DNA from: Formosa sp. Hel3_A1_48
Lineage (GTDB): Bacteria > Bacteroidota > Bacteroidia > Flavobacteriales > Flavobacteriaceae
Direction of reading: 5' to 3'
Assembly: GCF_001735715.1 (NCBI RefSeq)
Contig: NZ_CP017259.1
Location: 989,501 to 1,053,500, forward strand
DNA length: 64,000 nt
Positions 1 to 64,000 of this stretch are shown piece by piece. Within the stretch, counting starts at the first letter, position 1. Each line of letters begins with the position of its first letter. A program made the position numbers and the translations under genes. The notes beneath the pieces are model-generated. The model was not told the origin of the DNA. It saw only the letters and a program-made list of their open reading frames with translations, and did not search any database.

Positions 1-432
1 GTAAAAAATAGGGGTTGCACCTACTAACTTTGTAACCGAGCTGTAGGTAGGGTATCCTGGATTTGGGATCAATACAGCATCACCCTCATTGAGATAGGCC
101 ATGGAGATATGCATAATACCCTCCTTACTACCCATAAGAGGAAGGATTTCATTTTCAGCATTGATTAGAACATTGTAATTTTTTTCATAAAAACTAGAAA
201 TCGCATGTCTAAGTTCAGGTAATCCTTGATAACTTTGGTACTTATGGGCTTGGGGTTCAGACAGGCTATTTTCAAGTGCTGTTAGCACTGAAGGATGTGG
301 CGGTAAATCTGGGCTTCCGATGCCTAGGTTAATTACAGCTGCCCCATTGGAAACGAGTGTACGTACTTCTTTCAGTTTTTTTGAAAAGTAGTATTCTTCA
401 ACAGTATCTAAACGACGGGCTACTAGACTCAT
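1..432 (-). CDS. Pyridoxal-phosphate aminotransferase, class I/II (partial, 3' end outside window)
   Basis: The N-terminal 144 residues are present. The ATG is at 432-430 and the frame stays open to the window edge. The start reads MSLVARRLDTVEEYYFSKKL, followed by INLGIGSPDLPPHPSVL and later NEGDAVLIPNPGYPTY, the fold-type I aminotransferase pattern (aspartate/aromatic/LL-diaminopimelate aminotransferase group). The start overlaps the pheA stop by four bases (ATGA), so the two are translationally coupled. In Flavobacteria the gene after pheA usually takes part in Phe/Tyr synthesis, so a role in aromatic transamination is inferred. Substrate specificity cannot be read, and the PLP lysine lies beyond the edge. 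Confidence 0.85.
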   Translation of the reverse strand, partial: MSLVARRLDTVEEYYFSKKLKEVRTLVSNGAAVINLGIGSPDLPPHPSVLTALENSLSEPQAHKYQSYQGLPELRHAISSFYEKNYNVLINAENEILPLMGSKEGIMHISMAYLNEGDAVLIPNPGYPTYSSVTKLVGATPIFY

Positions 433-1250
433 TGTTTTGCATTTTTATAAGTACCAAGTACTTTAAATTCTTCAGCCATTATTTTCATCACAGCAGTTGC
501 CTTTTCATAATCCTCATAATCATCAAATGTGACATCCACAAAAAATGCATACTTCCAAGGAGTATCAATTTTAGGTAAAGATTGAATTTTAGTCAAGTTA
601 AGTTTGCAATCGCTCATAACATTGAGCATGGCGGCTAAACTCCCACGTTTATGATTCAGCATAAATTTTAATGAGGCTTTATTTATAGTTGAGGAAGGGT
701 TTTCGTTCCGTTCAACGATTACAAAACGAGTTTCATTATGCTTAATGGTTTGAATGCTCTCAGCTAAAATATTCAATTTATATATCTCTGCAGCACTAGA
801 ACTGGCAATGGCTGCAACTCCCTTTAATTGTTTCTTGTGAATTCTTTGTGCAACCTCAGCAGTATCACAATCCTCAACTAATTTTATATGTGGATACTTG
901 TCGAAAAAAGATTGACACTGCAACAATGCCATGGGGTGTGAGTAAACCTCTTTAATCTCAAAAATATCCTGACCAGACAGCGCCATTAAATTATGTTGAA
1001 TATCTAAATAATACTCTCCTGTTATATGTAAATTATTGGCATCGATTAAAGCATAATTGGGAATTATAGAGCCCGCAATTGAATTCTCCAATGCCATTAC
1101 AGCGGTATCAACTTTTTCTTTAATCAAGCTATCCACTACTTCATTGAATGTCAAGAGGGGTTCGATTTCTACTGGATTTACAAAATAATTTTGTGTAACC
1201 AAATGATGAAATGATCCTTTTATCCCTTGTATAGCGACTTTATTTATCAT
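429..1250 (-). CDS. pheA: Prephenate dehydratase
   Basis: 273 residues. The enzyme decarboxylates and dehydrates prephenate to phenylpyruvate in cytosolic phenylalanine synthesis. The catalytic domain fills residues 1-180 and carries GIKGSF (9-14), ENSIAGSI (55-62), SHP (104-106) and the diagnostic TRF (174-176). A C-terminal ACT domain (about 190-270) senses phenylalanine. Its loop reads KIQSLP (221-226) instead of the proteobacterial ESRP, a common Bacteroidota variant. There is no chorismate mutase domain, so this is a monofunctional enzyme. The ATG at 1250 follows directly on nine U residues of an attenuator terminator. Expression is therefore expected to depend on leader-peptide translation (see 1306-1383). 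Confidence 0.95.
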   Translation of the reverse strand: MINKVAIQGIKGSFHHLVTQNYFVNPVEIEPLLTFNEVVDSLIKEKVDTAVMALENSIAGSIIPNYALIDANNLHITGEYYLDIQHNLMALSGQDIFEIKEVYSHPMALLQCQSFFDKYPHIKLVEDCDTAEVAQRIHKKQLKGVAAIASSSAAEIYKLNILAESIQTIKHNETRFVIVERNENPSSTINKASLKFMLNHKRGSLAAMLNVMSDCKLNLTKIQSLPKIDTPWKYAFFVDVTFDDYEDYEKATAVMKIMAEEFKVLGTYKNAKQ

Positions 1251-1279
1251 AAAAAAAAATCTCGATATTTACATCGAGA
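1251..1279 (-). terminator. Attenuator terminator of the pheA leader
   Basis: On the minus strand, TCTCGAT and ATCGAGA (1279-1273 and 1266-1260) form a perfect 7-bp stem with a 6-base loop. Nine T residues (1259-1251) follow and run straight into the pheA ATG. This is a classic Rho-independent terminator placed before, not after, a gene. The 5' arm can alternatively pair with GTCGAG at 1326-1321 inside the leader reading frame, which would be the antiterminator. Confidence 0.85.
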
Positions 1280-1305
1280 CTCAAATTGAAAGTTATAATA
1301 TTAAA

Positions 1306-1383
1306 TTACACATACAAGACCTCGACTCTTTTTTCAAAAAAGAAATAATACCAGTTGTAGAATGTATAATATATATTGTGCAT
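1306..1383 (-). CDS. Phenylalanine/tyrosine-rich leader peptide (attenuation)
   Basis: A 25-codon reading frame, ATG at 1383 and TAA ending at 1306, encoding MHNIYYTFYNWYYFFFEKRV plus EVLYV. It contains four Phe (three consecutive, codons 14-16), six Tyr and one Trp. This composition is that of a control peptide for aromatic amino acid supply. The Phe run lies five to six codons before GTCGAG (codons 20-21, 1326-1321), the putative antiterminator arm. A ribosome stalled on Phe codons would leave that arm free to pair with CTCGAT (1278-1273) and break the terminator. A ribosome reaching the stop codon would cover the arm and allow termination. This is the first gene of the pheA transcript by position. 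Confidence 0.88.
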   Translation of the reverse strand: MHNIYYTFYNWYYFFFEKRVEVLYV

Positions 1384-1400
1384 TGTTACTTATTACAGCG

Positions 1401-1408
1401 CTAAAGTA
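1401..1408 (-). promoter_or_regulatory. Probable -7 box for pheA leader transcript
   Basis: The minus strand reads TACTTTAG, a one-mismatch version of the Bacteroidota TAnnTTTG box. TTG triplets lie about 18-25 bases upstream. A start site near 1395 would put the leader ATG roughly 12 bases into the transcript. Confidence 0.5.
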
Positions 1409-1542
1409 AATATTTTTTATTCAAAACAAAATTCAATTTTATGTTTTTTGAAATTAGCCCTCAATTTTGATTAATTCTAAAAAAAATAGCGAATTAATTA
1501 AACATTAACTAAAATATCGAGCTTTTACTGAATTGAATTCAA

Positions 1543-2289
1543 TTAATCCAAGAAAATAAGTGTTCCCGTGTAAAGTTGGGTGACATCTACCTCTGCTGGG
1601 GTATGTACAGAGATCAAGTTCCCAGTACCGCGTAATTCTCCTTTGAGAGATTGTAAGGGATGTACAACAATATCATGGCTACTGCGGTGTAAAATTATCA
1701 CATTCTGCGCTAAAAGGTTTGCTCCAAAAAAAGCTGTTGTACCCGAATAGAATCCAACAGAAAGATTATCTACAGCGCCAGATACAATAAATTGCGATAG
1801 ATTATTTGAAATTACATTTAAGCTTTCAGCTTGTATTATCAAATCAAAGTCACCCAAACTTAATTGATCTTCACGAAAATTTTCAGAGATTAAATTCAAA
1901 TCTTGAAATGTTAATACCCCTAAAGATTTTATTGTATACTGAGAATTACTTCGGATTTCTGTAAGATTTGGGGTAGTCACTGTGATTTTAGTAGGTCTAT
2001 AACTACGAATCCAATTGCAAAGATTGTGGTCTGTAAGGGACAGCACATCATCGCTTATGGCATAAGAAATATCTGATATCAAATGGGATCCAGCTTCAAT
2101 ACTTATATGGAAATCAACACCTTCCTTAATAACTAATTCTATGTTTTCATTAACTAAAATTTTACTGAATGGCTCAAGACTATATTCAACACTGGTCCTA
2201 TGGCCGGATGTTTGTATACAATCTGGGGCTTTATCCTCGGCGCAGGCCAAAACAAGCAGAATAATACTATTTAATAATACCTTTTTCAT
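1543..2289 (-). CDS. GIN-domain (DUF2807-type) lipoprotein
   Basis: 248 residues. A type II signal (MKKVLLNSIILLVLAC, lipidated Cys16) is followed by a beta-helical GIN/head-GIN domain. The pattern FSKILVNENIELVIKEG, then DVLSLTD and ITVTTPNLTEIRSNS is typical of DUF2807 adhesin-like proteins. These are envelope proteins of unknown function, frequent in Bacteroidota. The start overlaps the stop of the upstream deacylase gene by four bases (ATGA), so the two form an operon. No catalytic residue is evident. Confidence 0.75.
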   Translation of the reverse strand: MKKVLLNSIILLVLACAEDKAPDCIQTSGHRTSVEYSLEPFSKILVNENIELVIKEGVDFHISIEAGSHLISDISYAISDDVLSLTDHNLCNWIRSYRPTKITVTTPNLTEIRSNSQYTIKSLGVLTFQDLNLISENFREDQLSLGDFDLIIQAESLNVISNNLSQFIVSGAVDNLSVGFYSGTTAFFGANLLAQNVIILHRSSHDIVVHPLQSLKGELRGTGNLISVHTPAEVDVTQLYTGTLIFLD

Positions 2290-3392
2290 AACCTTACACC
2301 TATACCAAATTCTAATGCTTCCGCTTTAGCACTATGCGCTTTTAATGTTGCCGATATAAACCATTTTTTAGCTATAAAATGTTTCATTCCCAGGCGATTA
2401 TAATAACGCCCTTCAAAATCAAACGGAGCATAGACATAATAGCCCAAATGAGCAAGTACAGAAAATCGCCCAAATAACAATTCGTACCCTAGGTATAGAC
2501 CTACACGCTTATAGTCAACGTCATTTTCCACTTGGCTTTCAGGATAAGCTACACTTTGATAGTAAATATATTCTTTCAAAAATTTGGAATTAAAATACTC
2601 CGCCCCAATGGAAATTAAGCTTTTTTCATTAATCTGTTTATCGGCAAAAAAAGAAAATACATAAAAAGGAAATTGAGGGCTTCCTACTACGTCACTTTGA
2701 TTGACCCCAGCTTTGAAGACGGCTCCATAATGGACACTTTGGTCTATTTCTTGACTAATCCCTTGATTTGTTGATGTGGGCTTTAAAAAATCGGGTTTTT
2801 CATCTAGGGCAGCCGTTAGACCGAAATTAAAGGCGATGGTATTGATACTGGTATTCGGCGCTTTGATACTTGCGTTAGATAAGTGGAGCAGTGTTATTCC
2901 GGCCTGAACCCCAACAGCGCCCAATAATTGGGGGCGTTTGTAATTGAGCATTAAATAAGTGCCACTGAGAAAAGGCGAGCCAAAAGCAATATTTTTTGGG
3001 TTTTTGTACTTGTCGTAAGGATTAGTTACTAAAGAGACTCCTTGAGCAATACGCAACATCAAACGACGCTTTAGAAAATAAAAATTATAATGCGCATGAA
3101 GTCCATAACCATTACCCAAAGTTGAATTATTAAAATTTTGAATGCTTATAGAGGTGCCGAATTCAGGGTAATTGTAGCGTTTATGCCATGATTTTTCACC
3201 GGAAACACGCTTGTTCCATCCCAAGATTAAACCATTTGGATGCGCTTGAATCAGGTGGGTAATATTATCGTTATGACGCGCAATATTACCTGAATACAAA
3301 TTTAAATCAATGTAGCTAAAGGGCTTGAGCTCTTGTGTGTGCCCCAAAAAGAGCACACCAAAAAAGAAAAATAAAATACCGTGTTTTACCAT
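2286..3392 (-). CDS. PagL/acyloxyacyl hydrolase-like outer-membrane protein
   Basis: 368 residues with a cleavable signal (about 1-19). The rest is a beta-rich chain with many alternating aromatics, fitting an outer-membrane barrel. LLHLSNASIKAPNTS (168-182) matches the PagL active-site segment. His170 and Ser172 correspond to the catalytic His-x-Ser-Asn motif of lipid A 3-O-deacylases. The family removes an acyl chain from lipid A. The protein is about twice the length of PagL, as is common for the flavobacterial acyloxyacyl hydrolase group. It is first in a two-gene operon with the GIN lipoprotein. Activity on lipid A here is inferred. Confidence 0.72.
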   Translation of the reverse strand: MVKHGILFFFFGVLFLGHTQELKPFSYIDLNLYSGNIARHNDNITHLIQAHPNGLILGWNKRVSGEKSWHKRYNYPEFGTSISIQNFNNSTLGNGYGLHAHYNFYFLKRRLMLRIAQGVSLVTNPYDKYKNPKNIAFGSPFLSGTYLMLNYKRPQLLGAVGVQAGITLLHLSNASIKAPNTSINTIAFNFGLTAALDEKPDFLKPTSTNQGISQEIDQSVHYGAVFKAGVNQSDVVGSPQFPFYVFSFFADKQINEKSLISIGAEYFNSKFLKEYIYYQSVAYPESQVENDVDYKRVGLYLGYELLFGRFSVLAHLGYYVYAPFDFEGRYYNRLGMKHFIAKKWFISATLKAHSAKAEALEFGIGVRL

Positions 3393-3474
3393 ATCAATTG
3401 AGCAGTAAATCTAATTAAATACAATCTCAAATCATATAAGCAGATGAAAGATTTTTTTTTTTCATTAATATCTC

Positions 3475-3482
3475 TAAATTTG
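3475..3482 (+). promoter_or_regulatory. -7 box of metK
   Basis: TAAATTTG is an exact TAnnTTTG match. A transcript starting about 6 bases downstream (near 3488) would begin just before the riboswitch P1 stem at 3497. Confidence 0.65.
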
Positions 3483-3495
3483 CAGCATTACTAAA

Positions 3496-3563
3496 CGAGG
3501 ATAAATTTGATCTGATTGCAACCTCAAAAAAAAAAGCTAAAACAGTGCCAATCCCTTTAGCTT
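3496..3563 (+). promoter_or_regulatory. SAM-II-type riboswitch upstream of metK
   Basis: GAGG (3497-3500) pairs with CCTC (3522-3525) to form P1. The enclosed loop ends TGATTGCAA, the conserved SAM-II loop sequence. An A-rich linker leads to GCTAAAAC (3536-3543), the other conserved strand. CTG (3512-3514) can pair with CAG (3543-3545) to make the pseudoknot helix, where the well-studied metX example has CC pairing with GG. This is a compensatory change that supports the fold. Downstream, TTTAGCTT (3556-3563) is perfectly complementary to AAGCTAAA (3534-3541), so ligand-bound and unbound states can be mutually exclusive. The position directly before metK fits SAM feedback. Confidence 0.8.
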
Positions 3564-3596
3564 GTTGCGCTTATCATACCTCATAAATAACCTATT

Positions 3597-4853
3597 ATGA
3601 GTTACTTATTTACTTCCGAAAGTGTTTCTGAAGGACACCCCGATAAAGTAGCAGACCAAATTAGCGATGCAATCATCGACCATTTTTTGGCCTTCGATCC
3701 GCAAGCCAAAGTGGCTTGTGAAACATTGGTGACTACCGGGCAAGTTATTTTGGCTGGTGAGGTCAAATCTAAAACCTATTTGGACGTACAACAGATCGCT
3801 CGAGACACAATAAATAAAATTGGTTATACCAAAGGCGAATACATGTTTGACGGGAATTCATGCGGAGTTCTCTCAGCCATACACGAACAATCGGAGGACA
3901 TAAATAGAGGAGTTGATAGAGAAACCCCTGAAGAACAAGGGGCTGGTGACCAAGGTATGATGTTTGGTTACGCCACCAATGAAACCGAAAACTACATGCC
4001 TTTAGCATTGGATTTGTCGCACCGTATTTTAAAAGAACTTGCTGCTTTGCGCCACGCAAACAAAGACATCACTTATTTGCGTCCTGACTCTAAAAGTCAG
4101 GTCACTATTGAATATGGTGATGACAATGTCCCGTTGCGGATTGATTCTATTGTAATCTCTACACAACATGACGACTTTTCTGATGATGAAAATGAAATGC
4201 TTGATACGATCAAAAAAGACATCAAGGCCATTTTGATTCCTAGAGTAATCTCAAAATTACCTAAGGCCATTCAAGCACTTTTTAATGATAATATTACGTA
4301 TCACATCAATCCAACAGGCAAGTTTGTAATTGGCGGCCCTCACGGAGATACCGGATTGACTGGCCGTAAAATTATAGTAGACACCTACGGCGGAAAAGGC
4401 GCACATGGTGGAGGTGCATTTTCGGGAAAAGACCCAAGTAAAGTAGACCGCTCTGCGGCTTATGCCATGCGCCATATTGCCAAAAATATGGTTGCTGCAG
4501 GAATATGTTCAGAAATTTTAGTACAAGTCAGTTATGCCATTGGCGTAGCCGAACCTACGGGTGTTTTTGTAGATACTTACGGCACAGCCAATGTGGAACT
4601 CAACGATGGTACTGTTGCACAAAAAATAATGGAGCTATTTGACCTGCGACCAGCGGCAATTGAGCAACGACTAAAACTTCGTACCCCAATGTACAGCGAA
4701 ACTGCTGCTTATGGTCATATGGGGCGTACAAACGAAACTGTTGAAAAAGTATTTTATCTACCCAATGGTGAAAAACAAGTGTTGGATGTAGAACTGTTTA
4801 CGTGGGAAAAATTAGATTATATAGAAGCAATTAAAACTGCTTTCAAGCTCTAA
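3597..4853 (+). CDS. metK: S-adenosylmethionine synthetase
   Basis: 418 residues. The enzyme makes SAM from methionine and ATP in the cytosol. Conserved motifs are GHPDK (13-17), [12 protein letters not shown] (115-126), [13 protein letters not shown] (246-258) and the glycine-rich P-loop-like [19 protein letters not shown] (271-289). The length agrees with Bacteroidota MetK, which is longer than the 384-residue E. coli enzyme because of insertions in the middle domain. The ATG at 3597 lies 34 bases after the alternative hairpin of the SAM-II riboswitch. Repression by SAM is the expected logic. The gene is monocistronic, ending at a strong bidirectional terminator. Confidence 0.97.
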
Positions 4854-4872
4854 GTTAAAACTTTGCAAACAT

Positions 4873-4900
4873 AAAAATGCCCGCTGTTGCGGGGCATTTT
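4873..4900. terminator. Bidirectional terminator between metK and the barrel gene
   Basis: AAATGCCCGC, loop TGTT, then GCGGGGCATTTT forms a stem with one bulged G. T-rich tracts flank it on both strands (TTTTATTT on plus, TTTTTATG on minus). It serves the convergent genes metK and 4923-7634. Confidence 0.85.
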
Positions 4901-4922
4901 ATTTATTAATTTTTTTGTGTAT

Positions 4923-7634
4923 TTACAACTCATAGCGCACACGAAATGTTATATAACGTGGTTGTATGAAATACTCAGTAGCACTCACCGAAATATTACC
5001 TGCATTACTTTGATTTTGCGCACGGGTGTCCAACAAGTTAGTAGCCTTAATTTCATACTCAAATTTCGCATCTTCATTTTTTCTGTAAGACAATGATGCA
5101 TTCCAAAATTCAAATGTATTAATCGTCCCGTTTTCATCGCTAAAATCATTGTAGGAATAGTCTGTTCTAAATGTAAACGCTTTTAAGATATAGGCATCAA
5201 ATTCTAGGGTTGGGCTTTTGGTAAAAAACTTAGTGCTGTTTTGCCCTAAATTATTGTCTTGGATAGAATAACGGTAACTTAAATCTAAATTGGGTGCTGT
5301 GCGGAAATTCGTTCGTATTTGTGCTCTATATGTTTGTGAAAAATTTTCATTTACAGAACGGCGATTTTGTATAAATTGATTGAATTTTGAATAGTTAAAA
5401 TTAGCGCGAATTGTTCCACGAATTTTTCCAAATGTACGTTGAAAACGGCCATTTGCACTCACGCTTTCATCCGCAAAAGGAGAATTGAAGGGCGAAGATA
5501 CCCGAATAACATTACCTGGCTGAAATAGAGACTCTGTTCGTATATTATCTATACTTTTATTATAGTTAATACTCGCAAAAACATTGGTGTAATTAAACAT
5601 ATTAAAACTGTAATAAAATAAGTTCACGTTGTGTGACAAGGCACTTTCTAACGCTGGATTTCCCGTAAAAAGAGCATTGTAATTATTCAAGACCAACCCA
5701 CTAGCAAAGTTTGAAACATCAGTAAATTGAGTTTGCATTCTGTAAGTAAGGTTCAATGTTTCACTCTTTTTCAATTGGATAATGACATTTAAATCGGGTA
5801 AAAATCTGAAGAAATTATCCGTTACTTTTTGGCCAAACTGGGTGTTATTTACATTGTACATATGACCAGAAATACCAGGTGTGATTGTGAAAATACCTGC
5901 TTTTAGGCGGTAGTGAAGCCCTAAATAAACATCAGAGAAATTGTAATCTATAGCATTGACATCCGCACCATTGTTATCGGGCGGTGTAACGTCTAGTCGT
6001 GAATTGTCATCTAAAAATTGAAAAATATTAGAGTTAAACTTCTGATGGCTTAAGATCGTCCCAAACGTCAAGTTGATATTACTTTTCTTGTTCAATATGT
6101 TCCAATAATCCAGTTTTGCATCTAACTGGTTAGATTTTACACGCTTTTCTTGAGCTAAGTTATAATTGCTTTGGTTGTCATCGAGACCTAAGTTAGCTGC
6201 TGTACCTCCATAGCTAAGTTTATCTTCGATTATTGCATTGTAAAAAGGATCTTCATCTTTGATCAGGTGCTGGGCTTCAAGAGCAAAAATATTATTTTCA
6301 TCTAGAGTATAGTAATAATTCAAATTTTGATTTAAGCTAAAAGGAGTGGTTTCTTCCAACTGATCGATATTGTTGTTTATTGATGAAAAGAACCGTTGGT
6401 CTTGTTCACTTTTTGACATCTGTCCAAAAACCTCGTACTCCAATTGGTTATTGGCGTTAGGCTGATATTTTGAAGACAACTTCAACATCCCTAGGTTGTT
6501 TTCTTGTACCGTGTTACTTTCTGTTTCCTCATCGGGGATACCAAGCTCTGGATCGGTATACTGAACAGAACGATTTTCTTGAAGTTCGTTTCTACTGTTT
6601 GATAAAATAGCAAATCCGCCAATATCTAAAGAAGTTTTTGGCGACCAACTGAAGTTTGTGGCTCCAAATTTTGTGTTGATGTCTTTTGCGCGGTTGTTTT
6701 GAAGCGTTAAAAACCCGATATCATTGCTGCCCAAATTTATGTTTGTTCCACTACTTAGGCTAGGTCTTTTAAAACCTCCAGTAAAATTAAAATAGTCTCT
6801 TCGAGTAAATGCGACCTCACCAATATTATTCAAATCTCCAATAAAGTTAATACTGTAATCTGGGCTGTAGTAGAATAATTTTGGTTGTGCTAAATACAAT
6901 GTTTCTTGATCTGAATCTCCTGCACCAGCCGTTACATTTCCAAACCAGAAGTTCTTTTTACCTTCTTTTAATTTGATGTTTATAGCTACATTATTTTGAT
7001 TGTTAGTCACACCACCTAACTGGCTAACTTCAGAATAGTTCTTTAAAACTTGCACCTTATCAACTGCGTTTGAGGGTATGTTTTTTGTGGCCAATTTAGT
7101 ATCACCGTCAAAAAAATCCTTTCCTTCAACCATGAGTTTTGAAACGACCTTCCCTTCAACCTCAACTTGACCATCCTCATTAATCTCCACACCTGGTAAG
7201 TTTTCCAAAACATCCTCTAATTTTCGCTCCGTTCCTTTATTGAAAGAGTCAGCATTATACACCAATGTATCTCCACTAATCGTAACAGGCATTTCATAAG
7301 TAAGCTCAACTTCTTCTAGGGCGTTGTCTTCTTGTAGGGTGAAATTTTTATTAACATTCGATTCGCCGGTTTGTATCGCCTGCGTCATCGATTTCATACC
7401 AATATAGCTGACTTGTATTGAATACAGTGTGTTTTTTTTCAAATCCAATCTGAATTTCCCCTCATCATTAGTAATTCCGTAGGAATCTAAAGCACTGGTA
7501 GCTTTATTTATAGCAATTACATTGGCTAATTCCAATGGATTCCCTATTGAATCTTTCACATATCCTTCCAATTTAACCTGAGAGAAAGTGAGTCCACTAA
7601 TTGATAATAAAAGGATGCTTATGTAATATTTCAT
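4923..7634 (-). CDS. Outer-membrane beta-barrel protein with carboxypeptidase-regulatory and plug domains (TonB-receptor-like)
   Basis: 903 residues. A signal peptide (1-18) precedes a CarboxypepD_reg-like domain (about 20-105: VKLEGYVKDSIGNPLELANV), a plug-like domain (about 115-225: LEDVLENLPGVEINEDGQVEV) and a long beta-barrel ending in an aromatic-rich strand (ITFRVRYEL). This architecture matches the outer membrane beta-barrel family (OMP_b-brl_3) of Bacteroidota, related to TonB-dependent receptors. It is last in a three-gene minus-strand operon after two GLPGLI proteins, with a 31-base gap. GLPGLI genes next to such barrels are a recurring arrangement, suggesting joint envelope function. 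The transported ligand is unknown. Confidence 0.85.
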   Translation of the reverse strand: MKYYISILLLSISGLTFSQVKLEGYVKDSIGNPLELANVIAINKATSALDSYGITNDEGKFRLDLKKNTLYSIQVSYIGMKSMTQAIQTGESNVNKNFTLQEDNALEEVELTYEMPVTISGDTLVYNADSFNKGTERKLEDVLENLPGVEINEDGQVEVEGKVVSKLMVEGKDFFDGDTKLATKNIPSNAVDKVQVLKNYSEVSQLGGVTNNQNNVAINIKLKEGKKNFWFGNVTAGAGDSDQETLYLAQPKLFYYSPDYSINFIGDLNNIGEVAFTRRDYFNFTGGFKRPSLSSGTNINLGSNDIGFLTLQNNRAKDINTKFGATNFSWSPKTSLDIGGFAILSNSRNELQENRSVQYTDPELGIPDEETESNTVQENNLGMLKLSSKYQPNANNQLEYEVFGQMSKSEQDQRFFSSINNNIDQLEETTPFSLNQNLNYYYTLDENNIFALEAQHLIKDEDPFYNAIIEDKLSYGGTAANLGLDDNQSNYNLAQEKRVKSNQLDAKLDYWNILNKKSNINLTFGTILSHQKFNSNIFQFLDDNSRLDVTPPDNNGADVNAIDYNFSDVYLGLHYRLKAGIFTITPGISGHMYNVNNTQFGQKVTDNFFRFLPDLNVIIQLKKSETLNLTYRMQTQFTDVSNFASGLVLNNYNALFTGNPALESALSHNVNLFYYSFNMFNYTNVFASINYNKSIDNIRTESLFQPGNVIRVSSPFNSPFADESVSANGRFQRTFGKIRGTIRANFNYSKFNQFIQNRRSVNENFSQTYRAQIRTNFRTAPNLDLSYRYSIQDNNLGQNSTKFFTKSPTLEFDAYILKAFTFRTDYSYNDFSDENGTINTFEFWNASLSYRKNEDAKFEYEIKATNLLDTRAQNQSNAGNISVSATEYFIQPRYITFRVRYEL

Positions 7635-7665
7635 TATTAGAGTTTAAGCTTAATTGATAATTATT

Positions 7666-8523
7666 TTATTTTCGTTTGTTCTTTCCCCGGCCACGGTACA
7701 TCTCTCGCATTTCTTTCATTTTTTGCTTGACGGTAGCGTTGTACTCTTTTCTTGAAATTACACGGCCTTTTTCTGGTGCAGAAATTATACTTTTTTGTTC
7801 GGGATTTATGATGATTTTAGAACACAGAACAGTGGTCTGGTCCGCATTGATTTCAAGAATGAGACCTGGTAAACCCCAGAATTCTCCAGGCCCTTGATTA
7901 ACAGGTATCTGAGGGGTATACCAAGCTGTTACCTCTATGGTTTTTGGCACTTCGATATCAGCAGTCACTGAAGTGGTTTTTGTAGAGTCTGTTTCGCTTT
8001 TTTTATCTTCTTTTTTGGATGCTTTTCTTCTCATGCTCCGCCAGTCGAATTCATCGACAGTTTTTGTAGCAGTAGCCTTCATACACAAGTATTGCCCAAT
8101 TTGCTTGGTTTCAGAACCAAACTTCCATTCTAACTGTTGGAGTGAGTCAGTAATTAAAAATTGACGTCCAAAAAACTCTTGGTCTTGAATAAACTTTTTG
8201 GTCTTTATATTTTTGTACTGCGGCCCAGCAGAAAAACTACTCCCCCACATTCCAAAGCCACCTTGACCAGGCGCCTCAAGTACTTCTTCTTCTTTGTATA
8301 TAGAAGCCGATTTATCAAAAGTCAGTATGTAGGTTTTTTCAAACATGCTGCGCATGCGCTCCATTATTTGTTTTTTTTGAACTTCACTCATTTGGCGACC
8401 GCCCCAACTATCCATATCGGGATTAGTTTTGGAAACATAATAAGCCTTGCCCTGAAAATCTTGAGAAAAAACAAATAAATTACAGATTAGGAATGTGGAA
8501 ATAATGATGCGCTTAAAAATCAT
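7666..8523 (-). CDS. GLPGLI family protein (copy B)
   Basis: 285 residues with an N-terminal signal ending near FVFSQD (residue 20). The family-naming motif GLPGL is at 217-221 in the context EFWGLPGLILEI. Other shared segments are TYILTFDKSASIYKEEE (64-80) and VTAWYTPQIPVNQGP (198-212). The C-terminus is basic (RGRGKNKRK). The molecular role of GLPGLI proteins is not known. They are exported and usually sit beside TonB-linked barrels. This gene and 8598-9443 are tandem paralogs with the same domain order. The region between the tracts (about 155-195) is a low-complexity charged stretch that differs between copies. Confidence 0.88.
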   Translation of the reverse strand: MIFKRIIISTFLICNLFVFSQDFQGKAYYVSKTNPDMDSWGGRQMSEVQKKQIMERMRSMFEKTYILTFDKSASIYKEEEVLEAPGQGGFGMWGSSFSAGPQYKNIKTKKFIQDQEFFGRQFLITDSLQQLEWKFGSETKQIGQYLCMKATATKTVDEFDWRSMRRKASKKEDKKSETDSTKTTSVTADIEVPKTIEVTAWYTPQIPVNQGPGEFWGLPGLILEINADQTTVLCSKIIINPEQKSIISAPEKGRVISRKEYNATVKQKMKEMREMYRGRGKNKRK

Positions 8524-8597
8524 TTTTGGTTTTATTGAATATTACACAAATTTACATTTAGTTTTATATGGTGACGTTAAATAATTCACAAAAGGAA

Positions 8598-9443
8598 TTA
8601 ACCCCCAACACGAATCTCTATTCCTTTATCATCAGATCCTCGTCCCCTATACTGTTCGTTCATCTCTTCCATTTTGTTTTCCATAATTTTATCGTATTCC
8701 TTTTGGGTTACTTGTTTTCCTTTTTTGGGCTCGGAAATTTCAATTTGTTTTTTGGGATTTATTGTAATTTTACTACAAAGAATCGTCAAATCTCCGTCGT
8801 TGACTTCTAAAACAAGACCTGGTAAGCCTTGGTAACTTTCCGGACCATTACTTACAGGAATTTGTGGTGTATACCATGCTGTAACAGTTATTGTTTTTGT
8901 TTCAGTAGAAGTTGTAGGCTCTTCGTCATTTTGCTCATCATCACTACTAAATGTCATCATTGACATTTCTTCTATTTCTTTTGTAAACGTTGCCTTATAG
9001 CAAGTGTAATTCCCAATATTCTTAGTATCGCTGTGCAATTCCCAATCAATTGGCTGTAAACTATCTTTGATAATGAATTGCTTTCCAAAAGTTTCCTTTT
9101 GATTTGTAAATGACTGAAGCTTTAAATCCTTATACAATGCTCCAGAACCACCCATAGAAGAAATGACCATAATAGACCCTCCGGCAGATGGTGGTGCCAA
9201 TGCTTCGTCTTCTTTATAAATTGAGGTGTTTTTATCAAATGTAAGAATATAGGTTTTTTGAAATTGCTTTTTTAGCATAGCCATAATTTGCTTTTGCATT
9301 TCCCCTCCTCCTACTTGCGTACTATCAATTTTAAGCTCTAACTTACGTTGAGTTTTGTACGTAGCTAAACCTTGAAAATCTTGAGCAAATAATGAAAATG
9401 TGGAACATAAAATGAATAATACAAGTCGAAAAATTGCGTCCAT
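8598..9443 (-). CDS. GLPGLI family protein (copy A)
   Basis: 281 residues with a signal peptide (about 1-20, ending FSLFAQD). GLPGL is at 206-210 within SYQGLPGLVLEV. It shares TYILTFDKNTSIYKEDE and VTAWYTPQIPVSNGP with the downstream copy, so the pair arose by tandem duplication. The product is exported and of unknown biochemical role. The gene heads the minus-strand operon GLPGLI, GLPGLI, outer-membrane barrel. The gap to the second copy is 74 bases with no terminator. The ATG at 9443 fits the signal peptide. Confidence 0.88.
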   Translation of the reverse strand: MDAIFRLVLFILCSTFSLFAQDFQGLATYKTQRKLELKIDSTQVGGGEMQKQIMAMLKKQFQKTYILTFDKNTSIYKEDEALAPPSAGGSIMVISSMGGSGALYKDLKLQSFTNQKETFGKQFIIKDSLQPIDWELHSDTKNIGNYTCYKATFTKEIEEMSMMTFSSDDEQNDEEPTTSTETKTITVTAWYTPQIPVSNGPESYQGLPGLVLEVNDGDLTILCSKITINPKKQIEISEPKKGKQVTQKEYDKIMENKMEEMNEQYRGRGSDDKGIEIRVGG

Positions 9444-9544
9444 AAAAAAATTTTAAATTACTCTCTAAACAGTGTTCGATAAAATAGACGACTCATTAAA
9501 AGAATTGTAACAGAAAATTAAATTTATTTTTTTGTATTTTTCCA

Positions 9545-10330
9545 ATGATGAAAAAATTAAGCTTTTTAACACTAACTCTTTTTTTATGTACTGTGCAAGC
9601 GCAGGATTATCTAGAGGCTAAATTCCTAAAAAAAACAAAAACGGAATGGAATGATTTTGTTGGGGTTGACCGTTTTGACAAGTATTACTTCATACAGGAC
9701 AACACTCTGTACAACAAGCGCGATGAGAAGATTCAATCGTACAGTAATCTTCAATTAGGCGAAATAAACGAAGTTCAAGTGTTCAATGCGCTCAAAGTTG
9801 TGATCCTCCACAAACGCCAAAACACAGTTGTACTTTTGGATAATCGCTTAACAGAATTATTAGAACTTAATTTCAACACAATAAACCCTTATCGATTGGT
9901 CAATGGAGTTGCACTTAGCAGTGACACTAGCATTTGGGTATACAACGAGCTGACTCTTCAATTAGAATTATTTGATTACGAAACAAACAAAACAAGACTT
10001 AGAACCCTGCCTTTGGATGAGCAAAAAGTCAGTATGAATAGTGATTATAATAATGTGTATGTATTGACAGATTCGCTTTTTTATGAGTTTAATTACACTG
10101 GAAGCTTAGTTCGAAAAATAAATCATCCTGGATTTGACAGTTTTAGGGTATTCAATGAAATTTTGTTATTCAAGCGCGATAACACTATTTTTTATAGAGT
10201 TAACAATTCTGATGAATTTCAAATTTTAAAAATTCCTAAAAATTTAATTAAACAGTTTTTTGTAATGAATCAAACCTTGTATATTTATGACGGCGAATTT
10301 CTTCACCACTACCAACTTATAAAATATTAA
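9545..10330 (+). CDS. Exported protein of unknown function, propeller-like
   Basis: 261 residues starting with a clear signal peptide (MMKKLSFLTLTLFLCTVQAQ). The rest has regular beta-strand periodicity with repeated patterns such as KYYFIQDNTLYNK, NNVYVLTDSLFYEFN and NQTLYIYDGEFLHHY, suggesting a small beta-propeller. No family was recognised with certainty. There are two consecutive ATG codons (9545 and 9548) and either could start. It lies four bases before the deoxynucleoside kinase gene and is probably co-transcribed. The two products act in different compartments, so the pairing does not reveal a function. Confidence 0.7.
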   Translation: MMKKLSFLTLTLFLCTVQAQDYLEAKFLKKTKTEWNDFVGVDRFDKYYFIQDNTLYNKRDEKIQSYSNLQLGEINEVQVFNALKVVILHKRQNTVVLLDNRLTELLELNFNTINPYRLVNGVALSSDTSIWVYNELTLQLELFDYETNKTRLRTLPLDEQKVSMNSDYNNVYVLTDSLFYEFNYTGSLVRKINHPGFDSFRVFNEILLFKRDNTIFYRVNNSDEFQILKIPKNLIKQFFVMNQTLYIYDGEFLHHYQLIKY

Positions 10331-10333
10331 ATT

Positions 10334-10948
10334 ATGCACATTGCAATTGCAGGTAACATTGGCGCTGGAAAAACAACACTAACCCAGCTGTTAGCAAAAC
10401 ATTATAAATGGGAGGCACAACTAGAAGATGTTGTAGATAACCCTTACTTGGATGACTTTTACAACCAAATGGAGCGTTGGAGTTTCAATTTGCAAGTTTA
10501 TTTTTTAAACAGCAGATTTCGTCAGGTATTACAAATTCGAAAAAGTGGTAAAGACATTATTCAGGACCGCACCATTTATGAAGACGCCAATATTTTTGCG
10601 CCAAATCTACACGCAATGGGGCTGATGACCAACAGGGATTTTGATAATTATAGCTCATTATTTAATTTGATGGAAAGTTTGGTCGAAGCACCAGACTTAC
10701 TTATTTATTTGCGCAGCTCTATTCCAAATCTAGTAAGTCAAATACATAAGCGGGGGCGGGATTATGAAAACTCCATAAGCATTGATTACCTAAGCCGACT
10801 GAACGAACGCTATGAAGCATGGATCCATGGATACAAAAAAGGCCGTCTTCTTATTATTGATGTAGATGATTTAGATTTTGTAGAAAACAAAGAAGATTTA
10901 GGCGGGATTATCAGTAAAATTGATGCTGAAATAAACGGCCTTTTTTAG
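10334..10948 (+). CDS. Deoxynucleoside kinase
   Basis: 204 residues of the dNK/deoxyguanosine kinase family. The enzyme phosphorylates deoxynucleosides for dNTP salvage in the cytosol. The P-loop GNIGAGKTT is at 7-15. The substrate region has LEDV followed by NPYLDDFY. The ERS/DRT-type motif appears as QDRTIYEDANIFA, and the LID arginines as KRGRDYE. The length is typical of bacterial dNKs. The start four bases after the preceding stop indicates translational coupling. Preference among dA, dG and dC cannot be decided by eye. A 12-bp terminator follows. Confidence 0.92.
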   Translation: MHIAIAGNIGAGKTTLTQLLAKHYKWEAQLEDVVDNPYLDDFYNQMERWSFNLQVYFLNSRFRQVLQIRKSGKDIIQDRTIYEDANIFAPNLHAMGLMTNRDFDNYSSLFNLMESLVEAPDLLIYLRSSIPNLVSQIHKRGRDYENSISIDYLSRLNERYEAWIHGYKKGRLLIIDVDDLDFVENKEDLGGIISKIDAEINGLF

Positions 10949-10970
10949 TACAATACAATATTACTCAATA

Positions 10971-10999
10971 AAAAAAGCACGCTATCCGCGTGCTTTTTT
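10971..10999. terminator. Bidirectional terminator after the kinase gene and hppA
   Basis: AAAAAAGCACGC (10971-10982) pairs perfectly with GCGTGCTTTTTT (10988-10999) around a 5-base loop. The A/T tracts give U-tails in both directions, serving the convergent kinase gene and hppA. Confidence 0.92.
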
Positions 11000-11021
11000 G
11001 TATAAGTGATGATGACGAAAC

Positions 11022-13397
11022 TTATTCTTTGGTGGCGTCATTTATTACTTCCTCCAAAAGTTTTTCAACTTCATCCTCAGTTCCGTAATATGATTTTTTT
11101 ACAATGGTTTCAACACCATTTTGAGTAGTAACACTAGTAATGCTTGCTGTAGCATTTTCTGTACCAACCGCATCAATTGAAACATTGAATTCAACTTCAT
11201 GAGTTGTCATTGCCGATGATTCTTCTGAATGTCCCCCTAAAATTGGCGCAATTACTAAACCTATCAAACATGTAAGTTTGATTAAAATATTCATTGAAGG
11301 TCCAGAAGTGTCTTTGAATGGATCACCTACCGTATCCCCAGTTACTGCTGCTTTGTGCGCATCAGAGCCTTTGAAGGTCATTTCACCATTAATTTCCACC
11401 CCTGCTTCAAAAGATTTTTTAGCATTATCCCAAGCGCCTCCGGCATTGTTTTGGAAAATTGCCCAAAGTACACCAGAAACTGTAACACCGGCCATATAGC
11501 CTCCAAGCATTTCGGCGATAGCTAATGAATCCATACCGAAAATCATAGGGACAAAAGCTATAATAAGCGGAAAGCCTATTGTCAATAATCCAGGCAACAT
11601 CATTTCTTTGAGGGAGGCTTGCGTTGAAATCGCAACACATTTGTCATATTCTGGAGTCCCAGTACCTTCCATGATTCCTGCAATTTCTTTGAATTGACGT
11701 CTCACTTCTTGTACCATTTCCATAGCCGCTTTTCCAACAGCATTCATCGCAAGAGCAGAGAACACCACAGGCACCATTCCACCAACAAAAAGCATGGCAA
11801 GAACAGGAGCCTTAAAAATATTAATCCCGTCGATCCCTGTAAAGGTAACATAGGCCGCAAATAATGCTAAAGAGGTTAACGCTGCCGAAGCAATCGCAAA
11901 TCCTTTTCCTGTAGCGGCGGTTGTATTTCCTACTGAATCGAGTATGTCTGTGCGCTCACGAACAATTGGATCTTGTTCACTCATTTCAGCAATACCGCCA
12001 GCGTTATCAGAAATTGGTCCGAATGCATCGATTGCCAATTGCATAGCTGTAGTTGCCATCATTGCTGAAGCTGCTAAAGCCACTCCGTAAAAACCAGCAA
12101 AACCATAAGAGGCCCAAATGGCACCAGCAAACAATAGTACTGATGGAAATGTTGAAATCATACCAGTTGCTAAACCTGCAATGATATTTGTTCCTGCACC
12201 GGTACTCGATTGTTGTACAATCTTTAGAATTGGTGCTTTACCAAGTCCTGTGTAATATTCAGTTACTGACGAAATAACCGCGCCAACAATAAGTCCAACT
12301 AAAGTTGCATAAAACACACGCATTGATGATATCTCTTGCAAACCTTCGCCAAAAAATTCCATTTGCATGGTTTCAGGCAACATCCATGTTACAAGTCCAT
12401 AACAAGAAATAGCTACAAGAATAATTGAAGTCCAATTTCCTTTGTTAAGTGCACCCATAACTTGAGCTTCCTTAGCTTCATTACTTTTAATTTTCACTAA
12501 TAAAGTTCCTATGATAGAGATAATTATTCCAGCGCCTGCAATGGCCATTGGTAATAAAATTGGGCCTATTCCACCAAACTCATCTGAAATACTTCCACCC
12601 ATGTCGTTGATCACATAGTTACCAAGGACCATCGCCGCAAGAACAGTTGCAACATATGAACCAAATAAATCTGCACCCATACCGGCTACATCACCAACGT
12701 TATCACCAACATTATCTGCAATTGTTGCTGGGTTTCTGGGGTCATCTTCAGGAATACCTGCTTCAACTTTACCAACCAAATCAGCGCCCACATCGGCAGC
12801 TTTGGTGTAAATACCTCCACCTACTCGAGCAAAGAGTGCAATAGATTCAGCACCAAGTGAAAATCCAGCAAGAGTTTCAAGAACAATAGTCATATCCATT
12901 GTACTGGTCCATTGACCATCCATAAAGAAATGGAAGAAAATTATAAAAAATACCGTTAAACCTAAAACAGCAAGACCAGCAACACCAAGACCCATTACCG
13001 TTCCGCCACCAAAGGAAATTTTTAGTGCATTAGGAAGACTGGTTTTTGCGGCTTGTGTTGTACGAACATTAGTTTTTGTAGCGATTTTCATTCCAATATT
13101 CCCTGCATATGCAGAAAAAATAGCACCAAAAACAAAGGCAACTACTATAAGTATGTGTGTTGTCGGAACGATAAATGATACTGCCGCAAGTGCGATACTT
13201 ACTACCAAAACAAAAATTGAGAGCAGTCTGTATTCTGCACTTAAAAAGGCTAAAGCACCTTCATAGATGTAGTCAGAAATTTCCTTCATCTTACCATCTC
13301 CTGCATCTTGCTTCATTACCCAGGACTGCTTTGTCCACATGTAAACTAATCCTAATACTGCCATCACAATTGGCATGTATATCATCATTGATTCCAT
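11022..13397 (-). CDS. hppA: Membrane-bound ion-translocating pyrophosphatase (K+-dependent type)
   Basis: 791 residues with about 16 membrane segments. The enzyme couples PPi hydrolysis to H+ or Na+ pumping across the cytoplasmic membrane. Signature segments are [11 protein letters not shown] (202-212), [18 protein letters not shown] (219-236) and [11 protein letters not shown] (490-500). The Ala in the last motif marks the K+-dependent subclass, where K+-independent enzymes have Lys. Whether H+ or Na+ is pumped cannot be read reliably. After the last helix (ending near LVIAPILGG) there is an unusual hydrophilic tail of about 70 residues, ending [16 protein letters not shown]. The gene has its own promoter and no soluble pyrophosphatase gene beside it. 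Confidence 0.93.
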
Positions 13398-13426
13398 AAT
13401 TTAATTTTAATTTATTTTAAAGGCCA

Positions 13427-13434
13427 CAAATGTA
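13427..13434 (-). promoter_or_regulatory. -7 box of hppA
   Basis: The minus strand reads TACATTTG, an exact TAnnTTTG match, 30 bases before the hppA ATG. Confidence 0.6.
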
Positions 13435-13491
13435 ATGAATTGAATAAGAATAGAAAAACCTATTTTTTTACTTTTTCAGGACCCCTATATT

Positions 13492-14469
13492 TTATTTATA
13501 AAGTACTTTTTTTACAGCCTTAACAACATCGTTGCTGTTAGGTAACCACTCCTCCAATAAAACAGGGGAATAAGGCGCAGGTGTATCTGCTGTGTTTATT
13601 TTAATGATCGGTGCATCGAGATAGTCAAAAGCTTTTTGCTGCACTTGATATGTAATTTCTGTTGAAACATTTCCAAAGGGCCATGCTTCTTCCAAAATAA
13701 CAAGTCTATTTGTTTTTTTAACAGATTCCAAAATTGAATTGATATCCAATGGCCGTACAGTTCTTAAGTCAATAACTTCACAAGAAATACCTTCTTTTTC
13801 TAAATCCTCTGATGCCTTATAAGCTTCTTTTATAATTTTACCAAATGAAACTACGGTCACATCAGTTCCTGCTCTTTTAATTTCAGCAACTCCAATAGGT
13901 AAGACATATTCCCCTTCAGGAACCTCACCTTTATCGCCATACATTTGCTCACTTTCCATAAATATGACTGGATCATCGTCGCGAATTGCTGCTTTAAGTA
14001 AACCTTTCGCATCGTATGGGTTAGAAGGTACTATAACTTTAAGCCCTGGACAGTTTGCATACCAACTCTCGAAAGCCTGGGAGTGGGTTGCAGCCAATTG
14101 CCCTGCTGAAGCCGTTGGCCCTCTGAATACAATAGGACACTTAAACTGACCTCCAGACATTTGTCTGATTTTAGCAGCGTTATTAATGATTTGGTCTATG
14201 CCGACTAATGAGAAATTAAACGTCATAAACTCCACGATTGGTCTATTGCCAGTCATCGTAGACCCTACAGCTATTCCTGCAAAACCAAGCTCTGCAATTG
14301 GAGTGTCAATCACACGCTTTTCACCAAATTCATCAAGCATGCCTTTTGATGCTTTGTATGCACCATTGTATTCCGCAACTTCCTCACCCATCAAATATAT
14401 ACTTTCATCACGACGCATTTCTTCGCTCATGGCTTCACAAATTGCTTCTCTAAACTGTATTGTTTTCAT
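13492..14469 (-). CDS. pdhB: Pyruvate dehydrogenase E1 component, beta subunit
   Basis: 325 residues. Together with the alpha subunit it carries out TPP-dependent decarboxylation of pyruvate in the pyruvate dehydrogenase complex. Diagnostic segments are YLMGEEVAEYNGAYKASKGM near the N-terminus (TPP-contacting Glu), RVIDTPIAELGFAGIAVG, and the C-terminal transketolase domain with EVIDLRTVRPLD and ILEEAWPFG. EYNGAYK points to pyruvate rather than branched-chain substrates. The alpha and E2 genes are not adjacent, as often seen in Flavobacteria. The gene diverges from etfBA across a region with a 24-bp palindrome, which could regulate both. Confidence 0.9.
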   Translation of the reverse strand: MKTIQFREAICEAMSEEMRRDESIYLMGEEVAEYNGAYKASKGMLDEFGEKRVIDTPIAELGFAGIAVGSTMTGNRPIVEFMTFNFSLVGIDQIINNAAKIRQMSGGQFKCPIVFRGPTASAGQLAATHSQAFESWYANCPGLKVIVPSNPYDAKGLLKAAIRDDDPVIFMESEQMYGDKGEVPEGEYVLPIGVAEIKRAGTDVTVVSFGKIIKEAYKASEDLEKEGISCEVIDLRTVRPLDINSILESVKKTNRLVILEEAWPFGNVSTEITYQVQQKAFDYLDAPIIKINTADTPAPYSPVLLEEWLPNSNDVVKAVKKVLYK

Positions 14470-14488
14470 TCACTGATTTTTGATGGGG

Positions 14489-14496
14489 CAAAAATA
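14489..14496 (-). promoter_or_regulatory. -7 box of pdhB
   Basis: The minus strand reads TATTTTTG, an exact TAnnTTTG match, 19 bases before the pdhB ATG. Confidence 0.6.
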
Positions 14497-14534
14497 AGAA
14501 TAATGTATAATAATAATTACATCATTTGTTTAAA

Positions 14535-14558
14535 ATTTCCTATGCATGCATAGGAAAT
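14535..14558. promoter_or_regulatory. Perfect 24-bp palindrome in the pdhB/etfBA divergent region (operator candidate)
   Basis: The half-site ATTTCCTATGCA (14535-14546) is followed without spacer by its exact reverse complement (14547-14558). It lies about 15-38 bases upstream of the etfB -7 box, so it covers the -33 region. It is about 40 bases upstream of the pdhB -7 box. A homodimeric repressor or activator site is the simplest reading. The regulator is not identified. Confidence 0.7.
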
Positions 14559-14572
14559 ATGAACTTTTTTTG

Positions 14573-14580
14573 TACCTTCG
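14573..14580 (+). promoter_or_regulatory. -7 box of etfBA
   Basis: TACCTTCG, one mismatch to TAnnTTTG, lies 37 bases before the etfB ATG and just downstream of the palindrome. Confidence 0.5.
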
Positions 14581-14617
14581 CTTAAATATTTAATAGAAAC
14601 GTTAAAATACCCAAATA

Positions 14618-15364
14618 ATGAAAATATTAGTATGTATAAGCCATGTCCCTGACACCACTTCAAAAATAAATTTTACTAATGACAATACTGCTTTCGACCC
14701 CAATGGTGTTCAGTTTGTCATCAACCCTAATGATGAATTTGGTTTGACCAGAGCCATGTGGTTCAAAGAAAAGCAAAACGCGACTGTCGATGTGGTAAAT
14801 GTTGGTGGTCCAGAAACAGAATCAACCCTTAGAAAGGCCCTAGCCATCGGCGCTGATGCTGCCTTTAGAATAAACACAACGCCTACAGATGGTTATGCAG
14901 TTGCTAAAGAACTTTCAAAAGTTGCAAAAGATGGAAATTACGACTTAATCATAGCGGGTCGCGAATCCATTGATTACAACGGCGGAATGGTTCCTGGGAT
15001 GATGGCTGCCGAACTAGGTGCCAGCTTTGTCAACAACTGTATTTCATTAGAAATTGACGGAACTAATGCAACCGCAGTACGAGAAATTGACGGCGGAAAA
15101 GAAACACTATCAAGCACTTTACCCTTGGTCATAGGAGGTCAAAAAGGCTTAGTTGAAGAAAGTGACCTGAAAATTCCAAACATGCGTGGAATCATGATGG
15201 CCAGAAAGAAACCATTAACGGTTTTGGAACCCGCACAGCAACAAACATGTACATCATCCGTAAAATTTGAAAAACCTACTCCCAAAGGAGCAATCAAAAT
15301 GGTTGATGCCGATAATATTGATGAACTTATTGATCTTTTGCATAACGAAGCGAAAGTCATCTAA
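14618..15364 (+). CDS. etfB: Electron transfer flavoprotein, beta subunit
   Basis: 248 residues. It pairs with EtfA to carry electrons from acyl-CoA dehydrogenases to the quinone pool via ETF:quinone oxidoreductase. The N-terminus MKILVCISHVPDTTSKINF, then GVQFVINPNDEFGLTRAM and DLIIAGRESIDYNGGMVPGM are characteristic, the last being an AMP/flavin-binding region. The C-terminal segment PNMRGIMMARKKPL is also typical. It lies 12 bases before etfA in a two-gene operon. A perfect palindrome over the promoter suggests specific control, perhaps by fatty-acid or amino-acid catabolic signals. Confidence 0.95.
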   Translation: MKILVCISHVPDTTSKINFTNDNTAFDPNGVQFVINPNDEFGLTRAMWFKEKQNATVDVVNVGGPETESTLRKALAIGADAAFRINTTPTDGYAVAKELSKVAKDGNYDLIIAGRESIDYNGGMVPGMMAAELGASFVNNCISLEIDGTNATAVREIDGGKETLSSTLPLVIGGQKGLVEESDLKIPNMRGIMMARKKPLTVLEPAQQQTCTSSVKFEKPTPKGAIKMVDADNIDELIDLLHNEAKVI

Positions 15365-15376
15365 ACTTTTAAAAAT

Positions 15377-16330
15377 ATGCCTGTACTTGTATATATAGAA
15401 TCTGAAAATAAGATGTTTAAAAAAGCAGCTTTAGAAGTTGCTTCATATGGCAGAGCTGTAGCGAACACTCTAAACACCAGTCTGAGTGCTGTGGTTTTCA
15501 ATACTGAAGACTGCTCGCAATTGGCTGACTATGGAGTTGATAAGGTATTGACGGTCAATCACTCAAATGGCTTTAATGCAAAAGTGTATGCCGATATTAT
15601 TGCTCAAGCTGCTCTTAAAGAAAGTGCCAATGTAATTATTTTAAGTAGTAGCGCTGATAGTCGATACCTAGCTCCAATTTTGGCAGTAGGCCTGAAAGCA
15701 GGATACGCACCAAATGTTGTAGAGCTTCCCAAGACGCAACCCTTTTCAGTCAAAAGGACAGCATTTAGTAATAAAGCATTTTGTGAAACAGAAATCACAA
15801 CAGAAGTTAAAATCATTGGGTTATCCAACAACGCTTTTGGCCTTATTGAGCACCCTATTTCCTTACAATCAGAACCATTTTCTCCAGAAATTACCTCATC
15901 AGACATAAGTGTCGAAAAGGTAGATAAAGCAACAGACAAAGTTTCTATTGCAGACGCAGAAACTGTAGTTTCAGCAGGCAGGGGGTTGAAAGGCCCTGAA
16001 AATTGGAATATGATCGAGGAACTTGCGGAAGTACTTGGCGCTGCTACGGCTTGTTCAAAACCTGTTTCAGACTTAGGCTGGAGACCACACAGTGAACACG
16101 TTGGTCAAACAGGGAAACCTGTTGCTAGCAACCTTTACATTGCCATAGGAATTTCTGGAGCTATTCAGCATTTGGCAGGAATAAACTCATCTAAAGTAAA
16201 AGTGGTGATAAATACAGACCCTGAGGCGCCATTTTTTAAAGCTGCTGATTATGGCATTGTAGGAGATGCCTTTGAGGTTGTGCCCGAATTGATTGAAAAA
16301 CTTAAAACATTTAAAGCGCAAAACAGTTAA
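15377..16330 (+). CDS. etfA: Electron transfer flavoprotein, alpha subunit
   Basis: 317 residues. This is the FAD-binding partner of EtfB. The C-terminal FAD domain contains GRGLKGPENWNMIEELAEVL, then SDLGWRPHSEHVGQTGKPV and LYIAIGISGAIQHLAGINSS, the canonical ETF-alpha signature. The N-terminal domain (1-185) is the variable half. The order etfB-etfA and the short spacing are conserved in bacteria. No terminator hairpin was found in the 111 bases after the stop, so some read-through into the nuclease gene is possible. Confidence 0.95.
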   Translation: MPVLVYIESENKMFKKAALEVASYGRAVANTLNTSLSAVVFNTEDCSQLADYGVDKVLTVNHSNGFNAKVYADIIAQAALKESANVIILSSSADSRYLAPILAVGLKAGYAPNVVELPKTQPFSVKRTAFSNKAFCETEITTEVKIIGLSNNAFGLIEHPISLQSEPFSPEITSSDISVEKVDKATDKVSIADAETVVSAGRGLKGPENWNMIEELAEVLGAATACSKPVSDLGWRPHSEHVGQTGKPVASNLYIAIGISGAIQHLAGINSSKVKVVINTDPEAPFFKAADYGIVGDAFEVVPELIEKLKTFKAQNS

Positions 16331-16422
16331 TCTGTTTCACATTCAATTATTTATAATTTACTTTTTAGTCCGATTTATTAAAACTTAGATAGTTAAGTTT
16401 GGTATTTTAGGAATTAAAACTG

Positions 16423-16442
16423 TTATTTGTTAGTACAAATAA
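16423..16442. repeat. Inverted repeat at the start of the bifunctional nuclease gene
   Basis: TTATTTGT (16423-16430) and ACAAATAA (16435-16442) are perfect 8-base arms around TAGT. The last base is the A of the ATG. It could be an operator or an RNA hairpin hiding the start codon. AT-rich chance is a real alternative. Confidence 0.4.
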
Positions 16443-17056
16443 TGAGCTTAGTCCGTTTAAATATAAAGGGTATATCGTACAGTCAAACGCAAAGCGGTGC
16501 TTATGCACTGATTCTCAGCGAGGTAGATGGTGAACGAAAACTCCCAATTGTCATTGGTGCATTTGAAGCACAGTCCATCGCAATAGCTCTAGAGAAAGAT
16601 ATTCGACCACCAAGACCTTTGACACACGATTTGTTCAAAAATTTTTCAGACCGGTTCGATATTGTAGTCAAGCAAGTTATTATTCATAAGCTTGTCGATG
16701 GTGTATTTTATGCTTCCCTTATTTGCGAACGTGACACCAAAGAAGAAGTTATTGATGCGCGTACAAGCGACGCCATAGCGCTTGCCTTACGCTTTTCTGC
16801 ACCTATTTTCACCTATAAAAACATTCTCGAAAAAGCAGGTATTATTTTGAAAATTAACCCTGACGATCCAGAAAAATCTGATGACACTCTTGTTTTTGAA
16901 GAAGCATCAATGGACACTTCTTCTGAAGATTTAGAAAAAGAAGATTCTTATAAAAACCTTTCCCTAGCTGAACTTGAAGACCTACTTCAAAAAGCTGTTT
17001 CTGATGAAAATTATGAAGTTGCAGCAAAAATAAGAGACGAAATTTCAAAACGCTAA
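16442..17056 (+). CDS. Bifunctional nuclease family protein with C-terminal UVR motif
   Basis: 204 residues from the ATG at 16442. An in-frame TTG at 16427 would add MLVQI but lies inside an inverted repeat and lacks support. The N-terminal DUF151/BFN domain (about 1-135) begins MSLVRLNIKGISYSQTQSGA and includes LPIVIGAFEAQSIAIALE and DARTSDAIALALR, both family signatures. The C-terminal LSLAELEDLLQKAVSDENYE plus VAAKIRDEI is a UvrB/UvrC (UVR) interaction helix pair. Family members have been linked to DNase/RNase activity. The UVR motif suggests contact with partner proteins in repair or stress. It lies 11 bases before the nucleoside transporter gene. Confidence 0.88.
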   Translation: MSLVRLNIKGISYSQTQSGAYALILSEVDGERKLPIVIGAFEAQSIAIALEKDIRPPRPLTHDLFKNFSDRFDIVVKQVIIHKLVDGVFYASLICERDTKEEVIDARTSDAIALALRFSAPIFTYKNILEKAGIILKINPDDPEKSDDTLVFEEASMDTSSEDLEKEDSYKNLSLAELEDLLQKAVSDENYEVAAKIRDEISKR

Positions 17057-17067
17057 GAACAACTCAC

Positions 17068-18459
17068 ATGAATAAAGTCATTGCAGTATTTTTCACCATC
17101 AGCAGCCACACGCTTTTTGCACAAGATGGTGTATCTCAAATAATTGAAAATCAAGGATTTAGTTTAGATAGTTTCCTTAGAGGTATTCTTGGAATGGTCG
17201 TTCTTTTAGGTATTTGTATTGCTTTAAGCACCAACAGAAAAGCAATTAATTGGAGAACCGTAGGGTTTGGCTTAGGGATCCAATTGCTCTTAGCCTTGGC
17301 TGTCTTGAAGGTTGAATTTGTTCAGAAAATATTCAAAGGAATAGGATCTATTTTTTTAGCGGTACTTGACTTTACTCAAAAAGGAACAGAATTTTTATTT
17401 GCAGCATTTTCTACTGGAGAAATTGAAGCACCATTAAATACTTTTGCAATTTCAATTCTTCCTACTATTATTTTCTTTTCGGCCCTAACTTCTGTTTTAT
17501 TTTATTTGGGTATTATACAGAAAGTTGTGAAAATATTTGCTTGGCTATTAACAAAATTACTTCAAGTTTCTGGAGCGGAGAGTCTAAGTGTAGCGGGGAA
17601 TATTTTTTTAGGACAAACTGAAGCACCGCTGATGATAAAAGCTTATTTAGAAAAAATGAACCGTTCCGAAATTCTATTGGTGATGATTGGTGGAATGGCA
17701 ACTGTTGCAGGGGGTGTACTTGCCGCATATATTGGGTTTCTGGGGGGCGAAGACGAAATTCTTAGACAGTATTATGCAAAACACCTTCTAACAGCATCTG
17801 TTATGGCAGCACCAGGGGCAATTGTAATCTCAAAAATTTTATACCCTCAAACTGAAGCCATCAATAACGATCTTGTCGTTTCGCAAGAAAAAGTAGGAAC
17901 CAATATCCTCGATGCAATCGCTAATGGAACCACCGAAGGGCTTAAACTTGCCTTCAATATAGGCGCCATGCTTCTGGTTTTTCTAGCATTTATAGCTATG
18001 CTCAACGGGATCTTGGGATGGTTAGGAGATTTTGGAGGCTTAAATGAATGGGTGCAGACAAACACTCCATACCAACAGTTTTCGCTAGAACTGATACTTG
18101 GCTATGCTTTTGCTCCGCTAATGTGGCTAATCGGTATTGCAAAAGAAGATGTCGCACTGATGGGACAACTGCTCGGGATTAAACTCGCTGCAAGTGAGTT
18201 TGTAGGCTACATCCAACTTGCAGATCTTAAAGATCCTATGGCTTTAGTTCATCTTAAATATGAAAAATCAATTATCATGGCAACCTACATGCTTTGCGGC
18301 TTTGCTAATTTCGCATCGATTGGAATTCAAGTTGGGGGAATTGGCTCATTAGCACCAGGGCAAAGAAAAACACTTTCTGAATTGGGAATGAAGGCTCTTA
18401 TAGGGGGAACCATTGCGTCCCTACTATCTGCCACAATTGCTGGACTTATCATAGGGTAA
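17068..18459 (+). CDS. Concentrative nucleoside transporter (CNT/NupC family)
   Basis: 463 residues. It imports nucleosides across the inner membrane by cation symport. GQTEAPL (182-188) in the first re-entrant hairpin is the nucleoside-binding signature. The second half has CGFANFASIGIQVGGIGSLAP, with the Asn and Ser that contact ribose. The N-terminus (MNKVIAVFFTISSHTLFAQD) looks like a cleavable signal peptide before the first true membrane helix at about 38-54, which is unusual for the family outside Bacteroidota. It follows the nuclease gene by 11 bases and precedes thyA and folA, consistent with a nucleotide-supply cluster. Confidence 0.92.
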   Translation: MNKVIAVFFTISSHTLFAQDGVSQIIENQGFSLDSFLRGILGMVVLLGICIALSTNRKAINWRTVGFGLGIQLLLALAVLKVEFVQKIFKGIGSIFLAVLDFTQKGTEFLFAAFSTGEIEAPLNTFAISILPTIIFFSALTSVLFYLGIIQKVVKIFAWLLTKLLQVSGAESLSVAGNIFLGQTEAPLMIKAYLEKMNRSEILLVMIGGMATVAGGVLAAYIGFLGGEDEILRQYYAKHLLTASVMAAPGAIVISKILYPQTEAINNDLVVSQEKVGTNILDAIANGTTEGLKLAFNIGAMLLVFLAFIAMLNGILGWLGDFGGLNEWVQTNTPYQQFSLELILGYAFAPLMWLIGIAKEDVALMGQLLGIKLAASEFVGYIQLADLKDPMALVHLKYEKSIIMATYMLCGFANFASIGIQVGGIGSLAPGQRKTLSELGMKALIGGTIASLLSATIAGLIIG

Positions 18460-18554
18460 TAAAGCCGTTAATAACTTTTCAAATTAATTCCAAAACACAC
18501 TTTATAATCTTCTTAGCATTAATTATTTTTAAATTGTAATAATTAACCCTTTTT

Positions 18555-19379
18555 ATGAAGCAATATTTGGACTTAGTAAACCATGTTTTGGAACATGGGA
18601 ATGAAAAAAGCGACCGTACGGGTACGGGAACAAAAAGTGTTTTTGGATACCAAATGCGTTTTGATCTAAGTAAAGGCTTTCCTATGGTGACAACAAAAAA
18701 ACTTCACCTAAAATCTATTGTTTATGAACTATTGTGGTTTCTAAAAGGAGATACTAATACAAAATACCTTACCGACAATGGCGTACGGATTTGGAATGAA
18801 TGGGCAGACGATAATGGCGATTTAGGCCCCGTTTATGGCCACCAATGGCGTAACTGGAACAGTGATGAAATCGATCAAATTAAATCTGTTATAGACACCC
18901 TGAAAACAAACCCAAACAGCAGGAGAATGTTGGTTTCAGCATGGAACCCATCCGTTTTGCCAGACACCTCTAAATCTTTTTCAGAAAATGTAGCAAATGG
19001 AAAAGCAGCACTCCCGCCTTGCCATGCCTTTTTTCAATTTTATGTTCATCAAGGCAAGTTGTCTTGTCAGCTTTACCAGCGTAGTGCTGATATCTTTTTA
19101 GGAGTACCCTTCAACATTGCTTCTTATGCTTTATTTACCATGATGATGGCTCAGGTTTGTGGATACGAAGCAGGAGATTTTGTTCATACTTTTGGTGATG
19201 CACATATCTATAGCAATCACTTAGAGCAGCTAGAATTGCAACGCTCAAGAGAACCACATCCCTTACCAAAAATGATCCTTAATCCTGAGGTAAAAGATAT
19301 ATTTGACTTTACTTTTGAAGACTTTACACTACTCGATTACAATCATCACCCTCACATCAAAGGCAAAGTTGCTGTATAA
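18555..19379 (+). CDS. thyA: Thymidylate synthase
   Basis: 274 residues. It methylates dUMP to dTMP using methylene-tetrahydrofolate. Phosphate-binding Arg21 is in [12 protein letters not shown]. The nucleophile Cys156 is in [12 protein letters not shown], and QRSAD (175-179) and Asn187 complete the dUMP site. Compared with the 264-residue E. coli enzyme, a short insertion occurs at about 136-151 ([14 protein letters not shown]). The folA gene follows 21 bases after the stop. DHFR regenerates the dihydrofolate made by this enzyme, a functional pairing seen in many bacteria. Confidence 0.97.
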
Positions 19380-19395
19380 TTTCAACTGAAAACGC

Positions 19396-19403
19396 TATTT
19401 TTG
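19396..19403 (+). promoter_or_regulatory. -7 box of folA
   Basis: TATTTTTG is an exact TAnnTTTG match. It overlaps an in-frame TTG at 19401, so that TTG cannot be the start codon of a transcript from this promoter. Confidence 0.6.
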
Positions 19404-19421
19404 CGGACTAAGTTTAATCTA

Positions 19422-19928
19422 TTGAACAAAGTAAAACATCAAATACTGACTATAATTGTTGCTGTATCAGAAAATCAAGTGATTGGCAAAGACAATGATT
19501 TGATTTGGAAATTGAGTTTGGACCTCAAACGCTTCAAATCATTAACTTCAGGGCATCATATAATAATGGGGCGAAAAACATTTGAAAGTTTTCCAAAACC
19601 GCTGCCCAACAGAACACATGTGGTGATCACACGGCAAAAGGATTATAAAGCCCCGGAAGGTGTTATCGTTGTAAATTCATTAGAAAAAGCAATTCAGGCC
19701 TCAAAATCAGATTCATCCCCATATATTATTGGAGGTGGAGAAATTTATAAACAAGCTTTAGCAATCGCAGACCGTGTTGAACTTACACGAGTTCATGCCC
19801 ATTTTGAAGGAGATACCTTTTTTCCTGATTTGGATTTGAGTCAATGGAAAGAGAGCAATAATAAATTCATTCACAAGGATGAGAATCATGCCTTTGACTT
19901 TAGTTTTATAACATACAAAAGGCAATAA
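19422..19928 (+). CDS. folA: Dihydrofolate reductase
   Basis: About 169 residues. It reduces dihydrofolate to tetrahydrofolate with NADPH. LTIIVAVSENQVIGKDNDLIWKL gives the conserved N-terminal strand, where the catalytic acid is the Asp of the NDL segment. GHHIIMGRKTFESF binds NADPH, and IIGGGEIYKQAL is the second cofactor loop. There is no ATG before the conserved strand. TTG at 19422 (MNKVKHQILT) is chosen because the upstream TTG at 19401 lies in the promoter box. CTG at 19446 would give the length closest to other DHFRs and cannot be excluded. It is clustered with thyA. Confidence 0.9.
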   Translation: MNKVKHQILTIIVAVSENQVIGKDNDLIWKLSLDLKRFKSLTSGHHIIMGRKTFESFPKPLPNRTHVVITRQKDYKAPEGVIVVNSLEKAIQASKSDSSPYIIGGGEIYKQALAIADRVELTRVHAHFEGDTFFPDLDLSQWKESNNKFIHKDENHAFDFSFITYKRQ

Positions 19929-19954
19929 TTTTTAAATTAATATAATATCAGAAG

Positions 19955-20839
19955 ATGAACGCATATATTTTTCCTGGTCAAGGCGCACAATTCTCAGGGA
20001 TGGGACAAGAGCTATACGAACACTCTTCATTAGCTAAAAACATGTTTGAAGAAGCCAATTCGATTTTAGGTTTCGACATTACCAAAACCATGTTTGAAGG
20101 AAGTGCAGAGGACCTGAAACAAACAAATGTGACACAACCTGCTATCTTTATCCACTCCGTGGTTTTAGCCAAAAGCATGGGAGGTCGTTTCAAGCCTGAA
20201 ATGGTTGCAGGACATTCCCTAGGTGAATTTTCAGCACTAGTTGCCAATAATACTTTAAGTTTTGAACACGGGTTAAAACTTGTGGCGCAACGTGCCGATG
20301 CCATGCAAAAAGCATGTGATTCAACAGAAGGGACTATGGCTGCTGTTTTAGGACTAGAAAATGAAGTAGTAGAATCTGTATGTAAAGGTATAGAAGGGAT
20401 TGTTGTTGCAGCCAACTACAATTGCCCTGGTCAATTGGTGATTTCAGGTGCAATTGAGCCGATTCATACTGCTTGTGAGCTATTGAAAGAAAAAGGAGCG
20501 CGTCGTGCATTGGTTCTGCCAGTTGGCGGTGCATTTCATTCACCATTGATGGAGCCTGCTCGTGAACAGTTAGCTTCAGCTATTGAACAAACAACATTTA
20601 GCACACCAAGCTGTCCTATTTATCAAAATGTTACAGCAAATGCAGTTGATGATACTGCGGAAATCAAGACTAATTTGATTGCGCAACTCACCTCACCTGT
20701 ACGTTGGACCCAGTCCGTAGAGCAAATGATTGCAGACGGTGCTCAACACTTTATTGAGGTTGGCCCTGGTAAAGTGTTACAAGGATTGGTAAGAAAAATA
20801 AATAGAGAATCAAACACAAGCGCAGCAGAGTTAGAATAA
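19955..20839 (+). CDS. fabD: Malonyl-CoA:ACP transacylase
   Basis: 294 residues. It loads malonyl groups on acyl carrier protein for fatty acid synthesis. GQGAQ (8-12) shapes the oxyanion hole. The nucleophile Ser88 is in GHSLGEFSA, Arg113 in AQRADAMQ binds the malonyl carboxylate, and His195 in GAFHSPLM completes the dyad. The length matches the family (about 300). It precedes lspA by 7 bases, an arrangement common in Flavobacteria, so the two are probably co-transcribed. No other fab genes are nearby. Confidence 0.96.
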   Translation: MNAYIFPGQGAQFSGMGQELYEHSSLAKNMFEEANSILGFDITKTMFEGSAEDLKQTNVTQPAIFIHSVVLAKSMGGRFKPEMVAGHSLGEFSALVANNTLSFEHGLKLVAQRADAMQKACDSTEGTMAAVLGLENEVVESVCKGIEGIVVAANYNCPGQLVISGAIEPIHTACELLKEKGARRALVLPVGGAFHSPLMEPAREQLASAIEQTTFSTPSCPIYQNVTANAVDDTAEIKTNLIAQLTSPVRWTQSVEQMIADGAQHFIEVGPGKVLQGLVRKINRESNTSAAELE

Positions 20840-20846
20840 TAAGAAT

Positions 20847-21341
20847 ATGAACAAAAGAGTTGGATTTATCCTTTTTTTAGTCCTATTGAACATTGGCCTA
20901 GATCAGATTACTAAACACATTGTAAGAGCTGAGGTTGTCCCTGGGTCTAGAACTGAGGTTGTTGGTGAGCTACTACAACTGATGAACGTCGAAAATTCTG
21001 GAGCCTTTTTGGGTATGGGGAGTGAATCTCACCCTACGATAAAGCTTATTTTTCTTTTGATTCTTCCCGTCATCGTATTGGGAGTTGTACTTTATTATCT
21101 ATTCACTAATACTGAGCTCGATAAGTTCTCAATAGTTGGGTTTAGTGCTGTAGCAGGAGGCGGTATTGCCAATCTTTATGATCGATTCATGTTCGGATCT
21201 GTTACAGATTTCTTGTTTATGGATTTTGGATTTGTTCAAACCGGGATTTTCAATGTCGCAGATTTATCAGTGACAACAGGTATGATATTGCTCATTGTTG
21301 CTTCATACAAGCAAAAAAAGGAAACAACACTAGACAGCTAA
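20847..21341 (+). CDS. lspA: Lipoprotein signal peptidase (signal peptidase II)
   Basis: 164 residues with four membrane helices. It cleaves prolipoprotein signal peptides before the lipidated Cys in the inner membrane. The aspartyl dyad is expected at Asp121 (SVTDFLF) and Asp139 (FNVADLS). The conserved NSGAF (50-54) and NLYDR (109-113) segments are present, the latter replacing the usual GNxxDR. Bacteroidota often carry two LspA paralogs, and this one resembles the shorter type next to fabD. The large number of lipoproteins in this window, including all SusD-like proteins, would be clients. Confidence 0.9.
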   Translation: MNKRVGFILFLVLLNIGLDQITKHIVRAEVVPGSRTEVVGELLQLMNVENSGAFLGMGSESHPTIKLIFLLILPVIVLGVVLYYLFTNTELDKFSIVGFSAVAGGGIANLYDRFMFGSVTDFLFMDFGFVQTGIFNVADLSVTTGMILLIVASYKQKKETTLDS

Positions 21342-21344
21342 TTT

Positions 21345-22622
21345 CTATTTTTTGTAAATCTTCCCCGCTTTCATTACAAAATCTACGCGTTCCATAGCAG
21401 AAATATCGTCTACAGGGTTAGAATCAGTGGCTACAATATCAGCTATATAATCAGTTTTGATTTGACCTAATTGATTGGCTAAACCCAAGACTTTAGCGTT
21501 AGTTATAGTTGCCGACTGAATCGCTTCCATTTCTGGCATCCCCACTTCAACCATATACCCAAACTCTTTAGCATTGAGACCATGAGGAAAAACTCCGGCA
21601 TCGGTTCCAAAAGCGATAGGCACACCACGCTTGTATGCTTTGGCGAAAGTACTTTGGATTTTGGGCCCTATCTCTAAGGCTTTTGGAATAATAATTTCAG
21701 GGTAAAATCCTTCAATTTTTGCATTTTCAGCAACAGCTTTACCAGCTGTAATTGTGGGTACAAAATAAGTGCCATACTCTTTCATTAAGTCCATGGTTTT
21801 CGTGCTCATTTTTGTCCCATGTTCAATAGTTGTAACGCCACCAATTACCGCACGCTGCATTCCCTCATCACCATGCGCATGGGCCGCTATAATCATTCCA
21901 TAATCTTTAGCAGTTGCGCAAATTGCTTTTACTTCTTCAATTGTAAACTGGGGATTTTGACCATTTTTCGCAACGCTCAGCACACCACCTGTAGCAGTAA
22001 TTTTAATATTATCCGCGCCATTTTTGTAACGTTGCCGCACGGCCTTACGTGCTTCATCAGGGCTGTTAATTACGCCTTGCTCAGGCCCTGGGTCACCCAT
22101 CAAAAGTTTGTTTCTACCATTAGTTGGGTCAGCATGACCTCCTGTAGTCGCAATAGCCTTGCCTGCAGTAAAAATTCTAGGCCCTACAATCGTATTGTTA
22201 TTAATGGCATTTCTCAGTGCTATATTAACCCCCGTACCGCCGAGATCCCGTACAGTAGTAAACCCGGCCAAAAGAGTAATTTCTGCATAATTAACCGATT
22301 TAAAAGCAACATCAGCTTCATTTGCGGTAAACTGGTCCATGTAACGTGCAGGATTATATTCATTTTCCATATGCACATGCATATCGATGAGCCCTGGCAT
22401 TACAGTTTTAGATTTTAAATCTACAAGTACATCTTTAGGATTTTCAGGAACTACAAAACCGTTTTTAATGGCTTTTATTTTTTCACCTGAAACAATAACT
22501 GTTTTTTTGGTCAATACCACACCCTTTTCGGTATCAATAAGTTGGCCACAATGCAAATATATGTTTTGAGCAGCACTCAAATTCATTTGCAATACACATA
22601 AGATTAAAATTAGCTTTTTCAT
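21345..22622 (-). CDS. Exported amidohydrolase family protein (imidazolonepropionase/prolidase-like)
   Basis: 425 residues. A signal peptide (MKKLILILCVLQMNLSAAQN) targets the periplasm. Metal ligands of the amidohydrolase barrel are visible: His82 and His84 in LIDMHVHMEN, the histidines of IIAAHAHGDEG and TTIEHG, and the Asp of AFGTDAGVFPHG. The Lys in DNIKITATGGV may be the carboxylated bridging residue. The closest group contains Xaa-Pro dipeptidases and related aryl-dialkylphosphatase-like enzymes, but substrates vary widely. It is convergent with lspA with a 3-base gap and has no clear partner gene. Confidence 0.88.
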   Translation of the reverse strand: MKKLILILCVLQMNLSAAQNIYLHCGQLIDTEKGVVLTKKTVIVSGEKIKAIKNGFVVPENPKDVLVDLKSKTVMPGLIDMHVHMENEYNPARYMDQFTANEADVAFKSVNYAEITLLAGFTTVRDLGGTGVNIALRNAINNNTIVGPRIFTAGKAIATTGGHADPTNGRNKLLMGDPGPEQGVINSPDEARKAVRQRYKNGADNIKITATGGVLSVAKNGQNPQFTIEEVKAICATAKDYGMIIAAHAHGDEGMQRAVIGGVTTIEHGTKMSTKTMDLMKEYGTYFVPTITAGKAVAENAKIEGFYPEIIIPKALEIGPKIQSTFAKAYKRGVPIAFGTDAGVFPHGLNAKEFGYMVEVGMPEMEAIQSATITNAKVLGLANQLGQIKTDYIADIVATDSNPVDDISAMERVDFVMKAGKIYKK

Positions 22623-22633
22623 GATTTTTGTTT

Positions 22634-23785
22634 TTAGGTTAAGTATGCCAAAACTGAGCTCGTAATAAATTCTATTTGTTCGTCGTCAAGTTCAGTATGC
22701 ATTGGGAGTGAAATTACTTCATTGGATAGTTGGTTAGTGATTTGGAAATCATTATCGTCGTAACGATCGTCTTGATATGCTTTTTGGTTGTGCAATGGAA
22801 TAGGATAATACACACCGCATGGGATACCTTTTGCATTAAGGTGGTCTACCAAACCATCTCGATCCACATTTTTAAGTTTTAAGGTGTACTGATGAAAAAC
22901 GTGACAATCGCAGTTATCACATAGTGTAACACATCCATTCCCCGCTTTAGGCGTTATAATATTGGGGTGATCTTTAAATGCCAAATTATATTTTCGAGCG
23001 GTATTCTGACGCGCTTTATTATAGGAATCTAAATGCGGTAATTTAGCATCTAAAACAGCTGCCTGAATTGAATCTAACCTAGAATTCACCCCTACCACAT
23101 CATGATGATAGCGTTTGTACATTCCGTGATTTACAATTCCACGGATGGTATGGGCTAAATCATCGTCGTTAGTGAAAATGGCACCGCCATCTCCATAGCA
23201 TCCCAAATTTTTAGATGGAAAGAAGGAAGTTGAAGCGATATGACCAATAGTGCCAGCCTTGGCTTTGGTTCCATTTTTTGAAGTGTAGGTAGCCCCTATT
23301 GCCTGAGCATTGTCTTCTATAACGTATAATTGGTGTGCTTTGGCAAGTTCCATAATTTCGTCCATATGAGCACACTGGCCGAATAAGTGTACTGGCACTA
23401 TGGCTTTTGTCTTTGGGGTAATTGCCTTTTTAATTGCTTCAATATCGATGTTGAAATTTTCAGAATCAACATCGACCAATACAGGAGTTAAGCCTAAAAG
23501 AGCAATAACTTCGACGGTTGCAGCAAATGTGAAATCGGCTGTAATAACCTCATCACCTGGCTTCAACCCAAGGCCCATCATGGCAATTTGCAATGCATCG
23601 GTGCCATTGGCACAAGGAATTACATGCTTTACGCCTAGATAATCTTCAAGGTTTTTTTGAAACGCTTTAACTTTTGGACCATTGATGAATGAAGTTGTAT
23701 TAATCACCTCTTGTATAGAGGAGTTGACCTGGTCTTTTATAGGAGCGTATTGACCTTTCAGATCAACCATTTGAATTTTTTTCAT
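22634..23785 (-). CDS. DegT/DnrJ/EryC1/StrS-type sugar aminotransferase
   Basis: 383 residues. PLP-dependent transamination of nucleotide-linked keto sugars is the typical family reaction. Lys192 in STSFFPSKNLGCYGDGG binds PLP. VIEDNAQAIGA contains the PLP-nitrogen Asp158, and CANGTDALQIAM (58-69) binds the phosphate. A Cys-rich insert, TLCDNCDCHVFHQYTLK, occurs in the C-terminal domain. This subgroup often acts in surface polysaccharide or lipopolysaccharide synthesis. Divergence from the KDO transferase gene fits an envelope role. It ends 11 bases before the amidohydrolase start, so both may be on one transcript. Confidence 0.88.
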   Translation of the reverse strand: MKKIQMVDLKGQYAPIKDQVNSSIQEVINTTSFINGPKVKAFQKNLEDYLGVKHVIPCANGTDALQIAMMGLGLKPGDEVITADFTFAATVEVIALLGLTPVLVDVDSENFNIDIEAIKKAITPKTKAIVPVHLFGQCAHMDEIMELAKAHQLYVIEDNAQAIGATYTSKNGTKAKAGTIGHIASTSFFPSKNLGCYGDGGAIFTNDDDLAHTIRGIVNHGMYKRYHHDVVGVNSRLDSIQAAVLDAKLPHLDSYNKARQNTARKYNLAFKDHPNIITPKAGNGCVTLCDNCDCHVFHQYTLKLKNVDRDGLVDHLNAKGIPCGVYYPIPLHNQKAYQDDRYDDNDFQITNQLSNEVISLPMHTELDDEQIEFITSSVLAYLT

Positions 23786-23825
23786 AGTGCTATTTTAATG
23801 AACAAATCTGCGAATTTGTGCGTTA

Positions 23826-23841
23826 CAAAAATACAAAAATA
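23826..23841 (-). promoter_or_regulatory. Two tandem -7 boxes for the sugar aminotransferase gene
   Basis: The minus strand reads TATTTTTG twice in direct succession. Both are exact TAnnTTTG matches, offering two start sites 8 bases apart. Confidence 0.45.
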
Positions 23842-23876
23842 GCATTGGGCAAATGCTAAAATTAAGATAAAGAATG

Positions 23877-23884
23877 TATTTTTG
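23877..23884 (+). promoter_or_regulatory. -7 box of kdtA
   Basis: TATTTTTG is an exact TAnnTTTG match, 20 bases before the ATG at 23905. Confidence 0.6.
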
Positions 23885-23904
23885 TTTTAAACTAAAGCAC
23901 TTTG

Positions 23905-25146
23905 ATGGCTGTCTATAATCTTATAATTAAATTGACTCGAACCTTGCTTCCAATACTCGGAGGTATGAGTAAAAAACTAAAAAAAGGGATTGATGGCCGT
24001 AAAAACACCTTCAAAATTCTTCAAGAAAACATCCATAAAGATGATCAGGTCTTTTGGTTTCATTGTGCCTCACTTGGAGAATATGAACAGGGGCTACCGG
24101 TCTTCGAACTATTAAAATCTAAATATCCAAAGTCAAAAATAGTACTCTCTTTTTTTTCGCCATCTGGATACGAGATTCGCAAGCAAAATCCAATTACGTC
24201 AATCGTAGTGTATTTGCCCTTAGACACTAGAAAACAGGTTCAACGCTTTTTGGCATTGACCCATCCAAAACTAGTAGTCTTTGTGAAATATGAATTCTGG
24301 CCAAACTACCTTAAAGCGTTAAAAAATCATAACGCAAAAGTTATTTTAATTTCAGCATTGTTGCGCCCTGATCAGCATTTCTTTAAGTTTTATGGGAAAC
24401 AATGGCAAAAGCTGTTTTTTAGTTTTGATCATATTTTTACACAAAATATCGAGTCTAAAGAATTACTCCAAGGAATTGGATACACTAACGCTACAGTTGC
24501 GAAAGACAATAGATTTGACCGTGTTTCAAATCAATTAAAAGAAAACAACTCACTTTCATTTATAAACGAATTTGTAGACGAAAAGTTTTGTGTTGTTGCA
24601 GGAAGCACATGGAAAGAGGACGAAGATATTTTAGTTCCATACGTTCAAAATGCAGATCAAAAAATGAAATTTATCATCGTCCCTCATTCTATTGAGGAAC
24701 AGGGCGTCCGAAGATTGAAAAAATATTTTGGCGGTAAAGCAGTCTTATATTCAGAATACAAACACGAAGAGCTGTCGGAAAAACAAGTTTTTATTGTTGA
24801 CACTGTAGGATTACTCTCTAAGATCTACAACTATGCTGATATAGCTTATGTTGGCGGTGGTATGGGCTCAAGCGGACTACACAATATACTGGAACCAGCC
24901 GTATTTGCTGTGCCTATAATTATAGGTAAAAATTTCCATAAATTTCCAGAGGCTAAAGAACTGATTAGTTTAGGAGGGCTAATTAGTATTGACAGTGCTG
25001 CAAGCTTTAGTAGTGCGCTGGATACATATATCGAAGACATGGAGTTACGTAAAAAAAGCGGGGAGAAAAATAAAGCATACATAGAAAAAAATACAGGTGC
25101 TTCTTCCGCTATTTTAAAGGCAATTGGTCTATTGCTTAAAGATTAA
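23905..25146 (+). CDS. waaA: 3-deoxy-D-manno-octulosonic acid transferase
   Basis: 413 residues from the ATG at 23905; a TTG directly before it is not needed. The enzyme adds KDO to lipid A precursor at the inner membrane. An N-terminal membrane-associated segment (MAVYNLIIKLTRTLLPILGG) precedes the KDO-transferase N domain with FHCASLGEYEQGLPVFELL. The C-terminal domain has VAGSTWKEDED and YVGGGMGSSGLHNILEPAVF, the CMP-KDO-binding signature. The 3' end overlaps the convergent GH16 gene by 11 bases. The upstream divergent sugar aminotransferase suggests an envelope-glycan context. Confidence 0.94.
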   Translation: MAVYNLIIKLTRTLLPILGGMSKKLKKGIDGRKNTFKILQENIHKDDQVFWFHCASLGEYEQGLPVFELLKSKYPKSKIVLSFFSPSGYEIRKQNPITSIVVYLPLDTRKQVQRFLALTHPKLVVFVKYEFWPNYLKALKNHNAKVILISALLRPDQHFFKFYGKQWQKLFFSFDHIFTQNIESKELLQGIGYTNATVAKDNRFDRVSNQLKENNSLSFINEFVDEKFCVVAGSTWKEDEDILVPYVQNADQKMKFIIVPHSIEEQGVRRLKKYFGGKAVLYSEYKHEELSEKQVFIVDTVGLLSKIYNYADIAYVGGGMGSSGLHNILEPAVFAVPIIIGKNFHKFPEAKELISLGGLISIDSAASFSSALDTYIEDMELRKKSGEKNKAYIEKNTGASSAILKAIGLLLKD

Positions 25147-25915
25147 TGTCTTTATAAACCTTAATATAATCAATGATGAATTCTTGCGGAAAAATAGTAT
25201 CATCTACTTCAAAACCTCCAAAGTAACCCCCAACAGCTAAATTAAGAATTAAGTAAAATGGCTTATCAAAAGGCCAAATTTCAGCTGTTTTTTCATTAGG
25301 AGCAAAAGTGTATATTTCTTGATCATCAATAGAAAATTTAATTTGGCTTTCGTTCCAATGCATTTTATATACATGAAATCCATTTTCTACATCGTTTATG
25401 GTTGATATCTTGGTGTTTTTAGACACTCCGTAACTGTCTTTTGTATGCAGGGTTGTATGGATTTTACCGGGCATCCTTCCAACATATTCCATGATATCAA
25501 TTTCACCACAGTTAGGCCAAATATTTTCATCAATATCGTGCCCCAACATCCAGATTGCTGGCCAAACACCTAACCCTATTGGCAGTTTTGCTTTAACCTC
25601 GACTGTTCCGTATTGAAACTCCATTTTGTCTTTGGTGGTAATTCGACCCGAAAAATACTGATCTCCTATCTTAGTCGCTTTGATTACAAGTTTCTCATCG
25701 CGAACAAATACATTTTCTTTAGTATAATGTTGGTATTCTTTATTGCCCCAGCCACAAAGCTCTGGACAACCATCGCCCAACTCATAGTTCCAATAATCTA
25801 AATCCAAAAAAGATTGATCAAAATCTTCGTTATAAATGATGCGCTTCCCTGGATTATCACTCGTTTTTTGAATTAGAGCAAAAGATAATATGATTAAAAT
25901 TCTGATCAGTATCAT
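25136..25915 (-). CDS. GH16 family beta-glucanase (laminarinase-like), second copy
   Basis: 259 residues: a short signal sequence (about 1-17) followed by a single GH16 catalytic domain. The catalytic segment GEIDIMEYVG holds nucleophile Glu138, Asp140 and acid/base Glu143, the ExDxxE form with an intact methionine of laminarinases. WGNKEYQHYT and GLGVWPAIWMLG line the cleft. It would cut internal beta-1,3-glucan bonds. It lacks the PKD domain and Gly linker of the other GH16, and a lipobox is not obvious, so it may be periplasmic. The start overlaps the GH3 stop by four bases (ATGA), making it the last gene of PUL 1. Confidence 0.9.
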   Translation of the reverse strand: MILIRILIILSFALIQKTSDNPGKRIIYNEDFDQSFLDLDYWNYELGDGCPELCGWGNKEYQHYTKENVFVRDEKLVIKATKIGDQYFSGRITTKDKMEFQYGTVEVKAKLPIGLGVWPAIWMLGHDIDENIWPNCGEIDIMEYVGRMPGKIHTTLHTKDSYGVSKNTKISTINDVENGFHVYKMHWNESQIKFSIDDQEIYTFAPNEKTAEIWPFDKPFYLILNLAVGGYFGGFEVDDTIFPQEFIIDYIKVYKDINL

Positions 25916-28173
25916 AAATTGAATTTAGTGGTTAAATTTGCCGTTGAATCGCCGCCTACATATATCGAAAACTCACCAGGCTGAACAGTAAAATTGCCGT
26001 CATCATCATAGAATCCTAAAGCATCTTCTGTCAATGTGAAACGCACTGTTTTTGTTTGATTTGGTTTCAAATCGATCAATTCAAACCTTTTCAGGCTTTT
26101 AACTGGCTGTGCTGGCTGAGCAAAGTGATCTTGAACATATAACTGAACAACTTCTTTACCTGGAAACTTACCGCTGTTGGTTACTGCTACACTTAGTTCT
26201 ATTGTGGTACCAGATTGACTAATAATTTCAAGATCTGAATACTCAAAAGTAGTATAGCTTAACCCGTATCCAAAAGGGTAAAGTGGCGCATTAGTTTCGT
26301 CTTGATAATGCGTCCAAAAAACCTCATCTGGTGAGGGTAAATTAGGCCTTCCTGAAGTTTTAAAATTGTAGTAAATAGGTACTTGCCCAACAGATTTAGG
26401 GAAAGTCATTGGAAGTTTTCCGCTGGGGTTGTAATCGCCGTACAGAACCTGTGCAATTGCATTTCCACTTTGCGACCCCAATTGCCAAGCCTCTACAATC
26501 GCAGGGATATGTTTATGAGCCCAATTCAGTGCTAACGGCCTTCCGTTGTTGAGTACGAGAACAATATTTTTATTGACCTTGTAAACAGCTTCTAGAAGCT
26601 CTTGTTGTAAACCTGGTAATCCTATATTTGTTCTGCTTCGCCCTTCGCCACTTTGAAAACCATGCTCGCCTAAAACCATAACAACCACATCAGCTGTTTT
26701 AGCAGTTTTTAGAGCAGCAGCAAAATCACTTTTATCTGTAGTATTTATTTTTAATTCTTTCGCAAATTCTAAGGGGCCAATATTCAATTTAGCACCAACA
26801 GAAAATTCAATATTATTTCCTTCATATGCCTTCATTCCTTCAAGAACTGACACCGCTGAATTATTTTCTGCTGCTAAAATCCAATTACCAAGTGGACTTG
26901 TTTTATCGTCTGCAAGATCACCAATAAGGGCTATATCAAGCCCTTTCTTTTTTAGTGGCAATAGTTGATTTTGATTTTTTAAAAGCACTATTGACTTTTT
27001 GGCCATTTCTAAAGTGGCTTCTTGAAATTTTTCATGACCAATGGTCGCCTTTTCACGCTCAATGTTACAGTATTTATAAGGATCATCAAAAAGCCCAAGC
27101 TCGAACTTTACACGCAATATTCTTCGCGCAGCGTCTTCAATAAGTTGCTCATCAACAATATCTGATCTAACCAAATCAGCAAGGTGCTCTACATATGCAA
27201 AAGACTGCATATCCATATCCGAGCCCGCTTCTACTGCTATATGTGCTGCATGTTTTACATTTTCAGCATAACCATGTTCAACCATCTCTTCAATGGAACT
27301 CCAATCGGATACCACAAAACCATCAAAATTCCATTTTTCTTTTAGAAGCGTACGCTGTAAATATTTACTCCCTGTAGCAGGAACTCCGTTGAGTTGACTA
27401 AATGAATTCATAAAAGTTCGAACACCAGCATCTATGGTTGCCTTGAATGGAGGCATAACCATATTGTGCAAGGTTTGAGCTCCTATATCAACTGTATTGT
27501 ATTCTTTGCCGGCTTCGGGAAAGCCATAACCAGCAAAGTGTTTGGCACAAGCGGCTATGGTTGTTGGGGCTGAAAGATCATCTCCTTGAAAGCCTTTAAC
27601 TCTTGCATGTGCAATTTTAGAACCTAGATAAGGATCTTCTCCTGCGCCTTCCATAACACGCCCCCAGCGGGCATCTCTTGAAATATCGACCATTGGTGCA
27701 AAAGTCCAATTGATTCCTGCAGCAGAGGCTTCTAAAGCTGCATTTTTAGCCGATAATTCTATAGCTTCTAAGTCCCAACTTGCAGCTTCTGCTAGAGGGA
27801 TTGGGCTAATGGTTTTAAAGCCATGAATTACATCAAAACCAAATATTAAGGGGATTCCTAAACGCGTTTCTTCTACTGCAATTTGTTGTAATTTTCGAAC
27901 ATTTTCAACTCCGTGAACATTGAGCATGGACCCTACAAGTCCATTTTTAAGTTGCTCAAATTGTTTGGCTGTTGAGCCTTCTTTTGGAGCAGGTCCTGTG
28001 ACATCCCAAAAGCTAGAATATTGATTCATTTGACCAATTTTCTCTTCAAGCGTCATTTTAGACAATAAGGAATTTAAACGATCGTCAACAGATTGTTCAT
28101 TGGATTCTGAAGCACATGAATTGAACACAAAAAAACAAATTGATGTGAAAAAGATGTGTTTAGCTATTGTCAT
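25912..28173 (-). CDS. GH3 family beta-glucosidase, lipoprotein
   Basis: 753 residues. A lipobox (FNSC, Cys20) follows the signal peptide. The N-terminal barrel includes KHFAGYG (211-217) and the nucleophile Asp290 in GFVVSDWSSIEE. The C-terminal alpha/beta sandwich has VLGEHGFQSGEGRSRTNIGL, and a fibronectin-III-like domain ends the chain (GEFSIYVGGDS). This is the BglX-type arrangement. It would release glucose from oligosaccharides made by GH16, probably in the periplasm. It sits one base from the upstream GH16-PKD gene and overlaps the downstream GH16. Confidence 0.95.
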   Translation of the reverse strand: MTIAKHIFFTSICFFVFNSCASESNEQSVDDRLNSLLSKMTLEEKIGQMNQYSSFWDVTGPAPKEGSTAKQFEQLKNGLVGSMLNVHGVENVRKLQQIAVEETRLGIPLIFGFDVIHGFKTISPIPLAEAASWDLEAIELSAKNAALEASAAGINWTFAPMVDISRDARWGRVMEGAGEDPYLGSKIAHARVKGFQGDDLSAPTTIAACAKHFAGYGFPEAGKEYNTVDIGAQTLHNMVMPPFKATIDAGVRTFMNSFSQLNGVPATGSKYLQRTLLKEKWNFDGFVVSDWSSIEEMVEHGYAENVKHAAHIAVEAGSDMDMQSFAYVEHLADLVRSDIVDEQLIEDAARRILRVKFELGLFDDPYKYCNIEREKATIGHEKFQEATLEMAKKSIVLLKNQNQLLPLKKKGLDIALIGDLADDKTSPLGNWILAAENNSAVSVLEGMKAYEGNNIEFSVGAKLNIGPLEFAKELKINTTDKSDFAAALKTAKTADVVVMVLGEHGFQSGEGRSRTNIGLPGLQQELLEAVYKVNKNIVLVLNNGRPLALNWAHKHIPAIVEAWQLGSQSGNAIAQVLYGDYNPSGKLPMTFPKSVGQVPIYYNFKTSGRPNLPSPDEVFWTHYQDETNAPLYPFGYGLSYTTFEYSDLEIISQSGTTIELSVAVTNSGKFPGKEVVQLYVQDHFAQPAQPVKSLKRFELIDLKPNQTKTVRFTLTEDALGFYDDDGNFTVQPGEFSIYVGGDSTANLTTKFNL

Positions 28174-28174
28174 G

Positions 28175-29320
28175 TTATTGATACAACCTAATGTAATCTA
28201 CTTCCATCACATCTTGTGTGAAATTTGGATCGATTTCGCCGCCTAAAGTACCGCCCATTGCGAGATTAAAAATAAGAAAGAAGTTTTCATTGAAGGGGAA
28301 ATAAGGTCCAACTCCTGAATCTACTGTGTTCATGGAAAAATATTCAACTCCATCTAAATATGATTTGATACTTGTTGGGGTCCAATCGATGGAGTAAATA
28401 TGCCAATCAGAAGATGTATTGTTAGCCGTTTCGAGGCCGTATTCTCCACGCTCACCATCGGAGAGCTTCCAGTGTAACGTTGATTTCACTCTATTCTTAT
28501 CTTGAAATTGCTCCATGATATCAATTTCACCACATTGAGGCCATCCAACTTCTGGGAAATTTGCCCCAAGCATCCAAAGCGCTGGCCAAGTTCCTTGTGC
28601 AGATGGTAACTTAGCACGAATTTCTATGAGCCCATATTTAAATTCGAATTTATCTTGTGTTTTAATGCGAGCAGATGTGTATGCCCCGTTGGATTCTTTT
28701 ATTGCTGTGATTTTTAAAACTCCACCCTCTTTTTTTATGTTACTAGAACTTGATGTGTAGTTTTGAACTTCTTGGTTCCCCCATCCATCAGAACCATTAC
28801 CAAGCTCATAAGTCCATATGTTAGGATTTATTACTCCATTTCCATCAAATTCGTCTGACCAAACAAGAACATCATTGTCTCCAGAACCCCCACTACCTAA
28901 AACATAAACGGTTAGATTCGTTATTTTACTGATACGGTCGTCAGTACTGGAGTATGCATAAACATATAAAGGAAACTGATTAGTTCCTAAATCTGTAACT
29001 GTATGTGAAAATAATCCGGTGGTGTTTTGTGTTTCCGTACCACTATTTCCTACTTTAAAACCATATCTTACAGTGTTTGTAGCTGTAGCTGTAACCGAGA
29101 ACTGTCCAGAGCCATCGCCATTTGGATTTTGGTCGTCTTGGCCTTCTATTGTAACATTGACCACGAGATTAGAAGGTATAACTTGCTGAGATCCGCCGCC
29201 GCCATTGTTACCACCACCACCTCCAGAAGATCCGCTATCGCCTCCGGATGAGCATGAAAAAGTTAGTGCTGACAAGCTGAAAAGGATACTAAGAATAGAT
29301 AATAGGGAATTGTTTTTCAT
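28175..29320 (-). CDS. PKD-like domain plus GH16 beta-glucanase, lipoprotein
   Basis: 381 residues. The lipidated Cys23 (LTFSC) leads into a Ser/Gly-rich linker (24-45) and a PKD-like domain (about 50-140). The GH16 domain (about 150-381) contains GEIDIMEQF with Glu265, Asp267 and Glu270. The PKD-like domain resembles that of the neighbouring lipoprotein at 29377-30324 (shared pattern NP.GDG....TATA.N...Y.F..G). The enzyme is a laminarinase-type endo-beta-1,3-glucanase, and the flexible linker suggests surface exposure. It is the first hydrolase gene of PUL 1, separated from the binding-protein genes by a stem-loop. Confidence 0.92.
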   Translation of the reverse strand: MKNNSLLSILSILFSLSALTFSCSSGGDSGSSGGGGGNNGGGGSQQVIPSNLVVNVTIEGQDDQNPNGDGSGQFSVTATATNTVRYGFKVGNSGTETQNTTGLFSHTVTDLGTNQFPLYVYAYSSTDDRISKITNLTVYVLGSGGSGDNDVLVWSDEFDGNGVINPNIWTYELGNGSDGWGNQEVQNYTSSSSNIKKEGGVLKITAIKESNGAYTSARIKTQDKFEFKYGLIEIRAKLPSAQGTWPALWMLGANFPEVGWPQCGEIDIMEQFQDKNRVKSTLHWKLSDGERGEYGLETANNTSSDWHIYSIDWTPTSIKSYLDGVEYFSMNTVDSGVGPYFPFNENFFLIFNLAMGGTLGGEIDPNFTQDVMEVDYIRLYQ

Positions 29321-29336
29321 CTTAAAAAGAGATAAA

Positions 29337-29360
29337 GAGGCAGATAAAACAATCTGCCTC
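29337..29360 (-). terminator. Intercistronic stem-loop between binding-protein and hydrolase genes of PUL 1
   Basis: GAGGCAGAT and ATCTGCCTC are perfect 9-base arms around a 6-base loop. On the minus strand TTTATCTCTTTTTAAG follows, a broken T-rich tail. It lies in the 56-base gap after the PKD lipoprotein gene. It may act as a partial terminator or protect the upstream message from 3' decay, lowering hydrolase expression relative to SusCD. Confidence 0.7.
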
Positions 29361-29376
29361 GTATATTTTAAATAAA

Positions 29377-30324
29377 TTATTCAGATTTATATCTAGCATA
29401 CCATGCAAAGCCGCCTCCTTCTTGTATACAACGTACATGAAGCGTATTTGCAGTAATGGATATGATGTCATATTCTACATCACCAACATACCAACCCATG
29501 AATCCACCGTCAGATATTTTGAAGGTAGTTTGTCGGTACGGTGCATCGTTGTAACTTCCCTCCAAGGCTGCTTTGGATGTAGATGGCGAGAATGATACGT
29601 TCTTTACCCCAAACATTGTTGTCGCTACTGTTTCGTCGTGACAGGTATCCCCAGTAACGCCAATAATATCAGCATAAGCACCAGGCACAAAAGCAGGGCC
29701 TTCAGTTTGTTCAAAAGTCATACCATTATCTGTTTTTGTAAATACAAATTCATTAGTATACATGCATGATTTTTCGGCATCATTAGCTTGTATAGTATTC
29801 CACCATCCTTCATAAGCAAATTCTCCATTGCCGTAATCATCGGTTACAGGACCTAAACCGACAAATAAATCAATGTCTGAAGCCCATACCCATGTTTTGC
29901 TGTCGCCCTCATTAGCTCCAGCTAAAAATGTTTCAGCTTCTGCATCTTGAAAAGAACTAAAAACTTCAACGTCAAATGTTGTGCTTGATAATACCCCTGC
30001 AGTCCCTACAGCACTCACTATGACAGTGTAGGAATTTACTCCTACTTGAGTATACCTATGGGTATAAATCCCTGAAGAATTTGTTGTTGAATTACCATCA
30101 CCAAATTCAAATTGATAGGCTAAAGCGTTATCGGCAGTTGCTGTAAAAGATACAAATCCATCGCCATTTCCATAAGGGTTATCTGCGTCTAAGCCGATAA
30201 TCTCTGCATTGACACCTACACTTGTCGGTGTAATAATCGCTCCAAACTCATGATCGTCTTCTTCACATGCTGTAACCATAAGCAGTGAAAGAAAAAGCAC
30301 TGATAAATATTTTAAATTTTTCAT
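29377..30324 (-). CDS. PKD-domain surface lipoprotein (glycan-binding candidate)
   Basis: 315 residues. The lipidated Cys20 (MVTAC) is followed by EEDDHEF, an acidic stretch like the export signal that sends Bacteroidota lipoproteins to the cell surface. Residues about 32-120 form a PKD-like domain (NPYGNGDGFVSFTATADN, YQFEFGDGNST). Residues about 130-315 form a beta-rich domain with several Trp (KTWVWASDIDL, YEGWWNTI, GGGFAWYARYK) that could bind glucan. It occupies the SusE/F position of PUL 1. No hydrolase motif is seen, so a surface glycan-binding role is inferred. Confidence 0.8.
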   Translation of the reverse strand: MKNLKYLSVLFLSLLMVTACEEDDHEFGAIITPTSVGVNAEIIGLDADNPYGNGDGFVSFTATADNALAYQFEFGDGNSTTNSSGIYTHRYTQVGVNSYTVIVSAVGTAGVLSSTTFDVEVFSSFQDAEAETFLAGANEGDSKTWVWASDIDLFVGLGPVTDDYGNGEFAYEGWWNTIQANDAEKSCMYTNEFVFTKTDNGMTFEQTEGPAFVPGAYADIIGVTGDTCHDETVATTMFGVKNVSFSPSTSKAALEGSYNDAPYRQTTFKISDGGFMGWYVGDVEYDIISITANTLHVRCIQEGGGFAWYARYKSE

Positions 30325-30336
30325 AATTTCTTAAAA

Positions 30337-32388
30337 TTAATTTATTGTTATATCGTCTAAATAAATAGTGTAATTCTCAGATCCATCTCCCGCAGTTCCA
30401 TTGTCCATAATAAGAACCATGTTATACCAATCGATGCTTTCACTAATCCCTGAATGATCGAACGTTAAGGTTTGCCATTGATTAGCCACCGTTGTTGTTG
30501 CTGTAATTTCAGCTGAACCTGTATTATTTGGCCATGGGACATTATCTTCAAATTTCATGAGAAGATTTAACCCAACTCTTGGAGACCATACTTTAACTGT
30601 AACAGTAGATGATGCGCTTAGGCTATAAGGTGTTGAAACAGTTATTTTTGAACCGCCCCAAGTCTGTCCTGATCCTTTTACCATTTGTGCGACCATTGTA
30701 GAAGGGTTGCCAATAGAGTCTGGATTAGCAATAACTGAAATGTCACCACCATCAAAAGAACTCATTTCAGAAAATTGCGGTTCAAAATCAAGTACAGGCG
30801 AAGATGTAAAATCATCTAAGTAAATAGTGTAATTCTCAGATCCATCTCCCGCAGTTCCATTGTCCATAATAAGAACCATGTTATACCAATCGATGCTTTC
30901 ACTAATCCCTGAATGATCGAACGTTAAGGTTTGCCATTGATTAGCCACCGTTGTTGTTGCTGTAATTTCAGCTGAACCTGTATTATTTGGCCATGGAACA
31001 TTATCTTCAAATTTCATGAGAAGATTTAACCCAACTCTTGGAGACCATATTTTAACTGTAACAATTGGATTTGATAAATCAAATGGATCGTCTAAGGTAA
31101 TTTTTGAACCACCCCAAGTCTGTCCTGATCCTTTTACCAATTGTGCTACGCTAGTAGAGGTATTGCCGTTTGAATCTGGATTAGCAATGACTGAAATATC
31201 ACCACCATCAAATGAGCTTAATGTGTACCCTCCCTCAAAATCGATAACCTGAGCAGTTGAATTTGATGGTTGTTTATAAAAATAAAGATTATCTATATAG
31301 ACAATTGGAGTTCCAGAGCCCATTGAATCAAACAAAAGTTGAGTTACACCAGATAAATCGGTAGTGTAATCCTCTAGAGGAATTTCAACACTCCTCCACT
31401 CACCAAGAACTATATCATCAACAATTTCTATATCCTCTTTCAGAGGGTCACCATCTGCATAAGATGTATTGACAATCTTTAAACCTAATTGTGTTGCGTC
31501 TGGAGTCCAATAATCAAAATGCACAAATTCTTTTGCAGATAAATCTGTTGGATTACCATAATCTGTAACTATTCCTGTATAACTTAAGTCACTGTAAAAC
31601 CAAGTATTGTTACCCTCAACCTGAACTTCAGTCAAAACAGTCGACTGTCCTCCCCAGTTAGGGTTTAATTCAGATAGTGTTATGTTAGTGTATGCGTCAC
31701 TGTATATTGAAACAACATCTCCAGGCTGTCTTGCAGGTGGTGTTGGTGCTGCTGTTGTTGGCGCTAAAATTTCTGTAACCTCAAAGTCCTCTTCAACATA
31801 TGTAGTTGTTTGAATTGCTGCACCTTTTACTTCAATTGTGATATCGTAAACCCCAGCATCATTATATTGAATAGCAGCAGTTTCACCAATATTTGCAGAA
31901 ATAGGATCTGTACTGCCAGTCTCACCAGAGTAGACATCAAAACTAACCGCAAAATCTGCATCTACAGTAACATTAACTAATTTTGATACAGATGTACTAT
32001 TTTCAACTGTTACCTCCAAATTTTCAGGCGCATTAAAAGACACCACAAGTTCTTGGCTCAATGTAGTTGAAAGGCCAGTTATACCGTAAGCAGTAGCAGT
32101 AACTGTATAAGTACCCTCTGCGTAAGTGTGCTCAGTATTACTCCCATTTTCAAGTTCAACTAATTCCTCGGTATCATCGCCTAAAGAAATATCGAACGTA
32201 ATAGCGCCTTCAGCAGTAGGCGTAATGGTAACCAATCCTGTGTTGTCTTGTGTGACATTAAATGCCATCGCAAGGGCTGTAGGAGCTTCAACAGCACTTA
32301 AATTCACGTTTTTTTCGTCATCGGCACAGCTCCAAATAGTTGCTACTACCAGACATAAACTAAATATATATTTTATTGTTTTCATCAT
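30337..32388 (-). CDS. Surface glycan-binding lipoprotein with three tandem CBM-like domains
   Basis: 683 residues. The lipidated Cys21 is followed by ADDEK, an acidic surface-export-like signal. Two PKD/Ig-like domains (about 33-115 and 120-205) precede three beta-sandwich modules (about 225-372, 375-530, 540-683). The last two are nearly identical and share SSFDGGDISVIANPDS, GSGQTWGGSKIT and WSPRVGLNLLMKFEDN. The first is a diverged relative (NPNWGGQSTVL, YIDNLYFYK). Conserved Trp residues in each suggest carbohydrate contact. It lies seven bases after SusD. It probably presents several beta-glucan sites on the surface; the ligand is inferred from the locus. Confidence 0.82.
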   Translation of the reverse strand: MMKTIKYIFSLCLVVATIWSCADDEKNVNLSAVEAPTALAMAFNVTQDNTGLVTITPTAEGAITFDISLGDDTEELVELENGSNTEHTYAEGTYTVTATAYGITGLSTTLSQELVVSFNAPENLEVTVENSTSVSKLVNVTVDADFAVSFDVYSGETGSTDPISANIGETAAIQYNDAGVYDITIEVKGAAIQTTTYVEEDFEVTEILAPTTAAPTPPARQPGDVVSIYSDAYTNITLSELNPNWGGQSTVLTEVQVEGNNTWFYSDLSYTGIVTDYGNPTDLSAKEFVHFDYWTPDATQLGLKIVNTSYADGDPLKEDIEIVDDIVLGEWRSVEIPLEDYTTDLSGVTQLLFDSMGSGTPIVYIDNLYFYKQPSNSTAQVIDFEGGYTLSSFDGGDISVIANPDSNGNTSTSVAQLVKGSGQTWGGSKITLDDPFDLSNPIVTVKIWSPRVGLNLLMKFEDNVPWPNNTGSAEITATTTVANQWQTLTFDHSGISESIDWYNMVLIMDNGTAGDGSENYTIYLDDFTSSPVLDFEPQFSEMSSFDGGDISVIANPDSIGNPSTMVAQMVKGSGQTWGGSKITVSTPYSLSASSTVTVKVWSPRVGLNLLMKFEDNVPWPNNTGSAEITATTTVANQWQTLTFDHSGISESIDWYNMVLIMDNGTAGDGSENYTIYLDDITIN
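30352..30604 (-). repeat. CBM-module repeat, copy 2 (C-terminal)
   Basis: This 253-base stretch is almost identical to 30811-31063. Only a handful of substitutions were seen by eye, for example CATACTT versus CATATTT near the end. The offset is 459 bases, exactly 153 codons, so the frame is kept. It encodes the C-terminal half of the third CBM-like module. Confidence 0.9.
30811..31063 (-). repeat. CBM-module repeat, copy 1
   Basis: Partner of 30352-30604 within the same gene. The flanking parts of the modules are similar but more diverged at the DNA level. The central 253 bases therefore look like a recent duplication or gene-conversion tract. Confidence 0.9.
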
Positions 32389-32395
32389 TTATATT

Positions 32396-33901
32396 TTAAT
32401 AGTTTGGATTTTGATCCCAATTACCCGCAGAGAATTGAATCTCTTGAAAAGGGATAGGAAATAATTCATGCTTTCCTGCAACAAAACCATCAATAGCTTG
32501 AGCAGCTCTACCCGTACGAACAAGATCAAAGAAACGGTGTCCTTCGCCTAAAAGTTCATGACGTCTTTCATCCAGTATGGCATCTGTCAATGCAGCTCCT
32601 GTAGCAGAACTGTTATGACTGCTATCGCCAAATGCACGTTCTCTGACTTGGTTTAAGTACGCCAATGCTTTTGTTTCATCTAAATTACCTCTGTTATTAG
32701 CTTCAGCAGCCATCAACAGCACATCGGCATAACGAATGGCTCTGTAGTTATTCGGATTGGTAAGATTTTGATCCCCAATATTTTGATCTCCTTTTCGAGG
32801 TAAATATTTACGGTTGTAAAATCCAGTATGTTCATAACCTTCAACATATGTGGCCTCTGTCTCTTCAGCCCAAGCAACGATATCTAAAATAGAAACGTCT
32901 TTTCTTGTGTCATCATTGTCAAAATTGTCAAATGCTTCTTGAGTTGGTACATTGAAACTATACCCAGAGTCGTAAGTCGGTCCTGTATGGTTACGTATAC
33001 CCATAAAACCAACGGCAACATTTCCTTCACTACATTGAAGACAATCAAATCCAGCACCTTCACCATCGGAGTACTGTACCTCAAAAACAGATTCAACACC
33101 ATTTTCACCGTCATTTTCAAATATTTCTGAATAATCATCAACTAATTGATAAGGACCATTGTCAATCAAATTACCTAAAACAGTTGCAGCATCAGAAAAT
33201 TTATCTTGATATAAATACGCTTTACCAAGTAAAGCTTGTGCTGCACCTTTTGTTACTCTACCGACTTGAGGGGCGGTATAATCAAGGTTGTTAGCGGCAA
33301 AAATTAAATCACTCTCTATGAGCGCATAAACTTCTTCAACTGAATATCTAGGAATAGAGGTTTCGTCTCCTGGTGAAAATCGTTTTCCACCACCTTCAAG
33401 TGCGTTAGCGTAGTCCTTAACTGGAATTCCACCAAACCATTTCACCAATTCGAAATGAAAATAAGCTCTTAAAAAACGAACTTCAGCCACCATTTGTACG
33501 CGGCCGTCAAAATCTATGTTATTTTGAAATTCTAAGAAATAGTTAGTCCTTTTAACTCCTGCAAACATCCAATTCCATATATCTCTAAGATTTGCATTAA
33601 CTGGAGTATGGGTCATGTCATCAATTTGTTGGAATCCGACAACATCAGTAGCACTTTCGCCACCACAGAGTGTATTGTCCGAAGCAATCTCTCCTAGTAG
33701 ATTATTGACATAAGTTGCTTGGAGTAAGTCGTATGCTCCAACAAGTGACATGTAATAATCGTCCTCAGAGTTAAAATAGCCTTCCGAATCAATCAAGTAA
33801 TTTTCTTCCTCGTCCAAAAACTTGTCTGTACAAGAATAGAGTCCTAGTGTTAGTAGCACTAGCGCTACTAAAGTAAATTTATTGTTTTTTATTGTTTTCA
33901 T
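32396..33901 (-). CDS. SusD/RagB family glycan-binding lipoprotein
   Basis: 501 residues. Lipidated Cys24 (GLYSC) is followed by TDKFLDEEENY, and the chain has the alpha-helical TPR-like SusD fold. Landmarks are AEVRFLRAYFHFELVKWFGG, AQALLGKAYLYQDKFSDAA and the C-terminal ERRHELLGEGHRFFDLVRTG with FPIPFQEIQ. SusD caps the SusC barrel at the surface and delivers oligosaccharide. It lies 11 bases after susC, so transcription is coupled. Together with GH16 and GH3 genes downstream, the ligand is likely laminarin-type beta-1,3-glucan. Confidence 0.95.
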   Translation of the reverse strand: MKTIKNNKFTLVALVLLTLGLYSCTDKFLDEEENYLIDSEGYFNSEDDYYMSLVGAYDLLQATYVNNLLGEIASDNTLCGGESATDVVGFQQIDDMTHTPVNANLRDIWNWMFAGVKRTNYFLEFQNNIDFDGRVQMVAEVRFLRAYFHFELVKWFGGIPVKDYANALEGGGKRFSPGDETSIPRYSVEEVYALIESDLIFAANNLDYTAPQVGRVTKGAAQALLGKAYLYQDKFSDAATVLGNLIDNGPYQLVDDYSEIFENDGENGVESVFEVQYSDGEGAGFDCLQCSEGNVAVGFMGIRNHTGPTYDSGYSFNVPTQEAFDNFDNDDTRKDVSILDIVAWAEETEATYVEGYEHTGFYNRKYLPRKGDQNIGDQNLTNPNNYRAIRYADVLLMAAEANNRGNLDETKALAYLNQVRERAFGDSSHNSSATGAALTDAILDERRHELLGEGHRFFDLVRTGRAAQAIDGFVAGKHELFPIPFQEIQFSAGNWDQNPNY

Positions 33902-33912
33902 TGTGCTCTATT

Positions 33913-36900
33913 TTAAAATGAAATATTTAGTCCTAAAAGGAATTGTCTTGTTACAGGATAAAAACCTGGGTCAATTCCTCCACCTATGGCATCTCCAGTA
34001 GTTGCCGCTGGGTCAAATCCTTTATACTTTGTAAATGTAAAGGCATTGTTTACAGATCCGTAAACTCTTAGTTTAGAAATCCCAGCTTTTTCAATAGCCG
34101 ATGAAGGCAAGCTGTATCCTAGTTGAATGTTTTGGATTCTTAAGAAAGAAGCATCTTCAACAAAGAAATCTGAAAATAATTTATTGGAAGTCGCCCCGGT
34201 AGTAGCTCTTGGAACTTCATTACTAGTTCCAGGACCGGTCCAACGATCTAAGTAGTAATCTAGTCTATTGACATTTTTTTGATCTCTTTCATAGTTACGT
34301 ACCATGTCTTTTCCAAGCTCTGCATAAGCATAAGCTGAAAAATCAAAATTCTTATAGTTTATTCCAATATTGAAACCCATAATGTAGTCAGCTATTGGTT
34401 TACCTATAAATGTACGGTCATTGGCATCAATCTCACCATCACCATTGACATCCACAAATCTTAGGTCACCCGGTTGAGCTGCATTACCCAAACCTGCTTG
34501 AGATGGGTGCGCATCAACTTCAGCCTGACTTTGAAATATTCCATCAGTTTGAAGTCCATAAAAATAACCTATTGGTTGACCAACTTCCATTCGTGATGGA
34601 GCTAATTGACCAATCCCGAAAGACCCTCCTTCAATTGCAACATCGCTGTTGATTGAAGTTACTTCTCCGTCAAGATTAGTGACATTGTAACTTACATTGT
34701 ATGACAAATTATCGTTGATCTCATTTGCATAGTTAAACATCAACTCGAGTCCTTTAATTCTTGTTGTTCCAGCATTTACTATAGGCGTTCCAGAACCAGG
34801 AGCTGTGGCTCCAAGAATTCCAGAAAATGGAAGGCCAGGAATTAAAAGGTCTACACGGTCTTCAACAAAATAATCGGCAACAATTTCTAATTTATTATCA
34901 AATATTTTCGCATCTAAACCAATATCAAGTTTTTCTGCAGTTTCCCATGAAGCTACAGAATTCGGTAAGGGCCCAAGCGCAGTACCGTTGGTCAAAGTAT
35001 TATCAAATACATAAGTGGCTTCTCCGTTAAGTGATGCTCTATACAAGTCACTTCCAACTAAGTTTCCTAGTGTACCGTACGATGCTCTCAATTTTAAGAA
35101 GTTTATAAAATTAACGTTTTCCATGAACGATTCTTCAGAAACTTTCCAACCAGCAGTTGCTGATTTGAAATAATCTACTCTATAATCTTGAGCAAATGCA
35201 GAGGAAGCATCTCTACGCAACATTGCAGAAATTAAATACTTCCCTTTGAAGTCGTACTGAAGACGTGCAAAATAAGACAAAAGTCGGTTATCATATGTGT
35301 ATGACCCATTTTCTTTAGCCTCATTTGTTCCAGTGGTAAGTGCTATATCAGCAAATGCCCAGGAGTTGTTAGGAACATCATATCCGGTTGCAAATAATCC
35401 ATCACCCCAATCTTTAGTCACGGCCATACCCAATGTAATTTCAGCATTGTGGTCGTTTAAGAATGTTTTTTTGTAGTTAAGAAAACTATCCCATGTATAA
35501 GAATTAAATTGTTCTTTACTTTGATTTACTGTACTTCGTGTTGTGTTGAATACCTTACCTGCTCCATATTCAACAATTGGTGAGAACTTTTTCGCCTTGT
35601 CAGAGTATGACTTGAACCCCATACGCGTTGTTGCAGTCAAGCCATCCAAGACTTTATATTCTATTTGGAAATTCCCTTCAATACTACTTCCAAAATAGGA
35701 GTTGTAGGTGTCTCTTATCTGAGAAAATGGATTAATAATCTCGTTACCAAAAGCGCCATTCAAATCTTCTTGATCTAAGGCATACAATGGCGAATAACTC
35801 AATGCATTAAACAATACTGAGCCTAGGCCAGATTCATTAATGGTTTTGCGCTCATTAGCGAAATAGTTTAGGTTTAGCGTTGTTTTTAAACGTTCATTGA
35901 CGTCAATTCCTAATCTAAGCTTGACGTTATCTCTTTTGAAGTTGGATTTATTACTCGCAATAATACCTTCTTGATCTAGATGTGATGCTCCAAGGTAATA
36001 AGTAATTGCATCAGTTCCACCAGAAAGACTTACATTATGATTTGTGATCATGGCTTGATCAAAAAGGTTGTCTTGCCAATCGTTGTCGTTTTCTAAATTA
36101 TTTAGATTTGGGTAAGGAATAGTTTCTCCATTTGCAGCATAACTTTCGTTTATTAATGCTGCATACTCTGAACCGTTGAGCAGAGACAATTTCTTAGTGG
36201 TCTCTTGAACACCTGAGTATACATTGTAAGACACTTGAGGTGCAGAGTTTTTAGAACCACTTTTTGTGGTGACTAAAATAACACCATTAGCTCCTAATAT
36301 TCCGTATATAGCGGCTTGTGCGTCCTTAAGAACAGTTAATGATTCAATATCGTCTGGGTTGACGCTATTCATAGAAGCTACATAACCATCTACAATAACA
36401 AGAGGATCATTACTGCCATTAGTACTTACACCACGAACAAGAACACGAAATCCACTTCCTGGAGAACCAGATGCTGTAGTTACAGAAACTCCTGCAGATC
36501 TACCTTGAAGTGCTTGCGCTACATCGACTGGCTTAAGTTTCTCAATAGTTTCAGACTTGATCATAGAAACTGCTCCTGTAAGATCTTTTCTGCTTTTTGA
36601 TCCATATCCAATTAGCACAACTTCATCCAAAGATTCGTTATCTTCTTCAAGATTGACTTGCATGTTAGCTGTAGCTGCAAGTTCTTGTGTCTTAAACCCT
36701 ATGTAAGTAAATACAATAATTGAATTTTGAGAAACACTACTTAATGAGAAATTACCATCAAAGTCAGTGACTGCTCCATTATTTGTGTTTTTTACTAGGA
36801 CGTTAACTCCAGGAAGCGGCATTCCATCCGCGCTGGATTTTACAGTTCCAGTTACTGAAAACGATTGCGCAAATGCATATGAGGAGCAAAGAGCAATCAT

Positions 36901-36927
36901 CAGTATGGAATAAAATATTCTTTTCAT
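33913..36927 (-). CDS. SusC/RagA family TonB-linked outer-membrane transporter
   Basis: 1004 residues. A signal peptide (1-20) leads to a CarboxypepD_reg-like domain (about 22-100: GTVKSSADGMPLPGVNVLVK). The plug domain (about 110-230) carries VLIGYGSKSRKDLTGAVS and the SusC signature DPLVIVDGYVASMNSVNP with IYGILGANGVILVTTKSG. The remainder is a 22-strand barrel ending FLLGLNISF. It imports oligosaccharides into the periplasm using TonB energy. It is the first gene of PUL 1. Upstream lies a 226-base regulatory region with 17-base direct repeats, then the sensor-regulator gene. Confidence 0.96.
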   Translation of the reverse strand: MKRIFYSILMIALCSSYAFAQSFSVTGTVKSSADGMPLPGVNVLVKNTNNGAVTDFDGNFSLSSVSQNSIIVFTYIGFKTQELAATANMQVNLEEDNESLDEVVLIGYGSKSRKDLTGAVSMIKSETIEKLKPVDVAQALQGRSAGVSVTTASGSPGSGFRVLVRGVSTNGSNDPLVIVDGYVASMNSVNPDDIESLTVLKDAQAAIYGILGANGVILVTTKSGSKNSAPQVSYNVYSGVQETTKKLSLLNGSEYAALINESYAANGETIPYPNLNNLENDNDWQDNLFDQAMITNHNVSLSGGTDAITYYLGASHLDQEGIIASNKSNFKRDNVKLRLGIDVNERLKTTLNLNYFANERKTINESGLGSVLFNALSYSPLYALDQEDLNGAFGNEIINPFSQIRDTYNSYFGSSIEGNFQIEYKVLDGLTATTRMGFKSYSDKAKKFSPIVEYGAGKVFNTTRSTVNQSKEQFNSYTWDSFLNYKKTFLNDHNAEITLGMAVTKDWGDGLFATGYDVPNNSWAFADIALTTGTNEAKENGSYTYDNRLLSYFARLQYDFKGKYLISAMLRRDASSAFAQDYRVDYFKSATAGWKVSEESFMENVNFINFLKLRASYGTLGNLVGSDLYRASLNGEATYVFDNTLTNGTALGPLPNSVASWETAEKLDIGLDAKIFDNKLEIVADYFVEDRVDLLIPGLPFSGILGATAPGSGTPIVNAGTTRIKGLELMFNYANEINDNLSYNVSYNVTNLDGEVTSINSDVAIEGGSFGIGQLAPSRMEVGQPIGYFYGLQTDGIFQSQAEVDAHPSQAGLGNAAQPGDLRFVDVNGDGEIDANDRTFIGKPIADYIMGFNIGINYKNFDFSAYAYAELGKDMVRNYERDQKNVNRLDYYLDRWTGPGTSNEVPRATTGATSNKLFSDFFVEDASFLRIQNIQLGYSLPSSAIEKAGISKLRVYGSVNNAFTFTKYKGFDPAATTGDAIGGGIDPGFYPVTRQFLLGLNISF

Positions 36928-36975
36928 AAAAATCGGTTTGTTTGTTTTTTGTTAAATTTATCATAACATAATGTT

Positions 36976-37026
36976 GTGGTTGAAAAATTTACCGCTACAA
37001 AAAATATACATCTACTAAAAAAATAC
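36976..37026 (-). promoter_or_regulatory. Three imperfect 17-base direct repeats upstream of susC
   Basis: On the minus strand GTATTTTTTTAGTAGAT, GTATATTTTTTGTAGCG and GTAAATTTTTCAACCAC follow each other without gaps (37026 to 36976). All share GTA followed by an A/T tract. They lie 49-99 bases before the susC ATG, where a direct-repeat activator could bind. High AT content makes chance a real possibility. Confidence 0.35.
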
Positions 37027-37153
37027 AAATCGACGTATAAATTATGTTTACAGGTTAGGTTTGGGGAGAGTACTAGAGAATTAAAGTTAAATTGTTTTCT
37101 TAAATTACATTATTGTTTGGGTAGTGTATGGTTTTTTTTAAAAAAAAATGAAA

Positions 37154-39949
37154 TTACAACTCTAGAATATAATTCGCTAGGCTTGTTTTTGGTGGTAAAT
37201 CCATCTTTTTTCGCAAACGATATCGCTTGACCTCAACACTTCTAGGTGATATATTCAGCAACGGTGCTATCTCTTTTGATGATAAATTGAGTCTTAAATA
37301 CGCACAAAGCTTTAGGTCATTTGGCGTAAGTTTTGGATGGTTTTGTTTGACTAATTTTAAGAAGTCCTTGTCGGCATTGTCAAATGCCTCTTTAAATAAT
37401 TTCCAGTCGTCAGTATTATTTAGATTTTTATCAATGATTTTTATCACCTTATTGATACCCTGTGAAGAACTCTCTTCCTTGATTGCTGTTTTAATGGTAT
37501 TTAAAAACTCGTTTTTCTTGATTAAACTCATTGTTGAGATGGCTAGTTCACGATTTTTACTTTCAATATCTAACTCGAGTTTTTCATTTTTTAGTTGCAT
37601 TAATTTTTGATTAGTTTCTAGCTCATTAAGTGCCATTTCTTTTTGTGACTTAAGTAGCAACTGTTGCTGTTGGCGCTTGTAATATCCTTTGTAAATAATA
37701 TGGATAATTACAGAAAAAATAAGAAGAAGTATTACATAAATAGCTATAGCTACAGCGGATAAATACCATGGGCGCTTGATAATGAATGGAAAAGAAGCAA
37801 CATTTATAGTTTCTGTGTCTCCTATTTTGCCTTTAACCTTAAAAACATACTTGCCATAAGGAAGATTTTCAAATATTTGAGTGCTCTGTGGCTGCCAATT
37901 AGACCAATCTTCGGACCAGCCTTCTAGCTTATATGCGTAATTCAAGTCTACTATATTTCCATACTGTGGAATGTTATAACTAAAGTTTAGGTTGTTGTTT
38001 TTGTAATTTAATGTTGGTGATTGATATAAGTCCAATGTAGTTCTAGGCTCATTATTGACGTTTGCCTGTATGTAGTTTATTTGGATGTTCTGCCGATTTT
38101 CCTGCCTTGGAGTATCCACTTTCAGAACGAAATAGCCATTAGAAGACCCCAACAAATAATCAGAATCATTAATTTTTGTGAGGTTTTCAAATCCTACAAC
38201 TACTTTTCTAAAATTAGGTATCGACACCGGTATTTCCTCCAAGTTTGGCTTATCACTTAAACTTCCAGGACTCATAAGCAAGAGGTTATTGTCGGCAAAA
38301 CACCATTTGATTTGATCGGTTCCGTTGACATCCAAAATGGTAGATGTTGAATTGTAGCTGTCCAAAACATCAGAAATAAATGGATCTTTGGTAAATGACC
38401 CTGTTGAATCATCTAATTTATAAACCCCATTGGCAGAAGTATAATAATAACTGTTTGAGAAATTTATAAAGTTTGAGCCAAAGCCAAAATCAATCGAATC
38501 TATTATCCTCGTATCATTTACTTTTTGAAAATCATTGGACAATTCCAAGACATGTAAACCCCGTAATTCGTGATTAACATAAAGCCTTAGTCCATTGAGT
38601 TGAAAAAAACGGCTGGAGATATCAAAGCCTTGAATTTTGTTTCGATATTTCCAACGATTGGATTTGTTTTCTAGCACGTGAAGACCAGAATAATTTCCTT
38701 GTAAAATTAAATTTGTTTCTTTAATTTTCTTGAAATCCCAAGTTCCATTAGCATCAAATATTTTTGTTTTTATTCTACCATCTGCTACAACTAAAGTTCC
38801 TAAATCGTGACCGCAAAAAAGTTGATCATCAATAACTTTTAACACCCATACCTGGCCGCTTGTCCCCTCAACAAAATCAAAATCTCCAGAACTATCTTTT
38901 GATTTCTTGAACAGGCCCTGATTTGTGCCAAGATATAAATCATTATTATGAACTACAGAAGTGTAAACAGTCCCTATTTTTCCTTTTGCATCATTATAAA
39001 CCCTAAATCTTGATGATAAATTCACATGACTTATTCCAATATCCATCCCTAACCAAATATTATTTTTTTGATCTTCAAAAATCGATAGAACCGTATTATT
39101 ACTCAGTCCTTTTTCATAACTCAATCTGTACTTGAGACGTCCATCATTTTCAATGTGAATCAATCCGTTTGAAATAGTCCCCAAAACCAAACTACCATCA
39201 CTAAGTTGTTTAGATGTATAAATGGTTAAGTCGTTTGTGTCTATGTTTAATTTCCAAGGGCTAACCTGGTTGTCCTTAACAAAATAAAAGCCATTTTTTG
39301 AGGTTATAAAGAGGAGTTTGTTGTCTATTATTGAAATCCCAACAAGTCGTGAAGCTATCAACGACGGATTGTCTGTTACTAATACCTCAATCCCATTAAC
39401 AATTTTGTATATCCCCTTATTTTTTTTTGCAAAATAAATAATCCCTTCAACATTAAATATATTCCAGATTTCATCTTTCGATTCAATGACACGGGTTTTC
39501 TTGGTATCCCTATTGAGCATATAAATTCTGGACAAGGATTGAAATAAAATCCAGTCATCTAGAACTTTAATATTCCAAAACTGTTCTTCTTCCAAAACAG
39601 ATATACCATACTCCTCAACAAGAGATTGATAAATTAGATCTCCATATTGATTGTGCTCCCAATAACCAAAGTCCATGTAACTGCCCGAGTAAACTTTTGA
39701 GCCATCAGCTTTTACAGATCGAACAATAGAGCTGTCATCAGTTGGATGAAGCTTCCACTTTGAACCATTGAATTCAAGAACCCCAGTATTATTAGCAAAA
39801 TACATTTTCAAATCATCAGATTGGGTAATACCCCAATTTTGATTTGCTGCATTGTATATCTCTGGGGGGAAAGTCATCACAGGGGGATGTTCTTGAGTAT
39901 GGCCCAAAAAGACAATATGGAAAAAAAGTGTAAATTTTAATAACCTCAT
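37154..39949 (-). CDS. Membrane-anchored sensor-regulator: propeller, Y_Y_Y and LuxR-type HTH domains
   Basis: 931 residues. A signal sequence (1-19) precedes a large periplasmic two-component-regulator propeller (about 30-610, with repeats such as LSIFEDQKNNIWLGMDIGIS). A Y_Y_Y domain follows (about 640-735: YAYKLEGWSEDWSNWQ), then one membrane helix (about 745-770), a coiled coil rich in Gln/Lys/Glu (about 775-830), and a C-terminal LuxR-type helix-turn-helix (about 865-931: LNLSSKEIAPLLNISPRSVE). There is no histidine kinase or receiver domain, so glycan sensing and DNA binding sit in one chain. The position before susC, in the same direction, suggests that it controls PUL 1. Confidence 0.88.
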   Translation of the reverse strand: MRLLKFTLFFHIVFLGHTQEHPPVMTFPPEIYNAANQNWGITQSDDLKMYFANNTGVLEFNGSKWKLHPTDDSSIVRSVKADGSKVYSGSYMDFGYWEHNQYGDLIYQSLVEEYGISVLEEEQFWNIKVLDDWILFQSLSRIYMLNRDTKKTRVIESKDEIWNIFNVEGIIYFAKKNKGIYKIVNGIEVLVTDNPSLIASRLVGISIIDNKLLFITSKNGFYFVKDNQVSPWKLNIDTNDLTIYTSKQLSDGSLVLGTISNGLIHIENDGRLKYRLSYEKGLSNNTVLSIFEDQKNNIWLGMDIGISHVNLSSRFRVYNDAKGKIGTVYTSVVHNNDLYLGTNQGLFKKSKDSSGDFDFVEGTSGQVWVLKVIDDQLFCGHDLGTLVVADGRIKTKIFDANGTWDFKKIKETNLILQGNYSGLHVLENKSNRWKYRNKIQGFDISSRFFQLNGLRLYVNHELRGLHVLELSNDFQKVNDTRIIDSIDFGFGSNFINFSNSYYYTSANGVYKLDDSTGSFTKDPFISDVLDSYNSTSTILDVNGTDQIKWCFADNNLLLMSPGSLSDKPNLEEIPVSIPNFRKVVVGFENLTKINDSDYLLGSSNGYFVLKVDTPRQENRQNIQINYIQANVNNEPRTTLDLYQSPTLNYKNNNLNFSYNIPQYGNIVDLNYAYKLEGWSEDWSNWQPQSTQIFENLPYGKYVFKVKGKIGDTETINVASFPFIIKRPWYLSAVAIAIYVILLLIFSVIIHIIYKGYYKRQQQQLLLKSQKEMALNELETNQKLMQLKNEKLELDIESKNRELAISTMSLIKKNEFLNTIKTAIKEESSSQGINKVIKIIDKNLNNTDDWKLFKEAFDNADKDFLKLVKQNHPKLTPNDLKLCAYLRLNLSSKEIAPLLNISPRSVEVKRYRLRKKMDLPPKTSLANYILEL

Positions 39950-40277
39950 TGTTAAACCAATTAAATTGCAAGAAAGTTAAGCTTATCTCTTGATTTGACT
40001 TGCAAAATACGAATTTTAAACAAAGTGAAGATAAAATTTAACACCCAAAGAGATACATATGATTTTTACCTACCATACAATAGTGTCAAATAATTATTTT
40101 TTAAATTAAAGTACAGCTCTGAGATTTATCATTTCTATATCTGTTAAAGGGATTATTTAGAACTCATTTAAGCTCTATCAACTATACAACAAGATTAAAA
40201 AATAACCATACATTAATTATTACATTAAATCACAATAATTGAAATAAAATTCAATAGGTAAAAACGCAAAACAAAAT

Positions 40278-40307
40278 GAAAAAGCAAAGCACCGCCGAAG
40301 CGATGCT
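40278..40307 (-). terminator. Orphan UUCG-tetraloop hairpin with T-rich tail
   Basis: On the minus strand AGCATCGC, TTCG, GCGGTGCT form an 8-bp stem with one G-U pair and an extra-stable tetraloop. TTGCTTTTTC follows. No minus-strand gene lies upstream, since tetR is divergent. The bases just before the stem, TTAATTGGTAGAGC, resemble a tRNA D-arm. It may end an unannotated small or antisense RNA, or be the relic of a tRNA region. Confidence 0.6.
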
Positions 40308-40393
40308 CTACCAATTAACCAATTTAACTTTGTAATAAGATATTAAATTACAATGTAAATATAGATCAGTATATAATACGCTGCAAGCGCTAT

Positions 40394-40444
40394 GTAACAA
40401 ACGGCTTATTGATGTAATAAACGGCAATCTGACGTAATAATCGG
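40394..40444. repeat. Three direct repeats with exact 20-bp period upstream of tetR
   Basis: GTAACAAACGG (40394-40404), GTAATAAACGG (40414-40424) and GTAATAATCGG (40434-40444) differ at only one or two positions and start exactly 20 bases apart. They lie 78-128 bases upstream of the tetR -7 box. Same-face spacing of nearly two helical turns suggests cooperative binding by a regulator. Confidence 0.75.
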
Positions 40445-40521
40445 GAAAAACAAGCATTAAAAAATATGTTTTTTTATGAAAATATTGGGAAATATTAATC
40501 ACTAATTAATAGTAATACTAT

Positions 40522-40529
40522 TATATTTG
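40522..40529 (+). promoter_or_regulatory. -7 box of tetR
   Basis: TATATTTG is an exact TAnnTTTG match. A start about 6 bases on would give a leader of only about 6-7 bases before the ATG at 40542. This rules out the in-frame TTG at 40527, which lies inside the box. Confidence 0.65.
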
Positions 40530-40541
40530 CATTGTTTTACT

Positions 40542-41210
40542 ATGGAAAATTCAAACTTGCAAATAAAAATAAGAAGCTCCCTTTTTTCTAAGGACCCTGA
40601 ATCCTCGGACTTAGGGAGGGACATCATTTCTAAAAGCATTGAAATGATTAATCTTTTGGGGTTTGAATCTTTTACATTCAAGAAACTCGGAGCAGCAATT
40701 GGCTCAAATGAAAGCTCAGTTTACCGCTATTTTTCCAATAAACACATGCTATTGGTATACCTTGTAAACTGGTATTGGAGTTGGATGGACTACAAAATTG
40801 TTTTAGAAACTTCAAAACTCAACAAAGCAGAAGATAAAATAAAAATGTCCATAGAGCTTCTTGTAGCTGATATCAAACAAGACAGTAATTTTTCTTTCAT
40901 TAATGAAGTTTTACTCAATAAAATTATTATTACTGAGTCATCCAAAGCGTACCACACAAAAGATGTTGACAACGAAAATGAGAAAGGATTTTATAAAACA
41001 TATAAACAGGTCGTTCAAAGGGTGAGTGATTTTATTATAGAATACAATCCAAAGTACGAGTTTCCGCACATGTTGGTGTCTACCATTATAGAAGGCGCAC
41101 ACCAACAGCGTTATTTCGCAGAACATCTGCCTGCACTAACGGATGTTGAAAAAGGTCAAAACAACATCATACGCTTTTATACAAACCTCATTATTAGCAC
41201 ATTGAAATGA
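40542..41210 (+). CDS. TetR/AcrR family transcriptional regulator
   Basis: 222 residues from the ATG at 40542. The N-terminal HTH is visible as DIISKSIEMINLLGFESFTF then KKLGAAIGSNESSVYRYFSN (about 27-67), the standard TetR pattern with recognition helix SSVYRYF. The rest is a helical ligand domain without identifiable specificity. The start is fixed by the promoter box overlapping the alternative TTG. The stop overlaps the ATG of the next small gene (ATGA). SulP and carbonic anhydrase genes follow, so it likely regulates anion/bicarbonate uptake or its own operon through the 20-bp repeats upstream. Confidence 0.88.
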   Translation: MENSNLQIKIRSSLFSKDPESSDLGRDIISKSIEMINLLGFESFTFKKLGAAIGSNESSVYRYFSNKHMLLVYLVNWYWSWMDYKIVLETSKLNKAEDKIKMSIELLVADIKQDSNFSFINEVLLNKIIITESSKAYHTKDVDNENEKGFYKTYKQVVQRVSDFIIEYNPKYEFPHMLVSTIIEGAHQQRYFAEHLPALTDVEKGQNNIIRFYTNLIISTLK

Positions 41211-41536
41211 TATTAAAGCCACTTTATAAAGTTTACTTTGCCCGTATTGTTTTTAGCAGTATTCTCGCTCTAACAATTATTCTTCAATCGGCAGCACCCG
41301 TTTTCGATTTAAGTTTTGACACAGATTACAATATAAATTGGAACGATTCAGATTCAAGTGAGTCCGATGTAGTTGATGTTGAAGAAAACGAACACAAGAA
41401 AGATTTTAACCCTTTACTTCATTTTTATTACCAATCGTGTACATACGGCTTAACCAATGCATGCTATCGTTTGCATAAACATTCTAACATACAACTAGAT
41501 ATAAATTTACCTCCTCCTGAGCAGTTTTGTGTCTAA
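41207..41536 (+). CDS. Small exported protein of unknown function
   Basis: 109 residues. A hydrophobic N-terminal segment (about 10-32, FARIVFSSILALTIILQSAA) suggests secretion or a membrane anchor. An acidic stretch follows (NWNDSDSSESDVVDVEENEH), then CTYGLTNACYRLHKH with two Cys, and the tail LPPPEQFCV with a third Cys. No family was recognised. The start overlaps the tetR stop by four bases, so it is coupled to the regulator. It lies 99 bases before the SulP transporter gene. The chain length and clean coupling support a real gene. Confidence 0.65.
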   Translation: MILKPLYKVYFARIVFSSILALTIILQSAAPVFDLSFDTDYNINWNDSDSSESDVVDVEENEHKKDFNPLLHFYYQSCTYGLTNACYRLHKHSNIQLDINLPPPEQFCV

Positions 41537-41635
41537 ATTGTAAAAAGACAGTCTCTTTCGTAAAACTATCACAAACATCATTAACCTAATTAATCTTTTT
41601 TTTAAAAAATTAAGAAAACCAATTTATAATTAATC

Positions 41636-43192
41636 ATGAATCATTTAAGTCCTTTTAAAAATTTAAAATCTGATATTCCTGCTAGTATTGTTGTATTCTT
41701 TGTTGCACTCCCTTTATGCTTAGGTATAGCCTTAGCCAGTGGTGCCCCATTGTTTTCTGGCCTAATTGCTGGAATTATTGGGGGTATTGTTGTTGGATTA
41801 CTCAGCGGCTCTGCTATTGGAGTTAGCGGCCCAGCAGCGGGATTAGCAGCTATCGTTTTAACCTCTATTGGAACGCTTGGCGGTTTCGAAAACTTTTTAC
41901 TTGCTGTTGTTCTAGGTGGTGTCATACAAGTTCTTTTTGGTGTACTCAAGGCTGGAGTAATTGGCTATTACTTTCCTTCATCTGTGATCAAGGGCATGTT
42001 AACAGGAATAGGAATCATCATTATCATAAAACAAATTCCTTATTTCTTTGGCTACGACAAAGTACTTGCTGCAAATGCAAGTTTTACAGAAATGTCTAAC
42101 TTCATTAGCCCTGGAGCTACACTTATCGCCTTTATCGGCCTAGGCATCTTAATTTTGTGGAATACTTGGTTGAGTAATGCGCATAAATTTTTTCAAATCA
42201 TACAAGGCCCAGTTGTGGCAGTTGGAGTAGGAATATTATATTTTATATTAACTAAAAATAATCCCAGCTGGCAAATAGAATCGGCCTTATTGGTGAATGT
42301 TCCAATACCAGGTGATATCAACTCGTTTCTTGGGCAATTTTCTAGTCCTGATTTCAGTCAAATAAGTAATCCTGAAATTTGGTTAACAGCCTTCACAATC
42401 GCACTTGTGGCAAGTTTAGAAACCTTACTATGTGTTGAAGCCACAGATAAATTAGATCCAAGAAAAAGAGTTACTCCGACAAACAGGGAGCTTTTTGCAC
42501 AAGGAACCGGAAATATTATTTCGGGCTTAATTGGGGGGCTCCCAATTACACAAGTTATTGTACGCAGTTCAGCGAATATTCAATCTGGTGGAAAAACAAA
42601 AACATCGGCAATTGTCCATGGTTTTTTGTTGTTGCTTTCAGTATTAATTATTCCAAAGCTTCTTAACAATATTCCGTTATCCGTTCTTGCATCCATATTA
42701 TTAGTTGTTGGATATAAGCTTGCTAAACCTAAACTATTTATTTCTATATACAAGCAAGGATGGAAGCAGTTTGTTCCGTTCATAGTTACCGTACTTGGAA
42801 TCATCTTTACAGATCTTCTAATTGGAATTGGACTAGGATTAGCGGTTGGTGTAATTGTTGTTCTTATTAAAAGCTTCCAAAACTCGCACTTTTTACACAT
42901 AGAAGACAAAAGCAATGGAGTCCGAAAATTAAAAATGACTCTTGCAGAAGAAGTTACATTTATAAATAAAGGAGCAATTCTCAAAGAACTAGAAGCGATT
43001 GAAAAAGATACTAATCTAGAAATTGATGTTCGAAAAACACGTTTTTTAGACTATGATATTATTGAAATTCTCGAAGATTTCTCACTCAAAGCCAAAAATA
43101 GAAATATTGATATCACTCTAATATCTGAACGTGGAACAGTAAAAAACCCCGAAAGTTTTATTGAATTTTTTAAACTACGCCCTACGGCATAA
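41636..43192 (+). CDS. SulP family anion transporter (bicarbonate or sulfate)
   Basis: 518 residues. Membrane core about 10-420 (LKSDIPASIVVFFVALPLCL, SGPAAGLAAIVLTSIGTLGG, IIKQIPYFFGYD) and a C-terminal STAS-like domain about 430-518 (MTLAEEVTFINKGAILKELE, VRKTRFLDYDIIEIL). SulP proteins exchange or symport sulfate, bicarbonate and related anions. The beta-carbonic anhydrase gene 29 bases downstream points to bicarbonate import, as in BicA-type systems; this is inference from pairing. It acts in the inner membrane. Expression may be governed by the TetR regulator upstream. Confidence 0.93.
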   Translation: MNHLSPFKNLKSDIPASIVVFFVALPLCLGIALASGAPLFSGLIAGIIGGIVVGLLSGSAIGVSGPAAGLAAIVLTSIGTLGGFENFLLAVVLGGVIQVLFGVLKAGVIGYYFPSSVIKGMLTGIGIIIIIKQIPYFFGYDKVLAANASFTEMSNFISPGATLIAFIGLGILILWNTWLSNAHKFFQIIQGPVVAVGVGILYFILTKNNPSWQIESALLVNVPIPGDINSFLGQFSSPDFSQISNPEIWLTAFTIALVASLETLLCVEATDKLDPRKRVTPTNRELFAQGTGNIISGLIGGLPITQVIVRSSANIQSGGKTKTSAIVHGFLLLLSVLIIPKLLNNIPLSVLASILLVVGYKLAKPKLFISIYKQGWKQFVPFIVTVLGIIFTDLLIGIGLGLAVGVIVVLIKSFQNSHFLHIEDKSNGVRKLKMTLAEEVTFINKGAILKELEAIEKDTNLEIDVRKTRFLDYDIIEILEDFSLKAKNRNIDITLISERGTVKNPESFIEFFKLRPTA

Positions 43193-43221
43193 TAATTTAT
43201 AACAATTAAAATATAAAAATA

Positions 43222-43848
43222 ATGAACGCACACACAAAAGATACACAAGATAAAATGACTCCTCAACTAGCAAAGAATACTTTAGTTGAAGGCAACACAC
43301 GTTTTGTTCAAGGCCAACAAGCTGGTCGAGACCTTATGAGTCAAGTGAAACAAACAAGTACTGGACAATATCCGTTTGCTACTGTATTGAGTTGTATAGA
43401 TTCAAGAGTTTCGTCCGAGCTAATATTTGATCAAGGAATTGGTGATATATTCAGTGTTAGAATTGCTGGGAATTTCGTCAACGAGGACATTCTTGGAAGT
43501 ATGGAATTTGCCTGCAAATTGGCAGGAACAAAATTGGTTGTTGTATTAGGGCATACTGCCTGTGGCGCTGTAAAAGGAGCTTGTGATCATGCGCGCCTAG
43601 GAAACCTCACGGCTTTAATAAATAAAATTGAACCTGCTGTAGAAGCCGTTACTGAACCAACAGATGAAAGCCAAAGAAACTCATCCAACATCGATTTTGT
43701 CAATGAAGTAGCAAAAAAGAATGTATATATGACTATTGACAACATTCGTGAATCAAGCCAAGTTCTAAAAGAAATGGAAGATGCTGGCGAAATTGAAATC
43801 GTTGGGGGTATGTATGACATAAAAACTGGAGAAGTAATATTTTATTAA
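43222..43848 (+). CDS. Beta-class carbonic anhydrase
   Basis: 208 residues. It interconverts CO2 and bicarbonate with a zinc ion. Zinc ligands are Cys58 (LSCIDSR), His111 and Cys114 (LGHTACGAVKGAC), and the Asp60-Arg62 pair that gates the active site is intact. The length and the segment GDIFSVRIAGNFVNEDILGS are typical of beta-CAs. No signal peptide is seen, so it is cytoplasmic. It sits between SulP and DUF2490 genes with gaps of 29 and 3 bases, an operon linking anion uptake to CO2/bicarbonate balance. Confidence 0.95.
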   Translation: MNAHTKDTQDKMTPQLAKNTLVEGNTRFVQGQQAGRDLMSQVKQTSTGQYPFATVLSCIDSRVSSELIFDQGIGDIFSVRIAGNFVNEDILGSMEFACKLAGTKLVVVLGHTACGAVKGACDHARLGNLTALINKIEPAVEAVTEPTDESQRNSSNIDFVNEVAKKNVYMTIDNIRESSQVLKEMEDAGEIEIVGGMYDIKTGEVIFY

Positions 43849-43851
43849 TCT

Positions 43852-44532
43852 ATGAAACTCAGATTTATATTGAGCATTGGCCTTCTTTTTTGGGGGTCAA
43901 TGTTTGTTAAAGCTCAAACCGACACTGGAAATTGGCTGATGTATTTTGGCACTAATAAAGTCAGTGAAAAATTCAGTATTCACACAGAAGCTCAATACAG
44001 AAATCATACCATTAGCCCTACAAATATAGAACAGCTATTGCTTCGTACTGGGCTAAATTACCATTTCAGGCCCAACGCATCGGCAACTTTTGGTTACGCA
44101 CATATTGGCAACTATGAATACGACTCTGAAAGGAAAAGTCCAGAAGTTGAAGAGCATCGTATATGGCAACAGTTTTTGACCACCAATACCATTGGTCGGG
44201 TAAAACTGGAACATCGTTATCGGCTGGAAGAACGTTTTGTAGAAGATGATTTCAAAATGCGCTTTCGCTATCGATTAATGGTTTTTATACCTCTAAATCG
44301 TCCTAAAATAGAAGCGGGAGCTCTATACTTAGGTATTTATGATGAGCTATTCATAAATGATAAACGGAATTTTTTTGATCGCAACCGATTGTACGGAGGA
44401 TTAGGCTACCAATATGCAAACAACATACACTTTCAAGTAGGTCTATTGCGCCAAGAAGTACAAACTACTGCCAAAACATTTTTGCAGTTTGGCTTGATTT
44501 TTAATACAGACTTAAGAAATACTAAGAATTAA
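43852..44532 (+). CDS. DUF2490 family outer-membrane protein
   Basis: 226 residues. A signal peptide (MKLRFILSIGLLFWGSMFVKAQ) precedes a beta-barrel-like chain with WLMYFGTNKVSEKFSIHTEA, RYRLEERFVEDDFKMRFRYR and FLQFGLIFNTDLRN, features of DUF2490. The family has no established biochemical role. It starts three bases after the carbonic anhydrase stop, so it belongs to that operon. A passive outer-membrane route for small anions would fit the context but is inference. The stop overlaps the convergent argH stop by four bases. Confidence 0.82.
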   Translation: MKLRFILSIGLLFWGSMFVKAQTDTGNWLMYFGTNKVSEKFSIHTEAQYRNHTISPTNIEQLLLRTGLNYHFRPNASATFGYAHIGNYEYDSERKSPEVEEHRIWQQFLTTNTIGRVKLEHRYRLEERFVEDDFKMRFRYRLMVFIPLNRPKIEAGALYLGIYDELFINDKRNFFDRNRLYGGLGYQYANNIHFQVGLLRQEVQTTAKTFLQFGLIFNTDLRNTKN

Positions 44533-45809
44533 TTTAATTTTGGAAACTTGGCTTTGATTTTGTTCAAAGCCAAGTTATCTATACCGCCAATATGCTTGTG
44601 TTTATGTCGTGTACCGCATGCATAAGATCCGTCTTGAACTTGTGCCCCAATAGTTTGGTAAGCTTCCCTAAACGTCGCGCCATTTTGTACCAGTGAATTG
44701 ATGCTGTCTACAGTAAATAAATACTTATACTTATCATCATCCAAATTCACGGATTTAACTTCAATCTGTTTCAGTCCATAATCAAAAATAGACAATACTG
44801 TTTTTAGTGTCTCAAAAGCTGAAATCATTGGCGATTTTAATAATTGAAAATCCCGATGGTAGCCGCTTGGTAAATTGTTTGTCATCAATTGTATTTGAGA
44901 CGACAATCCTTGTAAGCCATTACATTTCGAACGTATTAATTCAAACACATCTGGATTTTTTTTGTGCGGCATGATGCTACTCCCTGTTGTAAGCTCTTCT
45001 GGAAAGCTGATAAAATCAAAATTTTGACTCATGTACAAGCAGATATCCATTGCAAACTTGGAAAGAGTAAATGCTAGGTTTCCTAAACTCGATGCAATTA
45101 TTTGTTCGTTTTTCCCTCTTGACATTTGAGCAGATACAACATTGTATTTTAAATCTGAAAAATTCAGTAATTCTGTTGTCATCTCACGATCAATTGGGAA
45201 GGAGCTCCCATAGCCAGCTGCAGAACCTAATGGATTTTGATCCACAACTTTTTGTGCTGATTGAAGCACTATAACATCGTCAATAAGAGATTCGGCATAA
45301 GCCGAAAACCAAAGCCCAAAAGACGATGGCATAGCCACTTGAAGATGCGTATAACCAGGCAATAATTCTGACTTATGTTGTTCTGCTAAATTCAATAATG
45401 TATCAAACAAGACTTTAACTTGCTTTTGAATGCTTTTCAAATTATCTTTATAATACAACTGCAAAGCCACCAAAACTTGATCATTTCTTGAGCGTGCAGT
45501 ATGTATTTTTTTTCCAGCAGTGCCAATACGCTGGGTTAGCTCGTGCTCAATTTTAGAGTGAACATCCTCAAACTGATTTTCGATTTTAAAAATACCGCGC
45601 TTTTCTTCTTCTAAAAGTTTGCCGATAGCGCGCTCAACTTGTTCAAGCTCACCCTTGTCTAAAATTCCAATATGGGCTAACATTTTGGCATGTGCAAGGG
45701 AGGCTTGTAAATCGTACTTAGCAATATACAAGTCAATGTCTCGATCATCTCCAACCGTAAACGCTTCAATAGTTTTATCAATAGATACTCCTTTGTCCCA
45801 AAGTTTCAT
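44529..45809 (-). CDS. argH: Argininosuccinate lyase
   Basis: 426 residues. It splits argininosuccinate to arginine and fumarate, the last step of arginine synthesis. The superfamily signature GSSIMPHKKNPD (276-287) includes catalytic Ser277. His155 (GYTHLQVAMP) and HTARSRNDQV (103-112) are also present. It is some 30 residues shorter than E. coli ArgH, missing mainly C-terminal sequence, but all active-site regions are intact. It is the final gene of the arginine operon, three bases after the deacylase gene. Confidence 0.95.
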   Translation of the reverse strand: MKLWDKGVSIDKTIEAFTVGDDRDIDLYIAKYDLQASLAHAKMLAHIGILDKGELEQVERAIGKLLEEEKRGIFKIENQFEDVHSKIEHELTQRIGTAGKKIHTARSRNDQVLVALQLYYKDNLKSIQKQVKVLFDTLLNLAEQHKSELLPGYTHLQVAMPSSFGLWFSAYAESLIDDVIVLQSAQKVVDQNPLGSAAGYGSSFPIDREMTTELLNFSDLKYNVVSAQMSRGKNEQIIASSLGNLAFTLSKFAMDICLYMSQNFDFISFPEELTTGSSIMPHKKNPDVFELIRSKCNGLQGLSSQIQLMTNNLPSGYHRDFQLLKSPMISAFETLKTVLSIFDYGLKQIEVKSVNLDDDKYKYLFTVDSINSLVQNGATFREAYQTIGAQVQDGSYACGTRHKHKHIGGIDNLALNKIKAKFPKLN

Positions 45810-45812
45810 AGA

Positions 45813-46880
45813 TTATAGTATTTTATTTAATAATTGGATATATAATGCAATCCCTTCTTCAATTTCATGTACGTAAATAAACTCATCAGCTGTGTGCGAT
45901 CGAGTACTGTCTCCAGGGCCTAACTTCAGTGAATGACAACTCAACACCGCCTGATCTGAAAGAGTTGGCGAACCGTATGTTTCTCTCCCCAACTCAATCC
46001 CCGCCTGGACTAACGGGTGGTTTTTAGAAATACTAGAGGAATTTAAATTTGTACTTCGCGCTGTTACTTTTGCATTTGGCAAATGCTCTTGTAGGAGAGC
46101 TACAATTTGAGCATTAGAATAACAATCGTTCACGCGCACATCTACCACCATAACAACCTTTGCTGGAACGGCATTATGTTGCTGACCCGCATTAATTTGT
46201 GTCAGTGTCATCTTTACACGGCCCAAAGCCTCAGATTCTTGTTCAAATTGATAGGTCTTTATCCATTCCATCACTGGAATGGCATTGTATAGTGCGTTGT
46301 TCTCATTGGGGTGAGCGGCATGACTCGGCGTTCCTGATACCTCAACATCAAAAACCACCAAACCTTTTTCGGCAACTGCCAAATGCATTTGAGTAGGCTC
46401 ACCAACTATAGCTACATCAATTTTTGGAACAATGCTAAGCATAGAATTGAGGCCATTTGGCCCACTACTTTCTTCTTCTGCTGAGCCCACGAAAACCAAG
46501 TTATAAGCCAATGAATCCCGATCATAAAAATAAGTAAAGGTTGCTAAAAGTGACACCAAACACCCCCCTGCATCGTTACTCCCAAGACCATAAAGCTTGC
46601 CATCTTCAATATGTGCATCAAAAGGGTTTTTAGTGTACCCACTGTTTGGTTTCACGGTATCATGATGAGAATTGAGCAAAAGTGTGGGTTTTGCTGTATC
46701 AAAAGATTTATTAGTTGCCCAAACGTTATTTTGATAGCGATTGTATGGGATTTCGAACCTTTGAAACCATCGTTCCAAAAGCAAGGCCGTTGGGTCTTCT
46801 TCAGATGAAAATGAAGGCGTTTCTATCAAGTTCTTTAATAATTTAATAGCCGACTGAGTAAGAGTGTCTATGGTTATCAT
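45813..46880 (-). CDS. argE: M20 family acyl-ornithine deacylase (ArgE-like)
   Basis: 355 residues. It hydrolyses N-acyl-ornithine to ornithine, or N-acyl-citrulline to citrulline in pathways with acyl-ornithine carbamoyltransferase. In this operon acyl-citrulline is the logical substrate. Metal ligands of the M20 fold are visible: His73 and Asp74 (NSHHDTVKPN), Asp103 (GLGSNDAGG), and the Glu135-Glu136 pair with catalytic Glu (GSAEEESSGPNG). The dimerisation domain spans about 170-280. The start overlaps argB by four bases. Whether the acyl group is acetyl or succinyl cannot be told. Confidence 0.88.
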   Translation of the reverse strand: MITIDTLTQSAIKLLKNLIETPSFSSEEDPTALLLERWFQRFEIPYNRYQNNVWATNKSFDTAKPTLLLNSHHDTVKPNSGYTKNPFDAHIEDGKLYGLGSNDAGGCLVSLLATFTYFYDRDSLAYNLVFVGSAEEESSGPNGLNSMLSIVPKIDVAIVGEPTQMHLAVAEKGLVVFDVEVSGTPSHAAHPNENNALYNAIPVMEWIKTYQFEQESEALGRVKMTLTQINAGQQHNAVPAKVVMVVDVRVNDCYSNAQIVALLQEHLPNAKVTARSTNLNSSSISKNHPLVQAGIELGRETYGSPTLSDQAVLSCHSLKLGPGDSTRSHTADEFIYVHEIEEGIALYIQLLNKIL

Positions 46881-47656
46881 AGTGTTAAAGTTGTGTAGTT
46901 GTTAGAATCCCCCGAAAGCATACTTGGCTGACCAATACATACCCTCGAAACCTGATGTTGTAAAGCTTCAAAGCAATTTTGTAATTTTGGCAACATTCCG
47001 TCTGTAACTAATCCTGATTTTACAAGTTCATCATATATCGGCTTATCTATTGCTTTTATTAATGAATTTTCATCATTCTTGTCTTTTAAAACTCCTTGTT
47101 TTTCAAAACAGTAATATAATGTAACATCAAAAATATCGGCTAGAGATTTTGCTATTGAAGCGGCAATAGTGTCTGCATTGGTGTTGAGTAATTGTCCTTT
47201 TTTATTGTGCGTAATAGCAGAAAAAACTGGCGTTAATCCTGCACTTAACAACATTGAAATATAGTCCGAATTTACATTTTGAATATCCCCCACAAATCCA
47301 TAATCAACATCCAAAACAGGCCGTTTTACAGATTGAATAGAATTAGCATCAGCTCCAGAGCAACCTATAGCGTTACACCCCAGCGCTTGTAGCTGAGCTA
47401 CTATCGAAGTGTTTATTTTTCCAGCATAAACCATAGTGATTACTTCAAGAGTATTAACATCTGTAATACGCCGTCCATCCACCATTTGAACCTCTAATTG
47501 CATTTTTTTTGATAATTCTGTCGCTGATTTCCCACCACCATGTACCAATAGTTTAGATCCATCAATAGCAGCAAATTGAGACAAAAATGAATTTTTGGCT
47601 TCAGGATCATCTAAAATATGACCTCCTATTTTTACAATACTTAGTGACTGTTTCAT
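46877..47656 (-). CDS. argB: N-acyl-glutamate kinase
   Basis: 259 residues of the amino acid kinase family. It phosphorylates N-acetyl- or N-succinyl-glutamate. KIGGHILDD (11-19) and LLVHGGGKSATELSKKM form the ATP and substrate loops. GCSGADANSIQSV and LLNTNADTIAASIAKSLAD are typical ArgB segments. No N-terminal helix of the hexameric arginine-inhibited type is present, so direct arginine inhibition is doubtful. Feedback could instead act at the leader peptide. It overlaps both neighbours by four bases. Confidence 0.93.
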   Translation of the reverse strand: MKQSLSIVKIGGHILDDPEAKNSFLSQFAAIDGSKLLVHGGGKSATELSKKMQLEVQMVDGRRITDVNTLEVITMVYAGKINTSIVAQLQALGCNAIGCSGADANSIQSVKRPVLDVDYGFVGDIQNVNSDYISMLLSAGLTPVFSAITHNKKGQLLNTNADTIAASIAKSLADIFDVTLYYCFEKQGVLKDKNDENSLIKAIDKPIYDELVKSGLVTDGMLPKLQNCFEALQHQVSRVCIGQPSMLSGDSNNYTTLTL

Positions 47657-48588
47657 AATGATTCTAAAATTTGTTTCAACACAATTTGAGCAGCAAAAGT
47701 TCGGTTATTAGATTGGTCGATGCATAAAGACTTTGGGCTATCAAGTACAGCGTCCTCTACCACAACGTTTCGTCGGACTGGAAGGCAATGCATAAATTTA
47801 GCTTTGCCAATTTTCTCTTCTGTAATCATCCAATTTGATTTTGGTTTTAGAATTTTTCCATAATCAGTAAAACAGCTCCAGTTTTTGGCGTAAATAAAAT
47901 CAGCATTTTTAAAAGCTTCTATTTGGTTATTGGATACAGCTGTGTGTTTTACAATTGATGGATCCAAATCATAGCCTTCAGGATGAACTATACTAAAATC
48001 CACATCTTGAAGCTGCATGGTCCGCACAAAAGAATTGGCAACTGCATGCGGTAAAGCTTTTGGATGTGGGGCCCATGAAAGCACAACCTTTGGCTTGATT
48101 TTATCACTTTGCTCTGCAATGGTAATGGCATCCGCTAAACCTTGCAAAGGATGAGCTGTAGCGCTTTCCATATTGATTAGAGGAACTGATGCATAAGCAG
48201 CAAAGGCATTCAAAACCCACTCGGACTGATCCTTGACCTTGTCTGTCAAAGTTGGAAATGCTCTTACACCAATAATGGTGGCGTATTGAGAAATGACTTG
48301 AGCGGCCTCTTTTATATGTTCCGAAGACTGTAAGTCCATAACCGCACCTTCTTCAAACTCTAATTGCCATGCGTCATTGACATTCAAAACAATGACACTC
48401 ATTCCCAAATTTTTAGCTGCCAACTCTGTGCTTATTCGCGTTCTTAAACTTGCATTAAAAAACAATAAGACTAAAGTCTTTTGAGTACCGAGACTACTGT
48501 ACGCATATGGATTGGCTTTTAGTGCAAGGGCATCTTGAACGGTTTTGTTCAAATCTTTAATACTTTTGATGTTTAAAAAGTGATTCAT
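47653..48588 (-). CDS. argF: N-acyl-ornithine carbamoyltransferase
   Basis: 311 residues. It transfers carbamoyl from carbamoyl phosphate to an N-acylated ornithine. The carbamoyl-phosphate motif reads SLRTR (47-51), as in N-acetyl- and N-succinyl-ornithine carbamoyltransferases; ordinary ornithine enzymes have STRTR. GVRAFPTLTDK (107-117) and NMESATAHPLQGLADA (139-154) are also of this subgroup, and the C-terminal loop MHCLPVRRNVVVED closes the site. Bacteroides uses succinyl and Xanthomonas acetyl substrates. The specificity here is undecided. It overlaps argB and argD genes by four bases. Confidence 0.9.
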   Translation of the reverse strand: MNHFLNIKSIKDLNKTVQDALALKANPYAYSSLGTQKTLVLLFFNASLRTRISTELAAKNLGMSVIVLNVNDAWQLEFEEGAVMDLQSSEHIKEAAQVISQYATIIGVRAFPTLTDKVKDQSEWVLNAFAAYASVPLINMESATAHPLQGLADAITIAEQSDKIKPKVVLSWAPHPKALPHAVANSFVRTMQLQDVDFSIVHPEGYDLDPSIVKHTAVSNNQIEAFKNADFIYAKNWSCFTDYGKILKPKSNWMITEEKIGKAKFMHCLPVRRNVVVEDAVLDSPKSLCIDQSNNRTFAAQIVLKQILESL

Positions 48589-49709
48589 AATTCTTGTTTT
48601 AGAGCGCTGAAAAAAGTATCGATATGTTCCTTTTTGATCGTTAAAGGAGGTAAAATGCGTATTAAATTTGGGTTTTTGGAACTTCCTGTAAATATCCTGT
48701 GGTTAAACAGCAGTGATTTCCTTAATTGAGCAACCGGGAATTCAAATTCCAATCCGAGCATCAAACCTCTACCCTTAAGTTGAACAATTTGAGGAATATC
48801 TTTGACAAGTTGCCTAAAATAGAGCTCCATTTGTTGTGCATTATTCATCAAATTTTGACCCTTTAACACGTCTAAAACACTAAGAGTAGCCGCACAGGCC
48901 AAGTGATTTCCTCCAAAGGTTGTTCCTAAAAGTCCGTAAGACGCTTCGATCTCTGGATGAATCAAAATACCCCCGACTGGAAATCCGTTGCCCATACCTT
49001 TGGCCATAGAAATAATATGCGGGGTAATACCATGTTTTTGAAAAGCAAAAAAATCTCCGCTTCGGCCAAAACCAGATTGCACCTCATCGGCAATGAGTAC
49101 AGCACCATAAGTTTTACAAAGCATTTCTAGTCCTTGACAAAACGCTGTAGTAGTTTGATCTAACCCACCTACTCCTTGAATACATTCAATAATAACAGCA
49201 CAGGTTTCTCCTTTTTTAAGCGTGTTCTCTACCGCCTCCAAATCCCCTAATGGATGAAAATCTACTTTTTGCTGTGCATTAAGTGGTGCTATAATATTTG
49301 TATTGTCCGTGCTCGCTACTGCTGCAGAGGTCCGCCCATGAAAAGAATTTTCAAAGGCAATAATGGATGCTTTGTTGGTATGAAATGAGGCTAACTTTAA
49401 AGCATTTTCATTGGCCTCTGCCCCCGAACTACACAGAAATAATTCGTAATTTTGACATCCAGAATCTATGGCCAATTCTTTGGCCAATTCAATTTGTAAT
49501 GGGTTTTTAACCGCATTACTATAAAAACCAATTTGGTTCAGCTGTTGAGTTATGCTCTCAACATATTTAGGATGAGCATGCCCAATAGAAATCACAGCAT
49601 GACCGCCGTAGAGATCCAAATATTGTGTGTCTTGATCATCAAAAACATAGACATCTCTTGCACGAACTGGCGTTACATCAAATAATGGATAAACATCAAA
49701 TAATTTCAT
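48585..49709 (-). CDS. argD: Acyl-ornithine aminotransferase
   Basis: 374 residues, class III PLP aminotransferase. It converts N-acyl-glutamate semialdehyde to N-acyl-ornithine. Lys237 in SMAKGMGNGFPVGG binds PLP, and ADEVQSGFGRSG (207-218) carries the cofactor Asp208. SSGAEANENALKLA (94-107) binds phosphate. The short length, about 30 residues below E. coli ArgD, is usual in Bacteroidota. It overlaps proC and the carbamoyltransferase gene by four bases each, showing tight translational coupling through the operon core. Confidence 0.93.
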   Translation of the reverse strand: MKLFDVYPLFDVTPVRARDVYVFDDQDTQYLDLYGGHAVISIGHAHPKYVESITQQLNQIGFYSNAVKNPLQIELAKELAIDSGCQNYELFLCSSGAEANENALKLASFHTNKASIIAFENSFHGRTSAAVASTDNTNIIAPLNAQQKVDFHPLGDLEAVENTLKKGETCAVIIECIQGVGGLDQTTTAFCQGLEMLCKTYGAVLIADEVQSGFGRSGDFFAFQKHGITPHIISMAKGMGNGFPVGGILIHPEIEASYGLLGTTFGGNHLACAATLSVLDVLKGQNLMNNAQQMELYFRQLVKDIPQIVQLKGRGLMLGLEFEFPVAQLRKSLLFNHRIFTGSSKNPNLIRILPPLTIKKEHIDTFFSALKQEL

Positions 49710-50506
49710 ACTTGATTGGTTTTTATAGCATTAATTTTCTGAAATGAAGCTACCATTCCTTGAATCAAAGAAGAGCTTAAACCCTTGTGTTCCATTTCAT
49801 TCAATCCTTCAATAGTACAGCCCATTGGTGTGGTCACTTTATCTATTTCTTCTTCGGGGTGATGTCCATTTTGTATCAAGAGTTGCGCTGCGCCTTCACT
49901 GGTATGCATAGCCAAGCGTTGCGCTTCTTTAGCATCAAAGCCCAATTGAATAGCGGCTTGAGTTGTGGCACGAATCAAGCGCATCCAAAAAGCAATACCG
50001 CTAGCACACACTACTGTTGCGGCTTGCATTTGCTCTTCCGGAATACAAATTGTTGCTCCAAGTCTATTGAAAATAGCTTCGGCAACAGATAATCTTGATT
50101 TGCCTGTTTGATTACTGCACAAGCAGGTCATGGATTTACCAACAGCAATAGCTGTGTTAGGCATCGCTCTTATGATGTAATTTTGAGCACCAACTATACT
50201 TTCTATTTTAGAAATAGAAAATCCGGTTATAGTCGAAATCACAATGTGCTTTTCTGTAAGATGTGACGCAATTGATTCTAAAATAGATTGTAAATGCGCG
50301 GGCTGAACAGCAAAAATCAGAATATCAGAATTCTGTACAGCTTTGCTATTGTCCGCCGTTAGATGAACATTCTTGTAGCCTTCAAACTCTTGCAGTGCTT
50401 CTAGCCCTCTTCGCGTTAAATATAAAGATGTAATGGCGTTGTTGATAATAAGCCCTTTAGCAATCGAGCGCCCTAGGTTACCTGTTCCAATAATTGCTAT
50501 TTTCAT
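49706..50506 (-). CDS. proC: Pyrroline-5-carboxylate reductase
   Basis: 266 residues. It reduces pyrroline-5-carboxylate to proline with NAD(P)H. IGTGNLGRSIAKGL (6-19) is the dinucleotide-binding loop. RAMPNTAIAVGKSMTCLCSN and the C-terminal VTTPMGCTIEGLNEMEHKGL are family signatures. Its presence inside an arginine operon joins the two glutamate-derived pathways. Pyrroline-5-carboxylate can also form from ornithine through glutamate semialdehyde. It overlaps the upstream mini-SET gene and argD by four bases each. Confidence 0.93.
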   Translation of the reverse strand: MKIAIIGTGNLGRSIAKGLIINNAITSLYLTRRGLEALQEFEGYKNVHLTADNSKAVQNSDILIFAVQPAHLQSILESIASHLTEKHIVISTITGFSISKIESIVGAQNYIIRAMPNTAIAVGKSMTCLCSNQTGKSRLSVAEAIFNRLGATICIPEEQMQAATVVCASGIAFWMRLIRATTQAAIQLGFDAKEAQRLAMHTSEGAAQLLIQNGHHPEEEIDKVTTPMGCTIEGLNEMEHKGLSSSLIQGMVASFQKINAIKTNQV

Positions 50507-50796
50507 AGTTTATAAAGTGTATAATTGAGTGTTAATTCTTCTCCTTTTGAAATTGATCTAATTGTTTTCACAAATCTGTCTTCGCTTATGAAAATTGTCT
50601 CCAAATTTGGAGCTTCTGAATGATTAATAAAACCCCCTAACGGTGTTCTTATAAAACCATTTTCAAATCGATTGTCACGAACATGTGAAATACCTAAAAT
50701 TACCCCCTTCTTGATATCCTCAGAAGCGAATAAGCCCAAACCTTCTATTTTTGATTTGGCAATTGTAAGCTCTTTTGGTAGTGGTCTGTAAGTCAT
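50503..50796 (-). CDS. Minimal SET-domain protein within the arginine operon
   Basis: 97 residues. Only a compact SET core is present. KSKIEGLGLFASEDIKKG (14-31) is the SET N-terminal strand. GGFINHSEAPN (54-64) has the NHS SAM-binding motif, and KGEELTLNYTLY (84-95) has the catalytic-tyrosine segment. No pre-SET or post-SET domain is present. Such proteins are lysine methyltransferases in eukaryotes and some bacteria. A target here is unknown. The gene lies two bases after argC and overlaps proC by four, so it is a genuine member of the operon. Methylation of an operon product or ribosomal protein would be guesswork. Confidence 0.85.
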   Translation of the reverse strand: MTYRPLPKELTIAKSKIEGLGLFASEDIKKGVILGISHVRDNRFENGFIRTPLGGFINHSEAPNLETIFISEDRFVKTIRSISKGEELTLNYTLYKL

Positions 50797-50798
50797 GA

Positions 50799-51776
50799 TT
50801 AGAAATAGCTTGCTTTGAGTTTTAGTCCTGTTTTTTCTTCAATTCCAAACATCAAATTCATGTTTTGAATAGCTTGGCCTGAAGCGCCTTTTAAAAGATT
50901 ATCGATAGCACTAGTTATGAGTAGTTTATTGTTGTATTTCGTAAGATGAAGTATACATTTATTGGTGTTTACCGCCTGCTTGAGATGGACTTCATTTTCA
51001 GAAATAATGGTGAAAGGTGCATCTTTATAAAAAGACTGATAAAGCGATTGAATGGTCTCTAAGCTTTCATCAAGTTCTAAGTATAAGGTCGCAAAAATTC
51101 CACGAGAAAAATTCCCTCTATTTGGAATAAAGTTTAGCGCAGAATCAAACTCTTTTTGTAGTGAAACTAAAGACTCTTTAATTTCCCCTAGATGTTGATG
51201 CCCAAAGGCTTTGTAGTACGAAAAATTATTATCACGCCATGTATAATGAGTTGTGGCGGAAAGTTTTGTTCCAGCACCTGTAGCGCCTGTAACAGCGTTG
51301 ATATGTACTGGGTTTTGAATCAAATGATGAGCTGCCAACGGCAATAGCGCCAGCTGAATCGCTGTTGCAAAACAGCCAGGATTAGCAATATAATTAGCCT
51401 TTATTATCTCCTTTTTATTTAATTCGGGCAGCCCGTATATAAATTGTTTAGCTTGAAAATTAGCTGAAGTTTTTAACCTAAAATCATGACTCAAGTCTAT
51501 GATTTTTGTACAACTTGAAAACTCATGGGCCTCTAAAAACGCTTTTGAATTACCATGCCCTAAACACAAAAACAAAACGTCTATATTTGGATTTATTTGA
51601 TCTGAAAACTGTATAGAAGTTTCGCCTAACAAATCTTGATGAATAGCACTCAATAGTCGCCCCGCACTTGATGTGCTGTACACAAAATTTATGACAGCTT
51701 TTGGGTGATTTAACAACAATCGTATTAGCTCACCAGCAGTGTATCCTGCTCCACCAATTATTCCAACTTGTATCAT
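50799..51776 (-). CDS. argC: N-acyl-gamma-glutamyl-phosphate reductase
   Basis: 325 residues. It reduces acyl-glutamyl phosphate to the semialdehyde with NADPH. GIIGGAGYTAGELIRLLLNHP (5-25) is the dinucleotide-binding start. The catalytic Cys135 sits in NPGCFATAIQLALL, and FYGLP-like FIYGLPELN (112-120) is present. The catalytic His region is GRGIFAT-like NFSRGIFATLYLEL. It follows argG with a four-base overlap and precedes the mini-SET gene. The length is slightly below E. coli ArgC. Confidence 0.94.
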   Translation of the reverse strand: MIQVGIIGGAGYTAGELIRLLLNHPKAVINFVYSTSSAGRLLSAIHQDLLGETSIQFSDQINPNIDVLFLCLGHGNSKAFLEAHEFSSCTKIIDLSHDFRLKTSANFQAKQFIYGLPELNKKEIIKANYIANPGCFATAIQLALLPLAAHHLIQNPVHINAVTGATGAGTKLSATTHYTWRDNNFSYYKAFGHQHLGEIKESLVSLQKEFDSALNFIPNRGNFSRGIFATLYLELDESLETIQSLYQSFYKDAPFTIISENEVHLKQAVNTNKCILHLTKYNNKLLITSAIDNLLKGASGQAIQNMNLMFGIEEKTGLKLKASYF

Positions 51777-52969
51777 GATTTTGAATTTAAATTTTGAATA
51801 ATTTTATTTTGATTGGCCGTTATTTTTATAAATCCTTTCGCATCGTCGGCAGTCCATGCAGTATTCATTTCGCCATAGCTTGCAAAATTAGAGTTCATTA
51901 AGTCATAATCAGATGTAATACCCTCTATTGTAAAATGATAAGGCTTCAAAACAACGGTGACATCTCCACTAACACTAGCCTGACTGGATTGAAAAAATGC
52001 TTCCATATCACGCAGCACAGGATCAAGGTATTGACCCTCATGAAGATGCATCCCATAGTAACTAGCCATACTGTCTTTGTGTTGCAGTTGCCATTTGGAA
52101 AGGGTGTGTTTTTCTAACAAATGATGGGCTTTGATGATGATCAGAGCTGCAGCAGCTTCAAAACCAACACGGCCTTTGATACCCACTATGGTATCGCCAA
52201 CATGAATGTCTCTGCCAATGGCGTATGCTGATGCTAGTTCATTAAGCATTTGAATATTGACAACCGGAGTGTTTTCTACATCATCTACAGCGACTAATTC
52301 TCCCTTTTGAAAACTAAGTTTCACCAAAGTTTGTGCGTTGTTTTTGAGTGGAGAAGGGTAAGCTTCTTCTGGCAAAGCCAAGTGAGATGTCAAGGTTTCA
52401 TCACCGCCTACACTCGTCCCCCAAAGGCCTTTATTAATAGAATATTTAGCTTTATCCCAAGCCAAGTCAACCCCCTTAGATTTTAAATACGTGATTTCAT
52501 CTTCCCTACTTAATTTATTATCACGAATAGGGGTGATAATTTCAATTTCTGGTGCCAAGGTTTGAAAAATCATATCAAAACGCACTTGATCGTTTCCTGC
52601 TCCTGTGCTTCCGTGTGCAATGTATTTAGCGTTTATAGATTTGGCATAGGTTACTATTTCTATGGCTTGGATTATGCGCTCAGCACTGACGGAAAGTGGA
52701 TAGGTATTATTTTTGAGAACATTTCCAAAAATTAAATACTTAACAACTTTTTGATAAAATTGCTCTGTGGCTTGAATATTTTTGTAGGCAAACGCACCCA
52801 TTTTATAGGCTTTTACCTTAATGGATTCAATTTCATTTTTAGTGAAACCCCCTGTATTTACACTAACGGCATGAACCTCATAACCAAGATCTTGTGACAG
52901 ATGTACTGCACAATAAGAGGTATCCAAGCCGCCACTGTAGGCCAAAACTAATCTGTGTTTAGAATTCAT
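51773..52969 (-). CDS. argG: Argininosuccinate synthase
   Basis: 398 residues. It condenses citrulline and aspartate with ATP. The PP-loop SGGLDTS (12-18) is intact. Other synthase segments are AHGSTGAGNDQVRFDM and WGTSVGGDETL. The chain is close in size to other ArgG enzymes. It is the second gene of the operon, one base after the GNAT gene. In most bacteria argG lies near argH, whereas here they bracket the operon. The start ATG at 52969 is supported by the coupling to the GNAT stop. Confidence 0.95.
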   Translation of the reverse strand: MNSKHRLVLAYSGGLDTSYCAVHLSQDLGYEVHAVSVNTGGFTKNEIESIKVKAYKMGAFAYKNIQATEQFYQKVVKYLIFGNVLKNNTYPLSVSAERIIQAIEIVTYAKSINAKYIAHGSTGAGNDQVRFDMIFQTLAPEIEIITPIRDNKLSREDEITYLKSKGVDLAWDKAKYSINKGLWGTSVGGDETLTSHLALPEEAYPSPLKNNAQTLVKLSFQKGELVAVDDVENTPVVNIQMLNELASAYAIGRDIHVGDTIVGIKGRVGFEAAAALIIIKAHHLLEKHTLSKWQLQHKDSMASYYGMHLHEGQYLDPVLRDMEAFFQSSQASVSGDVTVVLKPYHFTIEGITSDYDLMNSNFASYGEMNTAWTADDAKGFIKITANQNKIIQNLNSKS

Positions 52970-52970
52970 T

Positions 52971-53582
52971 TTATTGTTTTTTAAGAAAAAGAGTTTGTTT
53001 AATACTTTTTAAGCGTTTAAAAGTTGAAGTCTTAATTTTTTTTGGACGTTTCTTTTTTTGCTGTTTTGGATCGAACAACATTCCGGTGCACAAGCACATT
53101 GATTGCTCAGTACGCTGTAAAACATCATAATTTTTACAAGTTTGACAGCCCTTCCAAAAAGACGGCTCCTTAGTCAACTCAGAGAAGGTCACAGGTTTGT
53201 ACCCCAAATCCGTATTAAGTTTCATCACGGCCAGCCCTGTGGTAATGCTAAACACCTTTGCTTTTGGGTATTTAGTTCTAGAGTGATCGAATACCAATTG
53301 TTTGATTTTTTTTGCTAATCCCTGGTTTCTATAATCAGGATGTACAATTAGACCAGAATTGGCTACAAATCGCTGGTGGTCCCAAGTTTCGATGTAACAA
53401 AATCCAGCAAATTTATCCCCATCTAACGCAATAACTGCATCACCTTGATCCATCTTTTTACAAATGTATTCGGGAGAGCGCTTGGCAATACCTGTACCTC
53501 TGACTTGTGCAGCAGATTCAATAGTGGCACAAATAACTTGTGCATAAATATGATGTGATTTATCTGTGATAACTAGTTTCAT
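52971..53582 (-). CDS. GNAT acyltransferase heading the arginine operon (candidate acyl-glutamate synthase)
   Basis: 203 residues. The GNAT fold is shown by VIALDGDKFAGFCYIETW and the acyl-CoA loop YRNQGLAKKIKQL (84-96). Cys146, Cys149, Cys163 and Cys165 (GCQTCK and MCLCTGM) form a likely metal-binding knuckle. The C-terminus (about 175-203) is strongly basic (KKKRPKKIKTSTFKRLKSIK), unusual for a small-molecule enzyme. Position as first gene, and absence of argA or argJ in the operon, suggest it acylates glutamate with acetyl- or succinyl-CoA. It follows the arginine leader peptide. Confidence 0.82.
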   Translation of the reverse strand: MKLVITDKSHHIYAQVICATIESAAQVRGTGIAKRSPEYICKKMDQGDAVIALDGDKFAGFCYIETWDHQRFVANSGLIVHPDYRNQGLAKKIKQLVFDHSRTKYPKAKVFSITTGLAVMKLNTDLGYKPVTFSELTKEPSFWKGCQTCKNYDVLQRTEQSMCLCTGMLFDPKQQKKKRPKKIKTSTFKRLKSIKQTLFLKKQ

Positions 53583-53610
53583 TATCAGAAGATTAATTAG
53601 AGTTAAAGCT

Positions 53611-53652
53611 TAAAGAAAATTGAAAAGGAAGAACCGGACTCACCTAAGTTCC
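53611..53652 (-). terminator. Weak terminator-like hairpin after the arginine leader peptide
   Basis: On the minus strand GGAAC (53652-53648) pairs with GTTCT (53634-53630), with inner pairs around a TGAGT loop and a 2-base bulge. TCCTTTTCAATTTTCTTT follows, a T-rich but interrupted tail. It is weaker than the pheA terminator. An alternative antiterminator was not resolved by eye. Confidence 0.45.
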
Positions 53653-53670
53653 AAAAATTATAAATACACC

Positions 53671-53766
53671 CTAAGGGCGACGACGGTAGTGACGCGGACA
53701 CAATGGAGCACTACTCGGTAGAGTTAGTGAACAAATGTTTGATAGTAAAAACTTTGTGTCAATCAT
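53671..53766 (-). CDS. Arginine-rich leader peptide (attenuation)
   Basis: A 31-codon frame, ATG at 53766 and TAG ending at 53671. It starts MIDTKFLLSNICS and ends LCPRHYRRRP. Four Arg codons (CGT, CGT, CGT, CGC) fall in the last seven sense codons, three of them consecutive, a pattern expected of a peptide that senses Arg-tRNA supply. The gene after it is the first of the arginine operon, 88 bases on. A probable -7 box lies 19 bases upstream. A stall at the Arg run would change folding of the following RNA, whose hairpin (53630-53652) is the candidate switch. Confidence 0.82.
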   Translation of the reverse strand: MIDTKFLLSNICSLTLPSSAPLCPRHYRRRP

Positions 53767-53784
53767 GATAATTTTATAACGGGG

Positions 53785-53792
53785 TAAAACTA
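53785..53792 (-). promoter_or_regulatory. Probable -7 box of the arginine operon
   Basis: The minus strand reads TAGTTTTA, one mismatch to TAnnTTTG. A start near 53779 would place the leader ATG about 13 bases into the message, as for the pheA leader. Confidence 0.45.
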
Positions 53793-53925
53793 TAAATTAA
53801 TTTTTTATTTGAAACTCCGAATCCAAATTATTTTCAAAAATTAAAGAATTGTCATTTGAAAATAAAAATATTAACTATTTATCAATTAAAATTCTGCAAA
53901 TCAAACAAAACTTAAAAATAGGCAC

Positions 53926-53951
53926 AAAAAAACCACCCAAAGGTGGCTTTT
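53926..53951 (-). terminator. Terminator of the NTF2-like lipoprotein gene
   Basis: On the minus strand CCACC, loop TTTG, GGTGG is followed by seven T residues and G. It lies 25 bases after the lipoprotein stop and separates it from the arginine operon. Confidence 0.8.
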
Positions 53952-53975
53952 GTTGTGATTTATTATGGTGAAATA

Positions 53976-54527
53976 CTAATTATCTGAAGCTGGAAGTCGC
54001 TGGTAAACATAAAACTTATCAACTTTACCATTCTCAAAATATACATCTGACAAATGAATAACACTCCTATCTTGACCCTCAACTGTCATTGTAACTTGTG
54101 CCCCAGTGACCACCCACTGCCCATCTTTTTGAGCTTGCAAATCATTAACTTTCATTGGAAATGAGAAAAATGTATTCCATTTTGGATTTGCTCCTTCAAA
54201 CCATTCCGCCAAAAATGCTGCATGTGCTTTTTTACCTTTAATATATTCTCCATTTGGGCCCCAAATTTGTATTGACTCAGATTCCATTTCCATAATGGCT
54301 TCAATATCCCTGCTGTTATGGACTGCAATATATTCATCCCACAATTTTACAACAGAATTATCTCCAGAGGAAGCTGTATAGGTTCGATTTGGTGTTTTTA
54401 AATAACCAACTTCTCTGTCGACTTCCACAGCGCTTTCTGGGGGTGAAGTTTTTTTTGTATTACCAATACTAATGGCACAAGAAGACATTAAGATTAACGT
54501 CATACTAAGCAATGCTACTCTGTTCAT
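53976..54527 (-). CDS. NTF2-like (SnoaL/DUF4440-type) lipoprotein
   Basis: 183 residues. Lipidated Cys17 (LMSSC) is followed by a short linker and an NTF2-like domain (about 60-178). It shows the first-helix pattern VVKLWDEYIAVHNSRDIEAI and the strands SIQIWGPNGEYIKGKKAHA, WVVTGAQVTMTVEGQDRS and VYFENGKVDKFYVYQRL. NTF2-like domains bind small ligands or act as enzymes, and no catalytic pair could be assigned. It is divergent from two further NTF2-like lipoprotein genes on the plus strand. The 106-base divergent gap suggests shared control. Confidence 0.78.
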   Translation of the reverse strand: MNRVALLSMTLILMSSCAISIGNTKKTSPPESAVEVDREVGYLKTPNRTYTASSGDNSVVKLWDEYIAVHNSRDIEAIMEMESESIQIWGPNGEYIKGKKAHAAFLAEWFEGANPKWNTFFSFPMKVNDLQAQKDGQWVVTGAQVTMTVEGQDRSVIHLSDVYFENGKVDKFYVYQRLPASDN

Positions 54528-54633
54528 TGTTTTATGTTTTTAAAAGATTAATGACCTAAATATAAAAAAAATTAGTTGTAAATTAAAAGTTAATTTAATA
54601 GATTTAAGCCATAATTAACCAATAATTAAAACT

Positions 54634-55419
54634 ATGAAAAAAATATCCTTATTAGCAATAGTAGTTCTATTTGCTTCTAGTTGTATGCAACAACAACACC
54701 CTGACTATGCAAAAAACTTAGAAACAGCCAAAAAGCTTTTTCAGCTTCATGAGCTAGAAGATTATGACGGACAAGCCGCACTTATAAGTAAAGATATCGT
54801 TGCTGAAACGTCTTTGTATGGTTCAGAAAAAATGGGCTATGATGAGTTTATGGCTAACATAAAAGGCTACCATATGGCCTTTGATAATGTTAAGTACACT
54901 CCTGAAGTTTGGCTCCCTGGATCAGACACATTAGGAAACTTGAATGGAAGTGTACGCACCTATGGGGTATGGACAGGAACACAAGTTCAAACCAAAAAAG
55001 AGTTAAGCCTAAAAGGCTACTGGTACTTTGGTTTTGACGAGGATGGTTTACTTAACGCACAAGGGGATTATTTTGACTTTGGTGGAATGGTTGACGCTGT
55101 TTATCCCAAAAATTTAGTTATTGTTTCTTTGGATATAAAAGAAGGGAAACTTGACAATGTTTTGGAAATTTTAAACAGCGAAGGTGGTCTACCTACCACA
55201 AGAGCATACGAGGGATGCCTTTCTTTAGAGATGACAATCAATGAGAATAGTAATACCATTTGGGTCGTTGGTGAATGGGCGACAAATGACCACTATGCCG
55301 CTTATTTAAAATGGAGGCAAACCGAAGATACTGTAATAGGCGCAATGGTGCCTTTCCTTAAAGGAGGTGCAGATGGGATTAATATTGTGCATCCAAATAC
55401 GGGCTACCAGTCCTTTTAA
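54634..55419 (+). CDS. Lipoprotein fusing an NTF2-like domain to an ABM-like domain
   Basis: 261 residues. Lipidated Cys17 (FASSC). Residues about 22-155 fit an NTF2/SnoaL-like fold (ALISKDIVAETSLYGSEKMG, MAFDNVKYTPEVWLPGS, SLKGYWYFGFDEDGLL). Residues about 160-250 fit an antibiotic-biosynthesis-monooxygenase-like dimeric alpha/beta barrel (LVIVSLDIKEGKLDNVLEIL, YEGCLSLEMTINENSNTIWV, WATNDHYAAYLKWRQ). Both folds bind small molecules in other proteins. Their fusion on a membrane-anchored protein is uncommon in my knowledge. It is followed 27 bases later by a third NTF2-like lipoprotein gene. Confidence 0.72.
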   Translation: MKKISLLAIVVLFASSCMQQQHPDYAKNLETAKKLFQLHELEDYDGQAALISKDIVAETSLYGSEKMGYDEFMANIKGYHMAFDNVKYTPEVWLPGSDTLGNLNGSVRTYGVWTGTQVQTKKELSLKGYWYFGFDEDGLLNAQGDYFDFGGMVDAVYPKNLVIVSLDIKEGKLDNVLEILNSEGGLPTTRAYEGCLSLEMTINENSNTIWVVGEWATNDHYAAYLKWRQTEDTVIGAMVPFLKGGADGINIVHPNTGYQSF

Positions 55420-55446
55420 TTGTTTAAATTTTAAAACCAAAATATT

Positions 55447-55941
55447 ATGAAATACATAATTAGTTTTTTTTCAATATGTGTGTTGCTAAGCAGTTGCAAC
55501 AACACAGCGTCTGTTGACATGGAAAAGGCTACTCAAGAAGCGAATGATTTTATTGCAAGTCAATTTGATTTCTTTACAGAAAGTAGTCTTGAATTAGCCA
55601 AAGAAACCTTTACCGAAGATGCAATCTTAATTGGTACAGATGCAGCTGAGTACCTCTCTGGCTGGGCTGAAATTGAGCCTTCAGTAGAAGCTCAGTTAGC
55701 TATTAAAGATCCCGTCTTTAGCGCGCGGAAATTAAATGTTGTCATGGCTGATGGCGGTGATATGGCTTCATATACGCAAGAGCTTGATTTCACCTTCAAT
55801 ATTGGTGGGGAAGCAGGAGAAGTTAATAACGTTAGAAATAGTGGTGTGATAAAAAAAATAGATGGACAGTGGAAAATCGTTCAAATTCATTGGTCTATTG
55901 GGCTTGAAGGACAAGCTGTAGAATATGAAATACCAGAATAA
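55447..55941 (+). CDS. NTF2-like (SnoaL_3-type) lipoprotein
   Basis: 164 residues. Lipidated Cys17 (LLSSC), then an NTF2-like domain about 30-158 with FTESSLELAKETFTEDAILI, the mid-domain strand GGDMASYTQELDFTFNIGGE and the closing strands NVRNSGVIKKIDGQWKIVQI. It resembles SnoaL-like proteins that carry a ligand pocket without a known reaction. It is the second gene of a two-gene operon with the ABM fusion and ends at a perfect terminator. Confidence 0.78.
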   Translation: MKYIISFFSICVLLSSCNNTASVDMEKATQEANDFIASQFDFFTESSLELAKETFTEDAILIGTDAAEYLSGWAEIEPSVEAQLAIKDPVFSARKLNVVMADGGDMASYTQELDFTFNIGGEAGEVNNVRNSGVIKKIDGQWKIVQIHWSIGLEGQAVEYEIPE

Positions 55942-55973
55942 ATCTTAGAGCACTTTAATTACTAACCAATACC

Positions 55974-56005
55974 AAAAAAAGGCACCCAATTGGGTGCCTT
56001 TTTAT
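55974..56005 (+). terminator. Terminator of the NTF2-like operon
   Basis: AAAAAAAGGCACCCA pairs with TGGGTGCCTTTTT through a perfect stem centred on AATT. A T-rich tail follows on the plus strand. The symmetric A-tract makes it usable in both directions. Confidence 0.88.
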
Positions 56006-56268
56006 ATAGAATAATTTAAATTTAAACTAGTACTGATAAAGGGTTATAAATAGAAGAAAAAAACGATGTTTATACGATATAACCTATTACAGCAAAAACG
56101 AATTAGAGTGTAAATCTGAATTCAAAACAGTCGATATTTTGACAAAAACTAGCTCTTGAAATAGAAAACAAGATGTTATAAGGAATAAGAGTTTCAAATT
56201 GGTAGTATTTAAGGTTAATATTACTAAAGATTTTAATAAATAAAAAATTTAAAGAATCTTACATAACA

Positions 56269-56299
56269 AAAAAACCCGCAACGACTGTTGCGGGTTTTG
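56269..56299 (-). terminator. Terminator at the end of PUL 2
   Basis: On the minus strand CCCGCAAC, loop AGTC, GTTGCGGG is followed by seven T residues and G. It lies 84 bases after the MFS transporter stop and also has an A-tract for the opposite direction. Confidence 0.9.
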
Positions 56300-56382
56300 T
56301 ACACCCCATTGAGCTATTTTCGAAACAGAGTTTGGAATTTTTATAAAGATTTAAATCGACCTAAACTATAACAACGATAAAT

Positions 56383-57768
56383 TCAAAAATTCCACAATTT
56401 CTTTTCAAGTTGTTCAAGACTAACCCCTTTGGTTTCGGGTATACATCTGTAGACAAATAGAATTATAAACAAAGTGAAACCAATAAAAATGAAATAGGGT
56501 AAAGATCCATTCCAAAAGACATTGTTGTTTATTTCACTTCCAGTAACCATTGGAAATGTTTGAGATACCAAATAATTGGCAGCCCATTGTGCTGCTACAG
56601 CTATTGACATGGCAACACTTCTAATTTTATTGGGAAATATTTCAGAAAGTAATACCCAAACAACTGGACCCATTGATAAAGAAAATGAAGCAATAAATAT
56701 CAATATTCCTATTAGTGATAAAACACCTATGGATTGTTGTTGTAGAGTGATTCCCAAAAATAAAAATCCTATTATCATACCAATACAACCAGCATAAATA
56801 AGTGGTTTTCTGCCAAATTTATCAACACCATACATGGCAACTAATGTGAATACAACATTTATAAAAGCAAGAAGAATTTGCTGCTTTAACACATCGTCTT
56901 GCCCAAAACCTAATGCTTTTTCAAAAATATCTGCACCATAATACAATACCGCATTGATGCCTGTAAACTGCTGTAATATAGATAAAATGGACCCTATGAA
57001 GATAATGCTTAATACTGATTTTGAAAAATAATTTACTTGGTTCGAGTCCGTTTTATCAGACTGTAACGATGAATTAATTTCTTGCATATCTTGGTGTGCA
57101 CTCTCTGCGTCTTGAAGTTTAATTAAAACCTCTACGGCCTCATCATGTTTACCTTTAATCGCTAGCCATCTTGGGCTTTTGGGGACAAAGAATAATAAAA
57201 TTAAAAACAAAGTACTTGGAATTAGTTCCGACCAAAACATTCGTCGCCAACCAAATGAAATATTTTCTGATTGAGATAAATCATTGCCAATAAAATAGGT
57301 TGCCAAAAACACAGCAAAAAAACCAATAACTATAGCGAGTTGATAATACGTTACCATCTTACCTCTTATGGAATTTGGTGCAATTTCAGCAATATACATC
57401 GGTGCATTCATTGATGCAATACCTATACCTAAACCACCAATTATTCTAAAGATCACTAAAACAGTTACAGATTCAGGAAATAGACTTGGAAGACCAGAAC
57501 CATATGCTGAAATAGTAAAAAGTATTGCAGAAATTATTAATGATCTTTTTCTTCCAATTTTAATACTTAATTTTCCTGAGGTTATTGCACCTATAAAGCA
57601 GCCTAAGAGACCACTACCGACTACCCAACCTTTTAAGGCGTCGCTTAATTCAAAATACTTGCTTAAATAAAATTGAGCGCCATTTATAACTCCTGTGTCG
57701 TAGCCAAATAATAACCCTCCAAGAGCCGAAATTATGGTAATAAATAAAAGATATGTCCTCTTACTCAA
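56383..57768 (-). CDS. MFS sugar porter (probable glucose uptake)
   Basis: 461 residues with 12 membrane helices. Sugar-porter motifs are GGLLFGYDTGVINGA in helix 1, GRKRSLI after helix 2, FVPKSPRWLA at the end of helix 6, QQFTGINAVLYYGADIF in helix 7, DKFGRKPLI and the C-terminal PETKGVSLEQLE. It would import the monosaccharide released by the PUL enzymes across the inner membrane, here probably glucose. It is the last gene of PUL 2, 17 bases after the GH30 gene, and is followed by a strong terminator. Confidence 0.94.
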   Translation of the reverse strand: MSKRTYLLFITIISALGGLLFGYDTGVINGAQFYLSKYFELSDALKGWVVGSGLLGCFIGAITSGKLSIKIGRKRSLIISAILFTISAYGSGLPSLFPESVTVLVIFRIIGGLGIGIASMNAPMYIAEIAPNSIRGKMVTYYQLAIVIGFFAVFLATYFIGNDLSQSENISFGWRRMFWSELIPSTLFLILLFFVPKSPRWLAIKGKHDEAVEVLIKLQDAESAHQDMQEINSSLQSDKTDSNQVNYFSKSVLSIIFIGSILSILQQFTGINAVLYYGADIFEKALGFGQDDVLKQQILLAFINVVFTLVAMYGVDKFGRKPLIYAGCIGMIIGFLFLGITLQQQSIGVLSLIGILIFIASFSLSMGPVVWVLLSEIFPNKIRSVAMSIAVAAQWAANYLVSQTFPMVTGSEINNNVFWNGSLPYFIFIGFTLFIILFVYRCIPETKGVSLEQLEKKLWNF

Positions 57769-57785
57769 TGTAATAATTTTTTAAA

Positions 57786-59267
57786 TTAATATAGTACAGA
57801 TTGCATTGCATGAGGCAAAATTGTTTGCTGAATTTCCGCACCCTCAACAATGAGTTTATAATCAATTGGCAGGTCCGTTTTATTCATGACCACAGTTACA
57901 ATATCCCCATTTGGATTTTGAAAAGATGTACTTTCAATTGTACTTCTACTTGTCGTTGTGCTAATACGCTTTGCTTTGGGCTCTATGAATTTTGAAAAAT
58001 GTCCAATGTAATAATAGGTTGGGGTATAAATTAGCTCGTTTGTTTTTGTATTGGCATGTATAGGCGCAAAACAGAAATTCTGTACATGGTTTGGTCCTCC
58101 AAATTCATTGAGTAAAATATTCCAATCGGTCCAGCCTACAGTACCACTATTAAAATCATTAATCATAGAATTTCCATAACGTTCAGCATTAGACCATCGT
58201 TCGTATTGAGTGGGGTCAAATTTTTCTTGACATCCTTCAGTGAATAATAAATTCATTTTGGGAAATGATTCTTTAATATTTTTTAGATTGTCATATTTCG
58301 GGTCTCCACCAGTCCATGTTTCGTACCAATGAAACCCTATCCCCCATGCATATTTCTTGGCTTCAGGATCTTCAAAAATAGTGTTGGCTCGATGAGATAT
58401 TAAATCTCTATTATGATCCCATACGACAATGTTTTTGTCACCAAAACCATTCTTTTCAAATGTTGGTCCCAAGTAATTTTTTAGGAAATCTCTTTCTTCT
58501 TCGGCAGTATATATACAAGACTCCCAACGCTGTACCGCCATAGGTTCGTTTTGGATGGTAACGCCCCAAACAGGGATTCCTTCTGCTTCATAGGCATCGA
58601 TAAATTTAACGTAGTAATTTGCCCAAGCTTGATTGTATTCCGGCAGTAGCTTCCCCCCACGAAGCATATGGTTGTTGGTTTTCATAAATGCTGGTGGACT
58701 CCAAGGGCTAGCATAAAACACCAAATCGTCATTTATTATCGCTTGTGCACGCTTTATCATTGGTATGCGTTTTACTTTATCCATTTCTATAGAAAACGTC
58801 TTAAGTTCTTTGTCGCCTTCCTCTATATAGGTATGACTACCTAAACCAAAATCACTACTGTGAATACTGGTTCTTATGATGTTATAGTTAATCCCTTCTT
58901 CAGTAAAATAAGCGTTGAGAAGTTCTTCTTGTTTATCTTTACTTAGTTTAGAAAACACTTCTGCTGAAGCATCTGTAATTGCACCTCCAATGCCTAAAAA
59001 TTCTTGAAATTGTTTTTGAGGATTGACAAAAATAGCCACTTCCGTTTCTAAAGGTTGATTTGCTTCAACAAAAAAATTTTTGCTGTCTAAAGAAAGTCTT
59101 TTATTTGTGTTTTCCGCTGTGGTGTAAACACTAACCTCATTGTTAATATAGTTAGATTTTGTATCGATTACATTGTGGTTCTCGATTAAACGTTCTGTTT
59201 TTTCGCTTTGTTTACACGAAAAAAAGGTAATTATTAGGGCAACTAGATATAAGGGATTTTTGTTCAT
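57786..59267 (-). CDS. GH30 family glycoside hydrolase, lipoprotein (copy 2)
   Basis: 493 residues. Lipidated Cys18 (TFFSC). The beta-sandwich plus barrel layout of GH30 is visible. Acid/base Glu241 lies in VWGVTIQNEPMAVQ and nucleophile Glu344 in LLFTEGCQEKF. FLGIGGAITDASAEVFSKL and YASPWSPPAFMKTN are typical. GH30 subfamilies include beta-1,6-glucanases and beta-glucosidases. In a laminarin-type context a beta-1,6-branch-cleaving role is likely but inferred. It follows the other GH30 gene by 12 bases. Confidence 0.93.
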   Translation of the reverse strand: MNKNPLYLVALIITFFSCKQSEKTERLIENHNVIDTKSNYINNEVSVYTTAENTNKRLSLDSKNFFVEANQPLETEVAIFVNPQKQFQEFLGIGGAITDASAEVFSKLSKDKQEELLNAYFTEEGINYNIIRTSIHSSDFGLGSHTYIEEGDKELKTFSIEMDKVKRIPMIKRAQAIINDDLVFYASPWSPPAFMKTNNHMLRGGKLLPEYNQAWANYYVKFIDAYEAEGIPVWGVTIQNEPMAVQRWESCIYTAEEERDFLKNYLGPTFEKNGFGDKNIVVWDHNRDLISHRANTIFEDPEAKKYAWGIGFHWYETWTGGDPKYDNLKNIKESFPKMNLLFTEGCQEKFDPTQYERWSNAERYGNSMINDFNSGTVGWTDWNILLNEFGGPNHVQNFCFAPIHANTKTNELIYTPTYYYIGHFSKFIEPKAKRISTTTSRSTIESTSFQNPNGDIVTVVMNKTDLPIDYKLIVEGAEIQQTILPHAMQSVLY

Positions 59268-59279
59268 ATTTTTTATTAT

Positions 59280-60707
59280 TTACCATACATATGTGCCAAC
59301 AGCGCCTGATTTTAGTGATGTCGTAACAGACTCTCCAGGTGTCTTTATGTTAAAAGATATATCTATGTTGGAATTATTAAGTACAATTACAACAATATTA
59401 CCCTCTGGAGTTTCAAATGCAACATTGGGTAAATCAGAAGAGTAATTGGATTGAATTCTTTTGGAACCTGGCTTAACGAATTTTGAAGCGTGAGCAATGA
59501 CATAATACCCAACATTCCTCTGAACATTATTACCGTCAATGGTTAGTCCTCCCAAGCATTCTGTACATCCTCCATCGGTGTGAGGTTGAAGGCTTGAATT
59601 TGAGGCTAAATTCCATTCTAAGACCGTTTTACACCAATTTCTTGTCGCACCAATAATCAACTCTTTCATGTGCCAACGCAAATTGTCGTCAAATTCACTA
59701 TTGACACCAACCCATTGTTCTGTGAAATATAAATTTTTGTTAGGGTGGGCATTGTGTAGAGAAGAAAGATTATTAATAGACCCATTATAAAGATGAAATG
59801 CAGAACCGTCTACATACGCATTAGCAACAGGATCATCTAAAATACTTTTAGCATAAATTATATTGTCTGCATTGTGGTCCCAAATAATAATTTTGGTTTG
59901 AATATTGGCCATTTCAAATGCTGGACCTAAGTGATTTTTAATAAAATTTAATTGATCCAATGATTCCATATACATACTAGGATTGTTCCCGTCATGCAAA
60001 GGCTCGTTTTGAACTGTTATGGCACTAATGGGAATGCCTTGGTCGGCATATGCTTGAATATAGTTTACAAAATAATTGGCATAAACTTCAAAATATTCTT
60101 GTTTTAAACTCCCTCCAATAGAATTATTGTTGGTTTTCATCCATGATGGTGCAGACCATGGTGAGCCCATTATTTTAATGTTTGGGTTTATGGTAAGAAT
60201 TTCATTCAATACAGGGATTAAATTTTGCTCATCATTAGCAATAGAGAAATTATCTAAATTAATATCTGTCTGCCCACTAGGCATATCATTGTATGAAAAT
60301 GGTGTGGCGTCAAGATCAGAAGCTCCAATACTAACTCTTAAATAACTAATTCCCATATTATCTGGATTAAAAAGCTCATTTAACAACTCTGCTCTTTGAG
60401 AAGGTGACATATTGTTTATGTGTAGGGCACTCCCTCCTGTCAATGTAAAACCAAAACCATCCATTTCTTGAAATTTAATTTCTGGATTTACCGTAATAGA
60501 AAAGTTTTGATTTCCCAAAAAAAGAGGGACTTTATCCGATTGTAAATCAAATAATTGTGTTCGATCTGCATTGGTTAAGTACAAATCAACATTGCTGTAA
60601 TCAATAGTTGGGTTTGTTGGTATATAACTATTATTCGAGTTATCTTTTCCTGATGAGCAATGAAATAATATCGTGCTCAATAATATTAGTACAAATTTAT
60701 TCCTCAA
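59280..60707 (-). CDS. GH30 family glycoside hydrolase, lipoprotein (copy 1)
   Basis: 475 residues. The start is TTG at 60707. No in-frame ATG lies upstream before a stop, and TTG gives a complete signal peptide with lipidated Cys17 (LFHC). Acid/base Glu235 is in AITVQNEPLHDG and nucleophile Glu330 in LYFTEQWVGV. EMDGFGFTLTGGSA and GSPWSAPSWMKTNN match GH30. It differs from the downstream copy in the nucleophile loop (TEQW versus TEGC), so the two may prefer different linkages or chain lengths. It follows a strong stem-loop at 60741-60772. Confidence 0.92.
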   Translation of the reverse strand: MRNKFVLILLSTILFHCSSGKDNSNNSYIPTNPTIDYSNVDLYLTNADRTQLFDLQSDKVPLFLGNQNFSITVNPEIKFQEMDGFGFTLTGGSALHINNMSPSQRAELLNELFNPDNMGISYLRVSIGASDLDATPFSYNDMPSGQTDINLDNFSIANDEQNLIPVLNEILTINPNIKIMGSPWSAPSWMKTNNNSIGGSLKQEYFEVYANYFVNYIQAYADQGIPISAITVQNEPLHDGNNPSMYMESLDQLNFIKNHLGPAFEMANIQTKIIIWDHNADNIIYAKSILDDPVANAYVDGSAFHLYNGSINNLSSLHNAHPNKNLYFTEQWVGVNSEFDDNLRWHMKELIIGATRNWCKTVLEWNLASNSSLQPHTDGGCTECLGGLTIDGNNVQRNVGYYVIAHASKFVKPGSKRIQSNYSSDLPNVAFETPEGNIVVIVLNNSNIDISFNIKTPGESVTTSLKSGAVGTYVW

Positions 60708-60740
60708 AATATAAATTTAAATGGTCTGTTTCCATAGCTA

Positions 60741-60772
60741 TGGGCCCATTTAATCTCTTGGAAATGGGCCCA
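60741..60772 (-). terminator. Intercistronic stem-loop between binding-protein and GH30 genes of PUL 2
   Basis: TGGGCCCATTT (60741-60751) and AAATGGGCCCA (60762-60772) are perfect 11-base arms around a 10-base loop. No T-run follows on the minus strand, so it is unlikely to be a classical terminator. It may block 3' exonucleases and stabilise the SusCD message. Because GGGCCC is itself a palindrome, arms can also self-pair. Confidence 0.7.
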
Positions 60773-60806
60773 CAAACAAATAAACCAATTCAAAAAAATT
60801 CTTTTT

Positions 60807-61679
60807 TTAATTAATAGTTCTCATTTCAATATTGTCGACAGAAACGCCGTCCAATAAATCTTCGCCACCGCACTTGATTACCAAATAAATAGTTTCTGTA
60901 GATTGTGCAACAAAAACACCTTGTTCGCCTGGAAAATCACAACCTACTACAGAAAGATAACCGCTAAATGCTTCAGTGGCACAACCACCCCATGTGCTAA
61001 ATTTTGCTATCGCTCCACCAGCAGAGTAATCAGAGCCGTCTACAGGGGTTGTAGAAGATGCAAATACTTCAAACCAAGTATTTTGAACACCTGTAGTTGA
61101 ACTCACCAACATGTCGACTTTATAAGTTATACCTTCTATAACGTCAACCGCTTGATAAATTCCTTTTTGGTTCCAGCCACCACCAGCAACTTTTGCTTTA
61201 CCATCAGCAAAAGTCCATTCAGTTCCAGAAGCGCTAATATTAAGTACTGTCCATTCAGAAACATCATCAGCAGTATCAAACTTTCCTCCTCTGACAATAT
61301 TCCCAGCTAAAGGGTCAGATGTTTCAACGACAAGCTCTTGTTCTGCAATTGTTGATGCTCCGCCAATTCCTGTAACTCTGTGTTTAATAGTATAAACGCC
61401 AGCATCTGGGAAGAATACTTCTTTTGTAGCGCCTCCAATATTAAATCCAGTATCATCGGCAACATTCCATTGTGATGTTAAATAAGTGCTGTTTGCTGTA
61501 AACAAATATGTATTGTTTACCCCATCAACTGGAGTAATAGTAAAACTAGCATCCATTTCAGAAGCACTAAGTCCATTTGCATCTTGAAATTCATCAGGCT
61601 GACATGAAATTACGATTAAGGCCGTGAGTAGTACATACAAAACCTCAAAAGCACTGTTTTTTGTTCTATTTAATTTCAT
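60807..61679 (-). CDS. PKD-domain lipoprotein with C-terminal carbohydrate-binding-like domain
   Basis: 290 residues. Lipidated Cys26 (VISC) is followed by QPDEF. A PKD-like domain spans about 40-125 (ASFTITPVDGVNNTYLFTAN, GVYTIKHRVTG). A beta-sandwich resembling CBM families occupies about 130-290 (GGKFDTADDVSEWTVLN, GGGWNQKGIYQAVDVIEG, DGVSVDNIEMRTI). It sits in the SusE position of PUL 2 and lies 17 bases after susD. A surface glycan-binding function is inferred; no catalytic motif is seen. A hairpin follows before the GH30 genes. Confidence 0.82.
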   Translation of the reverse strand: MKLNRTKNSAFEVLYVLLTALIVISCQPDEFQDANGLSASEMDASFTITPVDGVNNTYLFTANSTYLTSQWNVADDTGFNIGGATKEVFFPDAGVYTIKHRVTGIGGASTIAEQELVVETSDPLAGNIVRGGKFDTADDVSEWTVLNISASGTEWTFADGKAKVAGGGWNQKGIYQAVDVIEGITYKVDMLVSSTTGVQNTWFEVFASSTTPVDGSDYSAGGAIAKFSTWGGCATEAFSGYLSVVGCDFPGEQGVFVAQSTETIYLVIKCGGEDLLDGVSVDNIEMRTIN

Positions 61680-61696
61680 AATATTACTTTATATAA

Positions 61697-63214
61697 TTAA
61701 TAATTAGGGTTTTGAACTAATGTTGTATTTTCTAGTTCTGGAAGAGGAATCGGTAAAATTTCATTTTTATTAGGCGTAAATCCTTTAAATGCTAATGCCG
61801 AAGCAGCATTCCCTGTTCTAACCAAATCATACCATCGGTGACCTTCACCAGCTAATTCTAAGCGACGTTCTTGCGTAATCGCTTGTAAAGAAACTGGAAC
61901 TGAAGGCAGTCCTACTCTCGCTCTCACAGCATCTAATAAAGCTTGTGCACGTGTTCCAGTGCCTCCAAGAGCTTCAGCTTCCATCAAATAAGTGTCTGCT
62001 AAGCGAATGATATATGTATTTTGTCTGTAATTCAAAACTGGCTCTCCTCCTCCTGTTGTTACATCACTTGTTAATGGCATAAACTTTTTCAAATAGTAGC
62101 CTGTGTGTTGGTAGCTTTGTTCAAATTCCACTTCTCCAGCATCGGCATACGCTTGCAAATCTTCAATGGTTGAATCAAATCTTGGGTCGCCAACCATTAC
62201 ATCATATAAATTTTGAGTAATGATATTGAAACCCCAACCAGATGCATAACTTGGTGCATTAGGGCTTAACCTAACATATCCTCGAGGTCCACTCATCACA
62301 TTTAGACTATTTCCTTCGTCTGAATCTGAGCCCCAATTACCCCATCCTGAGTTACTAAGGTTTGAATGAGACACTTCGATGATTGCTTCAGGATTGAAAT
62401 CAATATCCGCACCCCATAAATCTGAGAAATCATTCAATAAGGCATAACCGTAAGGACTAGTCGCACCAGGTGTACCATTCACTTCTGAAAGTATACTGGC
62501 TGCTTCTGAGTTTTTATTTCGATATAAATAAACTTTACCCAAAAGTGCTTTTACTGCCCCTTGACTAAGTCTTCCTGCCTCGCTGGCCATATCCAATTCT
62601 GCAAGGGTTGCAGGAAGGGCTGGGATAGCTTGAGTCAAATCAGTTTCTATTTGATTATATACGTCATTTGGGTCCGCTTGTGTGATAGTATAATAATCAT
62701 CAATACTGATTGGACCCGTTATTAATGGAATGTTTCCAAATAAACGTACCAATTCAAAGTAATATAAAGCTCTGAGTGACTTTGCTTCAGCTGCAAATCT
62801 TGCTTTGGTATTCTCTGGCATATTTATTTGCGGTAACTTCGACAATAAAACATTGGCTCTGAAAATACCTTGATAATAATCATTCCAATAGCTTGGCGCA
62901 ATGGTTGATTCGCTTATAGTGTAATTAGAAAATACCTGCAGTTGGCTTCCATCTGATGAACTTCCACCACCTGTATAATGATCGTCCGAACCAGAATTTA
63001 GTAATGAAATCATATTTTCAAAACCTCCTGATTGTTTTCTTAAGATATCGTAAACTGCAACTAATCCAGAATATGCTTCACTTTCATTGTTGTAGTAATT
63101 ATCTTCAAGAAAAGTTCCTTTAGGATCTACTTCCAAGTATTCTTTGTCACATGCCATTGTGATTAATACTACAGGGATGTACATCAATACTTTTTTAAAT
63201 GTTTTTAACTTCAT
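61697..63214 (-). CDS. SusD/RagB family glycan-binding lipoprotein
   Basis: 505 residues from the ATG at 63214. A longer frame starting at 63319 would overlap susC and lack a usable signal. Lipidated Cys22 (VLITMAC) follows a clear signal peptide, then DKEYLEVDPKGTFLEDNYY. SusD landmarks are RFAAEAKSLRALYYFELVRL, AVKALLGKVYLYRNKNSEA and ERRLELAGEGHRWYDLVRTG near the C-terminus. It works with the adjoining SusC to bind oligosaccharides at the surface. With GH30 enzymes downstream, beta-1,6-linked or branched glucan is the likely ligand. Confidence 0.94.
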   Translation of the reverse strand: MKLKTFKKVLMYIPVVLITMACDKEYLEVDPKGTFLEDNYYNNESEAYSGLVAVYDILRKQSGGFENMISLLNSGSDDHYTGGGSSSDGSQLQVFSNYTISESTIAPSYWNDYYQGIFRANVLLSKLPQINMPENTKARFAAEAKSLRALYYFELVRLFGNIPLITGPISIDDYYTITQADPNDVYNQIETDLTQAIPALPATLAELDMASEAGRLSQGAVKALLGKVYLYRNKNSEAASILSEVNGTPGATSPYGYALLNDFSDLWGADIDFNPEAIIEVSHSNLSNSGWGNWGSDSDEGNSLNVMSGPRGYVRLSPNAPSYASGWGFNIITQNLYDVMVGDPRFDSTIEDLQAYADAGEVEFEQSYQHTGYYLKKFMPLTSDVTTGGGEPVLNYRQNTYIIRLADTYLMEAEALGGTGTRAQALLDAVRARVGLPSVPVSLQAITQERRLELAGEGHRWYDLVRTGNAASALAFKGFTPNKNEILPIPLPELENTTLVQNPNY

Positions 63215-63224
63215 AATATTATTT

Positions 63225-64000
63225 TTAAAACTGTAAATTAATTCCAAGTTGATTGGTAACAGCTTGTGGATAATACCCACGATCGATACCAAAAATTCCA
63301 CCTCCAATTTCAGGGTCATATCCGCTGTATTTAGTGAAAGTTAAGAGGTTTTCTGCGGTGTAATAAACCCTCAATTTATCAATTCCTAATTTGTCCAAAA
63401 CACTTTCTGGTAGACTATAACCAATTTGAATAGTTTTTAGTCGCAAGTAATCACCATCTTCCAAATAGAAATCTGATGGATTAGAAAAGTTGTTGTTTGT
63501 GTCATTGGTTGTCAGTCTTGGATGAGTATTTGAGGTTCCCTCACCTACCCATCTCCCCAAGGCTGCTGTTTGGTAATTTGCATTAACAATGTCTAATCGT
63601 CTTAACCCTTGAAAAATCTTGTTCCCTGAGGCACCTTGACAAAACATGAAAAAATCGAAGTTTTTGTAGTCTAAATTCAGTGAAAAACCAAAAGTGAATT
63701 TTGGTAGCGAACTTCCTAAGAATCCTCTATCATCAGAGTCAATATCCCCATCATCGTCCATATCAACCCACTTGAAATCTCCTGGTTGCGCATTTGGTTG
63801 AATAATGGTTCCATTTGAACTAACATAATTGTCAATTTCTGCTTGGTTCTGAAAAATTCCATTGGTTTTGAACCCATAAAAGGAATTCACGGGCTGGCCA
63901 ACTTGAGTTCTTGTTATTGGAAAGTTCGTCGATTGAATAGATGCTCCTCCAGAAAGAAAATCTACTCCATTTCCTAAATGAGTAACCTCATTTTCTACAT
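63225..64000 (-). CDS. SusC/RagA family TonB-linked transporter (partial, 5' end outside window)
   Basis: About 258 C-terminal residues. The frame is open to the window edge (upstream of 63890 it continues as VTHLGNGVDFLSGG and FPITRTQVGQP). SusC C-terminal features are FYGFKTNGIFQNQAEIDNYV, WVDMDDDGDIDSDDRGFLGS and LRLKTIQIGYSLPESVLDKL, ending NQLGINLQF. The DxDGD-type loop is typical of this family. It precedes susD by 10 bases. This marks the start of a second PUL whose promoter and regulator lie outside the window. Confidence 0.93.
   Translation of the reverse strand, partial: VENEVTHLGNGVDFLSGGASIQSTNFPITRTQVGQPVNSFYGFKTNGIFQNQAEIDNYVSSNGTIIQPNAQPGDFKWVDMDDDGDIDSDDRGFLGSSLPKFTFGFSLNLDYKNFDFFMFCQGASGNKIFQGLRRLDIVNANYQTAALGRWVGEGTSNTHPRLTTNDTNNNFSNPSDFYLEDGDYLRLKTIQIGYSLPESVLDKLGIDKLRVYYTAENLLTFTKYSGYDPEIGGGIFGIDRGYYPQAVTNQLGINLQF

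Follow-up and report, generated by a model that had tools for sequence, protein, structure and literature searches.

A short open reading frame (ORF) with conserved arginine codons precedes the ten-gene arginine (arg) operon in the window, i.e., the whole 64,000-nucleotide stretch of Formosa sp. Hel3_A1_48 DNA analyzed here. It was shown that this Arg-codon ORF is conserved and linked to the arg operon, that three RNA hairpins (denoted P1, P2, and P3) form a conserved architecture, and that the repressor ArgR is lacking. The element is very likely (probability of approximately 0.8) a regulatory leader of the operon, in which tRNA-Arg would be sensed through the position of the ribosome; its translation, the stalling, the direction of the response, and the output are inferred, and no expression data are available. 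A widespread arginine leader-peptide regulator in place of ArgR is also very likely, for which the conversion of ribosome position into operon output was not shown. In one Bacteroidota class, most sampled families lack ArgR and have an Arg-codon leader preceding this operon, and the leader explains how a large and ecologically important group could control arginine.

Arginine Codons of the Leader ORF

The leader ORF (53671-53766, minus strand) consists of 31 codons and encodes MIDTKFLLSNICSLTLPSSAPLCPRHYRRRP, which ends with PRHYRRRP immediately before the stop codon. The run CGT CAC TAC CGT CGT CGC (53677-53694, minus strand), supported by position-specific Arg conservation, contains the four Arg codons of the ORF (53692-53694, 53683-53685, 53680-53682, and 53677-53679). 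A predicted Bacteroidota-type −7 promoter element, TAGTTTTA (53785-53792, minus strand), was assigned by its match to TAnnTTTG and lies 18 nt 5′ of the leader ATG, the start site itself being only predicted. An TTTATAGTTTTAC-like string was also located 5′ of the first leader peptide in relatives. The leader stop codon is separated by 88 nt from the start of the first operon gene, which encodes a GNAT acetyltransferase (52971-53582, minus strand; Pfam PF00583), likely an acetylglutamate synthase as inferred from the operon context. The remaining genes are argG, argC, a SET-domain gene, proC, argD, argF′, argB, argE, and argH (44529-52969, minus strand), and the whole operon spans 53582 down to 44529 on this strand. 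The argF′ product is an N-acetylornithine-type carbamoyltransferase, and that of argE is an argE-like deacylase. The SET-domain gene located between argC and proC encodes 97 amino acids (50503-50796, minus strand). The C-terminal segment of the GNAT protein is Cys-rich (CQTCKNYDVL...CLCTG), and its tail is Lys-rich; the protein might conceivably bind a nucleic acid such as P3.

For comparison, 110 loci containing the same GNAT gene, nearly all from Flavobacteriaceae, were gathered, and 88 non-redundant leaders were used. The sampled genera include Winogradskyella, Polaribacter, Tenacibaculum, Arenibacter, Salegentibacter, and Gelidibacter. Nearly all 110 loci exhibited an Arg-rich frame ending at a conserved CGYCGCCC(stop)GGGTG, followed by GGAAC..AGGTGNGTCC..GTTCC. 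Arg was located at codon 0 (the last residue before P/T) in 88/88 leaders and at codon −1 in 78/88, while codons −6 and −5 were each Arg in 44/88, a pattern observed only in the peptide frame and absent from the other two. The alignment was anchored at the CGC of P2, so that the 88/88 at codon 0 is partly built in; codons −1, −2, −5, and −6 are unaffected. The median stop-free run upstream was 41 codons for the peptide frame versus 16 and 11 for the other frames of the 88 leaders. A chance origin of the leader ORF is excluded because both the frame and the Arg residues are conserved in these 88 non-redundant sequences. The peptide is mostly about 26–31 codons long where a start (ATG, TTG, or GTG) can be assigned, and it terminates with RRP-stop in most Flavobacteriaceae, with residues outside the Arg positions varying widely. 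The Pro-stop end is missing in Salegentibacter, Polaribacter, and some Tenacibaculum types (RRTFVRV and RRPLGV before the stop). The distance from the last Arg codon to the P3 core was 33–36 nt in 84/88 leaders, a constancy that may come partly from shared ancestry.

A second Arg-rich short peptide (e.g., MLIMKNKIRPSSPAMVLRRRCAF) was observed 5′ of the first one in up to 64/88 Flavobacteriaceae leaders, in most cases immediately behind the promoter; in 50 of those 64, a T-rich tract lies no more than 75 nt beyond this peptide. In these tandem leaders (L006, L012, L045, L091, and about 60 more), the upstream peptide (e.g., MLSQKNRIERPTSLLLNRRRR) is located mostly 180–220 nt 5′ of the last Arg codon. 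The 64 include a few ends of upstream genes, which are not leaders. The window genus is without the extra peptide, and its RRRP-ending peptide lies directly after the promoter. Another genus (g115; leaders L177, L178, and L179) has a different conserved peptide, MNKxSLHITSLSRT..P.TSPEVRxL, which uses CGG Arg codons, does not end with RRP, and is located before the same GNAT gene.

Hairpins P1, P2, and P3

P1 (CACTAACTC-TACC-GAGTAGTG; 53709-53729, minus strand) is located inside the ORF upstream of the Arg codons, and its base-pair probabilities were 0.97–0.99 for most pairs. Its position is conserved in the family, and it gave the strongest covariation signal (z = −13.3) in a pairing scan using 14-nt windows with sequences permuted between species. 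P2 (CGCCC-TTA-GGGTG; 53667-53679, minus strand) is formed around the stop codon, which is placed in its loop, and at least four of its five pairs are kept in 84/88 leaders. The Salegentibacter-type P2 is CGCAC/GTGCG, a compensated double change from C-G to A-U, and P2 is kept in some species although the stop codon is shifted past the hairpin. P3 (GGAAC-TTA-GG-TGAGT-CC-G-GTTCT; 53630-53652, minus strand) is composed of a 6-bp outer stem, a bulge of 1–3 nt whose last nucleotide is A, two G-C pairs, and the near-invariant loop UGNGU, which was found in 87/88 leaders. A mean of 5.85 of the 6 outer pairs is formed, compared with 5.27 when the arms were shuffled (maximum 5.42, 500 shuffles), and these pairs vary across leaders as CG/AT/TG/TA and GC/GT/AT/TA. 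They were counted in register; RNAalifold applied to a MAFFT alignment missed the outer stem owing to the variable bulge. The distance between P3 and the first start codon, that of the GNAT gene, is variable and amounts to about 50 nt or more; the hairpin is followed not by a regular U-tract but by a G-poor, pyrimidine-rich stretch with a C:G ratio of about 4. It constitutes an added conserved hairpin whose binding partner is unidentified.

When the family leaders were scanned for long-range covariation linking the peptide region to P3 or downstream structures, only weak A/T-rich signals were obtained. A duplex between the Arg codons and the loop and 3′ arm of P3 was predicted at −12.7 to −13.4 kcal/mol in the window genus, with less stable values of −5.4 to −11.1 in the other genera shown; this helix does not covary (z = −1.5). 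When the P3 motif was searched for in the own genome with one mismatch allowed, only chance-like matches were found besides the arg copy. A role of P3 as a mimic of the tRNA-Arg anticodon or codon was considered and rejected: UACGY, UUCGY, and UCCGU loops fit it, but the Flavobacteriaceae UGAGU/UGUGU does not.

These results can be set against the first-pass annotation, made from the sequence alone. Its claim of an Arg-rich 31-codon leader before a ten-gene arg operon held, with the coordinates and the four Arg codons confirmed. It had named a lack of peptide conservation in relatives as a refuting outcome, and this test was passed, since the RRP-ending peptide is conserved and the hairpins covary. 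Its description of the downstream hairpin as weak held for the single sequence, as the fold of the whole leader was unremarkable (z = −0.58); the comparison instead reveals three conserved hairpins.

Distribution of the Leader and of ArgR

Arginine operons of bacteria are normally under the control of ArgR. A covariance model built on P2 and P3 detected the element in 122/199 Flavobacteriaceae genomes, with no more than one strong copy per genome, and matched 3/247 genomes in a class-wide sample, all three being Flavobacteriaceae. The element was present in 49/52 compared Flavobacteriaceae genomes that contain the GNAT gene, gave zero matches in genomes without the gene, and was located directly upstream of it wherever both positions were known. 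A search for ArgR (PF01316) found none in the own genome, with 9/14 control genomes positive, and no convincing ArgR was detected across Flavobacteriaceae, where there was one weak partial match only. The upstream regions of the related gene carA, which is located elsewhere, exhibited no clear Arg leader in the genomes checked. ArgR controls arginine genes, as is proposed for the arg leader, and argR (HTH motif TQATLSRDL/I) was the immediate 5′ neighbor of this GNAT gene in six of the six ArgR-bearing loci examined in class-mates. A swap between repressor and ribosome sensor is directly testable, as argR fills the same slot in these loci.

Beyond the family, we analyzed 88 loci in 31 groups (30 further families and three divergent Flavobacteriaceae), all without an adjacent ArgR. 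Short ORFs within 420 nt 5′ of the GNAT gene were collected, and all 20 residues were scored with dinucleotide shuffles and the opposite strand as references. Arg was the only enriched residue, with 18.25 family-equivalents observed versus 4.28 expected (z = 12). At least three Arg were present in the last 12 codons at 55/88 loci, and this was the case for at least half of the loci in 23/31 groups; a few of the 55 Arg-rich loci are expected by chance according to the shuffles. Examples of such peptides, each given up to its stop codon, are ARRPFGRRPARV, PVRRRRYFFRV, LPVRPIFYIRR, and APVRPAFFSRRA, and further non-Pro endings are SRVPFFPRR and LRRNRFTFRV. Because the Arg cluster is the only feature they share, the peptides of the other families are best read as leader peptides. 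A CC-UACGY-GG pentaloop hairpin was found at the P3 position in several other families (6.1 family-equivalents versus 0.26 expected); this pattern was picked after viewing the sequences, so that the test is descriptive only. Neither a leader nor a convincing ArgR was detected in three families (f5, f21, and f31). A pentaloop hairpin of the form CC-UACGY/UAUGC/UUCGC-GG was observed after the Arg peptide in leaders L191, L211, L218, L204, L219, L242, L187, and L181, which belong to several families. The first-pass annotation had pointed to ArgR as the usual regulator; the own genome without ArgR and a family without a convincing one support the leader reading, and its scope was too modest, as the leader system is class-wide.

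Proposed Mechanism, Alternatives, and Known Systems

In the proposed mechanism, a ribosome would follow RNA polymerase closely while translating the short peptide. Under a shortage of charged tRNA-Arg, the ribosome would slow down or stall at the Arg codons near the ORF end, while with plentiful arginine it would reach the stop codon in the P2 loop. The position of the ribosome would determine the folding or masking of P1, P2, and the adjoining downstream mRNA with P3, and thereby set operon expression, which would be high under arginine scarcity. The output step is inferred to be early termination of transcription or decay of the mRNA, and not translation of the first gene. The large and variable distance of P3 from the first start codon, the lack of a regular U-tract, and the G-poor, pyrimidine-rich tail favor, only weakly, an output by Rho or by decay over sequestration of the ribosome-binding site. 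It is likewise an inference that P3 probably acts neither as a simple terminator nor as a mask of the GNAT ribosome-binding region. Whether the output is transcriptional or translational remains undecided, as had been said from the outset. Points weighing against the main reading are the varying start codons (ATG, TTG, and GTG), the lack of support for a classical antiterminator/terminator pair or for covarying alternative pairings, and the families in which neither a leader nor a convincing ArgR was detected. In a bolder reading, which is possible but less likely than not, arginine control throughout the class would employ a stop-codon hairpin together with a recognized pentaloop hairpin and no terminator, replacing ArgR, with P3 bound in trans. 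The pentaloops would be UGNGU in Flavobacteriaceae and UACGY-like in several other families, and conceivable binders of P3 include the Rho-associated machinery, nucleases, and proteins related to tRNA-Arg. If this bolder reading is true, it represents a new output device for the sensing of ribosome position.

Among the alternatives, classical intrinsic attenuation survives best, and it remains possible while being less well supported than the main reading. It assumes that P2 or P3 is a terminator and that the helix between the Arg codons and P3 is the antiterminator. In its favor, the Arg codons can pair with the loop and 3′ arm of P3 in the window genus, an A/T-rich stretch follows P2, which scores as terminator-like (a weak match), and a real terminator exists in the pheA leader of the same window. 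Against it, P2 has five pairs with the stop codon in its loop, P3 is without a consistent U-tract, and the Arg:P3 helix is predicted to be less stable outside the window genus and does not covary. Nascent-peptide arrest, modeled on TnaC with tryptophan or on the fungal arginine attenuator peptide, assumes that free arginine causes the finished RRP-stop peptide to arrest the ribosome at the stop codon. TnaC likewise has Pro before its stop codon. This explanation is supported by the RRP-stop end in most Flavobacteriaceae and by the near-constant length of 26–31 codons where the start is assignable. It cannot be dismissed but is unlikely: non-Arg residues vary widely, Pro-stop is missing in several genera and families, and runs of Arg codons suit the sensing of tRNA-Arg. 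A structured RNA, either a riboswitch-like aptamer or protein-binding P2/P3, would make the RRP peptide a by-product of the P2 sequence CGTCGCCC. The nearly invariant P3 loop and the conservation of P2 even without the stop codon speak for it. We consider it very unlikely, as Arg codons are conserved outside P2 too (−6 and −5 are Arg in 44/88, in frame 0 only), the P2 variant GCAC/GTGC instead of GCCC/GGGT still keeps them, and Arg-rich peptides persist in families with other hairpins. The view that the ORF product is a small functional protein without a part in regulation, as the conserved frame might suggest, is all but excluded by the poor conservation outside Arg, by unrelated peptides across families that share the Arg cluster only, and by the tandem unrelated Arg peptides in up to 64/88 leaders.

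The nearest experimentally studied parallel to the tRNA-Arg-sensing leader proposed here is orf34 of Salmonella speF, a 34-codon leader ORF that senses arginine by means of consecutive Arg codons (PMC6386406). The position of the ribosome on orf34 controls a hairpin after the stop codon, RNase G decay, and Rho termination, and Arg codons 12–13 matter while the stop-adjacent Arg does not (PMC6386406). However, orf34 controls ornithine decarboxylase in gamma-proteobacteria, whereas the arg leader precedes arginine synthesis, has its Arg cluster at the end, and differs in sequence and structure. The hallmark of orf34/SpeFL (DUF2618 core, HIRRT, location before speF; PMC6386406) was not met, as the peptides and the downstream gene differ by inspection. 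The attenuators of trp, his, phe, leu, and thr share with the arg leader a short ORF with a run of end-product codons directly before the operon, a criterion that is met here. An intrinsic terminator after the ORF was not found, since P2 and P3 do not form a regular GC-rich stem with a U-tract across Flavobacteriaceae. The arg leader differs from the classical attenuators in that it shows no classical terminator and no antiterminator supported by covariation, has its stop codon inside P2, and carries the extra conserved P3.

Leader-peptide attenuation before amino-acid operons was reported for Flavobacterium psychrophilum of the same phylum in a paper whose main text describes no arginine leader (PMC9723704). 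Bacteroid-trp RNA (Rfam RF01692; PMC2864571) is a cis-regulatory RNA candidate in Bacteroidetes. Neither the window leader nor 20 relatives matched any Rfam family at the gathering score. The literature searched, which was open-access only, contained no description of an arginine leader peptide from Bacteroidota, so that a report elsewhere is possible.

The first-pass annotation had also described the arg leader as mirroring the pheA leader, which held in part: the peptide is promoter-adjacent in both, but the output structure is not the same, as the arg leader has no classical terminator. The pheA leader encodes the peptide MHNIYYTFYNWYYFFFEKRVEVLYV (1306-1383, minus strand), followed by a canonical intrinsic terminator, TCTCGATGTAAATATCGAGATTTTTTTTT (1251-1279), directly before pheA. 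It represents a classical attenuator in the same genome and is usable as a positive control. A SAM-II riboswitch (Rfam RF01726, 59.9 bits) was also observed in the window at 3491-3550 (plus strand), just before an ORF at 3597 that resembles S-adenosylmethionine synthetase.
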